Shown piece after piece: positions 1 through 64,000 of a stretch of DNA of 64,000 nucleotides (positions are counted from its first letter, which is position 1; the number at the start of each line of letters is the position of its first letter). Origin of the DNA: Devosia chinhatensis. Lineage in GTDB: Bacteria; Pseudomonadota; Alphaproteobacteria; Rhizobiales; Devosiaceae. Under the pieces are notes generated by a model. The model saw only the letters and a program-made list of their open reading frames with translations, was not told where the DNA came from and made no database searches. The translations under genes and the position numbers were made by a program. The stretch is taken from assembly GCF_000969445.1 (NCBI RefSeq), contig NZ_JZEY01000061.1, positions 1,103,501 to 1,167,500 on the forward strand. The letters are read 5' to 3'.

Positions 1-115
1 TATTGAAGCCGGCTTCCTCGATCGGGACGCCGGCTTCGCGGGCGAACACAAGGTCCGTCACCTGCTTGGAGCGCGGCAGCGAGCCGACATGGGTGGTGAG
101 GATCTTGTGTGCCAT
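1..115 (-). CDS. MetE-like (cobalamin-independent methionine synthase II family) protein, N-terminal part only
   Basis: The first 38 residues are visible and the gene runs off the left edge. The start MAHKILTTHVGSLPR carries the T-x-H-V-G-S-L-P-R signature found at the head of the zinc-dependent catalytic barrel of COG0620 proteins. That family includes methionine synthase MetE and relatives such as epoxyalkane:coenzyme M transferase, which act on thiols. It starts 4 bases after the cupin gene, so the two are probably co-transcribed from the promoter with the palindrome at 1180. The stand-alone barrel form and the catabolic setting argue against a normal biosynthetic MetE. Its substrate cannot be told from this fragment. 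Confidence 0.75.
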   Translation of the reverse strand, partial: MAHKILTTHVGSLPRSKQVTDLVFAREAGVPIEEAGFN

Positions 116-119
116 GGCT

Positions 120-1157
120 TTACTCTGCGGCTTGTGCGGTAGCGAAGTGCGGCGCGGCTGGGGCCGAGGCGCCACGCACCACAAAGGCGATGGCATCGGC
201 CGAAGCCGGGTTGCGGAAGCCATGCGCCAGCCCGACCGGAACGGTCAGCGTATCGCCGGCACCCATGATGATCGAGCCATCGGCCCAATTCACTTCCAGC
301 GTGCCGGACTGCACGAAGATCACTTCCTGCTCGCTTCGGCTATGGGCCGGGATCGTCGCACCGGTTTCCAGCTTCAGGCGGCGGAGTGCAAAGCCATGGT
401 CCCAGTGGCCGATGATCGGGCCGGCCTTGAAGCCGTCCTGGGCGTCCACGTCACCGATCAGCGCAGCCTCTTCGACACCTTCACCGGCAAGCGGCGAATT
501 CGGGTTCGCCTTCATCTGCTCAGGCTTGAGCGCGTATTTGGCCAGTTCCTCGATCGGCGGGGTGGCCAGTTCCTTGAGCTTTTCGGCGCTGGGGGGCTGT
601 TCGAGTTCGGCACCCTCAGGCACCTTTTCGCCCAGCGTCGTGTCGATCAGCTTGCCGCCCTTGAGCAGCTTCAGCCCGAAATCCTCGGCCATCTTGAAAA
701 CCGATGGTGCCCAGACCACCTTGCCCGGATCATCATGGCCGAGCACCACGTAGAGAAAGCCGGTGCCCTCGTCGCGCTTTTCAAAGCCACGGAACATATG
801 GGTGGGGACGGTCGCCACGTCACCGGGTTCGACATCGAGATAGCCTTCGTCCTTGTTGGCGCCGAAGACGAAGCGCCACTTGCCGGTATGGACCACGAAG
901 GTCTCGGCGGTCAGGTGGCTGTGCTGGGAATTGGTGCAGCCGAAGGGCTGGCGGGCCGCGCCGACATTGAAGCCGTGGGCCTCGGGGATATGCACCACCT
1001 GGGCGGGATTTTCCGAAACGCCCGGCCCGATGATGGTGAAGTTTTCCTTGCGATCCGAGCCGGGCGTGCGCGCGTCGATGAACGCATTGCGCAAACCCTT
1101 GAGATCGGCATAGCGCACCAGGCGCTTTTCCATTTCAGTCTGCGTCCACTTGGTCAT
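120..1157 (-). CDS. Double-cupin domain protein
   Basis: This 345-residue protein has two cupin barrels. The first holds H79, H81, E85 and H120 (NSQHSHLTAET ... PTHMF). The second holds H272, E276 or E278, and H312 (AHSRSEQEVIF ... GLAHGF). Both sets match the cupin metal-ligand pattern. The arrangement resembles gentisate-dioxygenase-type bicupins, but the sequence does not settle whether it is a dioxygenase, an isomerase or a lyase. It is the first gene of a two-gene unit with the MetE-like gene. A LacI-type palindrome lies 22 bases before its start, with an AAGGA ribosome site between. A role in the catabolic route of this block is inferred from position and shared operator. Confidence 0.75.
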   Translation of the reverse strand: MTKWTQTEMEKRLVRYADLKGLRNAFIDARTPGSDRKENFTIIGPGVSENPAQVVHIPEAHGFNVGAARQPFGCTNSQHSHLTAETFVVHTGKWRFVFGANKDEGYLDVEPGDVATVPTHMFRGFEKRDEGTGFLYVVLGHDDPGKVVWAPSVFKMAEDFGLKLLKGGKLIDTTLGEKVPEGAELEQPPSAEKLKELATPPIEELAKYALKPEQMKANPNSPLAGEGVEEAALIGDVDAQDGFKAGPIIGHWDHGFALRRLKLETGATIPAHSRSEQEVIFVQSGTLEVNWADGSIIMGAGDTLTVPVGLAHGFRNPASADAIAFVVRGASAPAAPHFATAQAAE

Positions 1158-1179
1158 GGGGACAATCCTTTCAGTCGAA

Positions 1180-1195
1180 TTGCATTCGTATGCAT
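1180..1195. promoter_or_regulatory. Putative LacI-type operator upstream of the cupin gene
   Basis: TTGCATTCGTATGCAT is a near-copy of the perfect palindrome TTGCATACGTATGCAA at 4423. It has the central CG typical of LacI/GalR operators and lies 22 bases upstream of the cupin start. Similar sites precede the other two transcription units of this block, so the LacI protein encoded at 1237-2307 is the obvious candidate to bind it. Confidence 0.65.
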
Positions 1196-1236
1196 AAGAG
1201 GGCGTAAAGCGGGCCGGATGAGGGCGGAAACAGGCA

Positions 1237-2307
1237 TCATCCCTCCCTGGGCCGGTAAATCTGTTGTCCGTCTCGCGCGACGATGCCGCTCTGGGGCAGT
1301 CGTGCCGAGCTGCGCACGACGAGGTCGCCGTTGAGGATGCGGTGTTCCGCCTCGATTTCGCCGCTGGCGATCTGGTCCATCAGGATGTCGACCGTGGCCT
1401 CCACCATGCGCTTGACCGGCTGGCTCATCGAGGTGATGCCATAGGAAGACCAGGTCGAGGGGCCGACATCGTCATAGCCGACAATGGAAATGTCCTCGGG
1501 GATACGCAGACCGAATTCGTAGCGCGCCACATCCATCACCGCCACGGCCATGTGGTCATTGGCGACGAACAGCGCTTCCGGCCGTTTCGTCAGTGAAAAC
1601 ATGCGTCGCGCCGCATCCTGCGCTTCGCTGCGTGAATAATTGCCGGTTTCAACGATGATCTCGGTTATGCCGTGGCCGGCCAGACCTTCGGCATAGCCCT
1701 GGAAACGGTCGCGATTGGTCGAGGAGTTTTCCAGACCGGCAATATAGCCGAAGCTGGTGTGACCACCGGCCACGAGGAAATCGGCGATGCGCTTGCCGCC
1801 TTCACGGTTGCGGGTGGTGACGCTCGAAACCGCGTCGCGCTCGGTCGTCCGGTTGAAGAGAACCACCGGAATGCCAGCGGTGGCGCATTCCTCGGACAAT
1901 TCGGAGGAGAGCGAGGTCGAGGCGAGGATGATGCCGTCGACGCGATATTGCATAAGCTGATCGAAAACCGGGTCGCTGTCGCGATCCATGAACCCGGTGA
2001 ACAGCAGCAGGTGATAATTCTCGGCGGCCAGGGCGCGTCCCAGCTCTTCAAGCACGTCGGGATAGAAAAGGTTTTCGAGATATGCCATCACCACCGCAAT
2101 GATGCGCGAGCGATTGGTGATGAGCGAGCGGGCAATGGCATTGGGCCGATAGCCCAGCGTCTTGGCGGACGCCAGGACCTTCTGGCGCGTCTTGGGAGAA
2201 ATCGAAGCGCCGGGCGTAAAGGCACGGGACACGGCCGATTGCGAGACGCCGGCATGCTCGGCGACCTGGCTGGACGTGACGCCCGGTTTTCTTACTCCGA
2301 TGTCCAT
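1237..2307 (-). CDS. LacI-family transcriptional regulator of the local catabolic block
   Basis: The protein has 356 residues. An N-terminal LacI helix-turn-helix (VTSSQVAEHAGVSQSAVSRAF) and hinge helix are followed by a periplasmic-binding-like sensor domain. The ATG at 2307 is chosen because it directly precedes the HTH; a longer open frame upstream lies inside the SDR gene. The start overlaps the end of the SDR gene by 16 bases, so it is translated from the hisD-like/SDR message and is probably autoregulated through the palindrome at 4423. Very similar palindromes at 1180 and 10560-10597 would be its other targets. The effector is probably the transported substrate or a breakdown product of it, which is an inference. 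Confidence 0.85.
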   Translation of the reverse strand: MDIGVRKPGVTSSQVAEHAGVSQSAVSRAFTPGASISPKTRQKVLASAKTLGYRPNAIARSLITNRSRIIAVVMAYLENLFYPDVLEELGRALAAENYHLLLFTGFMDRDSDPVFDQLMQYRVDGIILASTSLSSELSEECATAGIPVVLFNRTTERDAVSSVTTRNREGGKRIADFLVAGGHTSFGYIAGLENSSTNRDRFQGYAEGLAGHGITEIIVETGNYSRSEAQDAARRMFSLTKRPEALFVANDHMAVAVMDVARYEFGLRIPEDISIVGYDDVGPSTWSSYGITSMSQPVKRMVEATVDILMDQIASGEIEAEHRILNGDLVVRSSARLPQSGIVARDGQQIYRPREG

Positions 2308-3056
2308 CCGCCATCCACCAAGAGGGACGTTCCCGTCACCAGCCCCGAGGCTTCGGAGGCCAGGAACACGATCGGCCCCATCATGTCTTCCACTCGTCCC
2401 AGCCGGCCAAGCTTGATTTTCGAGAGCACCCAGCTGCGAAAGTCCGGGTCGCTCAGGTTCTTGGCCGTCAACTCGGTTTCCACGAAAGTGGGACACACCG
2501 TGTTCACCCGGATATTATTGGGCCCCAGCTCGATTGCCATGGCCTTTGTCAGGCCCTCCACAGCATGTTTGCTCGCGGCATAGACCGCCCGGCGCGGCCC
2601 GCCCACATGTCCCATCTGCGAGGAGATGTGGATGATCGAGCCGGATTTGCCCGTTTCGATCAGCCGGCTGACGATCGCCTGGGACACAAAGATCGTCGCC
2701 CCCAGATTGACGTCCATCACCGCCTGGTAATCGGCTGGGGTGATGTCGGCGAAGTCCGAATGGCGGGCCGTCCCCGCCGAATTGACGAGAATGTCGAACG
2801 GCTCGACGTCCGCGACATAGGTCTTGACCGCACGATTGTCAGTGATGTCGAGCGCCACGCCCTCGGCCTCAAGGCCCGCTGCGGCCATTTCGGAGACGAC
2901 GGTCTCGATGTCGCTGGCCGTACGGGCGGCAATGGTGACATGGGCTCCCGCTTCAGCCAGGGCCACGGCGGCGCCCAGCCCTATACCCCGCGTGCCCCCG
3001 GTGACAAGGGCACGCTTGCCGTCGAGACGGAAGCTGGGGGTGCGGGGCAGGGCCAT
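2292..3056 (-). CDS. SDR-family oxidoreductase
   Basis: A classical short-chain dehydrogenase of 254 residues. The NAD(P)-binding TGGTRGIG sits at residues 19-26, the catalytic Ser at 145/146 (HISSQ), and Tyr159 and Lys163 in YAASK. The ATG at 3056 follows the hisD-like stop by one base, so the two genes are translationally linked; an upstream in-frame ATG lies deep inside the hisD-like gene. Pairing of an SDR with a HisD-like enzyme recalls the HpsO/HpsP plus HpsN arrangement for dihydroxypropanesulfonate, in which one enzyme oxidises a secondary alcohol and the other oxidises a primary alcohol to the acid. The actual substrate here is unknown. Confidence 0.85.
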   Translation of the reverse strand: MALPRTPSFRLDGKRALVTGGTRGIGLGAAVALAEAGAHVTIAARTASDIETVVSEMAAAGLEAEGVALDITDNRAVKTYVADVEPFDILVNSAGTARHSDFADITPADYQAVMDVNLGATIFVSQAIVSRLIETGKSGSIIHISSQMGHVGGPRRAVYAASKHAVEGLTKAMAIELGPNNIRVNTVCPTFVETELTAKNLSDPDFRSWVLSKIKLGRLGRVEDMMGPIVFLASEASGLVTGTSLLVDGGWTSE

Positions 3057-3057
3057 T

Positions 3058-4386
3058 CTATTCGGCCGCCTGCGGACGCGGGCTGGCACCGGTGCCATAG
3101 GGCACGTTGCGACCGCCATAGCGGCGCACGCGCACATTGGCCTGTTCGGCATGGCCGACAAAGCCTTCGAGCATGCTGAGGCGCGATCCATATTCCCCGA
3201 TCATCGCCGAAGCCTCATCGCTCGTAACGGTCTGCCACGTACAGGTCTTCATGAATTTCCCCACCCACAGGCCACCGGTATAGCGCGCTGCCTTCATCGT
3301 GGGGAGGGTGTGATTTGTGCCGATGACCTTGTCGCCATAGGCAACATTGGTGCGCGGTCCCAGGAACAGTGCGCCGTAATTGGTCATGTTGTCCCGGAAC
3401 CACATGTCCCGGTCGGTCATCACCTGCACATGCTCGGACGCAATGCCATCGGCGACGGCCAGCATGTCCTCGTAGCTCTCGCAAACGATGACTTCGCCGA
3501 AATCCTCCCAGCTCTTGCGGGCGATTTCGCCGGTCGGCAGGATGTCGAGAATGCGCTCGATCTCCGCCATGGTGTCGCGCGCCAGCTTTTCCGAATTGGT
3601 GAGCAGGATCGCCGGGCTCGTCGGGCCGTGTTCGGCCTGGCCCAAAAGGTCGGTGGCGCACATTTCACCGTCCACCGTTTCGTCGGCGATCACAAGCGTT
3701 TCGGTAGGGCCGGCGAAAAGGTCGATGCCCACGCGGCCGAACAACTGCCGCTTGGCCTCGGCCACGAAGGCATTGCCGGGGCCCACCAGCATGTCGACCG
3801 GATCGATGCTCTCGGTACCGATCGCCATGGCGCCGATCGCCTGGATGCCGCCGAGCACGTAGATTTCATCGGCACCGGCCATCGCCTGTGCGGCGACGAC
3901 AGCCGGTGCCGGCTTGGCTCCGAAAGGCGGAGCGCAAGTGATGACCCGCGCGCAGCCGGCGACCTTGGCGGTGATCACCGACATATGGGCGGATGCGAGC
4001 AGGGGATATTTGCCGCCGGGCACGTAGCAGCCCACGGCATTGATCGGCACATGCTTGTGCCCCAGCGTCACGCCCGGCAGCGTCTCGATGGCAAGGTCCG
4101 TCATCGTGTTGCGCTGCGCCTGGGCGAAATTGCGCACCTGGGTCTGGGCGAATTCGATGTCGTGCAGGTCCTGGTCGGTCAATTGCGCCAGGCAATCGTC
4201 GATCTCGCGCTGGCTGAGGCGAAAATCGGTGCGCTCCCACTTGTCGAACTTCTGGCTGAGTTCGCGCACGGCCTGGTCGCCGCGCTTTTCGATATCGCCC
4301 AGGATGGTCTCGACAGTGGCCCGGACCTGCCGGTCGGCTTCCGCCCGCTCCTCGACATCCTTACCGCGCTTGAGCCAGGTTGGCAT
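3058..4386 (-). CDS. Histidinol-dehydrogenase-like enzyme, probably catabolic (HpsN-like)
   Basis: The protein has 442 residues and the histidinol dehydrogenase fold. The usual zinc ligands are present (Q250, H253, D352, H412), as is the catalytic pair E318-H319 (SEHVQVM). It should oxidise a primary alcohol to a carboxylate in two NAD-dependent steps. The segment [12 protein letters not shown] at about residues 367-378 differs from true HisD (typically a SGLSVxDF-type segment) and looks like the sulfopropanediol dehydrogenase branch. Genes around it are catabolic and no his genes are near. ATG 4386 is chosen because GAGGAG lies 8-9 bases upstream and an earlier ATG (4428) falls inside the operator. 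It is the first gene of the unit with the SDR and LacI genes. Confidence 0.85.
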
Positions 4387-4422
4387 GTTCGCCGCTCCTC
4401 GTCTGTTCTGTAATGCACCATA

Positions 4423-4438
4423 TTGCATACGTATGCAA
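4423..4438. promoter_or_regulatory. Perfect 16-bp palindromic operator before the hisD-like/SDR/lacI unit
   Basis: TTGCATACGTATGCAA is identical to its own reverse complement. On the minus strand a TTTACA (4442-4447) could be a -35 element, with a weak -10 about 17 bases further on. In that case the palindrome fills the spacer, the classical place for a LacI-type repressor site. It is the best-conserved member of the four-copy family in this block. Confidence 0.7.
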
Positions 4439-4490
4439 AACTGTAAACTGAAACATTGGTCGGAGGCGAAATCGCCTCGCCGCAGAAATG

Positions 4491-6023
4491 TCAGGAGAGC
4501 CCGGGCGGCCTTTGCACCGCATGGTCCGTGGCGTGTTCGAAGGCGTCGCCGATTTGCACGATCCGCGCTTCGTCATGGTGCCGACCGATAATCTGCATGC
4601 CCATGGGCAATCCGTCATCAAACCCGACGGGCACCGCCAGGACCGGGTGACCGCTGAGATTGAACCCGATCGTTCGCATGGGCGTCCACACCGCTTCCTT
4701 CTCGAATGGCGCGGCGGGCAGGGCGGTGGTGAGTGCGCCCACGGTGACCAGGGCGTCGAAGCGGCCCAGCAGGCGGTCGACATCGGCGCGGAAGGCTGCG
4801 CCGGCGCGACGGGCACGCGCGACCTCTTCATCCGTCAGCGCCAACCCGGCGGCGAGGCTGAGGAAACAGCGGCGGCCATAATCCTGCGGATGGTCCCGCA
4901 GATTGGCGGCGTGATAGTCGAAGCTTTCCTTGTGCAGCACAGCGGCGGCGGCCACTTCGATAGCCGGATAATCGGGCAGGCTCACCTCTTCGATCACAGC
5001 CCCGAGCTGGGAAAGCGTCGACATGGCCGCATCCATGGCTGCGAGCACGCAAGGCATGGTCTGCGGATCCTGTGCGAACCAGTCCCGGCCATAGCCGATG
5101 CGCAGTCCGGAGATCGAGGTCCCGATGAGCCTGGACGCCTGGCTGCCGGCGATAACGTCGAGCGTCAGGGCCGCTTCGGCCACACTCGAGCTTATCGGCC
5201 CGACATGGTCCATGCTCGCGGCCATGGGCAGGGTGCCGGTGTCGGGCACAAGGCCTAGCGTCGGCTTGAGCCCCACGACCCCGCAATAAAATGCCGGACC
5301 CCGCAGCGAGCCCCCGGTGTCGGTGCCAAGCGTGGTGCGCAGCATCCCGCCCGCCACTGCCACGGCGCTGCCCGAGGACGAGCCGCCGGTAATGTGGTCG
5401 AGCTTCCAGGGATTGCGGGCCGGGGGAAACAGCCCCGATTTGTCCGGGCCCACAGTGCCCCATTCATAGGTGGCCAGCTTGCCGACGATCACCGCGCCGC
5501 CTTCGGCCAGCCGGGATACGACCAGCGCATCGGCTTCGGCAAGGGCGTCGGCGCGGCCGGGCGCATCGGCCGTCGTCGGCACGCCCGCGACATCGATGAG
5601 GTCCTTAATGCCGACGGGGATCCCGTGCAGCGGGCCGCGATCGTGGCCATTGGCCAGCTCGCTGTCGGCCCGCTCGGCATCGGCCAGAGCACGCTCCGCC
5701 AGCACTGCATAGAAGGCTCGATAGGCGCCATCGCGCGCCGTGATCCGTTCGAGACAGGCTTCTGTCAGAGCCCGGGCGGTAAATGTCCCGTTCCGCAGCA
5801 GCCGCCCCTGTTCGACAAAGCTCAGATCGAGCGCGGCCCGAGCCGCGCCAGGCGAAGCCTCCTCGGGCAGAGCGGCGATGCCGGACTGCATCCAGCCCAC
5901 GAGCTGGCGCAGTCCGACCTGCTCGGCGGGGGACACATCAAGGCCATGCCGTGTCAGCGCGGCGTCGAGCCCGTCCTGCACATTGCCCTCACGATCGGCC
6001 GGCTGCGGCTTGGCGGCAGCCAT
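4491..6023 (-). CDS. Amidase-signature family hydrolase
   Basis: The protein has 510 residues with the full Ser-cisSer-Lys triad of the amidase-signature family: K140 (GIKDLIDV), cis-Ser215 (GGSSSGS) and nucleophile Ser239 (GTDTGGS). It cleaves a C-N bond of an amide; the exact amide is not known. No signal peptide is seen, so it acts on imported material. It follows the transporter ATPase gene by one base and is the last gene of that operon, which suggests that the imported compound is an amide or carries one. A small GAGGCG/CGCCTC hairpin just downstream (4463-4478) may weakly end the transcript. An AtzF- or GatA-like role is less likely given this context. Confidence 0.85.
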
Positions 6024-6024
6024 C

Positions 6025-7083
6025 TTAGGCGGTCGTCTCGATGCGAGTGCCGCTGGTGCGGTCGAACAGGTGACAGGCGGCTGGAGCGATGTCGACCCGC
6101 ACCATGTCGCCGATCTCTGCGCGATAATCCTTGCCGACCTTGATCGAGACCAGTTCGCCGGCGACGCGCATGGCGATCATCGTGGCTTCGCCGAGGAGCT
6201 CGACCGAATAGATCGGCGCCGAAATATTGCCGGTCTCACCCGCCAGCGTCGCGTCCTCGGCCCTGAAGCCGAGCGTCACCGGCCCCTTGACCGATTTGGA
6301 GAGCCCCTCGATGCGGATATTGGTGCCGGTAAAGACCCCATCCTGGATATCGCCATGCACCAGGTTCATGGCCGGAGAGCCGATGAAGCTGGCAACGAAT
6401 GTGTTGGCCGGGCGGTCGTAGATTTCCATCGGGGTGCCGACTTGCTGGATCAGCCCCTTGCTCATCACCACGACGCGGTCGGCCAGGGTCATGGCCTCGA
6501 TCTGGTCATGCGTCACATAGATCGTGGTGCGCTTGAGCGTGTGATGCAGGTTCTTGATCTGGGCACGCGTCGAGACGCGCAGCTTGGCATCGAGATTGGA
6601 CAGCGGCTCGTCCATGAGGAAGGCATTGGGCTCGCGCACGATGGCGCGGGCCAGCGCCACGCGCTGGCGCTGGCCACCCGAGAGGGCGGCGGGCCGGCGC
6701 TCGAGGAAATCGTCCAGTTCCACCATCTTGCTGGCCGCCATGACGCGCTCGTGGTGTTGCTCCTGGGGCACCTTGCGCACCTTGAGTGGGAAGCGGATGT
6801 TTTCGTAGACCGTCATGTTCGGATAGAGCCCGTAGCTCTGGAACACCATGGAAATGTCGCGATCCTTGGGCTCGAGCTTGTTGACCAGCAGGTCCCCGAT
6901 CCAGATTTCGCCCTCGGTAATGTCCTCGAGGCCGGCGATCATGCGCATCGTGGTGGTCTTGCCGCAGCCCGAGGGCCCCAGCAGCACCAGGAATTCCTGG
7001 TCCGCAATGTCGAGGTTGAAATTATCGACGCCGACGAAATTGCTCCAGCGCTTGGATACGTTCTTGAGACGAATCTGGGCCAT
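6025..7083 (-). CDS. Sugar-type ABC transporter ATPase (UgpC/MsmK-like)
   Basis: A 352-residue ATPase with Walker A GPSGCGKT (about 36-43), signature LSGGQRQRVALARA, Walker B FLMDEP and the switch His in VTHDQ, followed by a C-terminal TOBE-like regulatory region as in MalK and UgpC. It powers import by the two permeases encoded just upstream. It lies 7 bases after the second permease gene and 1 base before the amidase gene, so it is in the same operon. ATPases of this class may serve several transporters, but here the complete set is local. Confidence 0.9.
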   Translation of the reverse strand: MAQIRLKNVSKRWSNFVGVDNFNLDIADQEFLVLLGPSGCGKTTTMRMIAGLEDITEGEIWIGDLLVNKLEPKDRDISMVFQSYGLYPNMTVYENIRFPLKVRKVPQEQHHERVMAASKMVELDDFLERRPAALSGGQRQRVALARAIVREPNAFLMDEPLSNLDAKLRVSTRAQIKNLHHTLKRTTIYVTHDQIEAMTLADRVVVMSKGLIQQVGTPMEIYDRPANTFVASFIGSPAMNLVHGDIQDGVFTGTNIRIEGLSKSVKGPVTLGFRAEDATLAGETGNISAPIYSVELLGEATMIAMRVAGELVSIKVGKDYRAEIGDMVRVDIAPAACHLFDRTSGTRIETTA

Positions 7084-7089
7084 TTGCGA

Positions 7090-7977
7090 TCAGCCTTTCA
7101 CTGCGCCGGCGGTCAGGCCGCTGACGATCTGGCGTTGGAAGAAGAGGACGAGGATAAAGAGCGGCACGGTAGCCGAGACCACGGCAGCCACGGCAAACAT
7201 GACATTGCCTTGCTCCTGCACCGAGCCGAGGAAGCTCGAAATCTTGGGCACCATGGTCTGGTTGTCGGCGCTGAGCAGCATCGAGGTTACCGCGAAGTCA
7301 TTATAGGCGAGCAGGAAGCTGAACAATCCCGTCGTCACCACGCCCGGCCACATGACCGGAATGATGACGCGGCGGAAGGCCTGGAAACGTGTACAGCCAT
7401 CCACCATGGCGCTCTCGTCCAGGTCCTTTGGAATGGACAGGAAGAAGGAGTGCAGCATCCACAGCGTAAAGGGCTGGTTGATGGCCACGAGCACGATGAT
7501 CGTGGTTGGCAGCACCCCCCAGACATTGAGCTGGAAGAAGGGGAGCAGATAGCCCGAGACCAGGGTAATGTGCGGCATGGCGCGGAACACCAGAGCCGCG
7601 ATGAGGATCCAGAACGCATAGCGGTGCCCCGAACGGGCCAGGGCATAGCCACCCAGCGTGCCCAGGGTCAGCGAGATCACGGTCACCGAAACGGTCACGA
7701 TGGCCGTATTGCCCACGGCCCGCCAGAATTCGCGGGTGACCCAGGCGCCGTAATAGCCGTCGCCGGTGAAGGGGGCGCCATGCTGACGCTGGGTGAAGGG
7801 GCCGGTAATGGCGTTCATCCAGTTCTGGCGCGAGAAGAAGTCCGGCTCGACCTTGAACGATCCCCACACCGTCCAGGCGAAGGGGAAAGCGGCCAGCACG
7901 ATCCAGATCGCCAGGAGCCCGAAGATCACGATGTTCATTGCCAACGGGCGGCGTTGGGAGACACTCGATCCAGTCAT
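7090..7977 (-). CDS. Carbohydrate ABC transporter permease, MalG/UgpE type
   Basis: A 295-residue inner-membrane protein with about six hydrophobic helices. The EAA loop, DESAMVDGCTRFQAFRRVIIP, in its second half contacts the ATPase. It is the CUT1-type second permease of the transporter. Its start lies 1 base after the stop of the first permease gene, and the ATPase gene follows, so translation is coupled. Substrate specificity cannot be read from permeases of this class. Confidence 0.88.
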   Translation of the reverse strand: MTGSSVSQRRPLAMNIVIFGLLAIWIVLAAFPFAWTVWGSFKVEPDFFSRQNWMNAITGPFTQRQHGAPFTGDGYYGAWVTREFWRAVGNTAIVTVSVTVISLTLGTLGGYALARSGHRYAFWILIAALVFRAMPHITLVSGYLLPFFQLNVWGVLPTTIIVLVAINQPFTLWMLHSFFLSIPKDLDESAMVDGCTRFQAFRRVIIPVMWPGVVTTGLFSFLLAYNDFAVTSMLLSADNQTMVPKISSFLGSVQEQGNVMFAVAAVVSATVPLFILVLFFQRQIVSGLTAGAVKG

Positions 7978-7978
7978 G

Positions 7979-9010
7979 TCAGACCACCTTGTGATTGAAT
8001 TCGCGCCAGGTGCGGATCAGCACCGGGGTAAGCAGGATGATGACACCGATAATGGTGATGACCGAGGTGGCGCCGGCAGAACCGAACAACAGCGCGTCGC
8101 CGGAAAGATCGTTGAAGATCAGCCAGCTGAGGGATGTTGCATTGGCCTCGGCCGAAAAGCCCACGATCGGCTCGAAGACGCGGAAATTGTCCATCAGCTG
8201 CACCAGCGCCACGAAGGTGGCGAGCGGTGCCAGGTGAGGGATCACCACGTAGCGGATGCGCTCCCAGCGGCTGGCGCCGTCGATCATCGCCGATTCCAGC
8301 GTATCGGCAGGCACGGTCTGCAGGCCCGCATAGAACACCACGAAGCTGAAGGGGGCATTGGTCCAGACCCCGTAGAACAGCAGCGACAGCCAAGTCAGCA
8401 CTGGTGACTGGCGCAGTGACAGTGTCGGATCGTCGAACAGGACGCGCAGATTGGCCCCGATTATGCCGTTGGGCTGGATCATCCAGTACAGGATCAGCGA
8501 GCCGATCAGCGGCGTGATGATCATGGGCAGCAGCGAAAAGAAGATGACCGGCCCCTTGAGCATCTTGGGGATGGTGTTGACGCCCAGCGCGATGATGAAG
8601 CCCAGGCCCATGGCCAGCGGCGTCACCACGAAGCAGAAGACCAGGGTAAAGCTTAGCGCCTTATAGAAGGGCAGGTTGTAGATGCGGCTGACGATGTCGC
8701 CCAGGCCAGTGTTGTTGGCCAGGATGGCGCCGATTTCGTTGACCGCCAGATGGCCCCGGTTGAGATAGGTGCCAAAGCCGTTAAACTGGCCCATCGGCTG
8801 TTCGGCCCGCAATTGCGCCATGGCAGCGGTGTCGACGCGCGTCTCGGTCGTGCACCCCCCGAACGGTTGGCAATTCTCCACCGAAACCAGAATGCGGCCA
8901 TGCTCGACATGCATGCTCTGCACCACTACCGAGACGATGGGCAGTGCGATGAAGAGCACCATCGCGATCAGCGAGGGCAGGATGAAGGCAAAGAATGTCT
9001 TGTGCGGCAT
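7979..9010 (-). CDS. Carbohydrate ABC transporter permease, MalF/UgpA type
   Basis: A 343-residue inner-membrane protein with an N-terminal membrane segment, then a predicted periplasmic stretch at about residues 30-110, then a block of helices. Its EAA loop contains ESAMIDGASRWERIRYVVIP. The long first periplasmic region is typical of MalF-like partners. It is separated from the binding-protein gene by 157 bases that contain a strong hairpin (9092-9130), and is followed directly by the MalG-like gene. Confidence 0.88.
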   Translation of the reverse strand: MPHKTFFAFILPSLIAMVLFIALPIVSVVVQSMHVEHGRILVSVENCQPFGGCTTETRVDTAAMAQLRAEQPMGQFNGFGTYLNRGHLAVNEIGAILANNTGLGDIVSRIYNLPFYKALSFTLVFCFVVTPLAMGLGFIIALGVNTIPKMLKGPVIFFSLLPMIITPLIGSLILYWMIQPNGIIGANLRVLFDDPTLSLRQSPVLTWLSLLFYGVWTNAPFSFVVFYAGLQTVPADTLESAMIDGASRWERIRYVVIPHLAPLATFVALVQLMDNFRVFEPIVGFSAEANATSLSWLIFNDLSGDALLFGSAGATSVITIIGVIILLTPVLIRTWREFNHKVV

Positions 9011-9091
9011 GCAATGCCTCCCTGACGCGGCAAATTAATGGGGCGCAGCGGTCCGATCCGCCTTCACCGCCCGGGCCCGGGAGGTGCGGGG

Positions 9092-9130
9092 GCGAAGGGG
9101 TCCTTCGCGATCTGGCGCGGACCCCTTCGC
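9092..9130 (-). promoter_or_regulatory. Hairpin between binding-protein and permease genes
   Basis: GCGAAGGGGTCC (9092-9103) pairs perfectly with GGACCCCTTCGC (9119-9130), a 12-bp stem with a 15-base loop and no T-run. Hairpins in this position usually stabilise the upstream binding-protein mRNA or partly stop transcription, giving more binding protein than permease. The same design occurs in the second ABC operon at 51741-51777. Confidence 0.6.
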
Positions 9131-9167
9131 GATGTGCAGGATTATGCGGCCGGCTGGCCGAATATCC

Positions 9168-10406
9168 TTAGAGGTAGCCGCCTTCCTTGGCAGCGGTGTC
9201 ATAGGCGGCCTTGACGTCGGCCAGAGCCTGTTCTGCGCTTTCCGAGCCGGCCATGAACTCGGCCAGTTCGACCGAGAGGGCCGTGTGCAGCAGGCCCATA
9301 TAGGGCTGCATCGGATAGGCGCGGGCGCCGGCATTGGCGGTGGCGATCACGCCGACAGCAGCCGGGCCGGGCTCGTAACCGGCCACCAGCCAGGTGGCGA
9401 CGGTCGGGTTGGCGGCGACCATGTCGGGGCTGATGCCGTGCACCATGGCCTGGAACGAGGCGGCGGCGTCTTCATCGGAGATGTTCTTGGCGATGGTGAA
9501 GCCGTCCCACCACAGGGCCACGGCCGGCACGCTGCCACCACCAACGGTCGGAGCGGCGGCCAGCACGGTGTTTTCCACCACACCGTCGGCGGCACCTTCG
9601 CCATTGAGCATGTCACCGGCCAGCGAACCCCACTGCACCATCATGGCGACATTGCCGGCCTTGTATTCGGCCTGGATGCCATTGGCGTCGAAGGTCAGGT
9701 AGTCGGGATCCATGTAGGCGGTCAGTGCCTTCATGGTCTCGAGCGTCTTGAGGCCGTTTGCGTTGTCGATGTCGAGTTCGGCCGAACCGGTGGCGAAGAA
9801 TTCGCCGCCCGTGCCCAGATAGGTGTTCACGAATTCGGCAGCCAGATCCCAGCCGGGCTTGTCCGAAGCGGCCAGCGGATACTGCATCAGGCCATCGGCC
9901 TTGATTTTCTCGGCAGCGGCCAGGATGTCCTCATAGGTCTTGGGCTCGGCAATGCCGGCCTGATCCAGGATATCCTTGCGATAGAACAGGTGCTGCGCAT
10001 TGCCCATGAAGGCGATGGCCATGGTCTTGCCATCGATCTTGATCAGCTGGTTGGGCTGCAGGTCCTGGCCGTACTGGGCGATCAGGTCGTCCAGCGGACG
10101 GATCAGGTCGTCATTGAGCAGCGGCACGATGGAATTGTTGGCCACCACGGCCACGCTGTACTCGGCCGGGTTGATGGTGAGGGCCGGAACCTGGATATTC
10201 TTGTGTTCGGCCGTGGCGTTCGAGGTCACGGTGACCGAGCCGCCGGCACATTCGGCCGCGGTGGTGTTGACCAGGCGCAGGGCCTCGAAGTCATTGGACA
10301 GAATGCGCACCGAGCCGGTGCCCTCGATACCGCATTCGGCAAAGGCCGCACCGGCCGTCAGGCAGAGCACGCCCAGCGATACGGTGGTCTTCAGCAATAG
10401 TTTCAT
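9168..10406 (-). CDS. ABC transporter sugar-type substrate-binding protein
   Basis: A 412-residue periplasmic protein. A Lys-containing start, a hydrophobic stretch and a cleavage site after AAFA (about residue 23) form a Sec signal peptide. The rest reads as a family-1 extracellular solute-binding protein, with the typical region near MVQWGSLAGDML. ATG 10406 has AGGAG six bases upstream; the open frame extends 66 codons further but into the operator region. It is the first gene of the transporter-amidase operon and is preceded by two palindromic operators. The ligand is not known. Confidence 0.88.
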   Translation of the reverse strand: MKLLLKTTVSLGVLCLTAGAAFAECGIEGTGSVRILSNDFEALRLVNTTAAECAGGSVTVTSNATAEHKNIQVPALTINPAEYSVAVVANNSIVPLLNDDLIRPLDDLIAQYGQDLQPNQLIKIDGKTMAIAFMGNAQHLFYRKDILDQAGIAEPKTYEDILAAAEKIKADGLMQYPLAASDKPGWDLAAEFVNTYLGTGGEFFATGSAELDIDNANGLKTLETMKALTAYMDPDYLTFDANGIQAEYKAGNVAMMVQWGSLAGDMLNGEGAADGVVENTVLAAAPTVGGGSVPAVALWWDGFTIAKNISDEDAAASFQAMVHGISPDMVAANPTVATWLVAGYEPGPAAVGVIATANAGARAYPMQPYMGLLHTALSVELAEFMAGSESAEQALADVKAAYDTAAKEGGYL

Positions 10407-10559
10407 TTCGTTCTCCTGACGGTGAACGGCGCTTCCCTTTGACCAGTGCGCCGACCATCTCCTGTTGTCGATTACGCTCCCGCAGCTGCCCGTTCCCGAC
10501 GCCCTCGACCCCGGTTTCGACCAGCCATGTCTTCCGCACGTCACAATTGGTATGTGCGC

Positions 10560-10597
10560 TTGAATACGAATGCAACAGTTTTTGCATGCGTATGCAA
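10560..10597. promoter_or_regulatory. Two LacI-type operators in tandem before the transporter operon
   Basis: TTGAATACGAATGCAA (10560-10575) and TTGCATGCGTATGCAA (10582-10597) both match the palindrome at 4423, with 2 and 1 differences respectively. Their centres are 22 bp apart, about two helical turns, so two repressor dimers could bind the same face of the DNA. They lie about 155-190 bases upstream of the binding-protein start, leaving a long leader. The doubling suggests tighter control here than at the single sites. Confidence 0.65.
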
Positions 10598-10638
10598 AAC
10601 GCACTTCAAATTTTCGCGAAAGCCCGGTTTGTCAGAAC

Positions 10639-12000
10639 TCAGTTGCCCGTGGGCGCAGCGGGGAGTTCCAGGCACGCCGCGACCCCGCCGAGATCGGCGC
10701 GCTTGAGCCTTAGTGCGCCGCCATAGAGTGCCGTGAGATCGCTCACAATGGCAAGGCCGAGCCCTGAGCCGGGTCGGCTCTCATCCAGCCGCCGCCCGCG
10801 TTCCCGCGCCAGCGCGAACTGGGCGTCGTCCATGCCCGGCCCGTCGTCGCAGACGGTCACGGCGATCTTGCCGGCCGGCGGCGTTTCGACAGCGATATCG
10901 ATCCGGCTGCGCCCCCATTTGGCGGCATTGTCGATGAGATTGCCCAGCATTTCCTCGAGATCGTCACGCTCGCCGGCAAAGATCGCGTCCTTGTCCCCGC
11001 TGACATTGAACGCCAGCTGCCGATCCGCGTAGATGCCGCGAAACACCGGCAGCAGGTCGTCGACCACCGCGCCCAGGGGCGTGCGCGCCCCGGCAATGCC
11101 GACGGCGCCGGCGCTGCGGGCCCGGCGCAGGTGCTGGCTGATCATCCGGTTCATGCTGGCCGAAAGCGTCTCGACCTCGGTGCGTTCCGCCTCCGGCATG
11201 GCGCTGCGAGCGAGAAGCGCGTCGAGGCCCGAAAGCGGCGTCTTGAGCCCATGGGCGAGATTGCCCACATGCGTTCGCGCTCGCTCGATGGTGCTGCGCG
11301 AATGAGCCAGAAGGCTGTTGATCTGCGCCACCAGCGGCGCAAGCTCGTCGTGCCGCGCAGCCGGCAGGGTGTCCCGCTGTCCGGTTTCGATCGCCCGGAG
11401 ATCGGCCTCCACCTGCCGCAGCGGGCGCAACCCCAGGCGCACCTGGACGATGATGGCCAGGCTCAGCCCCAGCCCCAAAAGGCTCAGCGACCAGATCAGC
11501 GGGCCCACGATACGAGACACCTCGGCCTCGATCAGCGCTTCCGGCATGGCCACCGAAACGCGCAGTCGCCCGGTGCCGCCAGGCGCGGTGAAGTCGCGCT
11601 CCAGCACCAATAGCCTTTCCCCCTGCGGTCCGCTCATCATCCGTCGGCGCACGCTGCCATCCGGCTCGGCCAGGCCCAACCCAAGGGTGTCCGTCCAGAG
11701 CGAGCTCGAGCCGATCAGCACCTGATCGGCATCGGCGATCTGCCAATACCAGCCCGAAAAGGGCTGCTCGAACCGGGGGTCGGCAACCGAGGCGTCGAGG
11801 CGCAGCCTGCCGGCATCCTCGTCGAATTGTGTATTGGCCATCAGCGCCACCATGGTGGCATTGAGATTGGTTTCGAACGTCTCGACCACGAATGTGCGCA
11901 ACAGGCCGGAGATCACCAGCCCGGCCGCCACCAGCGCCACGAGACTGGCGCCCAGCGCCAGCACCATCAGCCTGAGCGCCAGCGAATGCCTGCCGATCAT
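10639..12000 (-). CDS. Sensor histidine kinase (PhoQ/RstB-like architecture)
   Basis: A 453-residue inner-membrane kinase. A first membrane segment at about residues 9-33 is followed by a periplasmic sensor of some 130 residues, a second membrane segment near 165-190, a HAMP-like linker, and a dimerisation helix with the phosphoacceptor His in GNLAHGLKTPLSG. The C-terminal ATPase has N-box NLIDNAAKWG and G-boxes DDGPGM and GSGLGLAIV. It should phosphorylate the response regulator encoded directly upstream, whose stop codon it overlaps. The periplasmic signal is unknown; the nearby PepSY proteins suggest an envelope cue. Confidence 0.88.
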   Translation of the reverse strand: MIGRHSLALRLMVLALGASLVALVAAGLVISGLLRTFVVETFETNLNATMVALMANTQFDEDAGRLRLDASVADPRFEQPFSGWYWQIADADQVLIGSSSLWTDTLGLGLAEPDGSVRRRMMSGPQGERLLVLERDFTAPGGTGRLRVSVAMPEALIEAEVSRIVGPLIWSLSLLGLGLSLAIIVQVRLGLRPLRQVEADLRAIETGQRDTLPAARHDELAPLVAQINSLLAHSRSTIERARTHVGNLAHGLKTPLSGLDALLARSAMPEAERTEVETLSASMNRMISQHLRRARSAGAVGIAGARTPLGAVVDDLLPVFRGIYADRQLAFNVSGDKDAIFAGERDDLEEMLGNLIDNAAKWGRSRIDIAVETPPAGKIAVTVCDDGPGMDDAQFALARERGRRLDESRPGSGLGLAIVSDLTALYGGALRLKRADLGGVAACLELPAAPTGN

Positions 12001-12668
12001 TGCGCCTCCGGGCTGGCGCCGAGACGGTAGCCCTGGCCTCGCACCGTTTCGATCAGTCCGGCCCCGATCTTGCGGCGCAACCGCCCGATGATCACTTCGA
12101 GCGAATTGAAGTCGCGTTCGGTGTCCCGGTCATAAAGATGCTCCGACAATTCGGTGCGCGTCACCGCCCGTTCCGGGTGGTGCATGAGATAGGCCAGGAC
12201 CCGATATTCGAAGGCGGTCAGCTTCAGCGCCAGGCCGTCACGGGTGAAGAGACCGATCTGGGTATCGAATTCCAGCGGGCCGCAGGTGAGGATCGTGCTG
12301 GCATGTCCTGCCGCCCGCCGCACCAGCGAGCGCAGCCGGATCACCACTTCCTCGATGCGGAAGGGCTTGGTCACGTAATCGTCGGCTCCCGCCCGAAAGC
12401 CGCGTACCTTTTCGGACCATTCCTCCCGCGCGGTCAGGATCAGCACCGGCATGGCCCGCCCCGCCTTGCGCCAGGCCTCGAGCACGGCGATGCCGTCCAT
12501 TCCCGGCAGGCCCAGATCCAGCACCACCGCGTCATAGGTCTCGGTCTGGCCCAGATATTCGCCTTCCGTGCCGTCGGCGGCGCGGTCGGTGGCAAAGCCC
12601 CCTTCATTGAGTGCGGCGATAAGGCCGGCCGCGATCCTCTCATCGTCTTCGACCACCAGCACCCGCAT
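11997..12668 (-). CDS. OmpR-family response regulator
   Basis: A 223-residue regulator. The receiver domain has the acidic pair in VEDDE, the phosphorylated Asp in VVLDLGLPGMDG and the conserved Lys in TKPF. A winged-helix DNA-binding domain follows (RTELSEHLYDRD ... VIIGRLRRKI). Its start overlaps the stop of the PepSY gene (TGATG), and the kinase gene overlaps its end, so the three genes form one translationally coupled unit. TGAACC repeats with an 11-bp period just upstream of the unit are the best candidate binding sites. Confidence 0.9.
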   Translation of the reverse strand: MRVLVVEDDERIAAGLIAALNEGGFATDRAADGTEGEYLGQTETYDAVVLDLGLPGMDGIAVLEAWRKAGRAMPVLILTAREEWSEKVRGFRAGADDYVTKPFRIEEVVIRLRSLVRRAAGHASTILTCGPLEFDTQIGLFTRDGLALKLTAFEYRVLAYLMHHPERAVTRTELSEHLYDRDTERDFNSLEVIIGRLRRKIGAGLIETVRGQGYRLGASPEAQ

Positions 12669-13003
12669 CAGTTTTGTCTCCGCCGCGCATCCACAAGGCC
12701 CCGGCCATCGACCTCCAGAATCTGCCCGCTCATCGCATCCACGCGCAAGGCCAGGATGTCGCCCCGCGCCGTCAGCAGGCGAAAGGCATAGACAATGTCG
12801 GTCATGTCCTCAGGGCGTCCCGGTTGCAGTTCGGCGGCCACGATCTGCCCGTCAAAGCGCGCCGTCACCGCCGCCATGGCGCCGGTAATGGGCAGCAGCG
12901 CATCCTGCGCTGACTCTTCAGCAGGAGCCTGCGCCCAAGCCGGCATCGGAGCGGTCAGCATCAGCGCAAGCGCCAGAACGGGCATGACAATCAAGCGTTT
13001 CAT
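12668..13003 (-). CDS. Small secreted PepSY-domain protein
   Basis: This 111-residue protein has a clear signal peptide (start MKRLIVMPVLALAL, cleavage after AWA near residue 25) and one PepSY-like domain. The domain contains VTARFDGQIVAAELQPG and a C-terminal DILALRVDAMSGQILEVDG, the usual beta-strand end of PepSY. PepSY proteins are often peptidase inhibitors or sensors at the envelope. As first gene of a PepSY-regulator-kinase unit, it may modulate the kinase's periplasmic domain; that is an inference. ATG 13003 is chosen because the signal peptide begins there. Confidence 0.75.
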   Translation of the reverse strand: MKRLIVMPVLALALMLTAPMPAWAQAPAEESAQDALLPITGAMAAVTARFDGQIVAAELQPGRPEDMTDIVYAFRLLTARGDILALRVDAMSGQILEVDGRGLVDARRRQN

Positions 13004-13027
13004 CGCCACACAATAGCAGGCAAAGCC

Positions 13028-13065
13028 TGAACCGAAATTGAACCGCGCAGTTCCAGCTGGGTTCA
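13028..13065. promoter_or_regulatory. Three TGAACC half-sites in the divergent PepSY promoter region
   Basis: TGAACC occurs at 13028-13033 and again at 13039-13044, exactly 11 bp apart. An inverted copy, GGTTCA, is at 13060-13065. Direct repeats at one helical turn are the standard OmpR-family binding pattern. The region lies between the PepSY-regulator-kinase unit and the divergent PepSY-repeat gene, so one regulator could control both. Confidence 0.55.
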
Positions 13066-13111
13066 ATGCCCTCCTGCTAGGGATGTTTCACACCAACCAC
13101 AGGAGAAAGCC

Positions 13112-14287
13112 ATGTCCCTTTCCAAGATCACCCTGGTCGCAGCCGCCCTTCTGGCGGCCCCCGCAGGCCTGGCCCTCGCCCAGGTGCCGCTCGACAGTCT
13201 TTCCAGCACGGTCATCGAGGGCCGTGTCGGCGAGGTTTTCGGCAATCGCTTCATTCTCGAGGATGGCGAAGGGCGCGTTTTGGTCGAGGCCCAGGGCGAA
13301 TTGCCGGCAGGCGCCGCGATCGGCACGGGTGATGCTCTCGTAATTGTCGGCACCGATACGCCCAATGGTTTCCTTGCCAGCGCCATTACCCGGCAGGACG
13401 GTACCGAAGTCCTTTCGGCCCCGCGCCCGGCGGCCAATCCAGCGCCCGTTGTGGCGCCGGCAACGCCCGCCGCTCCGGTTCCCGCTGCTGCCGCCGCAGC
13501 GCCTCTTGATGAAGCTGGTGCTCGTGCAGCCATCGAAGCCATGGGCTTTTCCGATCTGCGCCTCGACGATCGCGGTCGCAATCATTTCGAGTTCAAGGGC
13601 CGCGATGCCGATGGCCGCGCCCTCGAGATCGAAATCGCGCTCGATGGGACGTTGCGCAAACTCGACGTGGATGACGATGTCCGGGCCTCCAGTGTCGACC
13701 TTCTGGCGCTTCTTCCCGACAATGTCGCGTCTGCGGCGCGCGCGGCCGGCCTGGTCGACCTCCATGATTATGAAGCCGGCCCCCGCCATTTCAAGCTTGA
13801 GGGCTATACCGAGGCTGGGCACGATTTCGAGATCGAATTTGGCCTTGATGGTACGCTGCGAAAGTTCGATCTCGACGACGATGCCCCGCGCGATGCCCTT
13901 TCTCTCACCCCGCTCCTGCCCGAGGGCGTACAGGCCGTGATCGCCGAGCGCGGCATCGTCGACGTGCGTGAATTCGAGGTGGGCCCGCGCCATTATAAGG
14001 TCGAGGGCTATACCGAAGCCGGCCGCGAGATCGAGGTCGAAATCGGTTTTGACGACCGGGTCGGCGCCATCTCGGTCGACGACGGCCGGGCGGCTCCTGC
14101 AGCCGCTTTTGACGAGGCAGCAATCATCGCCTCGGTCGAGGCTGCGGGCTATCAAGTGCGCGATGTCGAGGCCAAGCCACGCCATGTCGAGGTCGATGCC
14201 GTCAATCCCGAAGGCGAGACCGTTCGGCTCCATGTCGACTTTGCCGGCGAGGTCTATCGGGAACGCCTGGTGCGCCAGGGTTTCTAA
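13112..14287 (+). CDS. Secreted protein with an OB-fold-like N-terminus and four PepSY-like repeats
   Basis: The 391-residue protein begins with a signal peptide (cleavage near ALAQ, residue 24). Next comes a segment (VIEGRVGEVFGNRFILED) that resembles the small bacterial OB-fold family, then a Pro/Ala-rich linker at about 105-130, then four repeats of roughly 50 residues. The repeats share a pattern of R/GH or PRH, a charged strand, and LDGTLRKxDxDDD or a variant. They begin near residues 138, 210, 273 and 333; the last lacks the acidic turn. The alternating acidic patches could bind cations. AGGAGA lies six bases before ATG 13112. It is divergent from the two-component unit and a likely target of it. 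Confidence 0.7.
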   Translation: MSLSKITLVAAALLAAPAGLALAQVPLDSLSSTVIEGRVGEVFGNRFILEDGEGRVLVEAQGELPAGAAIGTGDALVIVGTDTPNGFLASAITRQDGTEVLSAPRPAANPAPVVAPATPAAPVPAAAAAAPLDEAGARAAIEAMGFSDLRLDDRGRNHFEFKGRDADGRALEIEIALDGTLRKLDVDDDVRASSVDLLALLPDNVASAARAAGLVDLHDYEAGPRHFKLEGYTEAGHDFEIEFGLDGTLRKFDLDDDAPRDALSLTPLLPEGVQAVIAERGIVDVREFEVGPRHYKVEGYTEAGREIEVEIGFDDRVGAISVDDGRAAPAAAFDEAAIIASVEAAGYQVRDVEAKPRHVEVDAVNPEGETVRLHVDFAGEVYRERLVRQGF

Positions 14288-14290
14288 GCC

Positions 14291-14515
14291 ATGACCGATC
14301 CGTATCTCGACCAGCGCCTGGCGCGCCTCGAAGCCATTCAGGCCGATCATGCCAGCCGTATCGGCCGCCTCGAAGCCGGGGCACACAACCCGCCTCCTAT
14401 GCGCGAGGAAGGCAATCCCTGGCCGCGCATCGGCCTCATCGCGCTGGCAATTCTAGCCGCCATCTGGCTGCTCGACGAACTCCCCGGCCCTCCGATCTGG
14501 GACCGCCTGTTCTAG
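14291..14515 (+). CDS. Small single-pass membrane protein, unknown function
   Basis: A 74-residue protein. The N-terminal half is a heptad-like amphipathic helix (LDQRLARLEAIQADHASRIGR), which could be a short coiled coil, and a hydrophobic segment lies at about residues 46-62. It starts 3 bases after the PepSY-repeat gene and is followed by a strong terminator, so the two genes form one operon. The helix-then-anchor layout suggests a partner or anchor for another envelope protein. I do not recognise a family. Confidence 0.7.
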   Translation: MTDPYLDQRLARLEAIQADHASRIGRLEAGAHNPPPMREEGNPWPRIGLIALAILAAIWLLDELPGPPIWDRLF

Positions 14516-14522
14516 ACCCTGC

Positions 14523-14551
14523 AAAGCCCGCATCCCCCAGATGCGGGCTTT
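14523..14551 (+). terminator. Rho-independent terminator after the PepSY-repeat operon
   Basis: AAAGCCCGCATC (14523-14534) and GATGCGGGCTTT (14540-14551) form a perfect 12-bp stem with a 5-base loop. The flanking A and T bases make it work in the plus direction. It lies 8 bases after the small membrane protein gene. Confidence 0.85.
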
Positions 14552-14652
14552 CGCTATGCTGCACGAGGGCTAGCCAGCCGCATGCCGGCATCGACATCAT
14601 TTCAATAATCAAATGAGAGAAAGGCCTGGCTGAGAGCTCTCTCAGCCAAAAA

Positions 14653-14729
<77 letters not shown>

Positions 14730-15043
14730 TCAATTGCCTGGCGCAGTGCTTACGCGAAAATCGGGGCGGGTGGAAGCGCCACGGCCCAAATTTGCAAAGA
14801 TTTGTGCGCGGAGGAGGCGCGCCACAGATCTTCCAGCCAAAGCTCAAATCCAGCCGCTCTTCCTGCACCAGCACCCGCCGGCGTAAACACGTTCTTAACC
14901 ACTTGCCTTGCAAGCAGAGACGGCGTTCAATTAAGAGCCCTGCCCGATAACACTTGCGGTTGTGTCGCATTTCCGCCATCAAGCCGCCGTGATTGCGCTT
15001 TAGCGCCACAAGGATTGGAAATGGGGCACATAGAGGATTGCGT
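14730..15043. other. Intergenic region between tRNA-Arg and the lytic transglycosylase
   Basis: This stretch of about 310 bases must hold the tRNA promoter (minus) and the promoter of the transglycosylase gene (plus). I see no convincing gene, repeat or strong hairpin. Short open frames here lack ribosome sites. Confidence 0.5.
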
Positions 15044-15616
15044 ATGACGGCTCGGCCGCTCCCCATGATCGCCACTCTTGCCTCTGTCCTGGTTCTGACC
15101 GGATGTTCGATTGCCGGCATAAAGCCCTTGCCAGGCAATCGCTCTGCAACGGCAAGTGCTGCCATTGCCAGCATGGCGCCCCAGACTCCTGAAGGTCATG
15201 TGCCCGCTGCCGCGGCGGTGCCACGGGCTGCCGACGATTTCGTCATGGCCTATGCGGGCGGTACGCGCGGCGAGCTGGATGGGCTTATCGCCCATTATGC
15301 CAATGAATATGATGTGCCCGAACACCTCGTGCGTCGGGTGATCGTGCGTGAAAGCGGCTACAATCCTGCTGCCCGCAACGGTCCTTATTATGGTCTCATG
15401 CAGATCAGCCACGCGACGGCGCGCGGCATGGGTTTTTCCGGCGAGGCCGGCGGCCTGCTCGATGCCGAGACCAATCTGCGTTACGCGGTGCGCTACCTGG
15501 CCGGTGCCTATGTCACCGCCGGCGGCAACGAGGATCGCGCGGTGCAATTTTATGCCCGCGGCTATTACTACGACGCCAAGCGTCTGGGGCTGTTGCAAAA
15601 GAGCGGCCTGCGCTGA
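15044..15616 (+). CDS. Lytic transglycosylase lipoprotein
   Basis: A 190-residue protein. The N-terminal signal ends in a lipobox, VLTGC (Cys about 22), so it is probably anchored to the outer membrane. The SLT-type catalytic domain has the acid Glu in [10 protein letters not shown], followed by [16 protein letters not shown] and the [11 protein letters not shown] segment. It cleaves glycan strands of peptidoglycan to anhydro-muropeptides. ATG 15044 is chosen over the earlier in-frame start because it begins the lipoprotein signal. It is a single gene facing a convergent receiver-protein gene 8 bases away. Confidence 0.85.
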
Positions 15617-15624
15617 GCGCGGGC

Positions 15625-16011
15625 CTAGCCGGCTTCCGTGGCCAGCAATTCTTCGATCTTGGCGCGCAATTCGTCTTCCCGAAACGGCTTTTCGATACGG
15701 GGGAGGGCGCAGCCATTGCCATCGGGCAATTCGGCATAGCCGGTTGCCAGCAGCACGGCGAGGTCCGGGTGCAGCGCCAGGGCTGCCTCGGCCAGCTCGA
15801 CGCCGCTCATTCCGGGCATGGAATAATCGGTGATCAGCATGGCGATGTCGCTGCGTTGCTGCAGGATGGCCAGCGCTTCGCGGCCCGAATAGGCTTCGAG
15901 TGCGGTATGACCGAGGTCAGCGAGCTGATCCACCATGTTCAGCGTGATCAAGGCATCGTCGTCGACCACCAGAATGGTGGCGCCGAGGCCCTGCTGCGGG
16001 CTCACTGTCAC
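15625..16011 (-). CDS. Single-domain response regulator
   Basis: A 128-residue stand-alone receiver domain: acidic pair in VVDDDA, phosphorylated Asp in LITDYSMPGMSG, Thr in LATGY and Lys in EKPFRED. There is no output domain. Such proteins act as phosphate sinks or relay partners, or bind a target directly; the ATGYAELPD and KPFREDEL motifs are like the receivers that end hybrid kinases. No kinase gene is adjacent, so the partner is not known. Confidence 0.85.
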   Translation of the reverse strand: MTVSPQQGLGATILVVDDDALITLNMVDQLADLGHTALEAYSGREALAILQQRSDIAMLITDYSMPGMSGVELAEAALALHPDLAVLLATGYAELPDGNGCALPRIEKPFREDELRAKIEELLATEAG

Positions 16012-16211
16012 AACTAATCCTTTCGGCCGCTACTGGCTTTCGGGGGCAGGCTTCGCCCCATATTTGCGCGGCTTGGCTAGCCTATGAAAGTGGCGAAGTT
16101 GGGTCCAGTGCAAAAAGTCCGGCCGCTGCTGACAGGCCTGGGCAAAAATGGGTGCCATATCAGGGTGCGAGCGGCTAAACTCTGCGCTCGGAACCGAAGA
16201 GGAATCGTTTC

Positions 16212-19130
16212 ATGCATATGCTGCTCGTCGATGGCTCGGGCTATATTTTCCGCGCCTTCCACGCCTTGCCGCCACTGAGCCGCAAGTCCGACGGGTTGCC
16301 GGTGGGCTGTGTCCAGGGCTTTTGCAACATGCTGTTCAAGCTCACGCAGGACATGGACGCCGATGAGGCGCCCACGCATATGGCCGTCATTTTCGACGCC
16401 AAGGGCAAGACCTTCCGGGACGACATCTACGACCAGTACAAGGCTCAGCGCCCGCCGGCGCCCGAGGAACTGGTGCCGCAATTTCCCTTGACGCGTTCGG
16501 CGACCCGCGCCTTTTCCATTCCCTCCATCGAAATGGAGGGCTGGGAGGCCGACGACATCATGGCAACCTATGCCTGCATGGCGCGCGATGCGGGGATGAA
16601 GGTCACCATTGCCTCTTCCGACAAGGACCTGATGCAGCTGGTCGAGCCCGACGGCTCCATTCGCCTGCTCGATACCATTCCCCGCCCCGGCCAGCCGCCG
16701 CTGCGCTGGATCGGCCCCGACGAGGTCTTCACCAAGTTCGGCGTCACACCCGACAAGGTCATCGATGTCCAGGCACTGTGCGGCGACAGCGTCGACAATG
16801 TCCCCGGCGTGCCCGGTATTGGCGTCAAGACGGCCGCCGAACTCATCAATACCTATGGCGATCTCGAAACCCTGCTCGCCCGCGCCGAAGAGATCAAGCA
16901 GCCCGCCCGCCGCCAGAAGCTGATCGACAATGCCGAGCTGGCCAGGATTTCCAAGCGCCTCGTGACCCTTGAGCGCCAGGTCCCGGTCGAGATCGACCTC
17001 GATGGCCTCGTTCGCCAGCCCATGAGCCCCTCGGCGCTGTTCCCGTTCTTGAAGGCGATGGAATTTGCTACCATCACCAAGCGCCTTGCTGCCTTGCTCG
17101 AGGCCGATCCCGACGATTTCGCGCCCGATCCCGAGCTCCGGGCCGGGGGCAGCACCGATGTCGGTGCGCCACAGAAATCCACGTCGCTTTCCGTCGCCAA
17201 GGCCAAACTGGCCGCCAATGTCGTGCCCGGCACCGGTCCTGCCCGCCTCGCTGCCGAGGAACATGCGCGGGTCAAGGCGATCCCGCTCGACTACGAGGCC
17301 TATGAGATCGTCACCACGCCCGAGCAGCTCGCGGCCTGGGTCGACAGGATCATGGCCAAGGGTCATGTGGCGGTGGATACCGAGACCGATAGCCTCGACC
17401 CCCAGCAGGCCGATCTCGTCGGCATTTGCCTCTCCACCGAAATGGGCCAGGGCTGCTATATCCCGGTGGGCCACGCCAATCCCGGGGACCTGCTGGGGGG
17501 CGGGGGCCTGGTCGAGGGCCAGCTGCCCATCGGCGCCGTGCTCGACAGCCTCAAGCCGGTGCTCGAGGATCGCTCGATCCTCAAGATCGGGCAGAACGTC
17601 AAATACGACATGGAAGTTCTCGAACGCTACGGTATCGCCCTGGCGCCGATCGATGACACCATGCTGATCTCCTATGCGCTCGATGGCCCGCGCTATAACG
17701 GCCTCGACGTCCTGGCCGAGCATTGGCTCGATCACAAGACCATCACCTATGGCGCGCTCGCTGGCACGGGCAAGGCGCAAAAGACCTTCGATCAGCTCGA
17801 AATCGCCGCTGCGGCCCGCTACGCCGCCGAGGATGCCGATGTTACCCTGCGCCTCTGGCATGTGCTGAAACCGCGCCTCGCCGCCGAAAACGCCACCAAT
17901 CTCTACGAGACCCTGGAACGCCCCTTGGCGCCGGTTCTCGCCCGTATGGAAGCGCGCGGCATCATGGTCGACCGGCAGATCCTGGCCCGCCTTTCGGGCG
18001 ATTTCGCCCAGCGCGCCGCCGCGCTTGAAGCCGAGGCCCATGAGCTGGCCGGGCAGAGCTTCAACCTCGGTTCTCCCAAGCAATTGGGCGAAATCCTCTT
18101 CGACAAGATGGGGCTCGAGGGTGGCACCAAGACCAAGACCGGCGCCTGGTCCACCGGGGCCGACGTGCTCGAGGACCTTGCCCTCAAGGGCATTCCCCTC
18201 GCCCGCACCATTGTCGATTGGCGCCAGCTCACCAAGCTCAAGGGCACCTATACCGATGCCCTGCCCACCTATATCAACCCGCGCACCGGCCGCGTTCATA
18301 CCTCCTACCAGCAGGCCTCCGTTCTGACCGGCCGGCTCTCCTCCAACGAGCCGAACCTGCAGAACATTCCGGTCCGCACCGAGGATGGCCGCAAGATCCG
18401 CACCGCCTTCGTCGCCCCTCAGGGCAAGGTGCTGATCTCGGCCGACTACTCCCAGATCGAATTGCGCGTCCTCGCCCATATCGCCGATATCCAGGCGCTC
18501 AAGGATGCGTTCGAAGAGGGTCTCGACATTCACGCCATGACGGCGTCCGAAATGTTCAACGTGCCGGTGGAAGGCATGCCAAGCGAAGTGCGCCGTAGAG
18601 CCAAGGCCATCAATTTCGGCATCATCTACGGCATTTCCGCCTTCGGCCTCGCCAACCAGCTGGGCATCGAGCGCGGCGTCGCCGGCGACTATATCAAGAC
18701 CTATTTCGAGCGCTTCCCCGGCATCAAGGATTACATGGACGCCCAGAAGGCGCGGGTGAAGGCCGATGGCCACGTCACCACCATTTTCGGCCGCAAGATC
18801 CAGTTCCCCAATGCCAACTCCGGCAATCCCTCCGAACGGGCCTTTGTCGAGCGCGCCTCCATCAATGCCCCCATCCAGGGCTCCGCCGCCGACATCATCC
18901 GCCGCGCCATGATCCGCATGGAAGGCGAATTGAAAAAGGCCGGCATCGAAGCCGACATGCTGCTCCAGGTCCACGACGAACTGATTTTCGAAGTCCCCGA
19001 GGGCACGGAAGAGGTGGCCATCCCGGTGATCAAGCGCGTCATGGAAAAAGCCGCCGAACCGGCGGTCATGCTATCCGTGCCGATTCAGGTGGATGCGCAT
19101 GCGGCCAGGAACTGGGACGAGGCGCACTGA
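16212..19130 (+). CDS. polA: DNA polymerase I
   Basis: The 972-residue enzyme carries all three domains. The 5'-3' flap nuclease (about 1-290) starts with LVDGSGYIFRAF and includes the helix-hairpin-helix GVPGIGVKTAAELI. A complete 3'-5' proofreading domain begins with AVDTETDSLDP. The polymerase shows motif A (SADYSQIELRVLAH), motif B (RRRAKAINFGIIYG) and motif C (LLQVHDELIFEV). It fills gaps in repair and removes RNA primers. ATG 16212 follows a GAGGA site. It is a single gene, with its promoter in the 200 bases upstream. Confidence 0.97.
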   Translation: MHMLLVDGSGYIFRAFHALPPLSRKSDGLPVGCVQGFCNMLFKLTQDMDADEAPTHMAVIFDAKGKTFRDDIYDQYKAQRPPAPEELVPQFPLTRSATRAFSIPSIEMEGWEADDIMATYACMARDAGMKVTIASSDKDLMQLVEPDGSIRLLDTIPRPGQPPLRWIGPDEVFTKFGVTPDKVIDVQALCGDSVDNVPGVPGIGVKTAAELINTYGDLETLLARAEEIKQPARRQKLIDNAELARISKRLVTLERQVPVEIDLDGLVRQPMSPSALFPFLKAMEFATITKRLAALLEADPDDFAPDPELRAGGSTDVGAPQKSTSLSVAKAKLAANVVPGTGPARLAAEEHARVKAIPLDYEAYEIVTTPEQLAAWVDRIMAKGHVAVDTETDSLDPQQADLVGICLSTEMGQGCYIPVGHANPGDLLGGGGLVEGQLPIGAVLDSLKPVLEDRSILKIGQNVKYDMEVLERYGIALAPIDDTMLISYALDGPRYNGLDVLAEHWLDHKTITYGALAGTGKAQKTFDQLEIAAAARYAAEDADVTLRLWHVLKPRLAAENATNLYETLERPLAPVLARMEARGIMVDRQILARLSGDFAQRAAALEAEAHELAGQSFNLGSPKQLGEILFDKMGLEGGTKTKTGAWSTGADVLEDLALKGIPLARTIVDWRQLTKLKGTYTDALPTYINPRTGRVHTSYQQASVLTGRLSSNEPNLQNIPVRTEDGRKIRTAFVAPQGKVLISADYSQIELRVLAHIADIQALKDAFEEGLDIHAMTASEMFNVPVEGMPSEVRRRAKAINFGIIYGISAFGLANQLGIERGVAGDYIKTYFERFPGIKDYMDAQKARVKADGHVTTIFGRKIQFPNANSGNPSERAFVERASINAPIQGSAADIIRRAMIRMEGELKKAGIEADMLLQVHDELIFEVPEGTEEVAIPVIKRVMEKAAEPAVMLSVPIQVDAHAARNWDEAH

Positions 19131-19244
19131 TTTGGCAGTGAGCAGAGTATTGGAGGCGTCTCCAACGGGCTAGAAATGCGGTCCGTTGGGCCCGGGCCTG
19201 CGCCGGGGTGACACGCAATGTTCAAAAAGCTTGAGCGCAAAAAC

Positions 19245-19529
19245 TCACCCCCGCATTGCCTCCGCTGCCAGGCTCAGGCGCTCGGCGCTGGCCTCGGCGC
19301 TGCGATCGACCACGTCGCGCGCGGCGGCTTCGCTGCGGACAAAGGCTTCGATGCGGTCAGTGCCGATCTCGTCCAGCAGGTGGCGGATGGGCGACCACAT
19401 GGCCCAGTCGGGATTGACCATGCGCATGTGAAGCCGGTCGTGAACGATGTCGAAATCGACATTGGCCGAGCGCGCCAGATCGAGGAATTCGGCGATATAG
19501 GCGTCGGGCATGTGTTCTGAATAAGCCAT
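19245..19529 (-). CDS. Small conserved-looking protein, unknown function
   Basis: A 94-residue soluble protein with mixed charge, predicted mostly helical. The middle (FDIVHDRLHMRMVNPDWAMW) and the end (VVDRSAEASAERLSLAAEAM) look like real protein with normal codon use. ATG 19529 follows a GCGAGG site by 8 bases; the open frame continues upstream into unlikely coding. It is divergent from the small acidic gene at 19680. I recognise no domain. Confidence 0.6.
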   Translation of the reverse strand: MAYSEHMPDAYIAEFLDLARSANVDFDIVHDRLHMRMVNPDWAMWSPIRHLLDEIGTDRIEAFVRSEAAARDVVDRSAEASAERLSLAAEAMRG

Positions 19530-19679
19530 GGGGCTGCCTCGCATTTGATATAAATGCAATGCATGGCCGCGCGCTGGGCTCCAAAAACCCCTGGTGATGG
19601 TGAACGAAGGGTTAAGGCTCGGCTGCAACCGCATCCGCCCCCTGCCGTTCCTGTTGCGGAACCGCAAAAGGAGACCGCC

Positions 19680-19838
19680 ATGCCTCATCGCGAGCAGCCC
19701 GGCAATGCCGGCCAGAACGACGACACGAAATCGCTGGTCGAGGGCCGCGAGGACGCCGAGCAGCCGGCCGGCGAATTTGAAAAGGTGCACGATCCCGATC
19801 ACCCCAAGCCCAAGCCCGAAGATGACCAGCCTGCGTGA
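19680..19838 (+). CDS. Small hydrophilic acidic protein, unknown function
   Basis: A 52-residue protein rich in Asp, Glu, Pro and Lys, ending in HDPDHPKPKPEDDQPA. It is probably unstructured. An AAAAGGAG site lies 6 bases before the ATG, which is strong support for a short gene. Its end overlaps the start of the DUF1810 gene by 17 bases in another frame, so the two may be co-translated. No family is recognised. Confidence 0.6.
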   Translation: MPHREQPGNAGQNDDTKSLVEGREDAEQPAGEFEKVHDPDHPKPKPEDDQPA

Positions 19839-20286
19839 TGTCCACGGCGCCATGGTGACCCGGTTCCTTGCCGCGCAGGACAAGGTCTATCCGCAGGTGC
19901 TCCAGCAATTGCGCGCCGGGCGGAAGGACACCCACTGGATGTGGTTCATCTTTCCCCAGCTTGCGGGCCTCGGCCACAGCGACATGGCCCGCCATTATGC
20001 GCTCCAGGGCCTTGCCGAAGCCGGCGCCTATGCCGCTCACCCGGTACTTGGCGCGCGTCTGCTCGAAACCACGCGCGCCGTGCTGCTCCATGCACCCGAT
20101 GGAATGGCGCCGAGAGCGTTGCATGCCATTTTCGGCGCACCCGATGATCTCAAGTTCATCTCGTCGATGACGCTTTTTGCCCGCGCCGTGCCGGGCGAGC
20201 CCCTCTTCGCCCGGGCGCTCGACGCCTTTAATTCCGGCGCGGAAGACCCCCGCACCCTTGCGCTCCTGGGCGCTACCGGCGGGTGA
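19822..20286 (+). CDS. DUF1810 family protein
   Basis: A 154-residue protein with the DUF1810 pattern: RFLAAQDKVYPQVLQQL, then the very typical GRKDTHWMWFIFPQLAGLGHS, and GAPDDLKFISSMTLFA later. The family is small, widespread and of unknown function, often misnamed calpastatin. The start is uncertain: ATG 19822 or ATG 19852, neither with a strong ribosome site; coupling to the upstream small gene favours 19822. Its end overlaps the convergent tsaE gene by 14 bases. Confidence 0.8.
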   Translation: MTSLRDVHGAMVTRFLAAQDKVYPQVLQQLRAGRKDTHWMWFIFPQLAGLGHSDMARHYALQGLAEAGAYAAHPVLGARLLETTRAVLLHAPDGMAPRALHAIFGAPDDLKFISSMTLFARAVPGEPLFARALDAFNSGAEDPRTLALLGATGG

Positions 20287-20701
20287 TGCGGGCCAGCCGT
20301 CCATCCCCGCCGAGTGGAATGACAAGGCTGACGATCAGCGTTGCCGCTGCCGCCATTTCGGGGACGCGCGCCGCCCATTCGACCAAGATGATGGCGGCGT
20401 CGTCGTCCATAAGTCCCAGCTCGTCCACTTCGGCAATATCGGCCAGGCGGTAGAGGTCGGCATGCAGGACCGGCCCGGCTTCGGTCTCGTAAGGCTGCAC
20501 TATGGCAAAGGTGGGCGAGGGGACTTCGAGCTCCGCGTCTCCGGCCAGTGCGCGGATGATGGCGCGGGCCAGTGCCGTCTTGCCGGCGCCCAGATCCCCC
20601 TCGAGGCTGACAATGTCGCCGCCCCTGAGCTGGGCGGCAATTTCAGCGCCGAACGCGGCAGTGGCCGCATCGTCTGCCAGAAAGGTTTCGCGCTCGTCCA
20701 T
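20273..20701 (-). CDS. tsaE: tRNA threonylcarbamoyladenosine biosynthesis ATPase TsaE
   Basis: A 142-residue P-loop protein: Walker A GDLGAGKT (35-42), then the family segment SPTFAIVQPYE and HADLYRLADIAEVDELG with the conserved acidic residues. It works with TsaB and TsaD to place the threonylcarbamoyl group on A37 of ANN-decoding tRNAs. It lies 36 bases downstream of divL; this divL-tsaE pairing is common in alphaproteobacteria and supports both calls. Confidence 0.93.
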   Translation of the reverse strand: MDERETFLADDAATAAFGAEIAAQLRGGDIVSLEGDLGAGKTALARAIIRALAGDAELEVPSPTFAIVQPYETEAGPVLHADLYRLADIAEVDELGLMDDDAAIILVEWAARVPEMAAAATLIVSLVIPLGGDGRLARITRR

Positions 20702-20737
20702 GTCGGGTCCGCCCCTTTGCCCGCTTCGGGCCCAGGC

Positions 20738-23185
20738 CTATTCGGCCACGCCGGCCAGGGCGCTGTCCAGCGGCAGGTTGACGATGATGCGGCTGCCCTT
20801 GGGCTCACGCTTTTCCGCCGAAATCGTGCCACCATGGAGGTTGACGAAGGTCCGCACGATCGAGAGCGCCAGCCCCGCGCCGCGTTGCCGCCCACCCGAT
20901 TGCGGCCCGTCCAGCCGGGTCAGGATGGCGGCCTTCATCTCGTCAGTAATGCCGGGGCCCTCGTCCTCGATGACGAAGATCATCCGGTCGCCGCGATGGC
21001 TGGCCGAAAGCCGGATTTCCCCGCCCGGCGGCGAGAACCGCGCGGCGTTGGACAGCAGGTTGTAGAGCACCTGCACGATGCGCGTCCGGTCGGCGACGAA
21101 GACCGGAAGGTCCGGCTCGATGTCGATGACGAGATTGGGTGCGTCGCCCGCAACTTCTGGGAAGGTCGCGGTGATCCCGGCCTTGGCCTTGTCGACCAGC
21201 GCCATCACGTCGAGCGGCTCGGGATTGAGCTCGGCAATGCCGGCATCGACCGATGCCAGGTCGAGAATATTGTCGATCAGCACGCCCAGCGTCACCGAGG
21301 AGGCGCGGATATAGTCGATATATTCGCGCTGCCGTGCGTTGAAGCTGCCCCCCTCCATGTCGGAAAGCAGATCGGCAAAGCCGATGATATTGGTCAGCGG
21401 GCTGCGCAGTTCATAGGAGACGTTTTCCACGAACGCGTCCTTGAGCCGGTCTGCGGCGACCAGGGCATCGTTGCGCTCCTTGAGCACCTTCGAATAGGAG
21501 GCGCTTTCGGTGACATCGAGAAAGGTCATCATCGTCTGCCCGTCGGGCAGCCGGGTAATGGCATAGTCGATCAGCCGCCCGTCGGAGCGGTTGATCCGGC
21601 CATGCCGGTCGGTGCGGGTGGGGTTGAGATCGATGATCGAGCGCTTGAGGTCGCGCCAGATCGTAGCGCCGTCCTCGGGAATGGCCTGCCCGCTGGCCTC
21701 GGCCAACTGGTCGATATGGGGGCTGCTGCCAAAGGCGTTCATCGGCAGCTTCCACAGCTTGGAAAGCTGCGGGTTGGACAGCGTCAGCCGCCCATTGGTG
21801 CCGAACACTGCCACCGCTTCGCTCAGCGCGTTCATGCTTTCGCGCAGCACATTGGTGAACGCCTTGTTGGTGCTTTCCAGCTCCAGCCGCTCGGTCAGGT
21901 CCTCGAACACGTAGATGACGCCGCCATTGGGGCCGGCGGGGGCGGAAATCACCTTGATGGTGCGCCCGTCGGGCAGGTGCCACGGGTCGGCCTCGAAGGG
22001 CGCCTTGCGCTCATAGCTCTCGAGGTGCTTGGCCCGCCAGGTATGGTAATCCACCTGGTTGGGCAGCATGCCCAGCGTGCGCAATTTGTCGAGGATCGCG
22101 CGTTCGTCGAGCCCGGGGGTGAGGAAGGCGCGGCTGAGGTTCCAGAGATTGGCATAGGCAGCGTTGAACTGGGTCAGCTCCCGCCGCGAATTGAAAATGG
22201 CGATCGGGGTGGCCAGCGCATCGATGATGCCACCGATATGGGCGAGCCCCGACTCGACCGGCGCACGTGCCGCTTCCTGTGGGCGCAGATAACCGGCAAG
22301 GCCTTCGGGCAGAGCGCTTTCGACCAGCTCGAAACGCCCCTTGTCGCCCAGGTCGACCAGGACGCCACCGGGATGGCCCTGGTTGCGGGCGCGCAGGCCC
22401 GGCTCGATGATTTCGGTCGGCTCGGTTTCCGAGCAGGTCTTGCCCAGGGCCTTGGCCAGCGCGCAATAAGCGCTGTTGGCAAAGCACAGCCTGCCGTTGC
22501 TATCGCGCAGATAGGCTGGCAGCGACAGGAGCCCCAGAATGGTGCGGGCGCTTTGCTTGTCGTCGCTGGCGGTTTCGGCGCTCGTGTCGGCCACAAGGGC
22601 GGCTTCGTCGCTGGGCTGGGTAAAGGCGGGGCGCAGGCGCAGGGCTGCCCCGGTCCCCATCGTCCAGCCCGTCACCCGCACCACCTTGCCCTCGGAGGTG
22701 CGCACGCTGGCAGTGAATCCGCGGCCCTGGAGGCGCAGTTCGTCCAGCAGGTCCCCCAGGCGATTGGCTTCGGCAGCGCCGAGCCAGGAATGCAGGTTGA
22801 GCAGGCTCTGCGGCTGGCGCCCCTCGGGCAGCACCGTTCCGGCCTGGCCCAGAATGCGCGGCGCACCCTGGTCGCTCCAGAGCACCGTCAGTTCATTGCT
22901 GCCGGAAATCAGGTTTTCGTATTCGTCCACCATGGCGCGCAGATTGGCGATCTGGTCGGCGGCGCGGCGCCGCGCGGCACGGCTCTCGGCCTGGATGGTG
23001 CGGATAATGGCCATCGACGCCAGCGCAAAGCCGCCGGCGCCCAGCGCAACGGCGAGGGGCGCGATGCCGCCCAGCTGTGCCGGAACAAAACCCTGGGCCA
23101 GAGCGGGGGCGGCCATGATCAGGGTGAGGGGTGCGCTCGCGATCGCTGCGAATCCCAAATGCTTCCGGAGCCGTTCCGGCGCCAT
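20738..23185 (-). CDS. divL: DivL-type PAS sensor with tyrosine in place of the phosphoacceptor histidine
   Basis: The 815-residue protein has an N-terminal membrane region (about 10-65), several PAS-like segments (about 95-560), and a HisKA/HATPase core. The H-box reads VENVSYELRSPLTN: Tyr591 (codon 21413-21415, TAT) stands where kinases have His. The ATPase part keeps N-box NLLSNAARFSP, EDEGPG and GAGLALSIV. In Caulobacter, DivL has the same Tyr and controls CckA, and so CtrA and the cell cycle, rather than acting as an ordinary kinase. Position between ahcY and tsaE fits. ATG 23185 is preferred for its AGAGGG site; ATG 23206 is possible. Confidence 0.88.
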   Translation of the reverse strand: MAPERLRKHLGFAAIASAPLTLIMAAPALAQGFVPAQLGGIAPLAVALGAGGFALASMAIIRTIQAESRAARRRAADQIANLRAMVDEYENLISGSNELTVLWSDQGAPRILGQAGTVLPEGRQPQSLLNLHSWLGAAEANRLGDLLDELRLQGRGFTASVRTSEGKVVRVTGWTMGTGAALRLRPAFTQPSDEAALVADTSAETASDDKQSARTILGLLSLPAYLRDSNGRLCFANSAYCALAKALGKTCSETEPTEIIEPGLRARNQGHPGGVLVDLGDKGRFELVESALPEGLAGYLRPQEAARAPVESGLAHIGGIIDALATPIAIFNSRRELTQFNAAYANLWNLSRAFLTPGLDERAILDKLRTLGMLPNQVDYHTWRAKHLESYERKAPFEADPWHLPDGRTIKVISAPAGPNGGVIYVFEDLTERLELESTNKAFTNVLRESMNALSEAVAVFGTNGRLTLSNPQLSKLWKLPMNAFGSSPHIDQLAEASGQAIPEDGATIWRDLKRSIIDLNPTRTDRHGRINRSDGRLIDYAITRLPDGQTMMTFLDVTESASYSKVLKERNDALVAADRLKDAFVENVSYELRSPLTNIIGFADLLSDMEGGSFNARQREYIDYIRASSVTLGVLIDNILDLASVDAGIAELNPEPLDVMALVDKAKAGITATFPEVAGDAPNLVIDIEPDLPVFVADRTRIVQVLYNLLSNAARFSPPGGEIRLSASHRGDRMIFVIEDEGPGITDEMKAAILTRLDGPQSGGRQRGAGLALSIVRTFVNLHGGTISAEKREPKGSRIIVNLPLDSALAGVAE

Positions 23186-23495
23186 GCGTGCCCTCTTTCG
23201 CTTCATTGCTGTGCAAACCCGGCCAGAACGGCCGGTACGCCACTTAAAGACAGGGCGGCCTGACGCAGGACAATGCTCTGTCCCGGCTGCCCCCGACAGG
23301 CGGCATGTCCCCGCGCCGCCCGAATCACTGAACCATAGCGGGCAGGGGAATCGGGCAAAAGAGTCTTCATGGCTGTGCGTTGCGGGCAAATGTGGCGGAA
23401 AGCGCTTGACCGGAGAACGAAACAGAAACCTTTAAAAAGTGTAAAAGCCCGGCACGATTGGCCGGGCTTTGCGCAGAAAAGTTGAGGCCTGCGTC
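23186..23495. other. Region between ahcY and divL
   Basis: About 310 bases without a supported gene. The part next to ahcY holds the terminator at 23444-23470; the rest must hold the divL promoter. No other strong hairpin or palindrome stands out. Confidence 0.5.
23444..23470 (-). terminator. Rho-independent terminator after ahcY
   Basis: AAAGCCCGGC (23444-23453) and GCCGGGCTTT (23461-23470) form a perfect 10-bp stem with a 7-base loop. On the minus strand the stem is followed by TTTTA, as expected for the end of the ahcY transcript. divL downstream therefore probably has its own promoter. Confidence 0.85.
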
Positions 23496-24899
23496 TTAGT
23501 AGCGATATTCGCCCGACTTGAACGGGCCGTCGACGGTCACCCCGATATAGTCGGCCTGAACCGGGGTCAGCTTGGTCAGCTTGGCGCCCAGCTTGGCCAG
23601 GTGCAGCTCGGCGACCTTCTCGTCCAGGTGCTTGGGCAGCACATGCACCTTCTTTTCGATCGTGGCGCCATTGGTCCACAATTCGATCTGGGCCAGCGTC
23701 TGGTTCGAGAACGATGCCGACATCACAAAGCTCGGATGGCCGGTGGCATTGCCCAGATTGACCAGGCGCCCTTCTGACAACAGGATCAGGCGGTTGCCAT
23801 TGGGCTGCTCGATCAGGTCGACCTGCGGCTTGACATTGGTCCACTTGAAATTGCGCAGGCCGAGCACGTCGATTTCGTTGTCGAAATGGCCGATATTGCA
23901 GACGATGGCCATGTCCTTGAGCTTGCGCATGTCATCGACCATCAGCACGTCGCGATTGCCGGTCGCGGTCACCACGATGTCGGCGCGGGGTGCGGCCTCG
24001 GCCAGGGTCACCACCTCGAACCCTTCCATGGCGGCCTGCAGGGCGCAGATCGGGTCGACTTCGGTCACCAGCACGCGGGCGCCGGCGCCCCGCAGCGATT
24101 CCGCCGAGCCCTTGCCCACATCGCCATAGCCGCACACGATGGCGACCTTGCCGGCCAGCATCACGTCGGTGCCGCGCCGGATCGCGTCGACCAGGCTTTC
24201 GCGCGTGCCATACTTGTTGTCGAACTTCGACTTGGTCACCGAGTCGTTGACGTTGATAGCCGGGAAGGGCAGCTCGCCCTTGGCATGCAATTGGTAAAGG
24301 CGCATCACGCCTGTCGTCGTCTCTTCCGACACGCCTTTGATATTGGCGCGGATCGCCGAATAAAAACCCGGATTGCGGGCCAGGCGCTTCTTGATCGTGG
24401 CAAAGAAGATTTCCTCTTCCTCGTTGCCCGGCTTGTCGAGGATCGACGGATCGGTCTCCGCCTTGGCGCCGGTCAGCACCAGCATGGTGGCGTCGCCGCC
24501 ATCATCGAGGATCAGGTTCGGCGTGCCGCCATCGCCCCATTCCATCATGCGGTCGGTAAAGTCCCAATATTCTTCCAGCGTCTCGCCCTTGTGCGCAAAG
24601 ACGGGAATGCCCGCTGCGGCGATGGCGGCGGCGGCATGATCCTGGGTGGAGAAGATGTTGCACGACACCCAGCGCACATCGGCGCCCAGCGCCACCAGCG
24701 TCTCGATCAGCACCGCGGTCTGGATCGTCATATGCAGCGATCCGGCGATGCGGGCGCCCTTGAGCGGCTGGCTGGCGGCATATTCCTCGCGGATCGCCAT
24801 CAGGCCCGGCATCTCGATTTCAGCAATGGAGATTTCCTTGCGCCCGAAATCGGCGAGGGAAATGTCCTTGACCGAATAATCGGTCGCGCTCTTGGTCAT
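23496..24899 (-). CDS. ahcY: S-adenosylhomocysteine hydrolase
   Basis: The 467-residue enzyme splits S-adenosylhomocysteine into adenosine and homocysteine, keeping methylation going. The NAD-binding glycine motif is in [14 protein letters not shown]. The substrate domain has [26 protein letters not shown] and the conserved [13 protein letters not shown]. The C-terminus ends in the required KSGEYRY. ATG 24899 is chosen by comparison with the family; an earlier in-frame start lies in the promoter. A 20-bp palindrome at 24969 lies 70 bases upstream and may be its operator. Confidence 0.96.
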
Positions 24900-24968
24900 G
24901 GCTGGCTCCACAGCAGGATTGGTCTTTGCTCTTCCTATACGGGAGCAGTCCTTACCGATCAATGACGG

Positions 24969-24988
24969 ATATAAAGAAATCCTTATAT
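24969..24988. promoter_or_regulatory. Palindrome upstream of ahcY, candidate SahR/SamR-type operator
   Basis: ATATAAAG-AAAT-CCTTATAT is a 20-bp inverted repeat with one mismatched pair. AT-rich palindromes of this form are the binding sites of ArsR-family regulators of the SAM cycle (SahR, SamR) in proteobacteria, known to control ahcY and metK. The link here rests on motif style and position; no such regulator gene is in the window. Confidence 0.45.
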
Positions 24989-24995
24989 GCCGCAC

Positions 24996-25508
24996 TCACG
25001 CCCGGTAGACATGGCCATGGCGCCGCCGGCGAAAGGGCAGGGCGCAGAACCGCACGATGCCCGAGACCAGCAGATAGCCCAGGATGAAGCCGGCGCCGGC
25101 ATAGAGCACGCCTTCCACCGTTACCGGCATGGCGGGGCGGTAATTTTCCAGCGTGCGCTGGCCGATATCGCTGTCGAGATAGGCCGGCAGCGTTTGCAGC
25201 CGCTCCAGCGGGCCGGCGCCCTCTATCCGCGCCAGCGTCGCGCTGAGCTGCTCGTAGCGCATGAAGGTCTGCGCCATGCTCGTCCCGCGCCCGGCCAGGA
25301 ACGTGTCGTTCGAAACGCTGTACCGTTGCAGCGCACCTTGCCGGTCCATGCCGCCGGCCTGCGCCGCCCGGTCGAAATCCTCGGTGATGACCCGCAACTC
25401 ATCCACCGCGCCGCCCAGGCGCTGGGTATATTGCTGGGCATATTCTGGAAACTGGCTGAGGCTCGCTGCCAGAGCGATGCCGCCGACCCCCGCAATCAAT
25501 CGCCGCAA
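24996..25508 (-). CDS. DUF2937 family membrane protein
   Basis: A 170-residue protein. A hydrophobic N-terminal segment is followed by QFPEYAQQYTQRLGGAVDEL, the typical DUF2937 opening, then a helical soluble region and a second membrane segment (about 135-155) with a basic tail (FRRRRHGHVYRA). The family has no known function. The start is taken as TTG 25508, with GGGGAGG six bases upstream, which matches family members beginning MRR; an earlier in-frame TTG at 25529 precedes that ribosome site. Confidence 0.75.
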   Translation of the reverse strand: MRRLIAGVGGIALAASLSQFPEYAQQYTQRLGGAVDELRVITEDFDRAAQAGGMDRQGALQRYSVSNDTFLAGRGTSMAQTFMRYEQLSATLARIEGAGPLERLQTLPAYLDSDIGQRTLENYRPAMPVTVEGVLYAGAGFILGYLLVSGIVRFCALPFRRRRHGHVYRA

Positions 25509-25565
25509 ACCTGCCTCCCCTCGGATCAAGCCCTCACCATGGACCCAGGAAACGGCAGGAAAAAG

Positions 25566-26099
25566 TCAGGGGTTCCAGGGTGTCTTGCGCGCCGGCCCGC
25601 CCATGCCCAGCACCATCGCGTCGATAAAGGCGGTCTTGTGCTTGGAATAGGCCGCCCGGTCCGCGGGGAAGCGCTGCGCCAGATCCCGCTTGAGCGCGGC
25701 GTAATCGGCAAGGGCGACCGGGTCGGTCCGCAGGCGATCGCGGAACATCAGGTGCCGTCGCACTTCGTCGGCGTCGCTGTGCACATGCACATGATGCGTC
25801 CGCTCCCCGTCCGCGCGGCGCTTGATCAGCACCACCCGGTGCGGATCGACATAATTGGGCACATTGGCATAGCCCAGCGCTTCGACCGCCGGGATCGAGG
25901 CCAGCGCCTGCGCGCGGTCTGCAACATGGATCAGGATGTCGATGACCGGTTTTGCGGCCAGGCCGATGATCGCGGTCGAGCCGATATGCGCGATGGTCAG
26001 CGGCTCGGGTTCTAGAACCGCGCGCAGCCGGTCCTGCTCAATGGTGAAACGTCTGGCCCAGGCAGGGTCGTAATCCGCAAGGATCACGCCATCGTTCAC
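25566..26099 (-). CDS. GrpB/UPF0157 family protein
   Basis: A 177-residue member of the nucleotidyltransferase-like GrpB family: DYDPAWARRF near the start, IAHIGSTAIIGLAAKPVIDILI (the GS..PxxDI motif of the fold), and HHVHVHSDADEVRRHLMFRD. Its biochemical role is unproven. It overlaps the end of the HPr gene by 4 bases, so it is the third gene of the EIIA-HPr unit. Its presence in a phosphotransfer operon is unusual but may only reflect operon drift. Confidence 0.85.
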   Translation of the reverse strand: MNDGVILADYDPAWARRFTIEQDRLRAVLEPEPLTIAHIGSTAIIGLAAKPVIDILIHVADRAQALASIPAVEALGYANVPNYVDPHRVVLIKRRADGERTHHVHVHSDADEVRRHLMFRDRLRTDPVALADYAALKRDLAQRFPADRAAYSKHKTAFIDAMVLGMGGPARKTPWNP

Positions 26100-26395
26100 G
26101 CCTCGGCCCCGTCCACGTCCTCGTCAAAGCCGTTATTGACCAGTTCGGTGATCGCTTCGAGCGCTTCGCGTGCCTGCTTGCCACTCGCCTGAACCAAAAT
26201 CGTGGCGCCGGGGCCCGCCCCCAGCATCATCAGCCCCATGATGGAATTTCCCGCCACCGAGGTGCCGTCCTTGATCACGCTGATATTGGCGTCGAAACAT
26301 TCAGCCGTACGCACGAAGCGGGCTGAAGCCCGCGCATGCAGGCCCTTGCGGTTGACGATGGTTAATTGCTGGGCAACCGCCCTGCTCGCATCCAT
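26096..26395 (-). CDS. HPr-family phosphocarrier protein (NPr-like)
   Basis: A 99-residue phosphocarrier with the active His20 in RKGLHARASARF and the regulatory Ser51 in GNSIMGLMML, the target of HprK. It passes phosphate from EI-Ntr to EIIA proteins. Alphaproteobacteria with this set have no sugar-transporting PTS, so the relay is regulatory. The start shares a base with the stop of the EIIA gene (TGATG). The C-terminus carries an extra acidic tail. Confidence 0.93.
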   Translation of the reverse strand: MDASRAVAQQLTIVNRKGLHARASARFVRTAECFDANISVIKDGTSVAGNSIMGLMMLGAGPGATILVQASGKQAREALEAITELVNNGFDEDVDGAEA

Positions 26396-26799
26396 CAGCT
26401 GGCTCCACCCAGGACCGCATTGGCAACGGTGATGTATTTCTTGCCCGCCTCCTGGGCAATGTTGACCGCATCTTCCATGCTCATCTCGCCGCGCACGCGT
26501 CCGAGCTTGACCAGCATGGGCAGGTTTACGCCTGCGATCACCTCGATATGGCGGTTCTGCATCACCGAGATTGCCAGGTTCGAGGGCGTGCCGCCGAACA
26601 TGTCGGTCAGGATGATGACGCCGTCGCCACTATCGGCACGGTCGATAGCCTTGAGGATGTCCTCGCGGCGCGCTTCGGCATTGTCTTCGGGACCGATGGC
26701 AATGGTCTCGATCTGCTCCTGCGGTCCCACCACATGTTCCATGGCCAGCTTGAATTCGTCGGCAAGCGCGCCGTGGGTCACCAGAACCAATCCGATCAT
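26395..26799 (-). CDS. PTS EIIA component, mannose family
   Basis: The 134-residue domain begins MIGLVLVTHG, with phosphoacceptor His9, and continues with GVIILTDMFGGTPSNLA, the signature of the EIIA-Man fold. It has no EIIB or permease partner in the window, so it is a regulatory output of the phosphorelay formed with HPr and HprK. ATG 26799 is chosen because the domain starts there; the open frame extends 21 codons upstream without support. Confidence 0.93.
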   Translation of the reverse strand: MIGLVLVTHGALADEFKLAMEHVVGPQEQIETIAIGPEDNAEARREDILKAIDRADSGDGVIILTDMFGGTPSNLAISVMQNRHIEVIAGVNLPMLVKLGRVRGEMSMEDAVNIAQEAGKKYITVANAVLGGAS

Positions 26800-26941
26800 G
26801 CACTTTCCCCAATCGAACGAACCATGGCACATCCCTGCGCGGTTTTCGTCCCTGAGCCCCAAACGGTCCTGTCATCGGGCGCTGACAGAACATTCGCGCA
26901 CACCTTTGTCCCCCGCCTTCGGCCTTGCAAGGGGTAAATTG

Positions 26942-27409
26942 TCACGTCTTTGCGGCTTCCAGGCTTGCGCGCACCGCCTCGACCACCAGCAATTCCTGGT
27001 GGCCCAGACTCACGATGCCGGCCTGGGGCACCGGAGCGCGCGGCACGTCATGTCCGAAAAGCTCTGTCTGCAGCTCTTCTTCTTCCACAAGACGCATCAA
27101 TTCGGGGACGAGGTCGATGACCAGATGCAGCCTGGCGCTCTCGACATGCGGCCGGGAAACGATGCCCCGCCCACGCAATTCGATCAGTCCGGCCAGTTGC
27201 GGCGGCGCCAGCATGGTCAGGAAATCGCCGTCGTCGCGGATATCCACGCGGTCGTCCGCAACCAGGAACGCCTTTTGCCCCCGGCCTTCCCAGCGATCCA
27301 GCAAGGCCATCGACAAAACGGATTTTCCCGCACCGGATGGGCCGCGCAGCAATATTCCCGTATCGCCCAGGACCAATCCGGTCCCGTGCATGTTTTGTGG
27401 CTTGCTCAT
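26942..27409 (-). CDS. hprK: HPr kinase/phosphorylase, short alphaproteobacterial form
   Basis: The protein has only 155 residues, against about 310 in Firmicutes: the N-terminal domain is absent, as is usual in alphaproteobacteria. Walker A is GPSGAGKS (23-30), followed by VADDRVDIRDDG. The family C-terminal segment ELMRLVEEEEL and the region LFGHDVPRAPVPQAG follow. It phosphorylates HPr on Ser51 and so links phosphorelay state to ChvG/ChvI, whose genes lie 9 bases upstream in the same direction. Confidence 0.92.
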   Translation of the reverse strand: MSKPQNMHGTGLVLGDTGILLRGPSGAGKSVLSMALLDRWEGRGQKAFLVADDRVDIRDDGDFLTMLAPPQLAGLIELRGRGIVSRPHVESARLHLVIDLVPELMRLVEEEELQTELFGHDVPRAPVPQAGIVSLGHQELLVVEAVRASLEAAKT

Positions 27410-27418
27410 GCCCCAAGT

Positions 27419-29242
27419 CTATTTGCGCGCTCTTGGCAATACAATTGTAAAAACCGCGCCCGACCGGTCGGTACGATTATGCGCCCGGATCGTGCCTTTA
27501 TGGGCATCCACGATCTGTTTGGAGATGGATAGACCAAGGCCGGAATGATTGCCGAAGCTCTCTGTCTCGGGGCGGTCGGTATAGAACCGCTGGAAGATCT
27601 TGGCGGTGTCCCCAGTGATGCCGCGGCCTTCGTCGCTTACCGTCACGGTGATTGCATCGCCCTCGGTGCCGATGGCGACCGTCACGGTGCCGCCTTCGGG
27701 CGAAAATGACACGGCATTGTCGATCAGGTTGGCAAAGACCTGCGCCAGCCGGCTCTCGTGGCCGCTGATTGTCGTCGATCCGCGTCCCGAGCGCTTGCCC
27801 ATCACCACTTCGACCCGGCGGCCTGCAGCCATGTCCTTCTGGATGGCGACCATGGCCTCCGCCAGCTTTTCGACATCGACCAGCTCGGCGCTCTCGCGCG
27901 CCAGTTCGGCGTCGAGCCGGCTGGCGCTGGAAATGTCGGTGATCAGCCGGTCGAGGCGTTTGACATCGTGCTGGATGATTTCGTTGAGGCGTGCCCGGTC
28001 CTCCGCCCGCTTTGCCAGCGGCAGCGTCTCGACGGCCGATCGCAGCGAGGTCAGTGGGTTTTTCAGCTCGTGGGCCACGTCGGCGGCGAAGCGCTCAATG
28101 GCCTCGATGCGGTTGTAGAGCGCGTCGGTCATGCGCCGCAGCGCGCCTGACAGATGACCGATCTCGTCGGGCCGGTCGGTGAGGTCGGGGATTTCCGCGC
28201 GCGCATCGCCTGCCGTCTGTACCCGTTCGGCCGCTGCCGAAAGCCGCCGCATCGGGCCGGCAATGGTCCCGGCCAGCAGCAGCGACAGCACGATCTGCAC
28301 CCCTGCCGCGATCAGGGCGATGCGCAGCAGGCTCCAGCGCTCCTGCGCCACCACCGAATCGATATCGCCCGGCGCGGTGGACAAAAGGATCGCCCCCACT
28401 ATGGCGCGCAGCCTCTGGACCGGCACCGCCACCGAAACCACCAATTGTCCCTGGCTGTCGACACGCACGAAATCGGCCGGGGCGCCCTGAAGCGCCGAGG
28501 CGACTTCGGGATAACGCGCGCCTTCATCGGCCTGGTATTCCTGATAGGTTGGATAATTGTCCCCCGGCGCCCAGGAGATGATGGCATTCCACCAATCGGC
28601 CAGGAAAAAGCTCGGCTGGCTGGTGTCGATGGTGCGGCGCAACACCTCGCCCCGGGCATAGATATTGTCGCTGTCCAGGATCAGCAGGCCGCCCTGGTCA
28701 TAGATGCGGGCCCGGGTGCGGGTGGGAGTGATGAGGTTGCGCAGCAGCGGCGCCACCCGCTCCGGGCTGATGGGAAATTCAAGGCTCGGGTCGAAATAGG
28801 AAAGCGGGGACACATTGGCCCCCTGGGCATTCAGCAGGCGGTCGGGATTGATCGAGATGATGTCGCTGTCCACCGTCGCCGAGGCGGCAATGGCCGCGGC
28901 GATGATCTCGCCCTGCACGCGCAGCGATTGCACCCGGGCATCGATCAGGCCGGCGCGCCACTGGTTGAGGTAGAGGATGCCCACCACCAGAACCAAGAGG
29001 CCCGCCATGTTCAGCACCACGATGCGCCGCGTCAGGCTGGAAAAAATGGCAAAATTGACGAAGCGTCCGATCGCGCCGAAAACCCGGGCGACCGGACGCA
29101 GGATAAAACGTCGCCTTTTCCTGCCGGGCGTTTTCGCCGCGCCGGCAGGGGGCTCGTCTCTCTTGCTATCGGGATCGTCGAGTTGTGGGTCCAGGACGGC
29201 CACTTGTGCCTTATTGCTCCTTGAAGCGATAGCCGACGCCAT
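27419..29242 (-). CDS. chvG: ChvG/ExoS-type sensor histidine kinase
   Basis: A 607-residue membrane kinase. A basic cytoplasmic N-terminus is followed by a membrane segment near 75-95, a periplasmic sensor of about 200 residues, a second membrane segment, HAMP, the H-box [16 protein letters not shown], and the ATPase with [20 protein letters not shown] and [10 protein letters not shown]. In rhizobia and relatives ChvG senses acid or envelope stress and phosphorylates ChvI. It overlaps the end of chvI by 32 bases. The length and the neighbouring hprK are typical of the family. Confidence 0.93.
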
Positions 29243-29927
29243 AGAGCGTCTCGATCATCTCGAAGTCGTCGTCGGTTGACTTGAACTTCTTGCGCAGCCG
29301 CTTGATGTGACTGTCGATGGTGCGGTCGTCGACATAGACCTGGTCGTCATAGGCGGCATCCATCAGCGCGTTGCGCGACTTGACGACGCCCGGCCGCAGC
29401 GCAAGCGCCTGCAGGATGAGGAATTCGGTGACCGTGAGCGTGACCCGCTGGCCTTTCCAGGTACAGGTATGCCGTTCTTCGTCCATCACCAGCGCGCCGC
29501 GCTCGATCAGCGCCTTGCTGGGCGCGGGCTCGGCGCTGCCTGTGCCCGCCGCGACGGGGTCGCGTGGTGCCGAACGGCGCAGGATCGCCTTAACGCGCTC
29601 CACCAGCAGTCGCTGGCTGAACGGCTTGGTGATGAAGTCGTCGGCGCCCATCTTGAGCCCGAACAATTCGTCGATCTCTTCATCCTTGGAGGTGAGGAAG
29701 ATGACGGGCACATCGGACTTCTGCCGCAGGCGGCGCAGCAATTCCATACCGTCCATGCGCGGCATCTTGATATCGAGAATGGCCAGGTCCGGCTTGTCGC
29801 TGGTCAGCCCCTCCAGTCCCGAGGCACCGTCGGTATAGGTGGCAACCTGGTAGCCCTCGGCTTCCAGCGTGAGGGAAACGGAGGTGAGAATATTGCGGTC
29901 ATCGTCCACAAGGGCGATTTTTGGCAT
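29211..29927 (-). CDS. chvI: ChvI-type OmpR-family response regulator
   Basis: The 238-residue regulator begins [18 protein letters not shown], almost a signature for ChvI. The phosphorylated Asp is in [16 protein letters not shown] and the Lys in TKPFSQRLL. The winged helix ends [21 protein letters not shown]. With ChvG it controls envelope, exopolysaccharide, central metabolism and acid-stress genes. The 268 bases to pckA hold divergent promoters; pckA is under ChvG/ChvI or HprK-linked control in several relatives. Confidence 0.94.
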
Positions 29928-30195
29928 GGTCTGCCTTTCTCTTCGTGACGCTGCAAGGTCAAAGCCCTGCCGGTTCGCTGACAGGTATTTGCGCCCGTTG
30001 CAGGCGACAATTACGCATTAAATAAGGCACGGCCAAGTCTGGTGCAAAGTCTCGTGCCAATTCTCCGCGGGTTCCATACAAGTTCCGTGCGATGCAACTT
30101 CAGTCTTACGACCGATTTCCGGATGGTTCGCGGCCGGTATCGCTCCCTATTTTGCCGTCCATAGGCCGCATTGATTGCGGCGCGTGGAGATCAAG

Positions 30196-31788
30196 ATGAC
30201 AGCGTTCGATCACGACGCCCTTCGGACCGCATTGTCCGCAGCCGCCACATCGCTTAGCGACAACGCCAATGCGCCGGCCCTGGTTGCCGCTTCGCTCGGG
30301 CAGGGGCATGGCGTATTGACCGCCGATGGTGCCCTCTCGGTGACCACCGGGGCCTATACGGGCCGCTCGCCCAAGGACAAGTTCATCGTCCGCGATGCGC
30401 GCACCGATGCCAGCGTCTGGTGGGACAATTCGGGCGCCATGAGCCCGGACCATTTCGATGTGCTGTTGGCCGACATTCGCGCGCACCTGGGGGGGCAGTC
30501 GCTTTACCGCCAGGATCTTCTGGCCGGCGCCGATCCGCGCCACCAATATGACGTGACGGTCGTCACGCCCAGCGCCTGGCACGCGCTCTTCATCCGCAAT
30601 CTGCTGATCCGGCGCGGCGAGGACATTGCCGCTTCCGATGCCGCCATGCCGGTCACCATCGTCCATGCGCCCCATTTCAAGGCCGACCCGGCCCGCCACG
30701 GCAGCCGCACCGAAACCGTTATCGCGCTCGACATGACGCGCAACCTCGTACTGATCGCCGGGACGCTCTATGCCGGTGAAATCAAGAAGTCGGTGTTCTC
30801 GCTGTTCAACTTCCATGCCCCGGCGCGCGGCGTGCTGCCCATGCATTGCTCGGCCAATCTCGGGCCCGATGGCGAGGCTGCCCTGTTCTTTGGTCTTTCG
30901 GGCACGGGCAAGACCACCCTGTCCAACGATCCGGCCCGCCCCTTGATCGGCGATGACGAACATGGCTGGAGCGAGGATGGTGTTTTCAACCTCGAAGGGG
31001 GCTGTTACGCCAAGACGGTCAAGCTTTCGGCCAGTGCCGAGCCGGAGATTTTCGCCGCAACCCGCCGTTTCGGCACCGTGCTCGAAAATGTCGTGCTCAA
31101 CGCTCACAATGTGCCAGCATTTGACGACGTAACGCTCACCGAAAACACGCGCGCCGCCTACCCGCTCGACGTGCTCCCCTCTGTGGCGCGCGGCGGCGTC
31201 GGTGGCACGCCCCGCACGATCGTCTTCCTCACCGCCGACGCCTTTGGCGTCCTGCCACCGCTGGCCCGCCTGACCCCTGACCAGGCGGTCTACCATTTCC
31301 TGTCCGGCTATACCGCCAAGGTCGCCGGTACCGAGCGTGGCATCACCGAGCCACAGGCCACCTTTTCGGCCTGTTTCGGGGCCCCTTTCATGCCGCTGCA
31401 CCCCAGCGTCTACGGTCAGATGCTGGCCGAACGCCTTCGCACCAGCGGCGCTCAGGCCTGGCTGCTCAATACCGGCTGGACCGGCGGCGCCTATGGTCAG
31501 GGCAAGCGCATCGACATCGCCTCGACCCGCCTGCTGCTCAGCGCGGCGCTGGATGGAGCGCTGGACCATGCCGATATGCGCTTTGATCCCCTGTTCGGCT
31601 TCGAGGTGCCCCTCAACGTCCCGGGCATCGACGAACGCCTGCTGGATCCACGCCGGACCTGGCCCGATCCCGAGCTCTACGACGCCCAGGCCACGAGGCT
31701 TGTCGGGCTTTTCCGGGCGAATTTCGAGAAATTCGGCCCCGAGGCCGACGCTGAGGCAGGGCCTCGGCTGCAGATGGCGGCGGAATGA
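30196..31788 (+). CDS. pckA: Phosphoenolpyruvate carboxykinase (ATP)
   Basis: The 530-residue enzyme converts oxaloacetate and ATP to phosphoenolpyruvate, the first committed step of gluconeogenesis. It shows [15 protein letters not shown] for substrate binding, the kinase-1a loop [13 protein letters not shown], the metal site [16 protein letters not shown] and a C-terminal [18 protein letters not shown] 30196 is chosen for family fit and a GGAG site 7 bases upstream. It is a single gene with its own terminator. Confidence 0.96.
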
Positions 31789-31797
31789 ACGACAAGC

Positions 31798-31823
31798 AAA
31801 AGGGCGCTCTTGGGCGCCCTTTT
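31798..31823. terminator. Bidirectional terminator between pckA and the cell-wall hydrolase gene
   Basis: AAAAGGGCGC (31798-31807) pairs with GCGCCCTTTT (31814-31823), a 10-bp stem flanked by A on one side and T on the other. It can therefore stop both the pckA transcript and the converging hydrolase transcript. Confidence 0.9.
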
Positions 31824-31843
31824 CGTCTGCCGAGATGGCAAGC

Positions 31844-32734
31844 TCAGTTCGGCGAATAGAAGATGTGCGAATCCACCGCCGCCACGCGACTGAACGTGTG
31901 TGACCAGGACGGGGCCACGGCCGTCGTGTGGTAATAGAGCGCCGATCCGGGCAGGACGCCGATGTCCTTGCCTTGTGCGAACTCGGCATAGACTTCGCGC
32001 GCCAGATCCTTGGACTTGGCCCAGGCACGGCGTTCGCCCGGCGTATTGTCTCGCCCGTCACAGGCAAAGGTGAACTGGCACCGATAGAGGCCCTTATTGG
32101 CATTCTGGTAGATCACGCCGCACAGGGAGTCCGGAAATTCCCCCGAACGGGCGCGGTTCACGATCACATTGGCCACGGCCAGCTGTCCTTCAGCACTCTC
32201 GCCGCGCGCTTCGTGATAGATCGCCTGGGCCAAGCAATCGCGCTCGGTATCGGCGCGCTCGAGCCGCTTTTCCATCGGCTCGTAGCCGGACTGGACATAG
32301 CCGGCCAGCATGTCGGACGTCACGCTCGGCTGCGGACGTGGCGCCGGCCCGGCAAGACTGGCAATGGCTGAAAGGGCCGTATTGCCGCCATAGGAAGCTC
32401 GGCCGATATAGCCCATGAGCAGGTCCGGCGTCAGTTCAGGCTGCGGTCCGGCAAGCGTGACGTCCACCGAACGCAGGGCCAGCTGACGCTGACCGTAATT
32501 GGCGAGTAATTGGGGCGTCAGCGACAGCTCGCCGGGGGCAAGCGGAACCCGTGTCGCCCCAATGGCCGGCTGGGTGCGCAATTCGGCAATGGCGACCGGA
32601 ATCGTTTCGGGCAGAGTGACTGTCGTATCGGCCTGGGCAGGAGTGACGATCACGAAAAGCACGAGTGCGGCGGCACAAAGGGCCAGCACCGGCGAAAGCG
32701 CGCGCGCCAAGAATTGCTGCCGGTCCGATATCAT
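31844..32734 (-). CDS. SleB-family cell-wall hydrolase
   Basis: The 296-residue protein has an N-terminal membrane or signal segment (ALSPVLALCAAALVLFV), a low-complexity middle part of about 120 residues, and a C-terminal Hydrolase_2 (SleB) domain with AQAIYHEARGESAEGQLAVANVIVNR and ALYYHTTAVAPSW. The Glu in YHEARGE is the expected catalytic acid. It cuts peptidoglycan; outside spore formers this family acts in general wall turnover. ATG 32734 or ATG 32767 are both possible; the former is nearer to the signal segment. Confidence 0.85.
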   Translation of the reverse strand: MISDRQQFLARALSPVLALCAAALVLFVIVTPAQADTTVTLPETIPVAIAELRTQPAIGATRVPLAPGELSLTPQLLANYGQRQLALRSVDVTLAGPQPELTPDLLMGYIGRASYGGNTALSAIASLAGPAPRPQPSVTSDMLAGYVQSGYEPMEKRLERADTERDCLAQAIYHEARGESAEGQLAVANVIVNRARSGEFPDSLCGVIYQNANKGLYRCQFTFACDGRDNTPGERRAWAKSKDLAREVYAEFAQGKDIGVLPGSALYYHTTAVAPSWSHTFSRVAAVDSHIFYSPN

Positions 32735-33020
32735 GCCCCGTCCTAACCCCTGGGTCCTGCCAGCCATATCCGGCGGACCTTCTTGGAGGATGCCGTTTGG
32801 GGCACCCTGTCACTTCCCGGCTGCACACTAGCCAAGCGCCGTCCGGGATGGAAGTCGAAATTTACGGCTGGTTAACCATAGCCGTTAGCGACTTAAGACA
32901 GGGTTAACGGAGCAGAGAAAGCAAGGAAACCCTTGTTTTGCAGGAGCTTGGGTCGTGCTGAAGGGGGCCTTACCGCATTCGATAAGGTTTTATCCATTAC
33001 CCGACATGGTTAATCACTTC

Positions 33021-33704
33021 TTAGTCGCGGGCAAACGCGGCCAGGTGCACCAGCATCAGGCTCGGCACGACCGAGACGCCCAGCGCCTCGATTTCGGCAT
33101 TGGGTCCCACGAGGTCGGGCACCATGATCGTCTGCATGCCGGCAGCATGGGCGGCGCGCACGCCGGCATGGCTGTCTTCGAGTGCTAGACAATGCACAGG
33201 CTCCACGCCCAGGCGCCTGGCCGCCGTCAGATAGGGCTCGGGATGCGGTTTGGGATGGACCACGTCGTCTCGCGTCACCACGGTTTCGAACAGGTCCAGC
33301 AGCCCTGCTGCCCCCAGATGATGGGCGGCATGGGGATTGCGCGAAGAGGTGGCAACTGCGGTGGGGATGCCGCGGTCTCTCAATTCGGTGATGAACTCCA
33401 CAGCACCCGGCTTGACCGGAACACCGGCGTGACTGCGCTCGCGCATGGTGACGCGGCACCTCTCGTCGAACAGCGCATAGGGGAACGCCACGCCATAGGC
33501 CTCGATCAGCAATTGGTTGGTGCGTTCATGGCTGGAGCCGACCATGGACTGATGCACGTCATGGGTCATCTCGAAGCCCAGTTCGGTGCAGACATCGTAG
33601 ACGATCTCGCGAAACACCGCTTCCGTGTCGAGCAGCGTGCCGTCCATGTCGAAAATGGCGGCCTGGAAGGGGCGGAGGCGGAGCGTGTCGGAAGCGGGCA
33701 TCAT
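33021..33704 (-). CDS. HAD-family sugar-phosphate phosphatase (beta-phosphoglucomutase-like subgroup)
   Basis: A 227-residue HAD hydrolase of the alpha-helical-cap type. Motif I is FDMDGTLLDTE with two catalytic Asp, motif II is VATSSRN, motif III Lys is in HPKPHPEPY, and motif IV is ALEDSHAGVRAA. This subgroup acts on phosphosugars such as 2-deoxyglucose-6-phosphate, or as phosphoglycolate-like phosphatases; the substrate is not clear. Two adjacent ATG codons start it (33704 and 33701). It is divergent from selO with about 100 bases between. Confidence 0.88.
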   Translation of the reverse strand: MMPASDTLRLRPFQAAIFDMDGTLLDTEAVFREIVYDVCTELGFEMTHDVHQSMVGSSHERTNQLLIEAYGVAFPYALFDERCRVTMRERSHAGVPVKPGAVEFITELRDRGIPTAVATSSRNPHAAHHLGAAGLLDLFETVVTRDDVVHPKPHPEPYLTAARRLGVEPVHCLALEDSHAGVRAAHAAGMQTIMVPDLVGPNAEIEALGVSVVPSLMLVHLAAFARD

Positions 33705-33806
33705 TCCTGGACCTATAGGCCCCATTTGTGTCATCCGCCAGACTGTCCTGTGCATGGCTTTCCTGCTGGCGACGAACCGTTTCGGCCATGATAGCGTTCG
33801 GCTGCC

Positions 33807-35216
33807 ATGAGCCAGTTTATGCCAGCCCGCCGCCACGAAGAACTCGGCGACGCCTTCTATGATCGCGTCGCCCCCATCGATTTTCCCAGAACCATCCTGC
33901 GCCACCGCGATCAGCGCTGGGCCCGGCGCCTCGGCCTTGATATGCTGGATGAGACGCGCTGGCTGGCCCATTTCGGTCGCTTCGAGCCCCTTGCTGGATC
34001 GCTGACCCAACCTCTGGCCTTGCGCTATCACGGCCATCAATTCCGCTCGTACAATCCCGATCTCGGCGACGGGCGCGGGTTCCTTTTCGCCCAATGCATC
34101 GATCCGGTGGATCACCGCCTGCTTGATTTCGGCACCAAGGGCACCGGCAAGACGCCGTGGTCGCGCGGTGGCGACGGCCGGCTCACCCTCAAGGGCGGTG
34201 TGCGCGAAGTGCTGGCCACCGAAATGCTCGAAGCCCTTGGCGTTTATACCTCCAAGAGCTTTTCCCTGGTCGAGACCGGCGAGCAACTCTACCGGGGCGA
34301 CGAGCCCTCGCCGACGCGCTCGGCCGCGCTGACCCGCCTCAGCCACAGCCATATCCGCATCGGCACATTCCAGCGGCTGGCTTATCTGGAGGACACGGAG
34401 AATCTGGCGCGCCTCGTAGACTATTGCGTCGCCAATTATTACCCCGAGCTGGCCGACACGCCGAACAAACCCGCCGCTTTTCTCGAGGCGGTGGTGGCCA
34501 AAGTCGCGCGGCTGGGCGCCCAGTGGACCGCCGCCGGCTTCGTGCATGGCGTCCTCAATACCGACAATATCAACATGACCGGCGAGAGCTTCGACTACGG
34601 GCCCTGGCGGTTCCTGCCTCATTACGATCCGGACTTTACTGCCGCCTATTTCGATGAGACCGGCCTTTATGCTTTCGGGCGCCAGCCGGACACCTTGGCA
34701 TGGAACCTGACGCGGCTGGCCGAATGCCTCGTGCCAGTCTCTTCCATCGAACAGCTCGAGCCGGCGCTCAATACGATCTGGCCGCGGTTTCGGGCGGAGC
34801 TGCCGGCGCAGATATTGCGTCGACTGGGGCTTGAGCCGCGCGCGCTGGAGCAGGACGGTGCCCTGGTGACGGCAGTGTTCGGATTTCTCTCTGCAAGCCA
34901 ATCGCCCTACGAGCAGTTCTTTTTCGACTGGCGCGGCGGTGCCCTCAGCAGCCTGCGTGCCGCACGCAGTCCTGCCGCCCACCATTATGCCAGCGAGGCG
35001 TTCCGTCCGGTGGCCGATCTACTCGAACTTTATGGCCCCAGCGTCGACGTCAACCTCGACCACGCCTATTTCGCGCGGACACGGCCGCGGACCATGCTGA
35101 TCGATGATGTCGAGGCGATCTGGGCCCCGGTGGCGGAGGCCGATGACTGGACAGCATTCGAAAACGCCCTTTCGGAAATCGCGCAGATGCGCGATGCCTA
35201 CGGCATCAAGCCTTGA
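33807..35216 (+). CDS. selO: SelO/YdiU-family protein adenylyltransferase
   Basis: A 469-residue pseudokinase-fold enzyme that transfers AMP, not phosphate, to Ser, Thr and Tyr of proteins and protects against oxidative stress. Family motifs are YHGHQFRSYNPDLGDGRG, LDFGTKGTGKTPWSR, GGVREVLATEML and HGVLNTDNINMTG, which holds the metal-binding Asn/Asp. The C-terminal YFARTRPRTMLIDDVEAIW is present. It is shorter than the E. coli protein and lacks a C-terminal selenocysteine or CxxU-type tail. It is 13 bases upstream of the gamma-carbonic-anhydrase-like gene. Confidence 0.92.
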   Translation: MSQFMPARRHEELGDAFYDRVAPIDFPRTILRHRDQRWARRLGLDMLDETRWLAHFGRFEPLAGSLTQPLALRYHGHQFRSYNPDLGDGRGFLFAQCIDPVDHRLLDFGTKGTGKTPWSRGGDGRLTLKGGVREVLATEMLEALGVYTSKSFSLVETGEQLYRGDEPSPTRSAALTRLSHSHIRIGTFQRLAYLEDTENLARLVDYCVANYYPELADTPNKPAAFLEAVVAKVARLGAQWTAAGFVHGVLNTDNINMTGESFDYGPWRFLPHYDPDFTAAYFDETGLYAFGRQPDTLAWNLTRLAECLVPVSSIEQLEPALNTIWPRFRAELPAQILRRLGLEPRALEQDGALVTAVFGFLSASQSPYEQFFFDWRGGALSSLRAARSPAAHHYASEAFRPVADLLELYGPSVDVNLDHAYFARTRPRTMLIDDVEAIWAPVAEADDWTAFENALSEIAQMRDAYGIKP

Positions 35217-35229
35217 GGGAGGGATTTTC

Positions 35230-35784
35230 ATGACCATCTACGCGCTGGACGAGATTGCTCCGCGGATCGACCCCGATATCGGCTTCATTGCCCCAAATGC
35301 GACCCTAGTGGGGGACGTCGTCGTCGGCCCCGAAGTCGGGATCTGGTTCGGGGTCGTTGCGCGCGGCGATATCGAAACCATCACCATCGGCGCCCGCACC
35401 AATGTGCAGGAAAATGTCGTGCTGCACACCGACCGCGGCTATCCCCTGTGCATTGGCGAAAACGTCACCATCGGTCATGGCGCCATTGTGCATGGCTGCA
35501 CCATTGGCGACAATTCCCTTATCGGCATGGGCGCCACCGTGCTCAATGGTGCTGTCATCGGGAAAAATTGCCTGATCGGGGCCAATGCACTGGTGACCGA
35601 GGGCAAGGTCATTCCTGATAATTGCCTGGTCATGGGCGCACCGGCAAAGGTCGTGCGCGAAATCGACCGCGAGGGTGTCGAGGCGCTTGCGGCTTCGGCC
35701 GATCGCTATGTGCAGAACGCCCGCCGCTTTGCGTCCGGCCTGAAGCCCTTCGATCGCCGTGATCCCGATTTCGATCCCGCCTAG
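35230..35784 (+). CDS. Gamma-carbonic-anhydrase-like left-handed beta-helix protein
   Basis: A 184-residue hexapeptide-repeat protein of the YrdA/PaaY/Cam type. The three zinc-binding histidines are present: H66 (VVLHTD), H83 (TIGHGA) and H88 (IVHGC). It forms a trimer with metal at subunit interfaces. Activity as carbonic anhydrase varies in this group. A strong GGAGG site lies 7-11 bases before ATG 35230. Its TAG shares a CTAG with the stop of the convergent pccR gene. Confidence 0.88.
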   Translation: MTIYALDEIAPRIDPDIGFIAPNATLVGDVVVGPEVGIWFGVVARGDIETITIGARTNVQENVVLHTDRGYPLCIGENVTIGHGAIVHGCTIGDNSLIGMGATVLNGAVIGKNCLIGANALVTEGKVIPDNCLVMGAPAKVVREIDREGVEALAASADRYVQNARRFASGLKPFDRRDPDFDPA

Positions 35785-37193
35785 CCGATGTCGTAGGGCA
35801 CCACGTTGCGCCGGTCGGCCGAAACTGAAATAGCCGACGCCAAAGGGGGGACCGCCCGCTGCGGACAGGCGCGGCGCTCGCAGATGCGGCAGGAAATCCC
35901 AATGGGCTCGAACCCGGTCCGCGTCAGATCGAGATCGTCGGCATAGACGAGCCGCCCGGCATGGGAAATCTCGCAGCCCAGGGCATAGGCATAGCGGCGC
36001 GTCGTGCCGCGATAGCCGCCCATGCGCTTCTCGTGGCTCCAGGCCAGGCACAGATATTGTCTTCCGTCCGGCGTCTCTGCCAATTGCCGGATAATCTGGC
36101 CATGCGCTTCGAAGGCGCGATGCACGTTCCACAGCGGGCAGGCCCCGCCGAAGCGGGCAAATTGCAGCGCCGTCGCCGAATGGCGCTTGGTGATCGTGCC
36201 GGCAGCATCGACCCGGGCGAAAAAGAAGGGCACGCCTTTTTCGCGCGGCCGCTGCATGGTGGAAAGCCGGTGCGCCACCTGTTCGAGGCTCGCGCCGAAC
36301 ACGCGCGCCAGCTCTTCGATATCGAACCGATAGGCATCTGCCGCCTTGAGGAACGATCCATAGGGCATGTGCAGGGCCCCCGCGAAATAATTGGCCAGCC
36401 CCATCCGCGCGATCGGCCTTGCCTCCGGTGCCGAAAAGCTGGCCTCGTCGAGCAGGGCATCCATCAGCGTGGCCTGTTCGAGCCCGGCCAGGGTCGAGGC
36501 GATGCGGAAGAACTGGCTGGACGGCTCGAGATGCGCATTGACGCGCAGCAGGCGGCTAGAACGATCGAACTCCACCAGGGTGTCGGGGCGCACTGGCACG
36601 TCCAGCACCACCCTGATGCCATGTGTTTCGGCACAATAGTCGATCAGTCGACGCAGTCGGTCTGGCCCGAGGGGGCCCAATTCATCCGAAACCGCCTCTG
36701 CCGCCCGGTCCAGCGGATCGATGTAATTGTCGGCATAGTGAAAGAAATCGCGCACATCCTCATAGGCGCTGGCCACCCCGCTTTGCGGGTCCCGCGACAG
36801 GGCTGCATCCATGCCGGCCAGGCGTTCCGTACTTTTGCGATAGGCGCCATAGAGCGCGAGGACGGCCCGGGCCATGTCTGGTGCTGTGCTGGCGACGCTT
36901 TTGAGCTCCTGCAGGTTGGGTACCACTTCGCCAAAGACGGGATCCGCCAGTGCCTCGCGCAAATCCATCACCAGCCGGTCCGAGGCGTCCGTGGCCAGCC
37001 CGGCCAGGTCCAGGTCGAACGCCTCCGCCAGCGCCAGCATGACCGATGCGGTGAGAGGGCGCTGGTTGGACTCGAGCTGGTTGACATAGGACGCGGAAAT
37101 ATCGAGCCGCAGCGCCAGCTCGCTCTGAGTCAGGCGGTGCTGGGCGCGCAGGGCCCGCAATTTTGCTCCGGCAAACACTTTTCGCGCCGCCAT
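35781..37193 (-). CDS. pccR: PccR-type regulator of short-chain acyl-CoA metabolism
   Basis: A 470-residue regulator. The N-terminal XRE helix-turn-helix (LRALRAQHRLTQSELALRLD) is followed by an ImmA/IrrE-like region and a C-terminal DUF2083 part containing CRICERRACPQRAVPP. This is the short-chain-fatty-acyl regulator family (RamB, MccR, PccR). In Rhodobacter sphaeroides PccR controls pccB, pccA and mcm, and here the gene is divergent from exactly these. ATG 37193 has GAGG 8 bases upstream; a GTG two codons earlier is less likely. It probably also controls itself. Confidence 0.9.
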   Translation of the reverse strand: MAARKVFAGAKLRALRAQHRLTQSELALRLDISASYVNQLESNQRPLTASVMLALAEAFDLDLAGLATDASDRLVMDLREALADPVFGEVVPNLQELKSVASTAPDMARAVLALYGAYRKSTERLAGMDAALSRDPQSGVASAYEDVRDFFHYADNYIDPLDRAAEAVSDELGPLGPDRLRRLIDYCAETHGIRVVLDVPVRPDTLVEFDRSSRLLRVNAHLEPSSQFFRIASTLAGLEQATLMDALLDEASFSAPEARPIARMGLANYFAGALHMPYGSFLKAADAYRFDIEELARVFGASLEQVAHRLSTMQRPREKGVPFFFARVDAAGTITKRHSATALQFARFGGACPLWNVHRAFEAHGQIIRQLAETPDGRQYLCLAWSHEKRMGGYRGTTRRYAYALGCEISHAGRLVYADDLDLTRTGFEPIGISCRICERRACPQRAVPPLASAISVSADRRNVVPYDIG

Positions 37194-37205
37194 CTTCACA
37201 ACCTC

Positions 37206-37237
37206 ACAAAATCACATGCTTGCCTGTGTGTGTTTGT
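37206..37237. promoter_or_regulatory. Inverted repeat between pccR and pccB, candidate PccR site
   Basis: ACAAAATCACA (37206-37216) and TGTGTGTTTGT (37227-37237) are inverted with 9 of 11 positions paired. The 10-base spacer puts the centres two turns apart. It sits in the divergent promoter region, 13 bases from pccR and 78 from pccB. It is not the TTTGCAAA repeat described for Rhodobacter, so the assignment to PccR is only by position. Confidence 0.4.
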
Positions 37238-37314
37238 AGCAGTCCCGCCTTTTCCTGTCTTGGGGTCGGCGTCGCGTCGGGCTAAGGTCCGGTCAGACCA
37301 TCGGAGGCACGCTC

Positions 37315-38847
37315 ATGCAGGACATCATTTCCGCTCTCGAGGCCAAGCGGGACAATGCACGCCTGGGGGGTGGGCAGCGGCGGATCGATATCCAGCACGG
37401 CAAGGGCAAGCTGACCGCGCGCGAGCGGCTCGACGTGCTGCTCGATCCCGGCTCGTTTGAAGAATACGACATGTTCGTCACCCATCGCGCCCGTGATTTC
37501 GGCATGGCGGAAACCATCATCCCTGGTGATGGCGTGGTCACCGGCTGGGGGACGATCGACGGCCGGCTGGTCTATGTCTTTTCCCAGGATTTCACCGTCT
37601 TTGGCGGCTCGCTGAGCGAAACCCATGCCCAGAAGATCTGCAAGGTCATGGATCTAGCCATGCAGAACGGCGCCCCGGTCATCGGTCTCAACGATTCCGG
37701 CGGCGCACGCATCCAGGAAGGCGTCGCCTCTCTGGGCGGCTATGCCGACGTGTTCTGGCGCAATGTGCAGGCCAGTGGCGCCGTGCCGCAGATCTCGGTG
37801 ATCATGGGCCCCTGTGCCGGCGGGGCGGTCTATTCCCCGGCCATGACCGATTTCATCTACATGGTCGAGGACACAAGCTACATGTTCGTCACCGGCCCGG
37901 ATGTGGTGAAAACCGTCACCAATGAGACGGTCACCCAGGAAGAGCTCGGCGGCGCCTCCACCCACACGAAAATATCCTCGGTCGCCGACGCTGCCTTTGC
38001 CAACGACATCGAGACCCTCCTCGAAGTGCGGCGCTTGTTCTCCTACCTGCCCCTGGCCGCCGGACAGAAGCCGCCGCGCCTGCCGAGCCACGATCCCGTC
38101 GACCGGCGCGACGACAAGCTCGATACCATCATCCCCGACAGCGCCAACAAGCCCTACGACATGCGCGAGGTGATCGAGACCGTCGCCGACGAGGGCGATT
38201 TCCTCGAAATCCAGAAGGACCACGCCGGCAATATCCTCATCGGCTTCATCCGGCTCGATGGGCATACGGTGGGCGTCGTGGCCAACCAGCCCCTGGTGCT
38301 GGCCGGGTGCCTCGACATCAATGCCAGCAAGAAAGCCGCCCGCTTCATCCGCTTCTGCGACAGTTTCGAAATCCCGATCCTGACATTTGTCGATGTGCCC
38401 GGCTTCCTCCCCGGCGTCGCGCAGGAATATGGCGGCATCATCAAGCATGGCGCAAAACTGCTCTTTGCCTATTCCGAGGCGACCGTGCCGCTCGTCACCG
38501 TCATCACGCGCAAGGCCTATGGCGGCGCCTATGACGTGATGGCATCCAAGCACATCAAGGCCGATATCAACTACGCCTGGCCCTCGGCCGAGATCGCCGT
38601 CATGGGCGCTAAGGGCGCGACGGAAATCCTCTATCGCTCCGAACTGGGCGACAAGGACAAGATCGCCCAGCGCACCGCCGACTACGAAGCCCGTTTCGCC
38701 AACCCCTTCGTCGCCGCCGAACGCGGCTTCATCGACGACGTCATCATGCCCCATGGCACAAGGCGCCGCGTCATCCGCGCCTTCTCGACCCTCCGGCACA
38801 AGAGCGTGCAGGGGCCGAAGAAGAAGCACGATAATATTCCGCTGTGA
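37315..38847 (+). CDS. pccB: Propionyl-CoA carboxylase beta subunit (carboxyltransferase)
   Basis: The 510-residue subunit transfers CO2 from carboxybiotin to propionyl-CoA. It shows both crotonase-like halves: [19 protein letters not shown] with the oxyanion glycines, and the second half with [32 protein letters not shown] and [18 protein letters not shown] lies upstream of ATG 37315. It is the first gene of pccB-pccA-mcm-mce and is transcribed away from pccR. Confidence 0.95.
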
Positions 38848-38857
38848 GGAGAGAAAA

Positions 38858-40837
38858 ATGATCACCAAACTCCTCATCGCCAATCGCGGCGAGATTGCCT
38901 GCCGGGTCATCAAGACGGCGCGGAAGATGGGCATTGCCACCGTCGCGGTCTATTCCGACGCCGATCGGGAAGCGCTCCATGTCCGCATGGCCGACGAGGC
39001 CATTCATATCGGCCCTTCGCCCGCCAAGGACTCCTACCTTCAGATCGACAGGATCATTGCCGCCTGCAAAGCCACGGGTGCACAGGCGGTGCATCCCGGC
39101 TATGGCTTCCTCTCCGAAAACGCCAGATTTGCCGAGGCGCTCGAAGCCGAGGGCATCATCTTTGTTGGCCCGCCGCCCAAGGCTATCGAGGCGATGGGTG
39201 ACAAGATCACCAGTAAGAAACTCGCTGCCGAGGCCGGCGTCTCCACCGTGCCCGGCCATATGGGCCTGATCGACGACGCCGAACACGCGGTGACCATCGC
39301 CCGCTCAATCGGCTACCCCGTCATGATCAAGGCATCGGCCGGCGGTGGCGGCAAGGGCATGCGCATCGCCCACGACGATGCCGAAGCCCGCGAAGGCTTC
39401 GAGCGCTCCAGGTCGGAGGCGGCCTCCTCCTTCGGCGATGATCGCATCTTCATCGAAAAATTCGTCACCGAGCCGCGCCATATCGAAATCCAGCTGATCG
39501 CCGATGGCCATGGCAACGTGCTCTATCTCAACGAGCGCGAATGCTCGATCCAGCGGCGCAACCAGAAGGTGATCGAGGAAGCACCCAGCCCCTTCCTCGA
39601 CGAGGCGACGCGCCAGGCCATGGGCGAGCAGTCTGTGGCGCTGGCCAAAGCCGTCGGCTATCGCAGCGCCGGCACGGTCGAATTCATCGTCGACAAGGAC
39701 CGCAAGTTCTACTTCCTCGAAATGAACACGCGCCTGCAGGTCGAGCATCCGGTGACCGAATTGATCACCGGTCTCGATCTGGTCGAGATGATGCTGCGCG
39801 TCGCCAATGGCGAGAAATTGCCGCTGGCCCAGGACCAGGTGGAGCGCAAGGGCTGGGCCATCGAAAGCCGGCTCTATGCCGAAGACCCCTACCGCAATTT
39901 TCTCCCCTCCACGGGGCGGCTGACCCGCTACCGACCGCCGACGGAGAGCGCGTCGGAAACGCTGGTCGTGCGCAACGATACCGGCGTCTTCGAAGGTGGC
40001 GAAATCTCCACCTTCTACGACCCGATGATCGCCAAGCTCTGCACCTGGGCGCCGACGCGGCTGCAGGCGGTCGATGCCATGGCGATTGCGCTGGATAGCT
40101 TCGAGGTCGAGGGCGTGGGCAATAATCTGCCTTTCCTTTCGACCGTGATGGAGCAGGAGCGGTTCCGCGAGGGGCGGCTGACCACCGGCTATATTGCCGA
40201 GGAATTCCCGGACGGGTTCTCCGGCGGGGCTCTATGCGAGGATCAACATTTCGATGTCATCGCCGCAGCCGCCATGCTCATGGCCCGGCGCGAGCAGCGC
40301 CGCGGCGGCGCGCAAAGCGAAAGCCAATGGCATGTGCAGGTCGGCGAGCGTGCAGAAACAGTGGTCCTGCACCAGCACGGGCCCGACATCCTCGTCGATC
40401 TCGACTGGCGATCCGAGGCCGTGCGGCTCACCTGGCAGCCTGGCGACAGCTTGGCCCATCTCGATTGGTCGGGCGGGCGTCATGCCGTGCTCAAGGTCAC
40501 CCCGACAACCTCAGGCTTCCGCATCCGCTATCGCGGTGCTGACCTCAAAGTGCTCGCGCTGCGGCCCCATGTGGCGCAATATCTGAAACACATGCCGGTC
40601 AAGGTCCCACCGGATATGAGCCGGTTCCTGCTCTGCCCCATGCCGGGCCAGGTGGTTCGCATCGATGTCAGCGAGGGCGACGTTGTCGAGGACGGCCAGA
40701 CGCTCGCCATCGTCGAAGCCATGAAGATGGAAAACGTGCTCAAGGCCGAAAAGCGGGCCCGGGTTTCCAAGGTCCATGTCGTGCCCGGTGCCGTCCTGGC
40801 GGTGGATCAGGTCATGATCGAATTCGAGGCGGTGTGA
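38858..40837 (+). CDS. pccA: Propionyl-CoA carboxylase alpha subunit (biotin carboxylase and carrier)
   Basis: The 659-residue subunit begins with biotin carboxylase ([20 protein letters not shown], the glycine-rich [13 protein letters not shown] loop, and [13 protein letters not shown]). A linker follows, then a C-terminal biotin carrier domain with the biotinylated Lys in EAMKMENV. It forms the carboxylase with PccB. ATG 38858 has GAGGAGAG upstream; the longer open frame overlaps pccB and is a shadow. Its TGA shares one base with the ATG of mcm. Confidence 0.95.
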
Positions 40838-42957
40838 TGTCCGGCAAAGACAATTATGAAAAATGGGCAAAGCTTGCCCAGAAAGAACTGAAGGACACGC
40901 CCCTTTCCGCCTTGGATCGCGATTATGGCGGCATCGGCGTGAAGCCTGTCTATCTGGGCGATGACGGGGAAATCCCCGGCGTCGAGCCGTTCACCCGCGG
41001 CGTACGGGCCACCATGTATGCCAATCGTCCCTGGACCATCCGCCAATATGCCGGTTTCTCCACGGCCCGCGAGAGCAATGCCTTTTATCGTCAGGCGCTG
41101 GAGAAAGGGCAAAAGGGCCTCTCGGTCGCCTTCGACCTTGCCACCCATCGCGGCTATGACAGCGACCATCCCCGGGTCGTTGGCGATGTCGGCAAAGCCG
41201 GTGTCGCCATCGACAGCGTCGAGGACATGAAGGTTTTGTTCGACGGCATTCCGCTCGACCGGATGAGCGTTTCGATGACCATGAACGGCGCGGTGATCCC
41301 GGTGCTGGCCATGTTCATCGTCGCCGCCGAAGAACAGGGCGTCACCCAGGACAAGCTCGAAGGGACCATCCAGAACGACATCCTCAAGGAGTTCATGGTC
41401 CGCAACACCTATATCTACCCGCCCGAGCCCTCGATGCGTATCGTCGGCGATATTATCGCGCATACCGCCCAGCGCATGCCGCGCTTCAATTCCATTTCCA
41501 TTTCCGGCTACCACATGCACGAGGCCGGGGCGACGGCGGTGCAGGAGCTGGCCTATACGCTGGCCGACGGTATGGAATATGTGCGCGCGGCCCAGGCAAA
41601 AGGCCTCGATATCGATGCCTTTGCCGGGCGGCTCAGCTTTTTCTTTGGCATCGGCATGAACTTCTTCCTCGAAGTCGCCAAGCTGCGCGCCGCGCGTCAG
41701 CTCTGGAGCCGGATCATGACCGATCTGGGTGCCAGGGACCCGCGGTCCAAGATGCTGCGCACCCATTGCCAGACCTCGGGCGTCTCGCTCACCGAGCAGG
41801 ACCCGCACAACAATATCGTGCGCACCACCATCGAGGCGCTGGCGGCAACGCTGGGCGGCACGCAAAGCCTGCATACCAATTCCTTCGACGAGGCCATCGC
41901 CTTGCCGACCGAGTTTTCGAGCCGCATCGCCCGCAATACCCAGCTGATCCTTCAGCATGAAAGCCGCATCACCGACGTGGTCGATCCCCTGGGGGGCTCC
42001 CATTACATCGAGGCATTGACCGCCGACCTGGTCGCGGGTGCAAGCGCCTTGATCGAGCAGGCCGAGCAACAGGGCGGCATGACCGAATTCGTTGCTTCCG
42101 GTCGGCCGAAAATGGCCATCGAGGAGGCGGCGGCCCAGCGTCAGGCCCGCATCGACCGCGGCGAGGACGTCATTGTCGGGGTCAATCGCTATCGCGTCGA
42201 TGTCGAGGAGACCATCGAGGTTCGCGAGATCGATAATGCCAAGGTCCGTGCCGAGCAGGTGTCGCAATTGCAGCGCCTCCGCGACACGCGCGACGAGGCC
42301 CGCTGTCAGTCCATGCTCGCGGCGCTCCGCGAATATGCGGCCAAGGACGAGGGCAATTTGCTCGAAGCCGCCATCGAGGCGGCCCGGGCCCGCGCCACGC
42401 TGGGGGAAATATCGCAGGCTATGGAAGACGTCTTCGGGCGCCACCGGGCGATCACGAGGGTGATTTCCGGCGTCTACGCAGGCCAATATGGCGACGATCC
42501 GCAGCTGAAGTCGGTCACCGCGCGCATCGACGCCTTCCGGGCGGCGCGAGGCCGGGCGCCAGCGATCTTCATCGCCAAGATGGGGCAGGATGGCCATGAT
42601 CGCGGCGCCAAGATCATCGCCTCCGCCTTTGCCGATCTGGGCTTTGTCGTACATATGGGCGACCTGTTCGAGACCGCGCCGGAAGTCGCGGCCCATGCTC
42701 AAGAGCTGCGGGTCGATGCGGTGGGCGTCTCATCGCTCGCCGCCGGTCACAAGACCTTGGTGCCCGAGCTCGTTGCCGCGCTCAGGGCGCGGGCGCTCGG
42801 CGACGTCACCGTTATTGTCGGCGGCGTCATTCCCGAGCCCGATTACGACATGCTCTACGAGGCCGGCGTGGCCGCAATCTTCGGCCCGGGCACCAACGTG
42901 CTCGACGCAGCCTTCTCGGTGCTCAACGAAATCGAGGGAAGGCTGTCCAACCGATGA
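40837..42957 (+). CDS. mcmA: Methylmalonyl-CoA mutase, cobalamin-dependent
   Basis: The 706-residue enzyme converts (R)-methylmalonyl-CoA to succinyl-CoA. The N-terminal barrel has [22 protein letters not shown] and [16 protein letters not shown]. The C-terminal B12-binding domain has [14 protein letters not shown], with the His of DxHxxG that ligates cobalt. It is the complete single-chain large form. The mutase chaperone MeaB is not in the window. A GTG at 40834 is possible, but ATG 40837, overlapping the pccA stop, is preferred. Confidence 0.95.
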
Positions 42958-43364
42958 TCGGCCGCCTCAATCACATTGCCATTGCCGTCCCTGACCTCGC
43001 TGCTGCCGCTGCCAAATATCGCGACCGGCTCGGCGCAAGTGTCGGCGCGCCACAGGCGCTGCCGGAGCACGGGGTAAGTGTCATCTTTATCGATACCGGC
43101 AACACCAAGGTGGAACTGCTCGAGCCATTGGGCGCAAACTCGCCCATCGCCGCGTTTCTCGAGAAAAATCCTGCGGGTGGCATGCACCATCTCTGCTTTG
43201 AGGTGCCCGATATCCTGGCCGCCATAAAGACGCTGGAGGGGCAGGGCGCCCGCGTTCTGGGCGACGGACAGCCCCGCACCGGCGCTCATGGTCTGCCGGT
43301 CATCTTTCTCCATCCCAAGGATTTCGACGGCACCCTGATCGAGTTGGAACAGGTCGGGCGCTGA
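42954..43364 (+). CDS. mce: Methylmalonyl-CoA epimerase
   Basis: A 136-residue VOC-fold protein. It opens with [13 protein letters not shown], whose His is a metal ligand, then KVELLEPLG and [12 protein letters not shown] with further ligands, and ends [14 protein letters not shown]. It interconverts the S and R forms of methylmalonyl-CoA, joining the carboxylase to the mutase. It overlaps the mcm stop by four bases (ATGA) and completes the route within one operon. Confidence 0.94.
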
Positions 43365-43492
43365 GCGGTCCCATCTCGCTTTTACCGTTGCTTTACCACG
43401 CGCATTTTTGCAGCCCGCCTTAAGCTCGTCTTCAGCCCCCGCAACTAGACTGTGCAAGGGTGAAAAGAACGCTGCATTGAACAGGCGTCTTG

Positions 43493-46153
43493 ATGATCAG
43501 GGCTGGCGACGACACACATCGCGGGGATTGGCGGCGCACCATGCTCGTGCCCGTCCTGGTGGCACTTGGCATCATCCTCGTGTCATTCATCCTGCTTGAT
43601 CGGCAGAATGTGCAACTGGCCGAAAGCCGGCTGCGCGCCGATACATTCGCCAAGATTTCGGTCATCCGCGCCAAGCTCGAAGGCAATATTTCGGGCAATG
43701 TGCAATTGGTGAAGGGCCTTGTGGCCACCATCAGCACCGAGCCGAACATGGACCAGGCCCGCTACGATGCCCTGGCGCGCCGCCTGTTCGAGGAGGACAG
43801 CCAATTGCGCTCCGTTGCCGCGGCGCCCGATCTGGTCATTCGCATGACCTATCCCCTCGAAGGCAACCAGGCAGCTATCGGCCTCGATTATCGCAAGATG
43901 CCCGCACAATGGCCGGCCGTGGAAAAGGTGATGCTGACCGACCGGCTTAACATTGCCGGCCCCGTGGACCTGGTCCAGGGCGGCCAGGGCTTCGTCGGTC
44001 GCTTTCCGGTCCATGTCGGGGAGGGGCCGGATCGCCGCTTCTGGGGGGTGGTCTCCGCCGTGGTCGATGTCGATCGCCTCTATGCCGATAGCGGGCTGAC
44101 CGATCCGGAGCTTGACCTCCACATCTCCATAACTGGCCACGATGGCCTGGGCGGAAGCGGCGAGCGTTTCTTCGGGCCCGATATCCGTGACCGCAATCCT
44201 GTCACCGCCGAGGTGATCCTGCCCTCTGGCACCTGGGAAATCTCGGCCATTCCCTCCGGCGGCTGGTTGCCGGATCCGTCGGGCATCTGGGCCATGCGCG
44301 GCATCATGATCCTGGCCGGCGCGCTGATCCTCTTTCCCATCGCCCTCACAGCCCGCATGGTCGGCCAGCGGCATGATTACATCCGCCAGCTGCGCGCCCG
44401 TGAAACCGATCTGGCGCGCCTGACCCGCCGGCTCAATCTGGCGCTCGATGTCTCCAAGGTGGGCGTGTGGGAACTCGATCTGCTCAGTGGCGTCGAAAAC
44501 TGGGACGACCGCACCAGCCAGCTCTATGGCCTGCCCCAGGACAGCACGTTGCGCAGCCACGCTCATTGGCGCAACGCCGTGCATCCCGAAGACCGCGAGC
44601 GTGCCGAACAGGACTTCCGCGAGCAGATCGCCGTGGGCCGTTACGAAAGCGATTACCGCATCGTCCTGCCCAGCGGCGAAGTGCGACACGTCCGCTCGAT
44701 CGCCGCCCGTTTCTCCGAGCCCGACCAGCCCGACAAGGTCATCGGCGTCAATTGGGACGTGACGGCTGACGTGCTGCTCAATCAGGATCTGCGCCTCGCC
44801 AAGAGCCAGGCCGAGGCCCGGGCAGCCGAGCTCGAGCTGGCGCGCAGCCGCATCGAGCACAACGCCCTGCACGACAGCCTCACAGGCCTGCCCAATCGTC
44901 GATTCCTCGATGAAACGCTTTCCCGACACGCGCTCAATGGCTATCTCGGCTCCGGCTCGATTGCGCTGCTGCACATGGACCTCGACCGGTTCAAGCAGAT
45001 CAACGATACGCTCGGCCATGCCGCCGGCGATGCCATGCTCGTCCACACCGCCAATGTGCTGCGCGCCAATTGCCATGAGACCGATTTCATCGCTCGCATC
45101 GGCGGCGACGAATTCGTCATCGTCTCCAGCGCCGGCGACAATGATGGAAGACTGCACCAGATGGCCGAGCGCATCGTGCGTGAAATGCGCAAGCCGGCCC
45201 TGCATGACGGGCACGAATGTCGCTTCGGCGTCAGCATCGGGGTCGCCGTCAGCCGGGATGCGCGCATTGACGTCAAGCAATTGCTGATCAATGCCGATAT
45301 CGCCCTCTACCGGGCCAAGGGCAGGGGCCGGAACCGCCACGAATTCTTCTCGGCCGCGCTTCAGTCCGAAGTGGTCAACACCAAGCGCGTCGCCGACGAG
45401 GTCCTGCAGGCGCTCGATACCGACGCCTTCGTCAATCATTACCAGCCCCAGTTCCATGCCCAGAGCCTGGATCTGGCGGGCGTCGAAGCGCTGGTCCGCT
45501 GGCAGCACCCCTCGGGCAGCCTCAAGGGCCCCGATACCTTCATGGCCGTTGCCGAAGAACTCAACGTCATGGCCCAGATCGACCGCATCGTGCTCGACCG
45601 GGCGCTCCATGACTTGCGCGGCTGGGAGCGCAATGGGCTCGTCGTCCCGCGTGTCTCGGTCAACGTCTCTTTGCGACGCCTGCACGACGAGGGTCTCGTC
45701 GGCAGCCTGCGCGATCTGGATCTGCCACCGGGCCGGCTCGCCTTCGAGCTGGTGGAGTCGATCTATCTGGATGAAAGTGACGGCCTCGTGGCCTGGAATA
45801 TCGAGCAGATCAAGGATCTGGGCATCGATGTCGAGATCGACGACTTCGGCACCGGCTATGCCTCGATCGTATCGCTGCAGAAACTCCATCCCCGCCGCCT
45901 CAAGATCGACCGGCAATTGGTCCTGCCCATTCTCGAAGAGCCGGCTCAGCGCCAGCTCGTGGCCTCCATCGTCGATATCGGCAAATCCATGGATATCGAG
46001 ATCGTCGCCGAGGGGGTCGAAACCATGGAGCATGCCAGAATCCTGGCCGATCTGGGCTGCGATATTCTTCAGGGCTATGCCCTGGCCCGCCCGATGAGCC
46101 CGAACGCATTCTCGACATTCCTTGCCGGGCAGTCCTGGCGGCAGGTCGGCTGA
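43493..46153 (+). CDS. GGDEF-EAL protein with periplasmic CHASE-like sensor and PAS domain
   Basis: An 886-residue membrane protein. A membrane segment near 18-38 and another near 265-285 flank a CHASE-like domain (PDLVIRMTYPLEGNQAAIGLDYRK). Then come a PAS domain (WELDLLSGVENWDD), GGDEF and EAL. The cyclase motif is RIGGDEFVIV, and the phosphodiesterase has VEALVRWQHP, DDFGTGYAS and VAEGVET, so both look active. The inhibitory site reads HxxD rather than RxxD five residues before GGDEF, so feedback by c-di-GMP may be lost. TTG 43490 precedes ATG 43493; the ATG is chosen. Confidence 0.92.
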   Translation: MIRAGDDTHRGDWRRTMLVPVLVALGIILVSFILLDRQNVQLAESRLRADTFAKISVIRAKLEGNISGNVQLVKGLVATISTEPNMDQARYDALARRLFEEDSQLRSVAAAPDLVIRMTYPLEGNQAAIGLDYRKMPAQWPAVEKVMLTDRLNIAGPVDLVQGGQGFVGRFPVHVGEGPDRRFWGVVSAVVDVDRLYADSGLTDPELDLHISITGHDGLGGSGERFFGPDIRDRNPVTAEVILPSGTWEISAIPSGGWLPDPSGIWAMRGIMILAGALILFPIALTARMVGQRHDYIRQLRARETDLARLTRRLNLALDVSKVGVWELDLLSGVENWDDRTSQLYGLPQDSTLRSHAHWRNAVHPEDRERAEQDFREQIAVGRYESDYRIVLPSGEVRHVRSIAARFSEPDQPDKVIGVNWDVTADVLLNQDLRLAKSQAEARAAELELARSRIEHNALHDSLTGLPNRRFLDETLSRHALNGYLGSGSIALLHMDLDRFKQINDTLGHAAGDAMLVHTANVLRANCHETDFIARIGGDEFVIVSSAGDNDGRLHQMAERIVREMRKPALHDGHECRFGVSIGVAVSRDARIDVKQLLINADIALYRAKGRGRNRHEFFSAALQSEVVNTKRVADEVLQALDTDAFVNHYQPQFHAQSLDLAGVEALVRWQHPSGSLKGPDTFMAVAEELNVMAQIDRIVLDRALHDLRGWERNGLVVPRVSVNVSLRRLHDEGLVGSLRDLDLPPGRLAFELVESIYLDESDGLVAWNIEQIKDLGIDVEIDDFGTGYASIVSLQKLHPRRLKIDRQLVLPILEEPAQRQLVASIVDIGKSMDIEIVAEGVETMEHARILADLGCDILQGYALARPMSPNAFSTFLAGQSWRQVG

Positions 46154-46173
46154 GAGGCCGGCTCAACAAAGGT

Positions 46174-46899
46174 TCAGTCGACGAGGAAATAGGTGATCGT
46201 TGTGACCACGCGCACCTTCTTGTCGATCTGCTTTTCCGGCCGGTCATTGGGAATTTCGACAGCCGGCAATACCTCGAACACGCCTTGGTTGGCGGTCTGG
46301 ATATCGCCCACCTGCGCGCCGGATTCGGTGGCGAACTGCGCGGCGGTTTCCTTGGCGCGGGTGGTGGCCTCGGTCAGCATTTCGCTCTTGAGGTCATTGA
46401 TATTGGTGAAGACGAACGAGGCGCCGGCGCTGTAGCTGTCCGAGGAGAACACCACGCCCTGGCGCAGAAGATCCGCGACCGAGCGGCTGGCATCGGCCAG
46501 TTCGGTGACCTTATCCGTCGTCACCAGCATGTCCTCGGTCAGCACGAAGCGGTATTCGTCCGGGGTCGAACCGGCATTGTATCCGGCCGCCCGGTCCTCC
46601 ACGAGCACGTTCTGCACCTGGATTTCGCCCTCGGCGAAGCCGCGATCGCCCAGGAAGCCGCGCACCGAGGCTTCCGAAGCCTCAAGGCTGGTGCGTGCGG
46701 CCTGCAGTGTCGGCCCGGTGGCGACGAACCGGATCGGCCAGAATCCCAGATCAGCCTGTACGGCGCGTTCGGACAGGCCCTTGACCGTCACCGTGCGCAA
46801 GGGTTGCCGGCTCTCGACCAGCGCCGTTCCGATGAACCAGCCGCCGAGCGAAATGCCGATAGCGACCAGCAACGCCGCAACAACACCCACCAATTTCAT
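46174..46899 (-). CDS. SIMPL (DUF541) domain protein
   Basis: The 241-residue protein has an N-terminal membrane or signal segment (VVAALLVAIGISLGGWFIG), then a SIMPL domain: TVTVKGLSERAVQADLGFWPI, the AGYNAGSTPDEYRF region and ATTRAKETAAQFATESGAQVG. The family is found in the periplasm or membrane-attached; its function is unclear, with links to envelope integrity and oxidative stress. It is a single gene facing the GGDEF-EAL gene and divergent from the oxidoreductase gene. Confidence 0.88.
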   Translation of the reverse strand: MKLVGVVAALLVAIGISLGGWFIGTALVESRQPLRTVTVKGLSERAVQADLGFWPIRFVATGPTLQAARTSLEASEASVRGFLGDRGFAEGEIQVQNVLVEDRAAGYNAGSTPDEYRFVLTEDMLVTTDKVTELADASRSVADLLRQGVVFSSDSYSAGASFVFTNINDLKSEMLTEATTRAKETAAQFATESGAQVGDIQTANQGVFEVLPAVEIPNDRPEKQIDKKVRVVTTITYFLVD

Positions 46900-46978
46900 G
46901 ATAGTCCCCTATAATGCCCCTGAGGGGCACTGAGCGCCGCGATCGTGGCGCGATAAAGGCAGAGGAGGCTCGGGCTGA

Positions 46979-48025
46979 ATGGGGAATGAACAGGCACGTT
47001 TCGGGATCGGTGTGGTGGGTGCCGGGATGGGCGCCAAGCCGCACGCGCTGGCGCTCAAGGCGCTGCGCGACAAGGTCGACGTCCGGGGCGTCTGGCGTCG
47101 CGACAGGCAGGAACTGGAGCGCTTCTGCTCCGAATATGATCTGCCTGCCGCCCGGAGCTACGAAGCTTTGCTGGCCGATCCCGCAGTCGAGGCCATCCTC
47201 ATCATCACGCCGCCCAATGCGCGCGAGCCCTTGGTCGCCGCTGCGGCCGCCGCCGGCAAGCATGTGCTCATGGAAAAGCCGGTGGAGCGGAGCGTCGAGG
47301 CGGCCGAACGCATTGTCGGGATTTGCGATGCGGCCGGTGTCACGCTCGGCATCATCTTCCAGCATCGGTTTCGCGCGGCATCCATGGCTCTGGCTGAAAA
47401 GGTGGCCGGCGGGACCTTGGGCCCGCTTCATGCCGCGCAGCTGCTCGTGCCGTGGTGGCGGTCCCAGGAGGCCTACTACGACAAGCCCGGACGTGGCACC
47501 TTCGCCCAGGATGGTGGCGGCGTGCTCATCACCCAGGCCATCCACTCGCTCGATCTGATGCTCAGTCTGACGGGACCTGTCAGGGCCGTGACCGCCCTTT
47601 CGGCGACGACCGGATTGCACCGCATGGAAACCGAGGACTTCGTCGCCGGCGGCATGGAATTCGCCAATGGCGCCGTCGGCGGGCTCATGGCCACCACCGC
47701 CAATTTTCCCGGCGGCCCGGAAAGCCTGACCCTCAATTTCGAACGGGCGTCCGCCACGTTGACCGGCGGCAACCTGACGCTCAACTGGATGGATGGCCGC
47801 AGCGAAACCATCGGCGAAGCGAGCCTGGGCGGCGGCGGCGCCGACCCCATGGCATTCCCCTTTGACTGGCACCAGGCCCAGATCGAGGATTTTATCCTGG
47901 CCGTCCACCAAGGGCGCCCGCCGCGCTCGACCGGGCACACGGCGCTTAATGTGCACCGCCTGATCGACGCGCTGATCCGCTCCGGCAGGGAAGGCCGGCG
48001 CGTAGAGGTTTTGCAAGGAGGGTAA
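46979..48025 (+). CDS. Gfo/Idh/MocA-family oxidoreductase
   Basis: A 348-residue NAD(P)-dependent dehydrogenase. The Rossmann fold has GIGVVGAGMGAKPHA, the family motif EKP is in HVLMEKPVERS, and the C-terminal domain has GGGVLITQAIHSLDLM with the catalytic Lys/His region. Members oxidise or reduce sugars, inositols and related polyols. It is next to a peptide-type ABC operon transcribed towards it, which gives no clear substrate hint. Confidence 0.9.
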   Translation: MGNEQARFGIGVVGAGMGAKPHALALKALRDKVDVRGVWRRDRQELERFCSEYDLPAARSYEALLADPAVEAILIITPPNAREPLVAAAAAAGKHVLMEKPVERSVEAAERIVGICDAAGVTLGIIFQHRFRAASMALAEKVAGGTLGPLHAAQLLVPWWRSQEAYYDKPGRGTFAQDGGGVLITQAIHSLDLMLSLTGPVRAVTALSATTGLHRMETEDFVAGGMEFANGAVGGLMATTANFPGGPESLTLNFERASATLTGGNLTLNWMDGRSETIGEASLGGGGADPMAFPFDWHQAQIEDFILAVHQGRPPRSTGHTALNVHRLIDALIRSGREGRRVEVLQGG

Positions 48026-48105
48026 GGCCGGTCGGTTCGCGGGCCGGGCACGCCCTTAGCGGGCTAACGGCTTTAGAGAGGGGGCAGCGTCCGATTGTCG
48101 GGTAA

Positions 48106-48129
48106 GGCCCCCTCCCTTGGGAGAGGGCC
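48106..48129. terminator. GC-rich hairpin between the oxidoreductase and ABC operon ends
   Basis: GGCCCCCTCCC (48106-48116) and GGGAGAGGGCC (48119-48129) form an 11-bp stem with one mismatch and a two-base loop. It lies between two convergent units and could end both, although neither side has a real T-run. Its sequence style also recalls dispersed palindromic repeats of alphaproteobacteria. Confidence 0.45.
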
Positions 48130-48138
48130 AAGGGCGCT

Positions 48139-49778
<1,640 letters not shown>

Positions 49779-49779
<1 letters not shown>

Positions 49780-50738
49780 CAGCGCAACTTCGGGTTGAGG
49801 GCATCGCGCAGCCAGTCACCCAGGAGGTTGACCGACAAGGCGAGCAGGACAAGGGTGATGGCCGGGAACAGCAGGATCCACCATTCGCCGGAGAACAGGA
49901 ATTGCTGGCCGATGCGGATCAGCGTTCCGAGCGAGGGCTGGGTGGGCGGCACGCCGACGCCCAGATAGGAAAGCGTGGCTTCCTCGATGATGGCCAGGGC
50001 CAACCCGATCGTGCCGATCACCAGCACCGGACCGACGACGTTGGGCAGGACGTGGCGCAACAGGATGATGAACGGATTGACGCCCATCAGCCGGGCCGCC
50101 GCCACGTAGTCCTTCTGCCGCTCCACCATGGTTGCGCCACGCACGGTACGGGCGAACTGCGCCCAGTTGGCGAGGCCAATGGCGATGATCAGCACCCAGA
50201 TGGCTGCGCCTTCCTGCTGGTTGGGCGGAATGATGCCGCGCGCCACCCCGAAGATCAAAAGCGCGATGAGAATGGCCGGGAACGAGAGCTGAACGTCGGT
50301 AACGCGCATGATGATGGCATCGACCAGACCGCCGACATAGCCGGCAACCAGGCCCAGGCTGACACCCATCAGCATGGCGAAGAGCGTTGCCATCAGGCCC
50401 ACGAACAGCGACACGCGCGAGCCATACATGATGGTCGAGAGCACGTCGCGCCCTTGGCTATCGGTGCCCAGCGCGAAATACTTGCCCGACATCGAGTTCG
50501 AATTGGGCGGGGTGAACCCGTCCATGAGATTGAGCGTCGCCGGGTTGAACGGATTATAGGGCGCGATCAGCGGCGCCAGCACCGCCATGAGGATAAGCAC
50601 CGTCGCCACGATGGAGGCGACGATGGCGACTGGCGAATGCCGATAGGACCACATGACGTCGGAAGTCCAGAAGAGCTTCCAGCGCGAGGTCTTGGCAGCC
50701 GGCACCGGCTGCTCTGGGGAATGGGGCAGATCCGTCAA
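49779..50738 (-). CDS. Peptide-type ABC transporter permease, DppC family
   Basis: A 319-residue inner-membrane protein. It has an N-terminal OppC-like region (WSYRHSPVAIVASIVATVLIL), then SGKYFALGTDSQGRDVLSTIMYGSRVSL, the family hallmark, and about six membrane segments. The EAA loop is YVAAARLMGVNPFIILLRHVLP. It pairs with the DppB-like permease encoded 4 bases upstream. Confidence 0.92.
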
Positions 50739-50742
50739 GATC

Positions 50743-51723
50743 TTATCTCCCGGTTCTGGCGCCGTCGCGCAGGCGCGGATCGACGATGAAATAGAGGATG
50801 TCCACGATGAGGTTGATGACCACGAAGATCAGCGCCACGAAGACGAGATAGGCGGCCATCACCGGAACGTCGACCACGGCGACGGAATTGACGAACAGCG
50901 AGCCGACGCCCGGCCACTGGAACACCGTCTCGGTGATGATGGCGAAGGCGATGACCGAGCCGAGCTGCAACCCGGTAATGGTGATCACCGGCACCATGGT
51001 GTTCTTGAGCGCATGGCCGAAATTGATCGCCCGCTTGCTGAGGCCGCGGGCCTTGGCGAAGCGGATATAGTCGGTGCGCATCACCTCCAGCATTTCCGCG
51101 CGCACGAGGCGCATGATCAGCGTCAGCTGGAACAGCGAGAGCGTGATGGCGGGCAGGATCAGCGAGCGCAGGCCCGACTGGGTGAGAAGCCCCGTGCGCC
51201 ACCAGCCCAGCGCCACCACTTCGCCGCGCCCGAAGGAGGGGAGCCATTTCAGCTCGACGGCAAAGACATAGATCAGACCGATACCAATGAGGAATGTAGG
51301 CAGCGAGACGCCCACCAGCGACAGGGTCATGATCACGCCGGTGGAGAAGGCGCGCTGGCGCAGGGCGGTGTAGATGCCCAAGACCACGCCGCCGATCAGG
51401 GCGATGATGGAGGAGGCGAAGGCAAGCTCGATCGTGGCCGGCAGGCGGTCGAGGATCAGCTGGCTCACCGGCTGCTGCAGGCGATAGGAAATGCCGAATT
51501 CGCCCTGGAGCGCGTTGCCCACGAAGGTGAAGAACTGGATGTAGAAGGGCTGGTCGAGGCCGAGACGCTGGCGCGCCGCGTCGAAATCGGCCTGGCGCGC
51601 TTCCTGGCTCATCAAGGCGGCGAGCGGATCGCCGACATAGCGGAACACCAGGAAGGCGATGAACGCCACCACAAGCATGACGAGGACGGACTGCAAGAGC
51701 CGCCGGGCAATAAAGGCGAGCAT
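50743..51723 (-). CDS. Peptide-type ABC transporter permease, DppB family
   Basis: A 326-residue inner-membrane protein beginning MLAFIARRLLQSVLVMLVV, typical of DppB. The EAA loop is YIRFAKARGLSKRAINFGHALKNT, and the final segment contains FQWPGVGSLFVNSV. It is separated from the binding-protein gene by a 68-base gap that holds a strong hairpin, while the DppC-like gene follows after 4 bases. Confidence 0.92.
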   Translation of the reverse strand: MLAFIARRLLQSVLVMLVVAFIAFLVFRYVGDPLAALMSQEARQADFDAARQRLGLDQPFYIQFFTFVGNALQGEFGISYRLQQPVSQLILDRLPATIELAFASSIIALIGGVVLGIYTALRQRAFSTGVIMTLSLVGVSLPTFLIGIGLIYVFAVELKWLPSFGRGEVVALGWWRTGLLTQSGLRSLILPAITLSLFQLTLIMRLVRAEMLEVMRTDYIRFAKARGLSKRAINFGHALKNTMVPVITITGLQLGSVIAFAIITETVFQWPGVGSLFVNSVAVVDVPVMAAYLVFVALIFVVINLIVDILYFIVDPRLRDGARTGR

Positions 51724-51740
51724 GGCGCCCCCTCAAATGA

Positions 51741-51777
51741 GAGCCGCCGCGGGAGACGTGACTCCACGCGGCGGCTC
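51741..51777 (-). promoter_or_regulatory. Hairpin between peptide-binding-protein and permease genes
   Basis: GAGCCGCCGCG (51741-51751) pairs perfectly with CGCGGCGGCTC (51767-51777), an 11-bp stem with a 15-base loop and no T-run. It is likely to favour the upstream binding-protein message, as in the sugar operon at 9092, which has the same loop size and position. Confidence 0.6.
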
Positions 51778-51791
51778 GGGATGGATAGGCT

Positions 51792-53381
51792 TTACTCGAA
51801 GGTGACCGTGGTCATGTTCGGCTGGTTTTCCGGCTGGACCGGCAGCGTCACGCCATCACGCATGGCATAGGCGAGCACCTGGTTGTGCACCGGCAGCAGC
51901 ACGCGGTCGGCCTTCACCACTTCCCAGATGTCGGCAATGGTCTGGTTGCGGACGGTTTCGTCGCTCTCGACGCCGAGCGAGACGATCATCTCGTCCAGTT
52001 CGGGGTTCGAGTACATGCCGACATTGTAGCCGCCCAGTTCGGCGTCTTCACCGGTTTCCTTGGTGTGGATCAGGTCGTTGAAGACATAGGCGCTGTCGAA
52101 GGTCGGCACGCCCCAGCCCAGGAGGTAGAAGTCGGTGTCGCTCGCCAGGATCAGCGGCGAGTGTTCGGCGACGGGACGCGAAGCCAGGGTAACCTGGATG
52201 CCGATCTGGCCGAGCATGCCCACATAGGCGGTCGAGATCGCCTCGTCGTTGACATAGCGGTTGTTCGGCGTGTCGAGGGTGACGGTAAAGCCATCGGCAT
52301 AGCCGGCTTCGGCCATCAGCTCGCGGGCGCGTTCCACATCGGGAGCCGGGTAGGCGTCGAGTTCTTCGGTCCAGCCATTGACGAAGGGCGGGTTGGGAAT
52401 GCCGGTCGGGATCGACTGGCCGCGCATCACCACCTGCTGGATCGCATCGCGATCGAGCACCAGTTCCATGGCCTCGCGCACCAGCGGGTTGTTGAACGGG
52501 TTGCTGTCGGTGATGTTGGACGACTTCAGCGGCTCATCGCCGAACTTGTAGCCGAAATAGATGAAGCGGTTTTCCGGGCCGGTCTCGACCTTGAAGCCTT
52601 CGGTATTGGAGAGGCGCTCGATATCCTGCGGCGGCACGTCCTGGACGATGTCGATTTCGCCCGAGAGCAGTGCCGAGACGCGGGTGCCGGCATCGGCGAT
52701 CACGATATATTCGATATCGGTGACTTCCGGCTGCTCGCCCCACCAGCCTTCGTTATAGGCCAGCACGGTGCGCACGTCCGGCTCGCGCGAAACCAACGTG
52801 TAAGGGCCGGTGCCATTGGTGTTGAGAACCGAATAGTTCGACGCGCCGCTGGCAAAGTCCTGCACCACGTCCAGGTCGTTGGCTTCCGACCAGGTCTTGT
52901 CCATGATGAAGGTGTTGGTGAGGTTGTTCGGGTAGATCAGCGAGGGGCCGACCATCTTGAACTCGACGGTGTAGTCGTCGACTGCAGTGACCGATTCCAC
53001 TTCGGCATGCAGCTGCCGCATGTTGGAAAATTCGCTCTTGGCGCGGGTCATGGAATAGACCACGTCCTCGGCGGTGAAGTCGGCGCCGTCGTGGAATTTC
53101 ACGCCTTCGCGCAGCTTGAACACCCAGACGGTGTCATCGCCGTCCTTGAGGGCCCATTCGGTGGCCAGGCGCGGGGTCAGGTTGCCGTCATTGTCGCGGC
53201 CGACCAGGGTTTCATAGATGTGGTGGGCGAGCGTGTGGGTATTGCCCTGGTTCTGCGAATGCGGATCCAGAGTCAGCGCATCCGAAGAGCGCGCCCAGCG
53301 GATCGTTTCGGCATTCGCAACACCGGCGAGCATCGTGGAGGCGATAAGAACCGCCGCGATGCGGGTCAGTGATGAGTGCAT
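51792..53381 (-). CDS. ABC transporter peptide-type substrate-binding protein (SBP family 5)
   Basis: The 529-residue protein has a signal peptide (cleavage after VANA, about residue 24), then the family-5 opening (TIRWARSSDALTLDPHSQNQGNT) and the motif LREGVKFHDGADFTAEDVVYSM. Members bind di- and oligopeptides, nickel, opines or sugars; the ligand here is unknown. ATG 53381 is chosen because the signal peptide starts there. It heads the operon and is divergent from the VOC gene, with 225 bases of promoter region between. Confidence 0.92.
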   Translation of the reverse strand: MHSSLTRIAAVLIASTMLAGVANAETIRWARSSDALTLDPHSQNQGNTHTLAHHIYETLVGRDNDGNLTPRLATEWALKDGDDTVWVFKLREGVKFHDGADFTAEDVVYSMTRAKSEFSNMRQLHAEVESVTAVDDYTVEFKMVGPSLIYPNNLTNTFIMDKTWSEANDLDVVQDFASGASNYSVLNTNGTGPYTLVSREPDVRTVLAYNEGWWGEQPEVTDIEYIVIADAGTRVSALLSGEIDIVQDVPPQDIERLSNTEGFKVETGPENRFIYFGYKFGDEPLKSSNITDSNPFNNPLVREAMELVLDRDAIQQVVMRGQSIPTGIPNPPFVNGWTEELDAYPAPDVERARELMAEAGYADGFTVTLDTPNNRYVNDEAISTAYVGMLGQIGIQVTLASRPVAEHSPLILASDTDFYLLGWGVPTFDSAYVFNDLIHTKETGEDAELGGYNVGMYSNPELDEMIVSLGVESDETVRNQTIADIWEVVKADRVLLPVHNQVLAYAMRDGVTLPVQPENQPNMTTVTFE

Positions 53382-53605
53382 GGATAGTCTCCCGTTCCTT
53401 GACAAACGCCTTCTCAGCGCCGAGGCGCCGGAGGCTTGGGCCACACAAAAGCCTAGATTGAAAAGGAGCGCAACGATATTCGCTGACCATTTGGTCAATT
53501 TACTGACCTGCCTAATGCCTATCCACAAGTATGGACGGTTTTTTGCAAATCAGTTCGCCCGCTCTGGCTTGACCGGGACGCGGTCGCGGCGCATGTCATG
53601 GGCCC

Positions 53606-53998
53606 ATGCGTCAAGCCATCGCCACCGTCGCCCTTGTCGTTGCCGATTATGATGAGGCCATCGCCTTTTATCGCGATGTCCTGGGCTTCGTGCTGTTCGA
53701 GGACAGCGATCTGGGCGGTGGCAAGCGCTGGGTCTGCGTTGGTCCGTCATCGGGGCGGGGAGCACGATTGCTGCTGGCCCGCGCCGTTGGTCCGTCCCAG
53801 CACCAGGCCATCGGCAATCAGGCCGGCGGCCGCGTCATGCTCTTTCTCGAAACCGATGACTTTGCCACCGATCATGCGCGCTATCTGGCCGCCGGCGTCC
53901 GTTTTCTCGAGACGCCGCGTGACGAGCCCTATGGCAGGGTCGCCGTTTTCGCCGATCTTTATGGAAACAAATGGGATCTCATCGAGCCGCGGCGCTGA
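53606..53998 (+). CDS. VOC-family protein (glyoxalase/bleomycin-resistance fold)
   Basis: A 130-residue protein with the two halves of a VOC domain. It starts IATVALVVADYDEAIAFYRDVLGF and ends RVAVFADLYGNKWDLIE, with the Glu metal ligand near the C-terminus. The first usual His ligand is replaced (VALVV), so metal binding is uncertain. It may bind or act on a small molecule; the substrate is unknown. It overlaps the next gene by 28 bases. Confidence 0.85.
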   Translation: MRQAIATVALVVADYDEAIAFYRDVLGFVLFEDSDLGGGKRWVCVGPSSGRGARLLLARAVGPSQHQAIGNQAGGRVMLFLETDDFATDHARYLAAGVRFLETPRDEPYGRVAVFADLYGNKWDLIEPRR

Positions 53999-54528
53999 TC
54001 GCCGCCCTGCTTCTGGCGCCGCCCGCCTCGGCCCAGACGCCTGGCTGGCACTATTCGCCCCTGCCCGGCGAGGGCGATCGGGCAAGCCTGGGCTGTGATC
54101 GCGCCGCCGAGCCGGGCCGCTTCACCTGCCTGGCCGTGCGCTGCGAGGATGATTTCACCCCGGGTATCCACATCCATTCCACCCGCGCAATGGGCGTGGC
54201 CGGGCGCTGGCAGATGACGCTGGACCGGGAGGACCGCTCTTTCGATACGATTGAGGCGCCGTCGCCCTATGGGGCGCGTCTGCTCGACCCCGATGGCGGC
54301 CTGTTCGAGCGGCTGCAGCAGGGCACCTTCGTTTACCTGCGTCATGAAGACGATCCGGAAGCCGGCTTTGCCTATATCGACCTCAAGGGCTCCTTCAAGG
54401 CGATCGGCGAGGCGCTCTACTGGTGCGCGCCCAGGTCCCCTGCCGCAGAACGAAATGGCCCCCCGGACGTTGAGGCCGAAACCGATCAAGGAGAACATGA
54501 TGAACCGCCGCCCCCTGGGACGCAGTGA
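53971..54528 (+). CDS. Secreted protein of unknown function
   Basis: A 185-residue protein with a signal peptide (AALIAALLLAPPASA, cleavage near residue 21). The mature part has two cysteine pairs or near-pairs (LGC, FTC, VRC and YWC), which could form disulfides, and a predicted all-beta pattern. The C-terminal 20 residues are acidic and Pro-rich and overlap the start of the aldo/keto reductase gene. Starting inside the VOC gene suggests coupled translation. No family is recognised. Confidence 0.65.
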   Translation: MGSHRAAALIAALLLAPPASAQTPGWHYSPLPGEGDRASLGCDRAAEPGRFTCLAVRCEDDFTPGIHIHSTRAMGVAGRWQMTLDREDRSFDTIEAPSPYGARLLDPDGGLFERLQQGTFVYLRHEDDPEAGFAYIDLKGSFKAIGEALYWCAPRSPAAERNGPPDVEAETDQGEHDEPPPPGTQ

Positions 54529-55438
54529 ACTGGTGATCGAGCCGCTCGTATTGGGCGGCAATGTGTTCGGCTGGACCGTGGACGAGGCCAGGGGCTTCGA
54601 CATTCTCGACGCCTATGTCGAAGCCGGCTTCACCGCCATCGATACCGCCGAGGGCTATCCGAACTGGGTGCCCGGCAATCCGCCCGGCATGAGCGAGACC
54701 ATCATCGGCAAATGGCTCAAGGCCCGTGGCAATCGCGAAAGCGTCCACATCTTCACCAAGGTCAACTCGGCCAAGCAGCCCGGCGGGCTCAAGGCCGATG
54801 CCATCAAGGCGGGTGTCGAAGCGTCGCTGGCGCGCCTCCAGACCGATTACATCGACCTCTATTTCAGCCATTGGCCAGATCCGGACACGGATCATGAAGA
54901 AACCCTGGCCGCCTATGACACGTTGATCCGGGCCGGCAAGGTGCGCACGATCGGGGCGTCCAACTTCACCACTGAGATGATGCAGGCGGCTCAGCAGACT
55001 GCCATCGTCAAGACCCTGCAGCGCTATGAAGTGACCCAGCCGCGCTACAATCTGTACGATCGTGCCGAGTTCGATGCTCTGCGCCCCTACCTGCTCGAGA
55101 ATGAGGTGGGCGCCATCGTCTATTACAGCCTCGCCTCCGGGTTCCTCACCGGCAAATATCGCTCCAGCGCCGATCTCGGCCAGTCGCCGCGCGGTGGTGG
55201 CCTGTCCCATTATCTCGATGACAAGGGGCAGCGCCTGCTGGCCGCATTGGACAAGGCGGCAGACGCGCTCGAGGCCAGCCCGGCCGAGATCGCCCTTGCC
55301 TGGCTGGTGGCGCAGAAGGGTGTCAGCGCGCCCATCGCCTCGGCAACCTCGGTGGAACAGGTCAGGAGCCTCGCCAAGGGCGTGCGGCTGACCCTGCCCG
55401 AGGAAATCGAGCGGGAGCTGACCGCCGCAGGTGCCTGA
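54500..55438 (+). CDS. Aldo/keto reductase
   Basis: A 312-residue NADPH-dependent reductase of the AKR superfamily. It opens LGRSELVIEPLVLGGNVFGW. The catalytic Asp and Tyr are in AIDTAEGYPNWVPG, Lys in HIFTKVN, and His in LYFSHWPDPDTD. The NADP site includes RTIGASNFTTEMM and PIASATSVEQVRSLAKG. It is like the YajO/Tas group, acting on aldehydes or sugars. AAGGAG lies 6 bases before ATG 54500; ATG 54497 is directly adjacent. The ROK regulator downstream may control it. Confidence 0.9.
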   Translation: MNRRPLGRSELVIEPLVLGGNVFGWTVDEARGFDILDAYVEAGFTAIDTAEGYPNWVPGNPPGMSETIIGKWLKARGNRESVHIFTKVNSAKQPGGLKADAIKAGVEASLARLQTDYIDLYFSHWPDPDTDHEETLAAYDTLIRAGKVRTIGASNFTTEMMQAAQQTAIVKTLQRYEVTQPRYNLYDRAEFDALRPYLLENEVGAIVYYSLASGFLTGKYRSSADLGQSPRGGGLSHYLDDKGQRLLAALDKAADALEASPAEIALAWLVAQKGVSAPIASATSVEQVRSLAKGVRLTLPEEIERELTAAGA

Positions 55439-55469
55439 TCGGGACGAACTTCTTCAGTCCTGTTAGGGG

Positions 55470-55582
55470 CTTGGCGCATCGCCAAGGCTTTGCCATGATG
55501 CTGCGCCTTTCGGTCGCGGCTTTTGTCGCGGCAAAGCCTTCTCAACTCGACGCAAAGAGGACGGCGCGCATCTGGCGCGCCG
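55470..55582. promoter_or_regulatory. Cluster of hairpins upstream of the ROK regulator gene
   Basis: Three perfect inverted repeats lie here: CTTGGCG/CGCCAAG (55470-55486, 3-base loop), AAGGCTTTGCC/GGCAAAGCCTT (55484-55494 with 55530-55540), and CGGCGCGC/GCGCGCCG (55562-55582). The first and second overlap by three bases and so exclude each other. The first may also end the aldo/keto reductase transcript. The third is 18 bases before ATG 55601 and could cover the ribosome site. Confidence 0.45.
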
Positions 55583-55600
55583 CTGATCCGGGTCCGCGCC

Positions 55601-56788
55601 ATGTCCAAGCCACCCCGTTCCACACGTGATATTTTCGATGCCGGTGGGCGGGCCATACGGCATGAAGGCCTGCGACGAGCCAACGAAAAGACCGTGCTTA
55701 TGGTCGTCGGCTTCAATTCCGGCGTCTCCAATGCCGAGATAGCGCGCATTTCCGGCCTTGCGCCACAGACCGTCTCGGCCATTCTGTCCGGCCTCGAACG
55801 CGATGGCCTCATTGAGCGTGGGCAGGCCTTGCGCGGCAAGCGGGGCCAGCCCGCTACGCCTATCCTGCTCAAGCGCGATGGTGGTTTTGCCATTGGCGTC
55901 GAGCTCGGATGGACCCATCTCGACGTCTTGCTGCTCAACATGCACGCCCAGGTGCTGGAGCATCGCCGCATCGACTTTGCCTATCCCGACGCCACCAGCA
56001 TTTTCGACGAGATCGCGCGTTTCGTCGCGGAATTGCGCGCCTCTCTCCCCGCCGAAGGTGCAGAACGCCTCTATGACCTCGGCGTGGCCCTGCCCGGGGG
56101 CATGGCCGACCAGCTCGACAGGGTGGGGTGGTCCTCCGCCCAGTCCGACCCCTGGCGCAATGTCGATGTCGCGGCAGAATTGCGTCAGCGCACGGCCCTG
56201 GATGTCTCGCTCTTCAATGACGGCAACGCAGCCTGCTGGGCAGAGCTGATCGCCCTCCCCAAGCCGCGCCCCGCCAATGTGCTCTATTTTCTCGTCTCCC
56301 ATTACGTGGCGGCCGGGGTGGTCGGTGATGGGGCGCTCTGGCACGGGACGACCGGCAATGCCGCCAATCTGGGCATGATGCTGGTGCAGCTGGATGCAGG
56401 GGGCCTGCGTCAGGTCTATTCGGTCGCCTCGGTCTCCGCCCTTGCCGACAGGCTAAAGGCCATCGGGAAGGGTCCGGGCAACATTCCCGTCTCCCAATGG
56501 GACTGGCCCGATATTCAAGAGGAAGCCGACAATTGGCTGGGTGACAGCGCCAGGGCGCTGGCGCGCACCATTTTCAATGCCACCACCCTGGTCGAGGCCC
56601 CTCTGGTTATCATTGACAGCGTGCTCGATCCGGAATGGACCCAAAAGCTGGCGCGCCGCGTCGAGGCCGAACTGGGCGCGCTGCCGGTCATCGATTTCGA
56701 AGTGCCCCCCGTACAGATCGGGGTCTATGGGGGCCTGGCACCCGCCATCGGCGCCGCCGAGCTGACGCTCTTCAACCGGTATTTTTAG
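55601..56788 (+). CDS. ROK-family transcriptional regulator
   Basis: A 395-residue protein. A winged helix-turn-helix at about 30-85 (SNAEIARISGLAPQTVSAILSGLERDGLI) is followed by a ROK sugar-binding domain with FAIGVELGWTHLDVLLLNMH and FNDGNAACWAELIAL. The cysteine-rich zinc motif of NagC/Mlc-type proteins is absent. Such regulators sense sugars. ATG 55601 is chosen because it precedes the HTH by a normal distance. Its end overlaps the convergent HU/IHF gene by 17 bases. Confidence 0.88.
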   Translation: MSKPPRSTRDIFDAGGRAIRHEGLRRANEKTVLMVVGFNSGVSNAEIARISGLAPQTVSAILSGLERDGLIERGQALRGKRGQPATPILLKRDGGFAIGVELGWTHLDVLLLNMHAQVLEHRRIDFAYPDATSIFDEIARFVAELRASLPAEGAERLYDLGVALPGGMADQLDRVGWSSAQSDPWRNVDVAAELRQRTALDVSLFNDGNAACWAELIALPKPRPANVLYFLVSHYVAAGVVGDGALWHGTTGNAANLGMMLVQLDAGGLRQVYSVASVSALADRLKAIGKGPGNIPVSQWDWPDIQEEADNWLGDSARALARTIFNATTLVEAPLVIIDSVLDPEWTQKLARRVEAELGALPVIDFEVPPVQIGVYGGLAPAIGAAELTLFNRYF

Positions 56789-57110
56789 CGTCGCCTGCCT
56801 TGCCCGCTTCGGCCTTCTGCGCTGCAATGTCGAGCGCCTCGCGCAATTTGCCGCCCGGCACGAAGATAACGGTCTGGCGCGGTACGATCGTATAGGTCTC
56901 TCCCGTGCGCGGATTGCGGCCAAGCCGTTCGGCCCGCGAGCGGACCTGCAAGGTGCCGAACCCCGTCATTTTGACGGTTTCCCCACCCTTGAGCGCCTCG
57001 CCGATCAGGTCGAACATCTGCCGGGCAAGCGCGTCGACATCTGGCCGAGCGTGATCGGTCGTCTCCGCCACCCGCTGCGAAAGCATTGCACGCGTTACGG
57101 TTTTATCCAC
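56772..57110 (-). CDS. HU/IHF-family DNA-binding protein
   Basis: A 112-residue nucleoid protein. The start KTVTRAMLSQRVAE and the region GETVKMTGFGTLQVRSRAERLGRNPRTGE are family signatures; the arm containing GRNPRTGE inserts into the minor groove. It is closer to IHF-alpha than to HU in its first residues, but the C-terminal extension (AAQKAEAGKAGDAKNTG) is unusual, so the subtype is open. It is divergent from rirA. Confidence 0.88.
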   Translation of the reverse strand: MDKTVTRAMLSQRVAETTDHARPDVDALARQMFDLIGEALKGGETVKMTGFGTLQVRSRAERLGRNPRTGETYTIVPRQTVIFVPGGKLREALDIAAQKAEAGKAGDAKNTG

Positions 57111-57186
57111 CTAAGGAACCCTCCACCAATTAAATTCCTAACGAGAACATAAACCCTTGTCCAGCACCTCTCGCGCCCAAAAATCA

Positions 57187-57234
57187 TGACATCGTGTTTC
57201 AGGATTAATTGACATTTTTTAGAATGGTTATAAG
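57187..57234 (+). promoter_or_regulatory. Iron-box-like sites upstream of rirA (IRO-like and ICE-like)
   Basis: TGACATCGTGTTTCA (57187-57201) fits the RirA operator pattern TGA-N9-TCA. TTTAGAATGGTTATAAG (57218-57234) matches 12 of 14 defined positions of the Irr ICE box TTTAGAA-N3-TTCTAAA. A TTGACA lies between them (57209-57214). In rhizobia rirA and irr control each other, so both sites are expected before rirA. Whether they bind is not shown by sequence alone. Confidence 0.5.
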
Positions 57235-57291
57235 TTGCGGCACATTCACCGAACCCTGCCATTCGGCGCTTTCGTCAAGGAATGCCTGCTC

Positions 57292-57768
57292 GTGAGACTG
57301 ACCCGCCAATCCAATTATGCCATCCGCACGCTGGTCTATTGCGCCGTCAATGAACCTGGGTTGAGCCGTGTGGCCGAGATCGCCCGGGCTTATGGGATTT
57401 CCGAGCTGTTCCTGTTCAAGCTGATCAAGCCGCTCGTCGAGAACGGACTGCTTCAGACCGTGCGCGGGCGCCATGGCGGCATCAAGCTGGGCAAGCCGGC
57501 TGACCAGATCACCTTGCTCGACACCATTCGCCTCACCGAGGAGAACTTCGCTCTGGCGGAGTGTTTCGAGGACGGCGCCGATTGTCCCCTGATCGGGGAA
57601 TGCGACCTCAACGGCGCACTGCGCGAGGCCTTGGGCGCGTTCTTCGAGGTGCTGAGCCGCCACACCATCGCCGATCTGGCCAGCAAGAAGCGCTCCATCC
57701 GCGAGCGACTGGGCATTTCCACAGCCGACGCGGTCAATGAAAGCATCGCCGCCATAACGGCTGCCTGA
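57292..57768 (+). CDS. rirA: RirA, Rrf2-family iron-responsive regulator
   Basis: A 158-residue regulator with an Rrf2 winged helix: RLTRQSNYAIRTLVYCA, then EIARAYGISELFLFKLIKPLVENGL and VRGRHGGIKLGKPA. The cluster ligands Cys91, Cys98 and Cys104 are in AECFEDGADCPLIGEC, as in rhizobial RirA. With its Fe-S cluster intact RirA represses iron uptake genes; cluster loss on iron limitation frees them. The start is GTG 57292, reached by an AAGGA 11 bases upstream; the longer open frame from 57235 lies in the control region. Confidence 0.92.
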   Translation: MRLTRQSNYAIRTLVYCAVNEPGLSRVAEIARAYGISELFLFKLIKPLVENGLLQTVRGRHGGIKLGKPADQITLLDTIRLTEENFALAECFEDGADCPLIGECDLNGALREALGAFFEVLSRHTIADLASKKRSIRERLGISTADAVNESIAAITAA

Positions 57769-57796
57769 CGCAAAATCTGACCACGTGAGTCAAATA

Positions 57797-57831
57797 TGAG
57801 TTTGACAATCAACTTTTAAAATGGTTGTTAG
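57797..57831 (+). promoter_or_regulatory. Second iron-box-like region, downstream of rirA
   Basis: TGAGTTTGACAATCA (57797-57811) again fits TGA-N9-TCA and contains TTGACA (57802-57807). TTTAAAATGGTTGTTAG (57815-57831) is identical at 14 of 17 positions to the ICE-like site before rirA, and matches the ICE consensus at 10 of 14. The same two motifs in the same order on both sides of rirA suggest a duplicated control region. It points at a short segment that ends in a terminator at 57949. Confidence 0.45.
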
Positions 57832-57836
57832 GGGCC

Positions 57837-57938
57837 ATGGCGCTCGCGACCCCTTGGGGCCTGTGGGTCGGCGCGCTGGAGCTGACGGGGCTTGCTGCTG
57901 CCGTCTCCCCGGGCCGGCCAGGATCCTCAACGTCCTGA
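57837..57938 (+). CDS. Possible 33-codon open frame or small RNA segment behind the second iron box
   Basis: An ATG at 57837 opens 33 codons (MALATPWGLWVGALELTGL...) ending at TGA 57938 inside a terminator stem. The first half is moderately hydrophobic. No ribosome site stands before it, so it may equally be a noncoding transcript of about 100-120 bases. Its limits are set by the iron-box region on the left and the terminator on the right. Listed because of the promoter-like and terminator-like framing, not because of homology. Confidence 0.2.
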   Translation: MALATPWGLWVGALELTGLAAAVSPGRPGSSTS

Positions 57939-57949
57939 CCGGCCTTTTT
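57912..57949 (+). terminator. Rho-independent terminator upstream of the ABC-F gene
   Basis: GGCCGGCCAGGA (57912-57923) pairs with TCCTGACCGGCC (57933-57944), 11 of 12 positions, and five T follow (57945-57949). It would end any transcript started from the second iron-box region, and also read-through from rirA. Confidence 0.8.
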
Positions 57950-58014
57950 CCTGGCCATCATTGATCTGCATGGCCCGCTATGCTCTATCCGGGCCAATTC
58001 TTTCCGGACACATC

Positions 58015-59829
58015 ATGGCCGCCCCACCGCTTCTTACGCTCCAGGATATCCAGCTCACCTTTGGCGGGACGCGCCTGCTCGAAGCTGCCGAGCTCATCGT
58101 TTCGCCGGGCCAGCGCATCGCGCTGGTCGGCCGCAATGGCTCGGGCAAATCCACTCTCCTCAAGATCGCGGCTGGCCTGGTCCAGCATGATGGCGGCAAG
58201 CGCTTCGCCGAACCCAGCGCCACCATCCGCTACCTGCCCCAGGAGCCCGACCTCAGCGCCTATGCCACCACGCTTGCCTATGTAGAGGCGGGCCTGGCGC
58301 CTGGCGACGATGCCTATCGCGCTCAATACCTGCTCAATGCCCTGGGCCTCACCGGCGACGAAAACCCGGCCAGTCTCTCGGGCGGCGAGGGCCGCCGCGC
58401 CGCTTTGGCGCGGGTGCTGGCGCCTCAGCCCGACGTGCTCCTGCTCGACGAGCCCACCAACCATCTCGACCTGCCGGTCATCGAATGGCTGCAGGATGAA
58501 CTGAGCCAGATGCGCTCGGCCATGGTGCTGATCAGCCACGACCGGCGCTTTCTTTCCGATCTCTCCCGTTCCACCGTCTGGCTCGACCGCGGCGTCACCC
58601 GCCGCATCGAACGCGGCTTTTCCGCCTTCGAAAGCTGGCGCGACGAGGTGCTCGAACAGGAGGAAAAGGACCGCCATAAGCTCGATCGCCAGATCGTGCG
58701 CGAGGAGCATTGGCTGCGATACGGCGTCACCGCCCGGCGCAAGCGCAATGTCGGGCGCCTGGAAAAGCTCGCCAATCTGCGTCAGGACCGGCGCGACCAG
58801 CGCAAGGTCACCGGCAATGTCACCCTGGCGGTCAGCGAAGGGCGGACCTCCGGCGCGCTCGTGGCGGAAGCCGAGAACATCTCCAAGAGCTTCGGCGCGC
58901 GGACCGTAGTGCGCGAATTTTCCACCCGCGTGCTGCGCGGCGACCGCGTCGGCATCGTCGGGCCCAACGGGGCCGGAAAGACCACGCTCATCAAGATGCT
59001 GACCGGCCTGCTTGCCCCTGATAGCGGCACGATCAAGCTCGGCGCGGCCATCGAGCTGGCCATGCTCGATCAGGGCCGGGCCCGGCTCGAACCCGAGACG
59101 CGCCTGCGCGACGCCTTGACGGGCGGCGGCAGTGACACCCTCAAGATCAATGGCGAGCAGAAGCACGTCATGGGCTATATGCAGGACTTCCTGTTCACGC
59201 CCGAGCAGGCCAATACGCCCATCGGCAAGCTTTCGGGCGGCGAGCGGGCCCGCGTCGCCCTGGCCCGCGCCTTGGCGCTGCCCTCCAATTTCCTGGTGCT
59301 GGACGAACCCACCAACGACCTCGACCTCGAAACGCTCGATCTTCTCGAGGAGATGGTGTCCGACTATGCGGGGACCGTCGTCGTCGTCAGCCACGATCGC
59401 GACTTCCTCGACCGCGTCGCCACTTCGGTGATCATGGCCGAGGGAGACGGGCGCTGGACCGAATATGCCGGCGGCTATTCCGACATGGTGGCCCAGCGCG
59501 GGCAGGGTGTCACCGCCAGGACCGTCGAAAAGGCGGCGAAGGCCGAAAAGCCCAGGGCCGAGCCGGCGCCGCCCGCGGCCACAAGGCGCAAGATGAGCTT
59601 CAAGGACAAGCATGCCCTTGAAACCCTGCCCAAGGAAATCGACAAGCTCGACGCCGAGATCCGCGCCCTCAATGCTGCGCTGGCGGACCCGGCCTTCTAC
59701 ACCAAGGACCCCACCGGGTTTGCGGCCCGGTCCAAGGCACTTGAAGCGGCGGAAGCCCGCAAGGCGGCCGCCGAGGAGCAATGGCTCGAGCTTGAAATGC
59801 TGCGGGAAGAACTCGAGGCCGGGGGCTGA
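58015..59829 (+). CDS. uup: ABC-F family ATPase, Uup-like
   Basis: A 604-residue soluble protein with two ABC domains. The first has GRNGSGKST, LSGGEGRRAALAR and LLLDEPTNHLD; the second has GPNGAGKTT, LSGGERARVALARA and LVLDEPTNDLD. The linker between them is the arm-bearing interdomain region of ABC-F proteins. The C-terminal part ends in a charged helical region (about 545-604) like the Uup DNA- or ribosome-binding coiled coil. No membrane domain exists. It acts on ribosomes or branched DNA. ATG 58015 is chosen by domain start; no strong ribosome site is seen. Confidence 0.88.
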   Translation: MAAPPLLTLQDIQLTFGGTRLLEAAELIVSPGQRIALVGRNGSGKSTLLKIAAGLVQHDGGKRFAEPSATIRYLPQEPDLSAYATTLAYVEAGLAPGDDAYRAQYLLNALGLTGDENPASLSGGEGRRAALARVLAPQPDVLLLDEPTNHLDLPVIEWLQDELSQMRSAMVLISHDRRFLSDLSRSTVWLDRGVTRRIERGFSAFESWRDEVLEQEEKDRHKLDRQIVREEHWLRYGVTARRKRNVGRLEKLANLRQDRRDQRKVTGNVTLAVSEGRTSGALVAEAENISKSFGARTVVREFSTRVLRGDRVGIVGPNGAGKTTLIKMLTGLLAPDSGTIKLGAAIELAMLDQGRARLEPETRLRDALTGGGSDTLKINGEQKHVMGYMQDFLFTPEQANTPIGKLSGGERARVALARALALPSNFLVLDEPTNDLDLETLDLLEEMVSDYAGTVVVVSHDRDFLDRVATSVIMAEGDGRWTEYAGGYSDMVAQRGQGVTARTVEKAAKAEKPRAEPAPPAATRRKMSFKDKHALETLPKEIDKLDAEIRALNAALADPAFYTKDPTGFAARSKALEAAEARKAAAEEQWLELEMLREELEAGG

Positions 59830-59838
59830 AGTCGCCGT

Positions 59839-60885
59839 CTAGTCCTTCCAGTCGAAGTGGGGCTGGGCCAGGTAGTGCAGCCCCTCGGTATCCCCGGTGA
59901 TCTGGCGCAGCAGGATCGAACCCAGATTGCGGCCGGCCTCGGCGAAATCTTCCTGCACGGTTTCCGCCTTGGGCTGGAACTGCATGAACATCGAGGTCGA
60001 CTGCTTGGTCACCACATGGGCATTCTCGCCCAGGATCTTGCCGGCATCGGTCAGCGCGCCGATCACCGCCAGGGCCGAGACTTCGGACGCGCACACATAG
60101 CCATCGGGCGGATCGGCCCGCTTGGTGCGCTTCATCACGTAATTGCGGATGGCGTCGGTGGGGCTGCCCAGATTGACGTCGGCGGCAAATTCATGGGCGA
60201 TGCCCGCTTCCGCCGCAGCCCGGATGATGCCGTTGCGCAGATGGTCGGTATAGGTGAGCGCGCTGTCGGGCAGGATAATCGACACCTTCTTGCAGCCCTT
60301 TGCAGCCAGGTGTCGCGTCGCGCCATAGGCATAGCTGTCATTGTCGAAATCGACATAGGCATGCGGCTCCGGCCAAAGGCTTCTGCCGTGGCTGACAAAG
60401 GGGAAATCGTTGTCGAGCAGGAAGCGGATGCGCTCGTCATAGGTCTCGGCCTTCGAGAAGATCACCCCATCGGCCATGCGGTTGCGCACGATATGGCGGA
60501 TGGGGTCGAGCGGCGGCACATTGCGGAACAGGGGGGTGATCACCAGGTGATAGGGTGTATCGCGCAGCGCTTCGGTGATCCCTGTCACCAGGTTGGTGCC
60601 GAAGCCATAGATCTGCTCGTCCGGCTCGAGGATCAGCGTGATGACATTGGTGCGCCCGGTCTTGAGGCGCAAGGCCGCCCGGTCCGGCAGGTAGCCGATT
60701 TCAGCGGCAATCTTCTGGACGCGGTCGCGGGTTTCCTGGGCCAGTTCGGGGGCGTTGTTGAGCGCCCGCGAGATGGTGGTGACAGCCAGTCCCGTCATCT
60801 GGGCTATGGTCTTGAGTGTGGGTTTGCCGGACGGCTTTGCGCCCCGCTTGCCGCGCGTGGCGGGCGGTAACTCTTCGTCGGACAC
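59839..60885 (-). CDS. LacI-family transcriptional regulator
   Basis: A 348-residue regulator. The LacI HTH begins at about residue 25 (TLKTIAQMTGLAVTTISRALNNAPELAQETR), after a basic N-terminal extension, and a sugar-binding-type sensor domain follows. The start is taken as GTG 60885, with GGAGGGGAAGA just upstream. No transporter or enzyme gene is adjacent in the same direction, so the target is unknown. A 15-bp palindrome at 60987 is 100 bases upstream and may be its own operator. It ends 9 bases from the uup stop. Confidence 0.85.
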   Translation of the reverse strand: MSDEELPPATRGKRGAKPSGKPTLKTIAQMTGLAVTTISRALNNAPELAQETRDRVQKIAAEIGYLPDRAALRLKTGRTNVITLILEPDEQIYGFGTNLVTGITEALRDTPYHLVITPLFRNVPPLDPIRHIVRNRMADGVIFSKAETYDERIRFLLDNDFPFVSHGRSLWPEPHAYVDFDNDSYAYGATRHLAAKGCKKVSIILPDSALTYTDHLRNGIIRAAAEAGIAHEFAADVNLGSPTDAIRNYVMKRTKRADPPDGYVCASEVSALAVIGALTDAGKILGENAHVVTKQSTSMFMQFQPKAETVQEDFAEAGRNLGSILLRQITGDTEGLHYLAQPHFDWKD

Positions 60886-61391
60886 TCTTCCCCTCCCACC
60901 CGCCGAGGCCGGCGGGGACGCTATATTGGTCGAAAACAAGACCAGATTGCACGCCTTCGCGCAAGCGAGATACTGGCGGCGATATATGACTTGCTAAGTC
61001 AGATTATCGCGGGTAGACGAAAGTGGAGCAGGCTTTTTCGCTTTTTCGTCGCTTTACGCATCGCCGCACTCTGGCAAAAGCGCAAATGCTCGCCTATCTT
61101 GCTTTTGCTGCGCCAAAGGTGTGGCCAACCCTGATCCGTCCAACACCGCAAGGAAAGGAATGACGATGACGACATCGACGACCTTCACTCTCCATGCCGT
61201 GTGTTCGACCGTAGTACTCCACCATTATCGCGCCAAACGCTGGCAAGGGTCCTGTCGCTCGAAACGAATGTGACCACCCGTCACATCCCCGTCTCAAAAC
61301 CCCGATAGAACCCGCGTTGCTGGCCAAGGTGCTGCCCTCCGAACTGGAGGCGCGCCGTCGATGACCCGACGCGCAAGTGGAGACTCCACAA
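60886..61391. other. Intergenic region of about 500 bases without a confident gene
   Basis: It contains the palindrome at 60987-61001, a short inverted pair TGGTC/GACCA around 60927-60945, and a T-rich direct repeat (GCTTTTTCGCTTTTTCG near 61032). A 37-codon frame (ATG 61160, AAGGAAAGG upstream) ends at 61273; it has a good ribosome site but unconvincing protein. Several other open frames here are shadows. It may hold a decayed gene. Confidence 0.4.
60987..61001. promoter_or_regulatory. Perfect 15-bp palindrome upstream of the second lacI gene
   Basis: TGACTT-GCT-AAGTCA is a perfect inverted repeat with 6-bp arms and a 3-base centre. It is about 100 bases upstream of GTG 60885. Position suggests autoregulation by the LacI protein, but LacI sites more often have a central CG. 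Confidence 0.4.
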
Positions 61392-61607
61392 ATGCAGGAA
61401 AACAGTCTGAACAGGGCCGAACGTGTCAGGCCCATCGTGATCGAAGTGGCCGGCGAGCCGCAGGGTGTTGTCGTGCCCGATGCCGGGGGCTTCCGGTTCC
61501 TCGCGGTCAAGCTCCCGGCCTTTGCTATAGACGGGCAGCGTTTCCCCAATGTGGAAATGGCCCATCTGGCCGTGCGCGACGCACTTGCGAGCGGCGAGAG
61601 CGCATGA
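61392..61607 (+). CDS. Small protein of unknown function
   Basis: A 71-residue protein with a beta-rich pattern: VRPIVIEVAGEPQGVVVPDAGGFRFLAVKLPAFAIDG. Codon use is like that of neighbours, and GGAG lies 9 bases before ATG 61392. A GTG five codons earlier is possible. The stretch resembles short domain-less proteins found singly in related genomes; no family is recognised. It faces the small gene pair on the opposite strand across a terminator. Confidence 0.55.
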   Translation: MQENSLNRAERVRPIVIEVAGEPQGVVVPDAGGFRFLAVKLPAFAIDGQRFPNVEMAHLAVRDALASGESA

Positions 61608-61609
61608 AA

Positions 61610-61634
61610 AAGCCGGTGGGAGGACCACCGGCTT
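61610..61634 (-). terminator. Terminator between convergent small genes
   Basis: AAGCCGGTGG (61610-61619) pairs with CCACCGGCTT (61625-61634), with a 5-base loop. On the minus strand the stem is followed by TTT, which gives a good rho-independent terminator for the small gene pair at 61677-62019; it probably also stops the plus transcript. Confidence 0.8.
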
Positions 61635-61676
61635 GTCAGTTTCTCATCAAACCACTGAATGCAGCGCCGGGGCGGC

Positions 61677-61883
61677 CTAGCCGTCATTGGTGGCGTTGAG
61701 CTCGGACGGGCGCTTGCCTTCCGAAATGGGTGGCGTGGGGTCGAGGGCGGTCTCCACCGCTTCGGCCAGAGCCTCCACGTCGATGCGCGAGGCGCCGGTC
61801 TGCGCCTGCCGTTCGATTTCGGCGGCCAGCGCGGTGGCTATGGCCTGGCGACGCATTGTGCCGTTGGGATCAGCCGTTTCCAT
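61677..61883 (-). CDS. Small protein of unknown function
   Basis: A 68-residue hydrophilic protein, mostly helical in the middle (MRRQAIATALAAEIERQAQTG), with a Pro-rich end. Its ATG at 61883 lies inside the end of the 49-residue membrane-peptide gene, with a GGGGA about 11 bases upstream, so the two overlap by 14 bases and are probably co-translated. A terminator follows. No family is recognised. Confidence 0.55.
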   Translation of the reverse strand: METADPNGTMRRQAIATALAAEIERQAQTGASRIDVEALAEAVETALDPTPPISEGKRPSELNATNDG

Positions 61884-62019
61884 CGATCGAAATCCCCGTG
61901 TCGTCCACGCGAACCTCGATGCCGGGGCGCGCCTGTTCCTGTTGATAGGTGTAGATGGCGAAAGCAACGACCGCGATGGCCAATACGGCGATCACGGCAA
62001 AAAGACCGTTACGGGACAA
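61870..62019 (-). CDS. 49-residue single-pass membrane protein starting at TTG
   Basis: The frame reads SRNGLFAVIAVLAIAVVAFA after the start, a clear membrane segment at about residues 6-25, followed by IYTYQQEQARP and a short acidic tail with RVDDTGISIDGNG. The start is TTG 62019 because AGGAG lies exactly six bases upstream and no ATG is available. It overlaps the next small gene by 14 bases. It is too short and oddly started for most gene callers. Function is unknown; the anchor-plus-tail form suggests a helper of a membrane complex. Confidence 0.6.
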   Translation of the reverse strand: MSRNGLFAVIAVLAIAVVAFAIYTYQQEQARPGIEVRVDDTGISIDGNG

Positions 62020-62077
62020 GGAAAACTCCTGACGCTTTTGGTTCCTCGTGACGCCAACGCATCAGGGGCGAAATTGT

Positions 62078-62644
62078 TCATTCTTCGGCTATGGCGCGCA
62101 GGCTCATCACGAAAGCGGTGACCCCGATGCCCACCGAACTGGAATTGTCGATGACAATGGGGCTGATATCGGCCGGCAAAGCCGCGCCTTCCCGCGCCAG
62201 CCGCGCCACGATCTGGTCACGGCCTTCCCGGCCACGACGCGCCAGCCGCTCGGCACGCAGCGAGATTTCGGCTGAAACCTGCACGACCCGGCAGAGCGGA
62301 TATTTTGCCAGTGCCGCCGGTACGGCGTGGCGCGATATATTGGCGATCACCACCCGCCCCAGGGTCAGGTCGGTATCCACCCCGATGGGCAGGGCATAAT
62401 GCAGCCCATGGGCTTCCCAGGTAAGGGCAAAGCGCCCGGCGGCGCGCGCCCGTTCGAATTCGTCGGGGTCCAGGCTGACATGATCTTCGAGGTCGATATC
62501 GGCCGGACGGGTCACGAGGCGGCGAACAAAGCTGAAGCGCTTGTCGCCATCCAGCGCCTTGCGCGCGCCGCCGATCAACGTGTCCTTGCCGACCCCCGAG
62601 GGGCCGATCACCAGAACCAATACACCCGCTGGCCTGTCGCTCAA
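62078..62644 (-). CDS. phnN: Ribose 1,5-bisphosphate phosphokinase PhnN
   Basis: A 188-residue P-loop kinase: Walker A GPSGVGKD (14-21), then FVRRLVTRPAD and the guanylate-kinase-like region FALTWEAHGLHYALP. It makes PRPP from ribose 1,5-bisphosphate, the last step of C-P lyase phosphonate breakdown. Its start overlaps the stop of phnM by four bases (ATGA). The C-P lyase core genes must lie to the right of the window, if present. Confidence 0.93.
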   Translation of the reverse strand: MSDRPAGVLVLVIGPSGVGKDTLIGGARKALDGDKRFSFVRRLVTRPADIDLEDHVSLDPDEFERARAAGRFALTWEAHGLHYALPIGVDTDLTLGRVVIANISRHAVPAALAKYPLCRVVQVSAEISLRAERLARRGREGRDQIVARLAREGAALPADISPIVIDNSSSVGIGVTAFVMSLRAIAEE

Positions 62645-63777
62645 CTCACCCGCAATCCTTCGCGCCAGACGGACCGCACTGCCGGCAGCGGCGCATTGGC
62701 GGCGACGCGGACCAGATCGGCTCTCTTGCCGGTGGCGATCTCGCCCCGGTCATCGAGTCCGGCGGCGCGGGCCGGATTCATCGTCACGGTAGCCAAGGCC
62801 CGGCTGAGGTCAAGGCCTTCGACCCGGCTGGGCAACAGGAAGGCCGCCTGCAACAGCGCAAAGGGCACATAATCGGAGCTGAGAATGTCGAGCAGGCCTG
62901 CCGCCACCAGGTCCGTGGCCGAGATATTGCCCGAATGAGACTTGCCTCGCACCACATTGGGCGCCCCCATCAAGATGGCAAGGCCGGCATCATGGGCTGC
63001 CGATGCGGCCTCGAGCGTCGTCGGGAACTCCGAAATGGCCACGCCGTCCCGTTCGGCGTCCTCGACATGGGCGAGCGTGGCGTCGTCATGGCTGGCAATG
63101 GCCAGGCCCAGCTCGTGGGCCCGTGCCACGATGGCCTGCCGGTTTGCTGCCGAATAGCGCTCGTGCTCGGCTTGCCGCGCATCGATGAAGGCCTGCAATT
63201 GCTCTGCCGTGCCGCCCATCTGTTTGGCGTAGAAACGCTTGTAATCGTCCAGCGAGCGGAATTGTCGTTGGCCGGGCGTATGGTCCATCACCGAAGCCAG
63301 CCGCGTCTTGGGATGGTCGGCCAGCGTCTCGAAATGCTCCACCACGTCATGGCTGGGCAATTCGCAGCGCAGATGGATGAAATGCTCGGCCCGCATCCAG
63401 CCCGCTGCGCCACCGCTACGCACAGCCTCCACCATCTGGCGGGCATGGTCGAGCATGTTGGGCAGGTCGGCATCCGAACCGATGCGCACGGCGTCGAACA
63501 CGGTGGTAATGCCCGATCCGGCGATCTGCACGTCATGGGCATGCAGGGCCGCCATCGGGTCCCAGAACACCCCTGGCCGTGGCCGGTAATGGTTCTCGAG
63601 GTGATCGGTATGCAATTCGACCAGCCCGGCGATCAGGTAGTCCCCATCGAAATCCTCGCCGCTGCGGGACGGCCCGGTATCGATGGCAGCGATGCGCCCA
63701 TCGACCAGGCTCACGCTGCCCGTCACGACCTCGTCGGCGAGCACGATCCGGGCATTGGTGAAGACGGTTTGCGACAC
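62641..63777 (-). CDS. phnM: PhnM, alpha-D-ribose 1-methylphosphonate 5-triphosphate diphosphatase
   Basis: The 378-residue amidohydrolase-fold enzyme removes pyrophosphate from the ribose-triphosphate intermediate of phosphonate breakdown. Metal ligands include H56, H59 and H63 (LVELHTDHLENHYRPRPGVFW); more are in ASHDDATLAHVE. The end has SDYVPFALLQAAF and VTMNPARAAGLDDRG. The start is GTG 63777, seven bases after AAGGA; the long frame upstream is a shadow of the DUF1045 gene. It overlaps phnN, so both are in one operon. Confidence 0.94.
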   Translation of the reverse strand: MSQTVFTNARIVLADEVVTGSVSLVDGRIAAIDTGPSRSGEDFDGDYLIAGLVELHTDHLENHYRPRPGVFWDPMAALHAHDVQIAGSGITTVFDAVRIGSDADLPNMLDHARQMVEAVRSGGAAGWMRAEHFIHLRCELPSHDVVEHFETLADHPKTRLASVMDHTPGQRQFRSLDDYKRFYAKQMGGTAEQLQAFIDARQAEHERYSAANRQAIVARAHELGLAIASHDDATLAHVEDAERDGVAISEFPTTLEAASAAHDAGLAILMGAPNVVRGKSHSGNISATDLVAAGLLDILSSDYVPFALLQAAFLLPSRVEGLDLSRALATVTMNPARAAGLDDRGEIATGKRADLVRVAANAPLPAVRSVWREGLRVS

Positions 63778-63781
63778 GATT

Positions 63782-64000
63782 CTATCCTTTGAAGGCAAAT
63801 TCGGCGATGCGCCGGAAGGGCTTTCCGCTGTCCGGTTCGTGGAACAGCACCAGCCGGTCCAGGTGCATCGGCGTCTCGAGCACCGGCCCGAACCAGATGC
63901 GCGCGCTGTCATAAAGCTCGGATCGGTCCTCGCCCTCCAGCCGGTCGGTCAGCGTCATGTGAAAGCGGAACTCGTCCTGCACATAGGGATAGCCATAGGC
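63782..64000 (-). CDS. DUF1045 phosphonate-operon protein, C-terminal part only
   Basis: The last 72 residues are visible and the gene runs off the right edge. FRFHMTLTDRL contains the HxT motif of the 2H-phosphoesterase superfamily, and YGYPYVQDEF precedes it, as in DUF1045 proteins found only in phn operons. The family is thought to act on cyclic phosphoribosyl intermediates, but this is not settled. It lies 4 bases upstream of phnM and so extends the phn operon. Confidence 0.85.
   Translation of the reverse strand, partial: AYGYPYVQDEFRFHMTLTDRLEGEDRSELYDSARIWFGPVLETPMHLDRLVLFHEPDSGKPFRRIAEFAFKG

Follow-up and report, generated by a model that had tools for sequence, protein, structure and literature searches.

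What would a bacterium import and break down with a sugar-type ABC transporter, an amidase, HisD-like and SDR enzymes, a double cupin and a MetE-like protein? The genes for these proteins lie side by side at one end of the stretch of Devosia chinhatensis DNA that we analyzed (64,000 nucleotides; the window). A sequence-only reading had proposed that they share one catabolic purpose and that no described pathway combines the six functions. All six were located in the window, all on the minus strand, and our literature search, which covered sources outside most subscription journals, found no description of the gene set in print. Because the operator, the recurring neighborhood and the gene profile within the genus all agree on one joint purpose, we regard the cluster as almost certainly a joint catabolic unit.

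The importer comprises a substrate-binding protein (9168..10406, PF01547), two permeases (7979..9010 and 7090..7977, both PF00528) and an ATPase of the UgpC/MalK type (6025..7083, above the NF008653 cut-off). Next to it are an amidase-signature hydrolase (4491..6023, PF01425), the HisD-like dehydrogenase HisD1 (3058..4386, PF00815), for which we propose oxidation of CH2OH to COOH, an SDR dehydrogenase (2292..3056, PF13561; the 25 NCBIfam models listed, of 236, each scored under their cut-offs), a LacI-family regulator (1237..2307, PF00356 and PF13377) and a bicupin protein (120..1157), a candidate ring-cleaving dioxygenase. The LacI and SDR genes overlap by 16 bases, and only 1–6 bases separate SDR from HisD, amidase from ATPase, ATPase from permease and permease from permease; larger gaps of 79, 104 and 157 bases break the gene runs. 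The cluster is not confined to these nine genes at 120–10406. The gene for the MetE-like zinc enzyme (PF01717) has its 5′ end at 1..115, also on the minus strand, and runs on leftward (whole gene, L003:10988-12115), and further left of the window are genes for an aldolase of the RraA type, another HisD-like enzyme (HisD2), an ALDH, an ADH and a hydrolase-SnoaL fusion. The six functions originally named were therefore an incomplete unit, to which an aldolase, SnoaL-type proteins, an alpha/beta hydrolase and, in many cases, another HisD also belong.

The operator TGCATACGTATGCA is common to the window genes, the MetE-like gene and the leftward aldolase, HisD2, ALDH, ADH and hydrolase-SnoaL genes. 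The exact sequence, a perfect palindrome, is found upstream of HisD1-SDR-LacI (4424..4437), and a copy with one mismatch, TGCATTCGTATGCA, upstream of the cupin (1181..1194); related loci have sites at the place matching the latter. Two more copies precede the importer, TGAATACGAATGCA with two mismatches (10561..10574) and TGCATGCGTATGCA with one (10583..10596). A shared operator had already been claimed from the window, but a scan of the window was too weak to carry that claim alone, as its four matches with up to three mismatches are not striking when 5 of 100 shuffles also reach four. The genome-wide scan (3.5 Mb) settled the matter. With at most one mismatch it returned four distinct sites, every one in this cluster, including one between HisD2 and ALDH. 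With at most two mismatches there were six sites, five of them in the cluster, while the reversed pattern used as a control gave three. The sixth site (C61:1070696) is within a permease gene about 30 kb off and is probably due to chance. Among related loci, 23 of the 35 scanned have a site with at most one mismatch, including 13 of 13 in L009–L021 (raw count). The LacI regulator is presumed to repress at these operators.

Alpha-, Beta- and Gammaproteobacteria all include members that carry the gene set, among soil and marine bacteria. Neighborhoods were counted in the 61 of 85 loci (L004–L088) that have at least 8.5 kb of sequence flanking the cupin on each side, and HisD, SDR, LacI, SnoaL-type and aldolase genes were near the bicupin gene in 40 of them. 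Some loci of this first set partly overlap in sequence (L004/L024, L038/L047, L053/L072 and L009/L011). A replicate set of 28 loci was chosen by cupin alone; 26 are new, L128 and L129 repeat L027 and L005, and L106, L120 and L127 are short. At E 1e-60 the cupin was detected in 27 of the 101 relatives; at E 1e-50 it was present in 18 of 293 genomes in one further group and in 12 of 298 in another, with the query's own genome counted each time. Where relatives carry the sets, the genes stay together rather than scattered, but seven genomes of the genus have HisD1 (at least 86% identity) and no cupin at E 1e-60. Of six such cupin-less places inspected (L096–L101), two contain HisD1-SDR-LacI with a ribose-type importer and four are other neighborhoods. 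HisD1 also occurs independently of the cupin, which counts against the explanation that we favor below.

The nearest solved relatives of HisD1 are HpsN/(R)-DHPS dehydrogenase, with which it has in common a lysine beside the zinc aspartate. The catalytic and zinc residues Q248, H251, E318, H319, D352 and H411 (CpHpsN numbering) are retained in HisD1, and the zinc and catalytic residues are intact in both paralogues. These residues bear out the predicted capacity of the HisD-like enzyme to oxidize an alcohol to an acid. TIGR00069 labels HisD1 as hisD; histidine biosynthesis was rejected as its likely role because the genome has three HisD-family matches at E 1e-60, two of them inside this cluster, and because the regulon appears catabolic. 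The comparison with the HpsN pathway (hpsN-hpsO-hpsP-suyAB) extends to a HisD-fold enzyme beside an SDR, to the conserved zinc and catalytic residues and to the four-electron alcohol-to-acid chemistry that would be expected here too. The differences are that the cluster adds a cupin, a MetE-like protein, SnoaL, a hydrolase, an aldolase and a sugar-type importer, and that it has neither the sulfonate-binding His nor a SuyB-type gene nearby. In HpsN the motif is G-R-Y-A/S-H and His126 binds zinc and sulfonate (PMC11382572). None of the 112 HisD-like proteins with a readable motif (88 from the first set, where four more were unreadable, and 24 from the second, two of which repeat proteins of L027) has a His at the position matching this His126; all have Leu or Met there. 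No PF04295 (SuyB-type) gene was found near the cluster, the genome's single match being at C61:428102, about 675 kb away.

For the cupin, Pfam sees the C-terminal domain alone (best stretch 261–327), and a sequence search matched only small single-domain cupin entries. The term double cupin nonetheless holds, because structure prediction gives a bicupin (pLDDT 92.4). The predicted fold is common to quercetin dioxygenase, a match that ties with oxalate decarboxylase and seed globulins. The canonical metal site of bicupin dioxygenases consists of three His and one Glu. Like quercetin 2,3-dioxygenase (YxaG) and salicylate dioxygenase, the N-terminal domain keeps two His and one Glu (H79, H81 and E85), but the fourth ligand position is an Arg (R123 in 32 of 32) and the C-terminal site varies between members, so the protein falls short of the full 3-His-1-Glu site.

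The MetE-like protein has the MetE fold and, like MetE and epoxyalkane:coenzyme M transferase, an intact zinc site of His-X-Cys, Glu and Cys (H245, C247 and E279 in 22 of 22 aligned homologues, C343 in 21 of 22). Unlike the two-domain methionine synthase of about 750 aa, it is a single domain of 376 aa within a catabolic cluster. Since solved single-domain relatives exist (1ypx and 3rpd), this length does not settle the reaction. A few homologues carry the source label epoxyalkane-CoM transferase, as a label alone. The protein had been listed among the six functions and turned out to be optional, present in 24 of 61 loci and absent from 37, and found in 12 of the 27 cupin-bearing genomes of the genus and missing from 15. 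At least 8000 MetE-like candidates, every one of those scored in one search, were relatives at E 0.001. Three genomes of other genera in which the cupin was judged absent at E 1e-60 (G080, G088 and G091) have MetE-like matches of 56–60% identity, so in these genomes a more distant version of the cluster may have escaped detection.

Two aldolase types alternate between lineages. Within the stretch examined, 20 of the 61 loci have RraA only, 25 HpcH only, two both and 14 neither, a largely mutual exclusion (Fisher 3.4e-5, kinship ignored) that fits the expectation if both catalyze the same step, one that yields pyruvate. The RraA profile reaches the solved aldolase 3noj, which acts on 4-carboxy-4-hydroxy-2-oxoadipate (CHA) in gallate/protocatechuate 4,5-cleavage, at a weak E-value of 3.9e-6. 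CHA/HMG aldolases of the RraA-like type have the motif D-X20-R-D; the cluster's proteins retain the R-D pair but have Glu for the first Asp (E-X20-R-D in 12 of 12). Class II HpcH/HpaI aldolases are marked by a His-Asp pair, an Arg and Glu and Asp metal ligands, and the HpcH proteins that replace RraA in other lineages have all of these (H43, R68, D82, Q145, E147 and D173 in 19 of 19 aligned).

The amidase and the second HisD travel together as an optional pair, with the amidase in 24 of 25 loci that have HisD2 versus 2 of 36 that do not; among genus genomes it is in 27 of 27 with the cupin versus 2 of 34 without. The suggested amide-bearing compound fits clusters with this pair and not the rest. 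The importer resembles CUT1 sugar importers (UgpC/MalK; SmoF, the sorbitol binder) in having a binding protein, two permeases, a UgpC-type ATPase and a LacI regulator, but its binding protein is a distant relative. A profile search with this protein reached sorbitol, sulfoquinovosyl-glycerol, maltose/trehalose and chitin-oligosaccharide binders, and these relatives do not name the ligand.

Genes of amino acid metabolism (tdh, kbl, gcvP, gcvT, sdaA, glyA and ilvA) were also sought. Of the 28 replicate loci, four encode SdaA (L-serine dehydratase), at 2.3–8.0 kb from the cupin, where eight control genes gave 0 of 28. About 0.16 loci of 28 would be expected by chance (Poisson, with loci treated as independent and genomes as 3.8 Mb long with 1.1 copies each), and as SdaA has one to three matches per genome, 0.18 is an equally fair expectation. 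SdaA was also found in 4 of the first 86 loci. Its carriers are a minority and partly kin, and the serine could come from C1 metabolism. A tdh-kbl pair is beside or inside two Halomonas clusters, in each case with the genome's only tdh at E 1e-40; in L044 the two genes are at the cluster end and follow their own regulator gene. The threonine genes were not replicated: no match to tdh, kbl, ilvA, glyA or gcvP was found in the 28 replicate loci, and none to gcvP or glyA in the first 86. Besides SdaA, the replicate loci gave one gcvT-like match (L130), counting matches whose best query was the E. coli gene. Left out of the first-set counts were matches resembling IlvA in L083 and L088 and one resembling gcvT in L079, and a Kbl-like match in L078 (36%) is presumably an ALA-synthase relative. 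Not every first-set control was silent: L037 and L029 have IlvE-like proteins of 29–33% identity.

The sequences themselves show that the operator is shared, that the gene set recurs, which families the enzymes belong to, and that the catalytic residues of HisD1 and HisD2 and the MetE-like zinc site are intact. The chemistry of the cluster suggests, short of proof, the digestion of mycosporines, natural sunscreen molecules of algae, cyanobacteria and fungi. We put the chance that the substrate is an amino-acid-bearing hydroxymethyl compound at a little below even, and we infer, more doubtfully, a mycosporine or MAA. As a whole, the cluster might tentatively be viewed as a LacI regulon for importing and degrading a small cyclic compound with a hydroxymethyl next to a hydroxyl and with amino acid substituents. 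It is possible, if on balance unlikely, that a cyclohexenone ring is converted by O2-dependent bicupin cleavage to CHA and central metabolites, with HisD-family oxidation of the ring hydroxymethyl and HisD2/amidase as an add-on for fungal glutaminol-type mycosporines. The CUT1 importer would take the compound up, a role that TonB receptors and MFS or SSS carriers may have in other lineages. An amino-alcohol amide side chain (mycosporine-glutaminol type) would be oxidized at the alcohol by HisD2 and lose its amide to the amidase, and the SnoaL-type proteins and the alpha/beta hydrolase would free amino acids from the enaminone. HisD1 would use NAD+ to oxidize to COOH the CH2OH that the ring carries next to its tertiary OH, and the 2-methoxy group might be removed by the MetE-like enzyme or kept as a methyl ester for the hydrolase. 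The bicupin and O2 would then cut the enediol between C2 and C3 to give CHA, which an RraA- or HpcH-type aldolase would split into pyruvate and oxaloacetate. The SDR would have no firm place in this scheme. The carbon count from a mycosporine-type cyclohexenone to CHA is exact. Also in favor of this explanation are the operator sites, the recurrence of the gene set, the conserved HisD residues, the alternating aldolases, the serine dehydratase genes near the cupin, the tdh-kbl pair of the Halomonas clusters, the link of HisD2 with the amidase and the bicupin fold. No natural MAA is known to lack the methoxy group, and the frequent absence of the MetE-like gene counts against the mycosporine reading. 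The 14 of 61 loci with neither aldolase in the stretch examined, the Arg at the fourth ligand position of the cupin, its tied structural match, the E-X20-R-D motif of RraA, the minority status of SdaA and the lack of replication for tdh and kbl also count against our best explanation.

A branched-chain or deoxy sugar acid, or a cyclitol-like sugar, has a real if minority chance of being the substrate. HisD1 and the SDR would oxidize a CHOH-CH2OH end, the cupin and SnoaL proteins would isomerize or dehydrate, and the aldolase would cut a 2-keto-3-deoxy acid to pyruvate. The RraA and HpcH families include keto-deoxy acid aldolases, the importer is distantly related to polyol and glycoside binders, and the regulators are of the LacI family. 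The HisD1-SDR-LacI cassette also has a ribose-type importer and an AP_endonuc_2 TIM barrel as neighbors, and HisD1 adjoins a GH32-like gene in L098. Such a substrate would, however, leave the MetE-like enzyme, the amidase and the serine dehydratase association unexplained. We consider it improbable that lignin-type methoxylated aromatic dimers are degraded, with HisD oxidizing the gamma-CH2OH, SnoaL proteins as formaldehyde lyases, MetE demethylating, the cupin opening the ring and the aldolase acting on CHA. SnoaL-like lyases do act on lignin dimers, the gallate route ends with CHA aldolase and many carriers are sphingomonads, but import would be by a sugar-type ABC transporter, many carriers are marine by record title, the serine genes are unexplained and no further such enzyme family was conspicuous among the recurrent families without an assignment, which were assessed by eye on their sequence starts and of which some were scanned. 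Breakdown of a ring-less compound of the pantothenate or aminol-amide type is very improbable: the amidase and HisD2 do co-occur, and RraA and HpcH enzymes can decarboxylate oxaloacetates, but the pair is optional, HisD1, cupin and aldolase are commoner, and the cupin and SnoaL proteins would have no explanation. That the cluster is a DHPS-like variant of a sulfonate pathway, with HpsN as its core, is scarcely credible and was rejected despite the kinship of HisD1 to that enzyme, given the missing counterpart of His126 and the distance of the sole PF04295 gene.

Automatic annotation gives key enzymes of the cluster biosynthetic names, histidinol dehydrogenase and methionine synthase, which hides the catabolic trait. 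The same literature search, again outside most subscription journals, found no mycosporine or MAA catabolic pathway or genes in print. If the mycosporine reading is true, this gene set would provide markers with which to follow how a large pool of nitrogen compounds that absorb UV is turned over.

The cluster at window positions 1-10406 encodes, all on the reverse strand, the substrate-binding protein (9168-10406), two permeases (7979-9010 and 7090-7977) and the ATPase (6025-7083) of a CUT1-type ABC importer, an amidase (4491-6023), a HisD-like enzyme, HisD1 (3058-4386), an SDR (2292-3056), a LacI regulator (1237-2307) and a bicupin (120-1157), followed by a MetE-like gene of which the first 115 bases are inside the window; the importer, amidase, HisD-like, SDR, bicupin and MetE-like functions assigned in the sequence-only reading were all recovered. 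Remote relatives of the binding protein include proteins that bind sorbitol, sulfoquinovosyl glycerol, maltose and chitin oligosaccharides. The window itself spans C61:1103501-1167500. On L003, a stretch of the same genome that reaches left of the window, the complete MetE-like gene (L003:10988-12115, reverse strand) is joined by an RraA-like aldolase (L003:10131-10850) and a divergent second HisD, HisD2 (L003:8779-10077). Further left lie an aldehyde dehydrogenase, a zinc alcohol dehydrogenase and an alpha/beta hydrolase-SnoaL fusion. The fusion is a single reading frame (L003:4159-6090), shared by ten loci within L009-L021 and by four sphingomonad loci; the two parts are adjacent separate genes in Sinorhizobium (L006). 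Some 30 kb to the left of the cluster are a dihydropyrimidinase-like gene, an ABC importer and a binding protein (L102:813-6483, named by sequence reading).

A shared operator had also been proposed, and this held: all four sites that match the palindrome TGCATACGTATGCA genome-wide with at most one mismatch fall inside the cluster. With two mismatches there are six sites, five of them in the cluster, versus three for the reversed pattern used as a control. Two sites precede the importer, one each precedes HisD1 and the cupin, and one lies between HisD2 and the aldehyde dehydrogenase. Sites with at most one mismatch were present in 23 of 35 related loci scanned (raw counts, without shuffles), namely each of the 13 loci L009-L021 (for the most part at corresponding positions), L006, L007 (Octadecabacter), L078, L080-L082, L084, L085 and the cupin-less cassettes L100 and L101; eight of the 35 had no site even at two mismatches. 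The enzyme, importer and regulator genes are predicted to form one regulon. A sensor kinase, a response regulator and a small gene (10639-13066, named by sequence reading) adjoin the importer on the right, the kinase and response regulator genes having no operator site of their own, and a tRNA-Arg (CCG) gene (14653-14729, reverse strand) follows on that side, about 4 kb beyond the cluster.

The gene set recurs in other genomes, which answers the conservation check proposed earlier. A first set comprised the best 80 of at least 490 cupin relatives from titled records plus five plasmid loci, and counts were restricted to the 61 loci flanked on each side by 8.5 kb or more. HisD was present in 54, LacI in 56, an SDR in 46, a SnoaL-type protein in 56, either aldolase in 47 and MetE in 24; the first five classes were all present in 40, at least four in 48 and at most two in eight. 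A second set of 28 loci, selected by the cupin alone and including 26 new ones, showed the same neighbors: among the 25 with at least 18.4 kb, HisD was found in 21, LacI in 18, SDR in 18, aldolase in 20, SnoaL-type in 25 and MetE in nine, with all five classes in 15 and at least four in 19.

Two aldolase families, RraA-like and HpcH/HpaI-like, are largely mutually exclusive in the 61 loci (RraA only 20, HpcH/HpaI only 25, both 2, neither 14; Fisher 3.4e-5). The expected catalytic residues are kept in 19 of 19 HpcH proteins, E-X20-R-D is present in 12 of 12 RraA proteins, and the RraA profile reaches the solved 4-carboxy-4-hydroxy-2-oxoadipate (CHA) aldolase 3noj (E 3.9e-6). Because unrelated aldolases replace one another, the pattern suggests that both serve one common step, pyruvate release. 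HisD2 and the amidase also travel together (both 24, HisD2 only 1, amidase only 2, neither 34; Fisher 1.3e-13, uncorrected for kinship). The cupin was modeled confidently as a bicupin, and a fold search placed oxalate decarboxylase, seed globulins and the quercetin dioxygenase YxaG level in Z, with YxaG giving the lowest rmsd among the 50 matches listed (2.2 over 233). In 32 of 32 proteins two His and a Glu are conserved at the N-terminal site of the cupin, where Arg takes the place of the classic fourth ligand. In the MetE-like protein the zinc site is intact and the fold is that of MetE, with UROD next-nearest.

Mycosporines were considered as the substrate. These cyclohexenones carry OH and CH2OH at C5, a methoxy group at C2 and an amino acid at C3 (also at C1 in the mycosporine-like compounds, MAAs); a side chain is serine in shinorine and threonine in porphyra-334, and glutaminol is the one in common fungal mycosporines. 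Groups of the vicinal OH and CH2OH type are bound by HisD enzymes via zinc. We infer each enzymatic step of the route: HisD would oxidize the ring CH2OH beside the OH, the amino acids and the methyl would be taken off the ring, and the C2=C3 enediol would be cleaved with oxygen to HOOC-CO-CH2-C(OH)(COOH)-CH2-COOH, which is CHA, the substrate of CHA aldolase. In clusters without MetE, the same ring opening would yield a methyl ester on which the alpha/beta hydrolase could act. A glutaminol side chain would explain the pairing of an aminol oxidase with the amidase.

L-serine dehydratase genes lie within the stretch examined in four of 86 first-set loci (L061, L062, L067, L069) and 2.3 to 8.0 kb from the cupin in four of 28 replicate loci (L104, L107, L111, L124), versus about 0.16 expected, although some carriers are kin and the independent events therefore fewer; eight control genes were found in none of the 28. 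The gene is 12.7 kb from the cupin in genome G373 and about 11 kb in G106, provided that contig C1 of the latter is that of L075. In Halomonas L045 the threonine genes tdh and kbl fall within the cluster; in Halomonas L044 they stand at its end behind a regulator gene, with tdh interrupted by an internal stop and kbl continuing into a transposase gene (L044:15811-17425). No further tdh was detected in either Halomonas genome at E 1e-40, and neither gene was found in the 28 replicate loci. Beside the Planktomarina cluster, a GcvT-like protein (L079:13671-14867, 25% identity to E. coli GcvT) is possibly a second demethylase.

Several points stand against the mycosporine route: most clusters lack MetE, the classic fourth ligand is missing from the cupin, the SDR finds no clear step, the kinship of the binding protein to sugar and polyol binders is remote, and HisD1 is used in other settings too. 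Two HisD1-SDR-LacI cassettes in the window's genus come without the bicupin (L100:7801-11068 and L101:9289-12433) but with the operator of the cluster, and HisD1 stands alone at four other places (L096-L099), once beside a GH32-like gene (L098). Both cassettes adjoin a ribose-type ABC importer and a xylose-isomerase-like TIM barrel, a setting that would fit a cyclitol-like compound but also an ordinary sugar. L100:7190-7777, beside its cassette, codes for a 196-amino acid protein without a Pfam match. Because the threonine genes are absent from the replicate set and HisD1 has these other settings, we hold the mycosporine proposal slightly less probable than before; as a whole statement it is tentative and rather doubtful, and this more novel reading of the cluster is on balance unlikely.

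Among solved structures, HpsN and an (R)-DHPS dehydrogenase are closest to HisD1, and both HisD1 and HisD2 retain the zinc and catalytic residues. In the CpHpsN study (PMC11382572) the HpsN motif is given as G-R-Y-A/S-H, in which the His is the residue that binds the sulfonate. A sulfonate (DHPS) pathway was rejected, since this position is Leu or Met in 112 of 112 readable cluster proteins (two of them repeats; four more were unreadable) and the sole PF04295 gene detected genome-wide lies some 675 kb from the cluster. NCBIfam TIGR00069 labels HisD1 'histidinol dehydrogenase' with a score well above cut-off, and automatic annotation thus mislabels this catabolic enzyme. On a Sinorhizobium medicae plasmid HisD1 reads as two distinct open frames (L006:8437-10016).

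Searches of a paper library returned no description of the gene set, in line with its having been called possibly undescribed, nor, among the papers listed, of mycosporine catabolism. The enzyme families are known; what appears undescribed is that they are combined in a single regulon. Within the window's genus, the cupin occurs in 27 of 61 genomes, versus none of 40 genomes from 40 other genera at E 1e-60. The amidase is present in all 27 cupin-bearing genomes and in two of the 34 cupin-less ones (one of these 55% complete), and the MetE-like gene in 12 of 27 and 0 of 34, respectively; HisD1 at 86% identity or more occurs in seven of the 34, a looser tie than that of the amidase or MetE. Based on these presence and absence counts, the unit is predicted to be an accessory catabolic island in which MetE is optional and from which HisD1 is employed elsewhere too.
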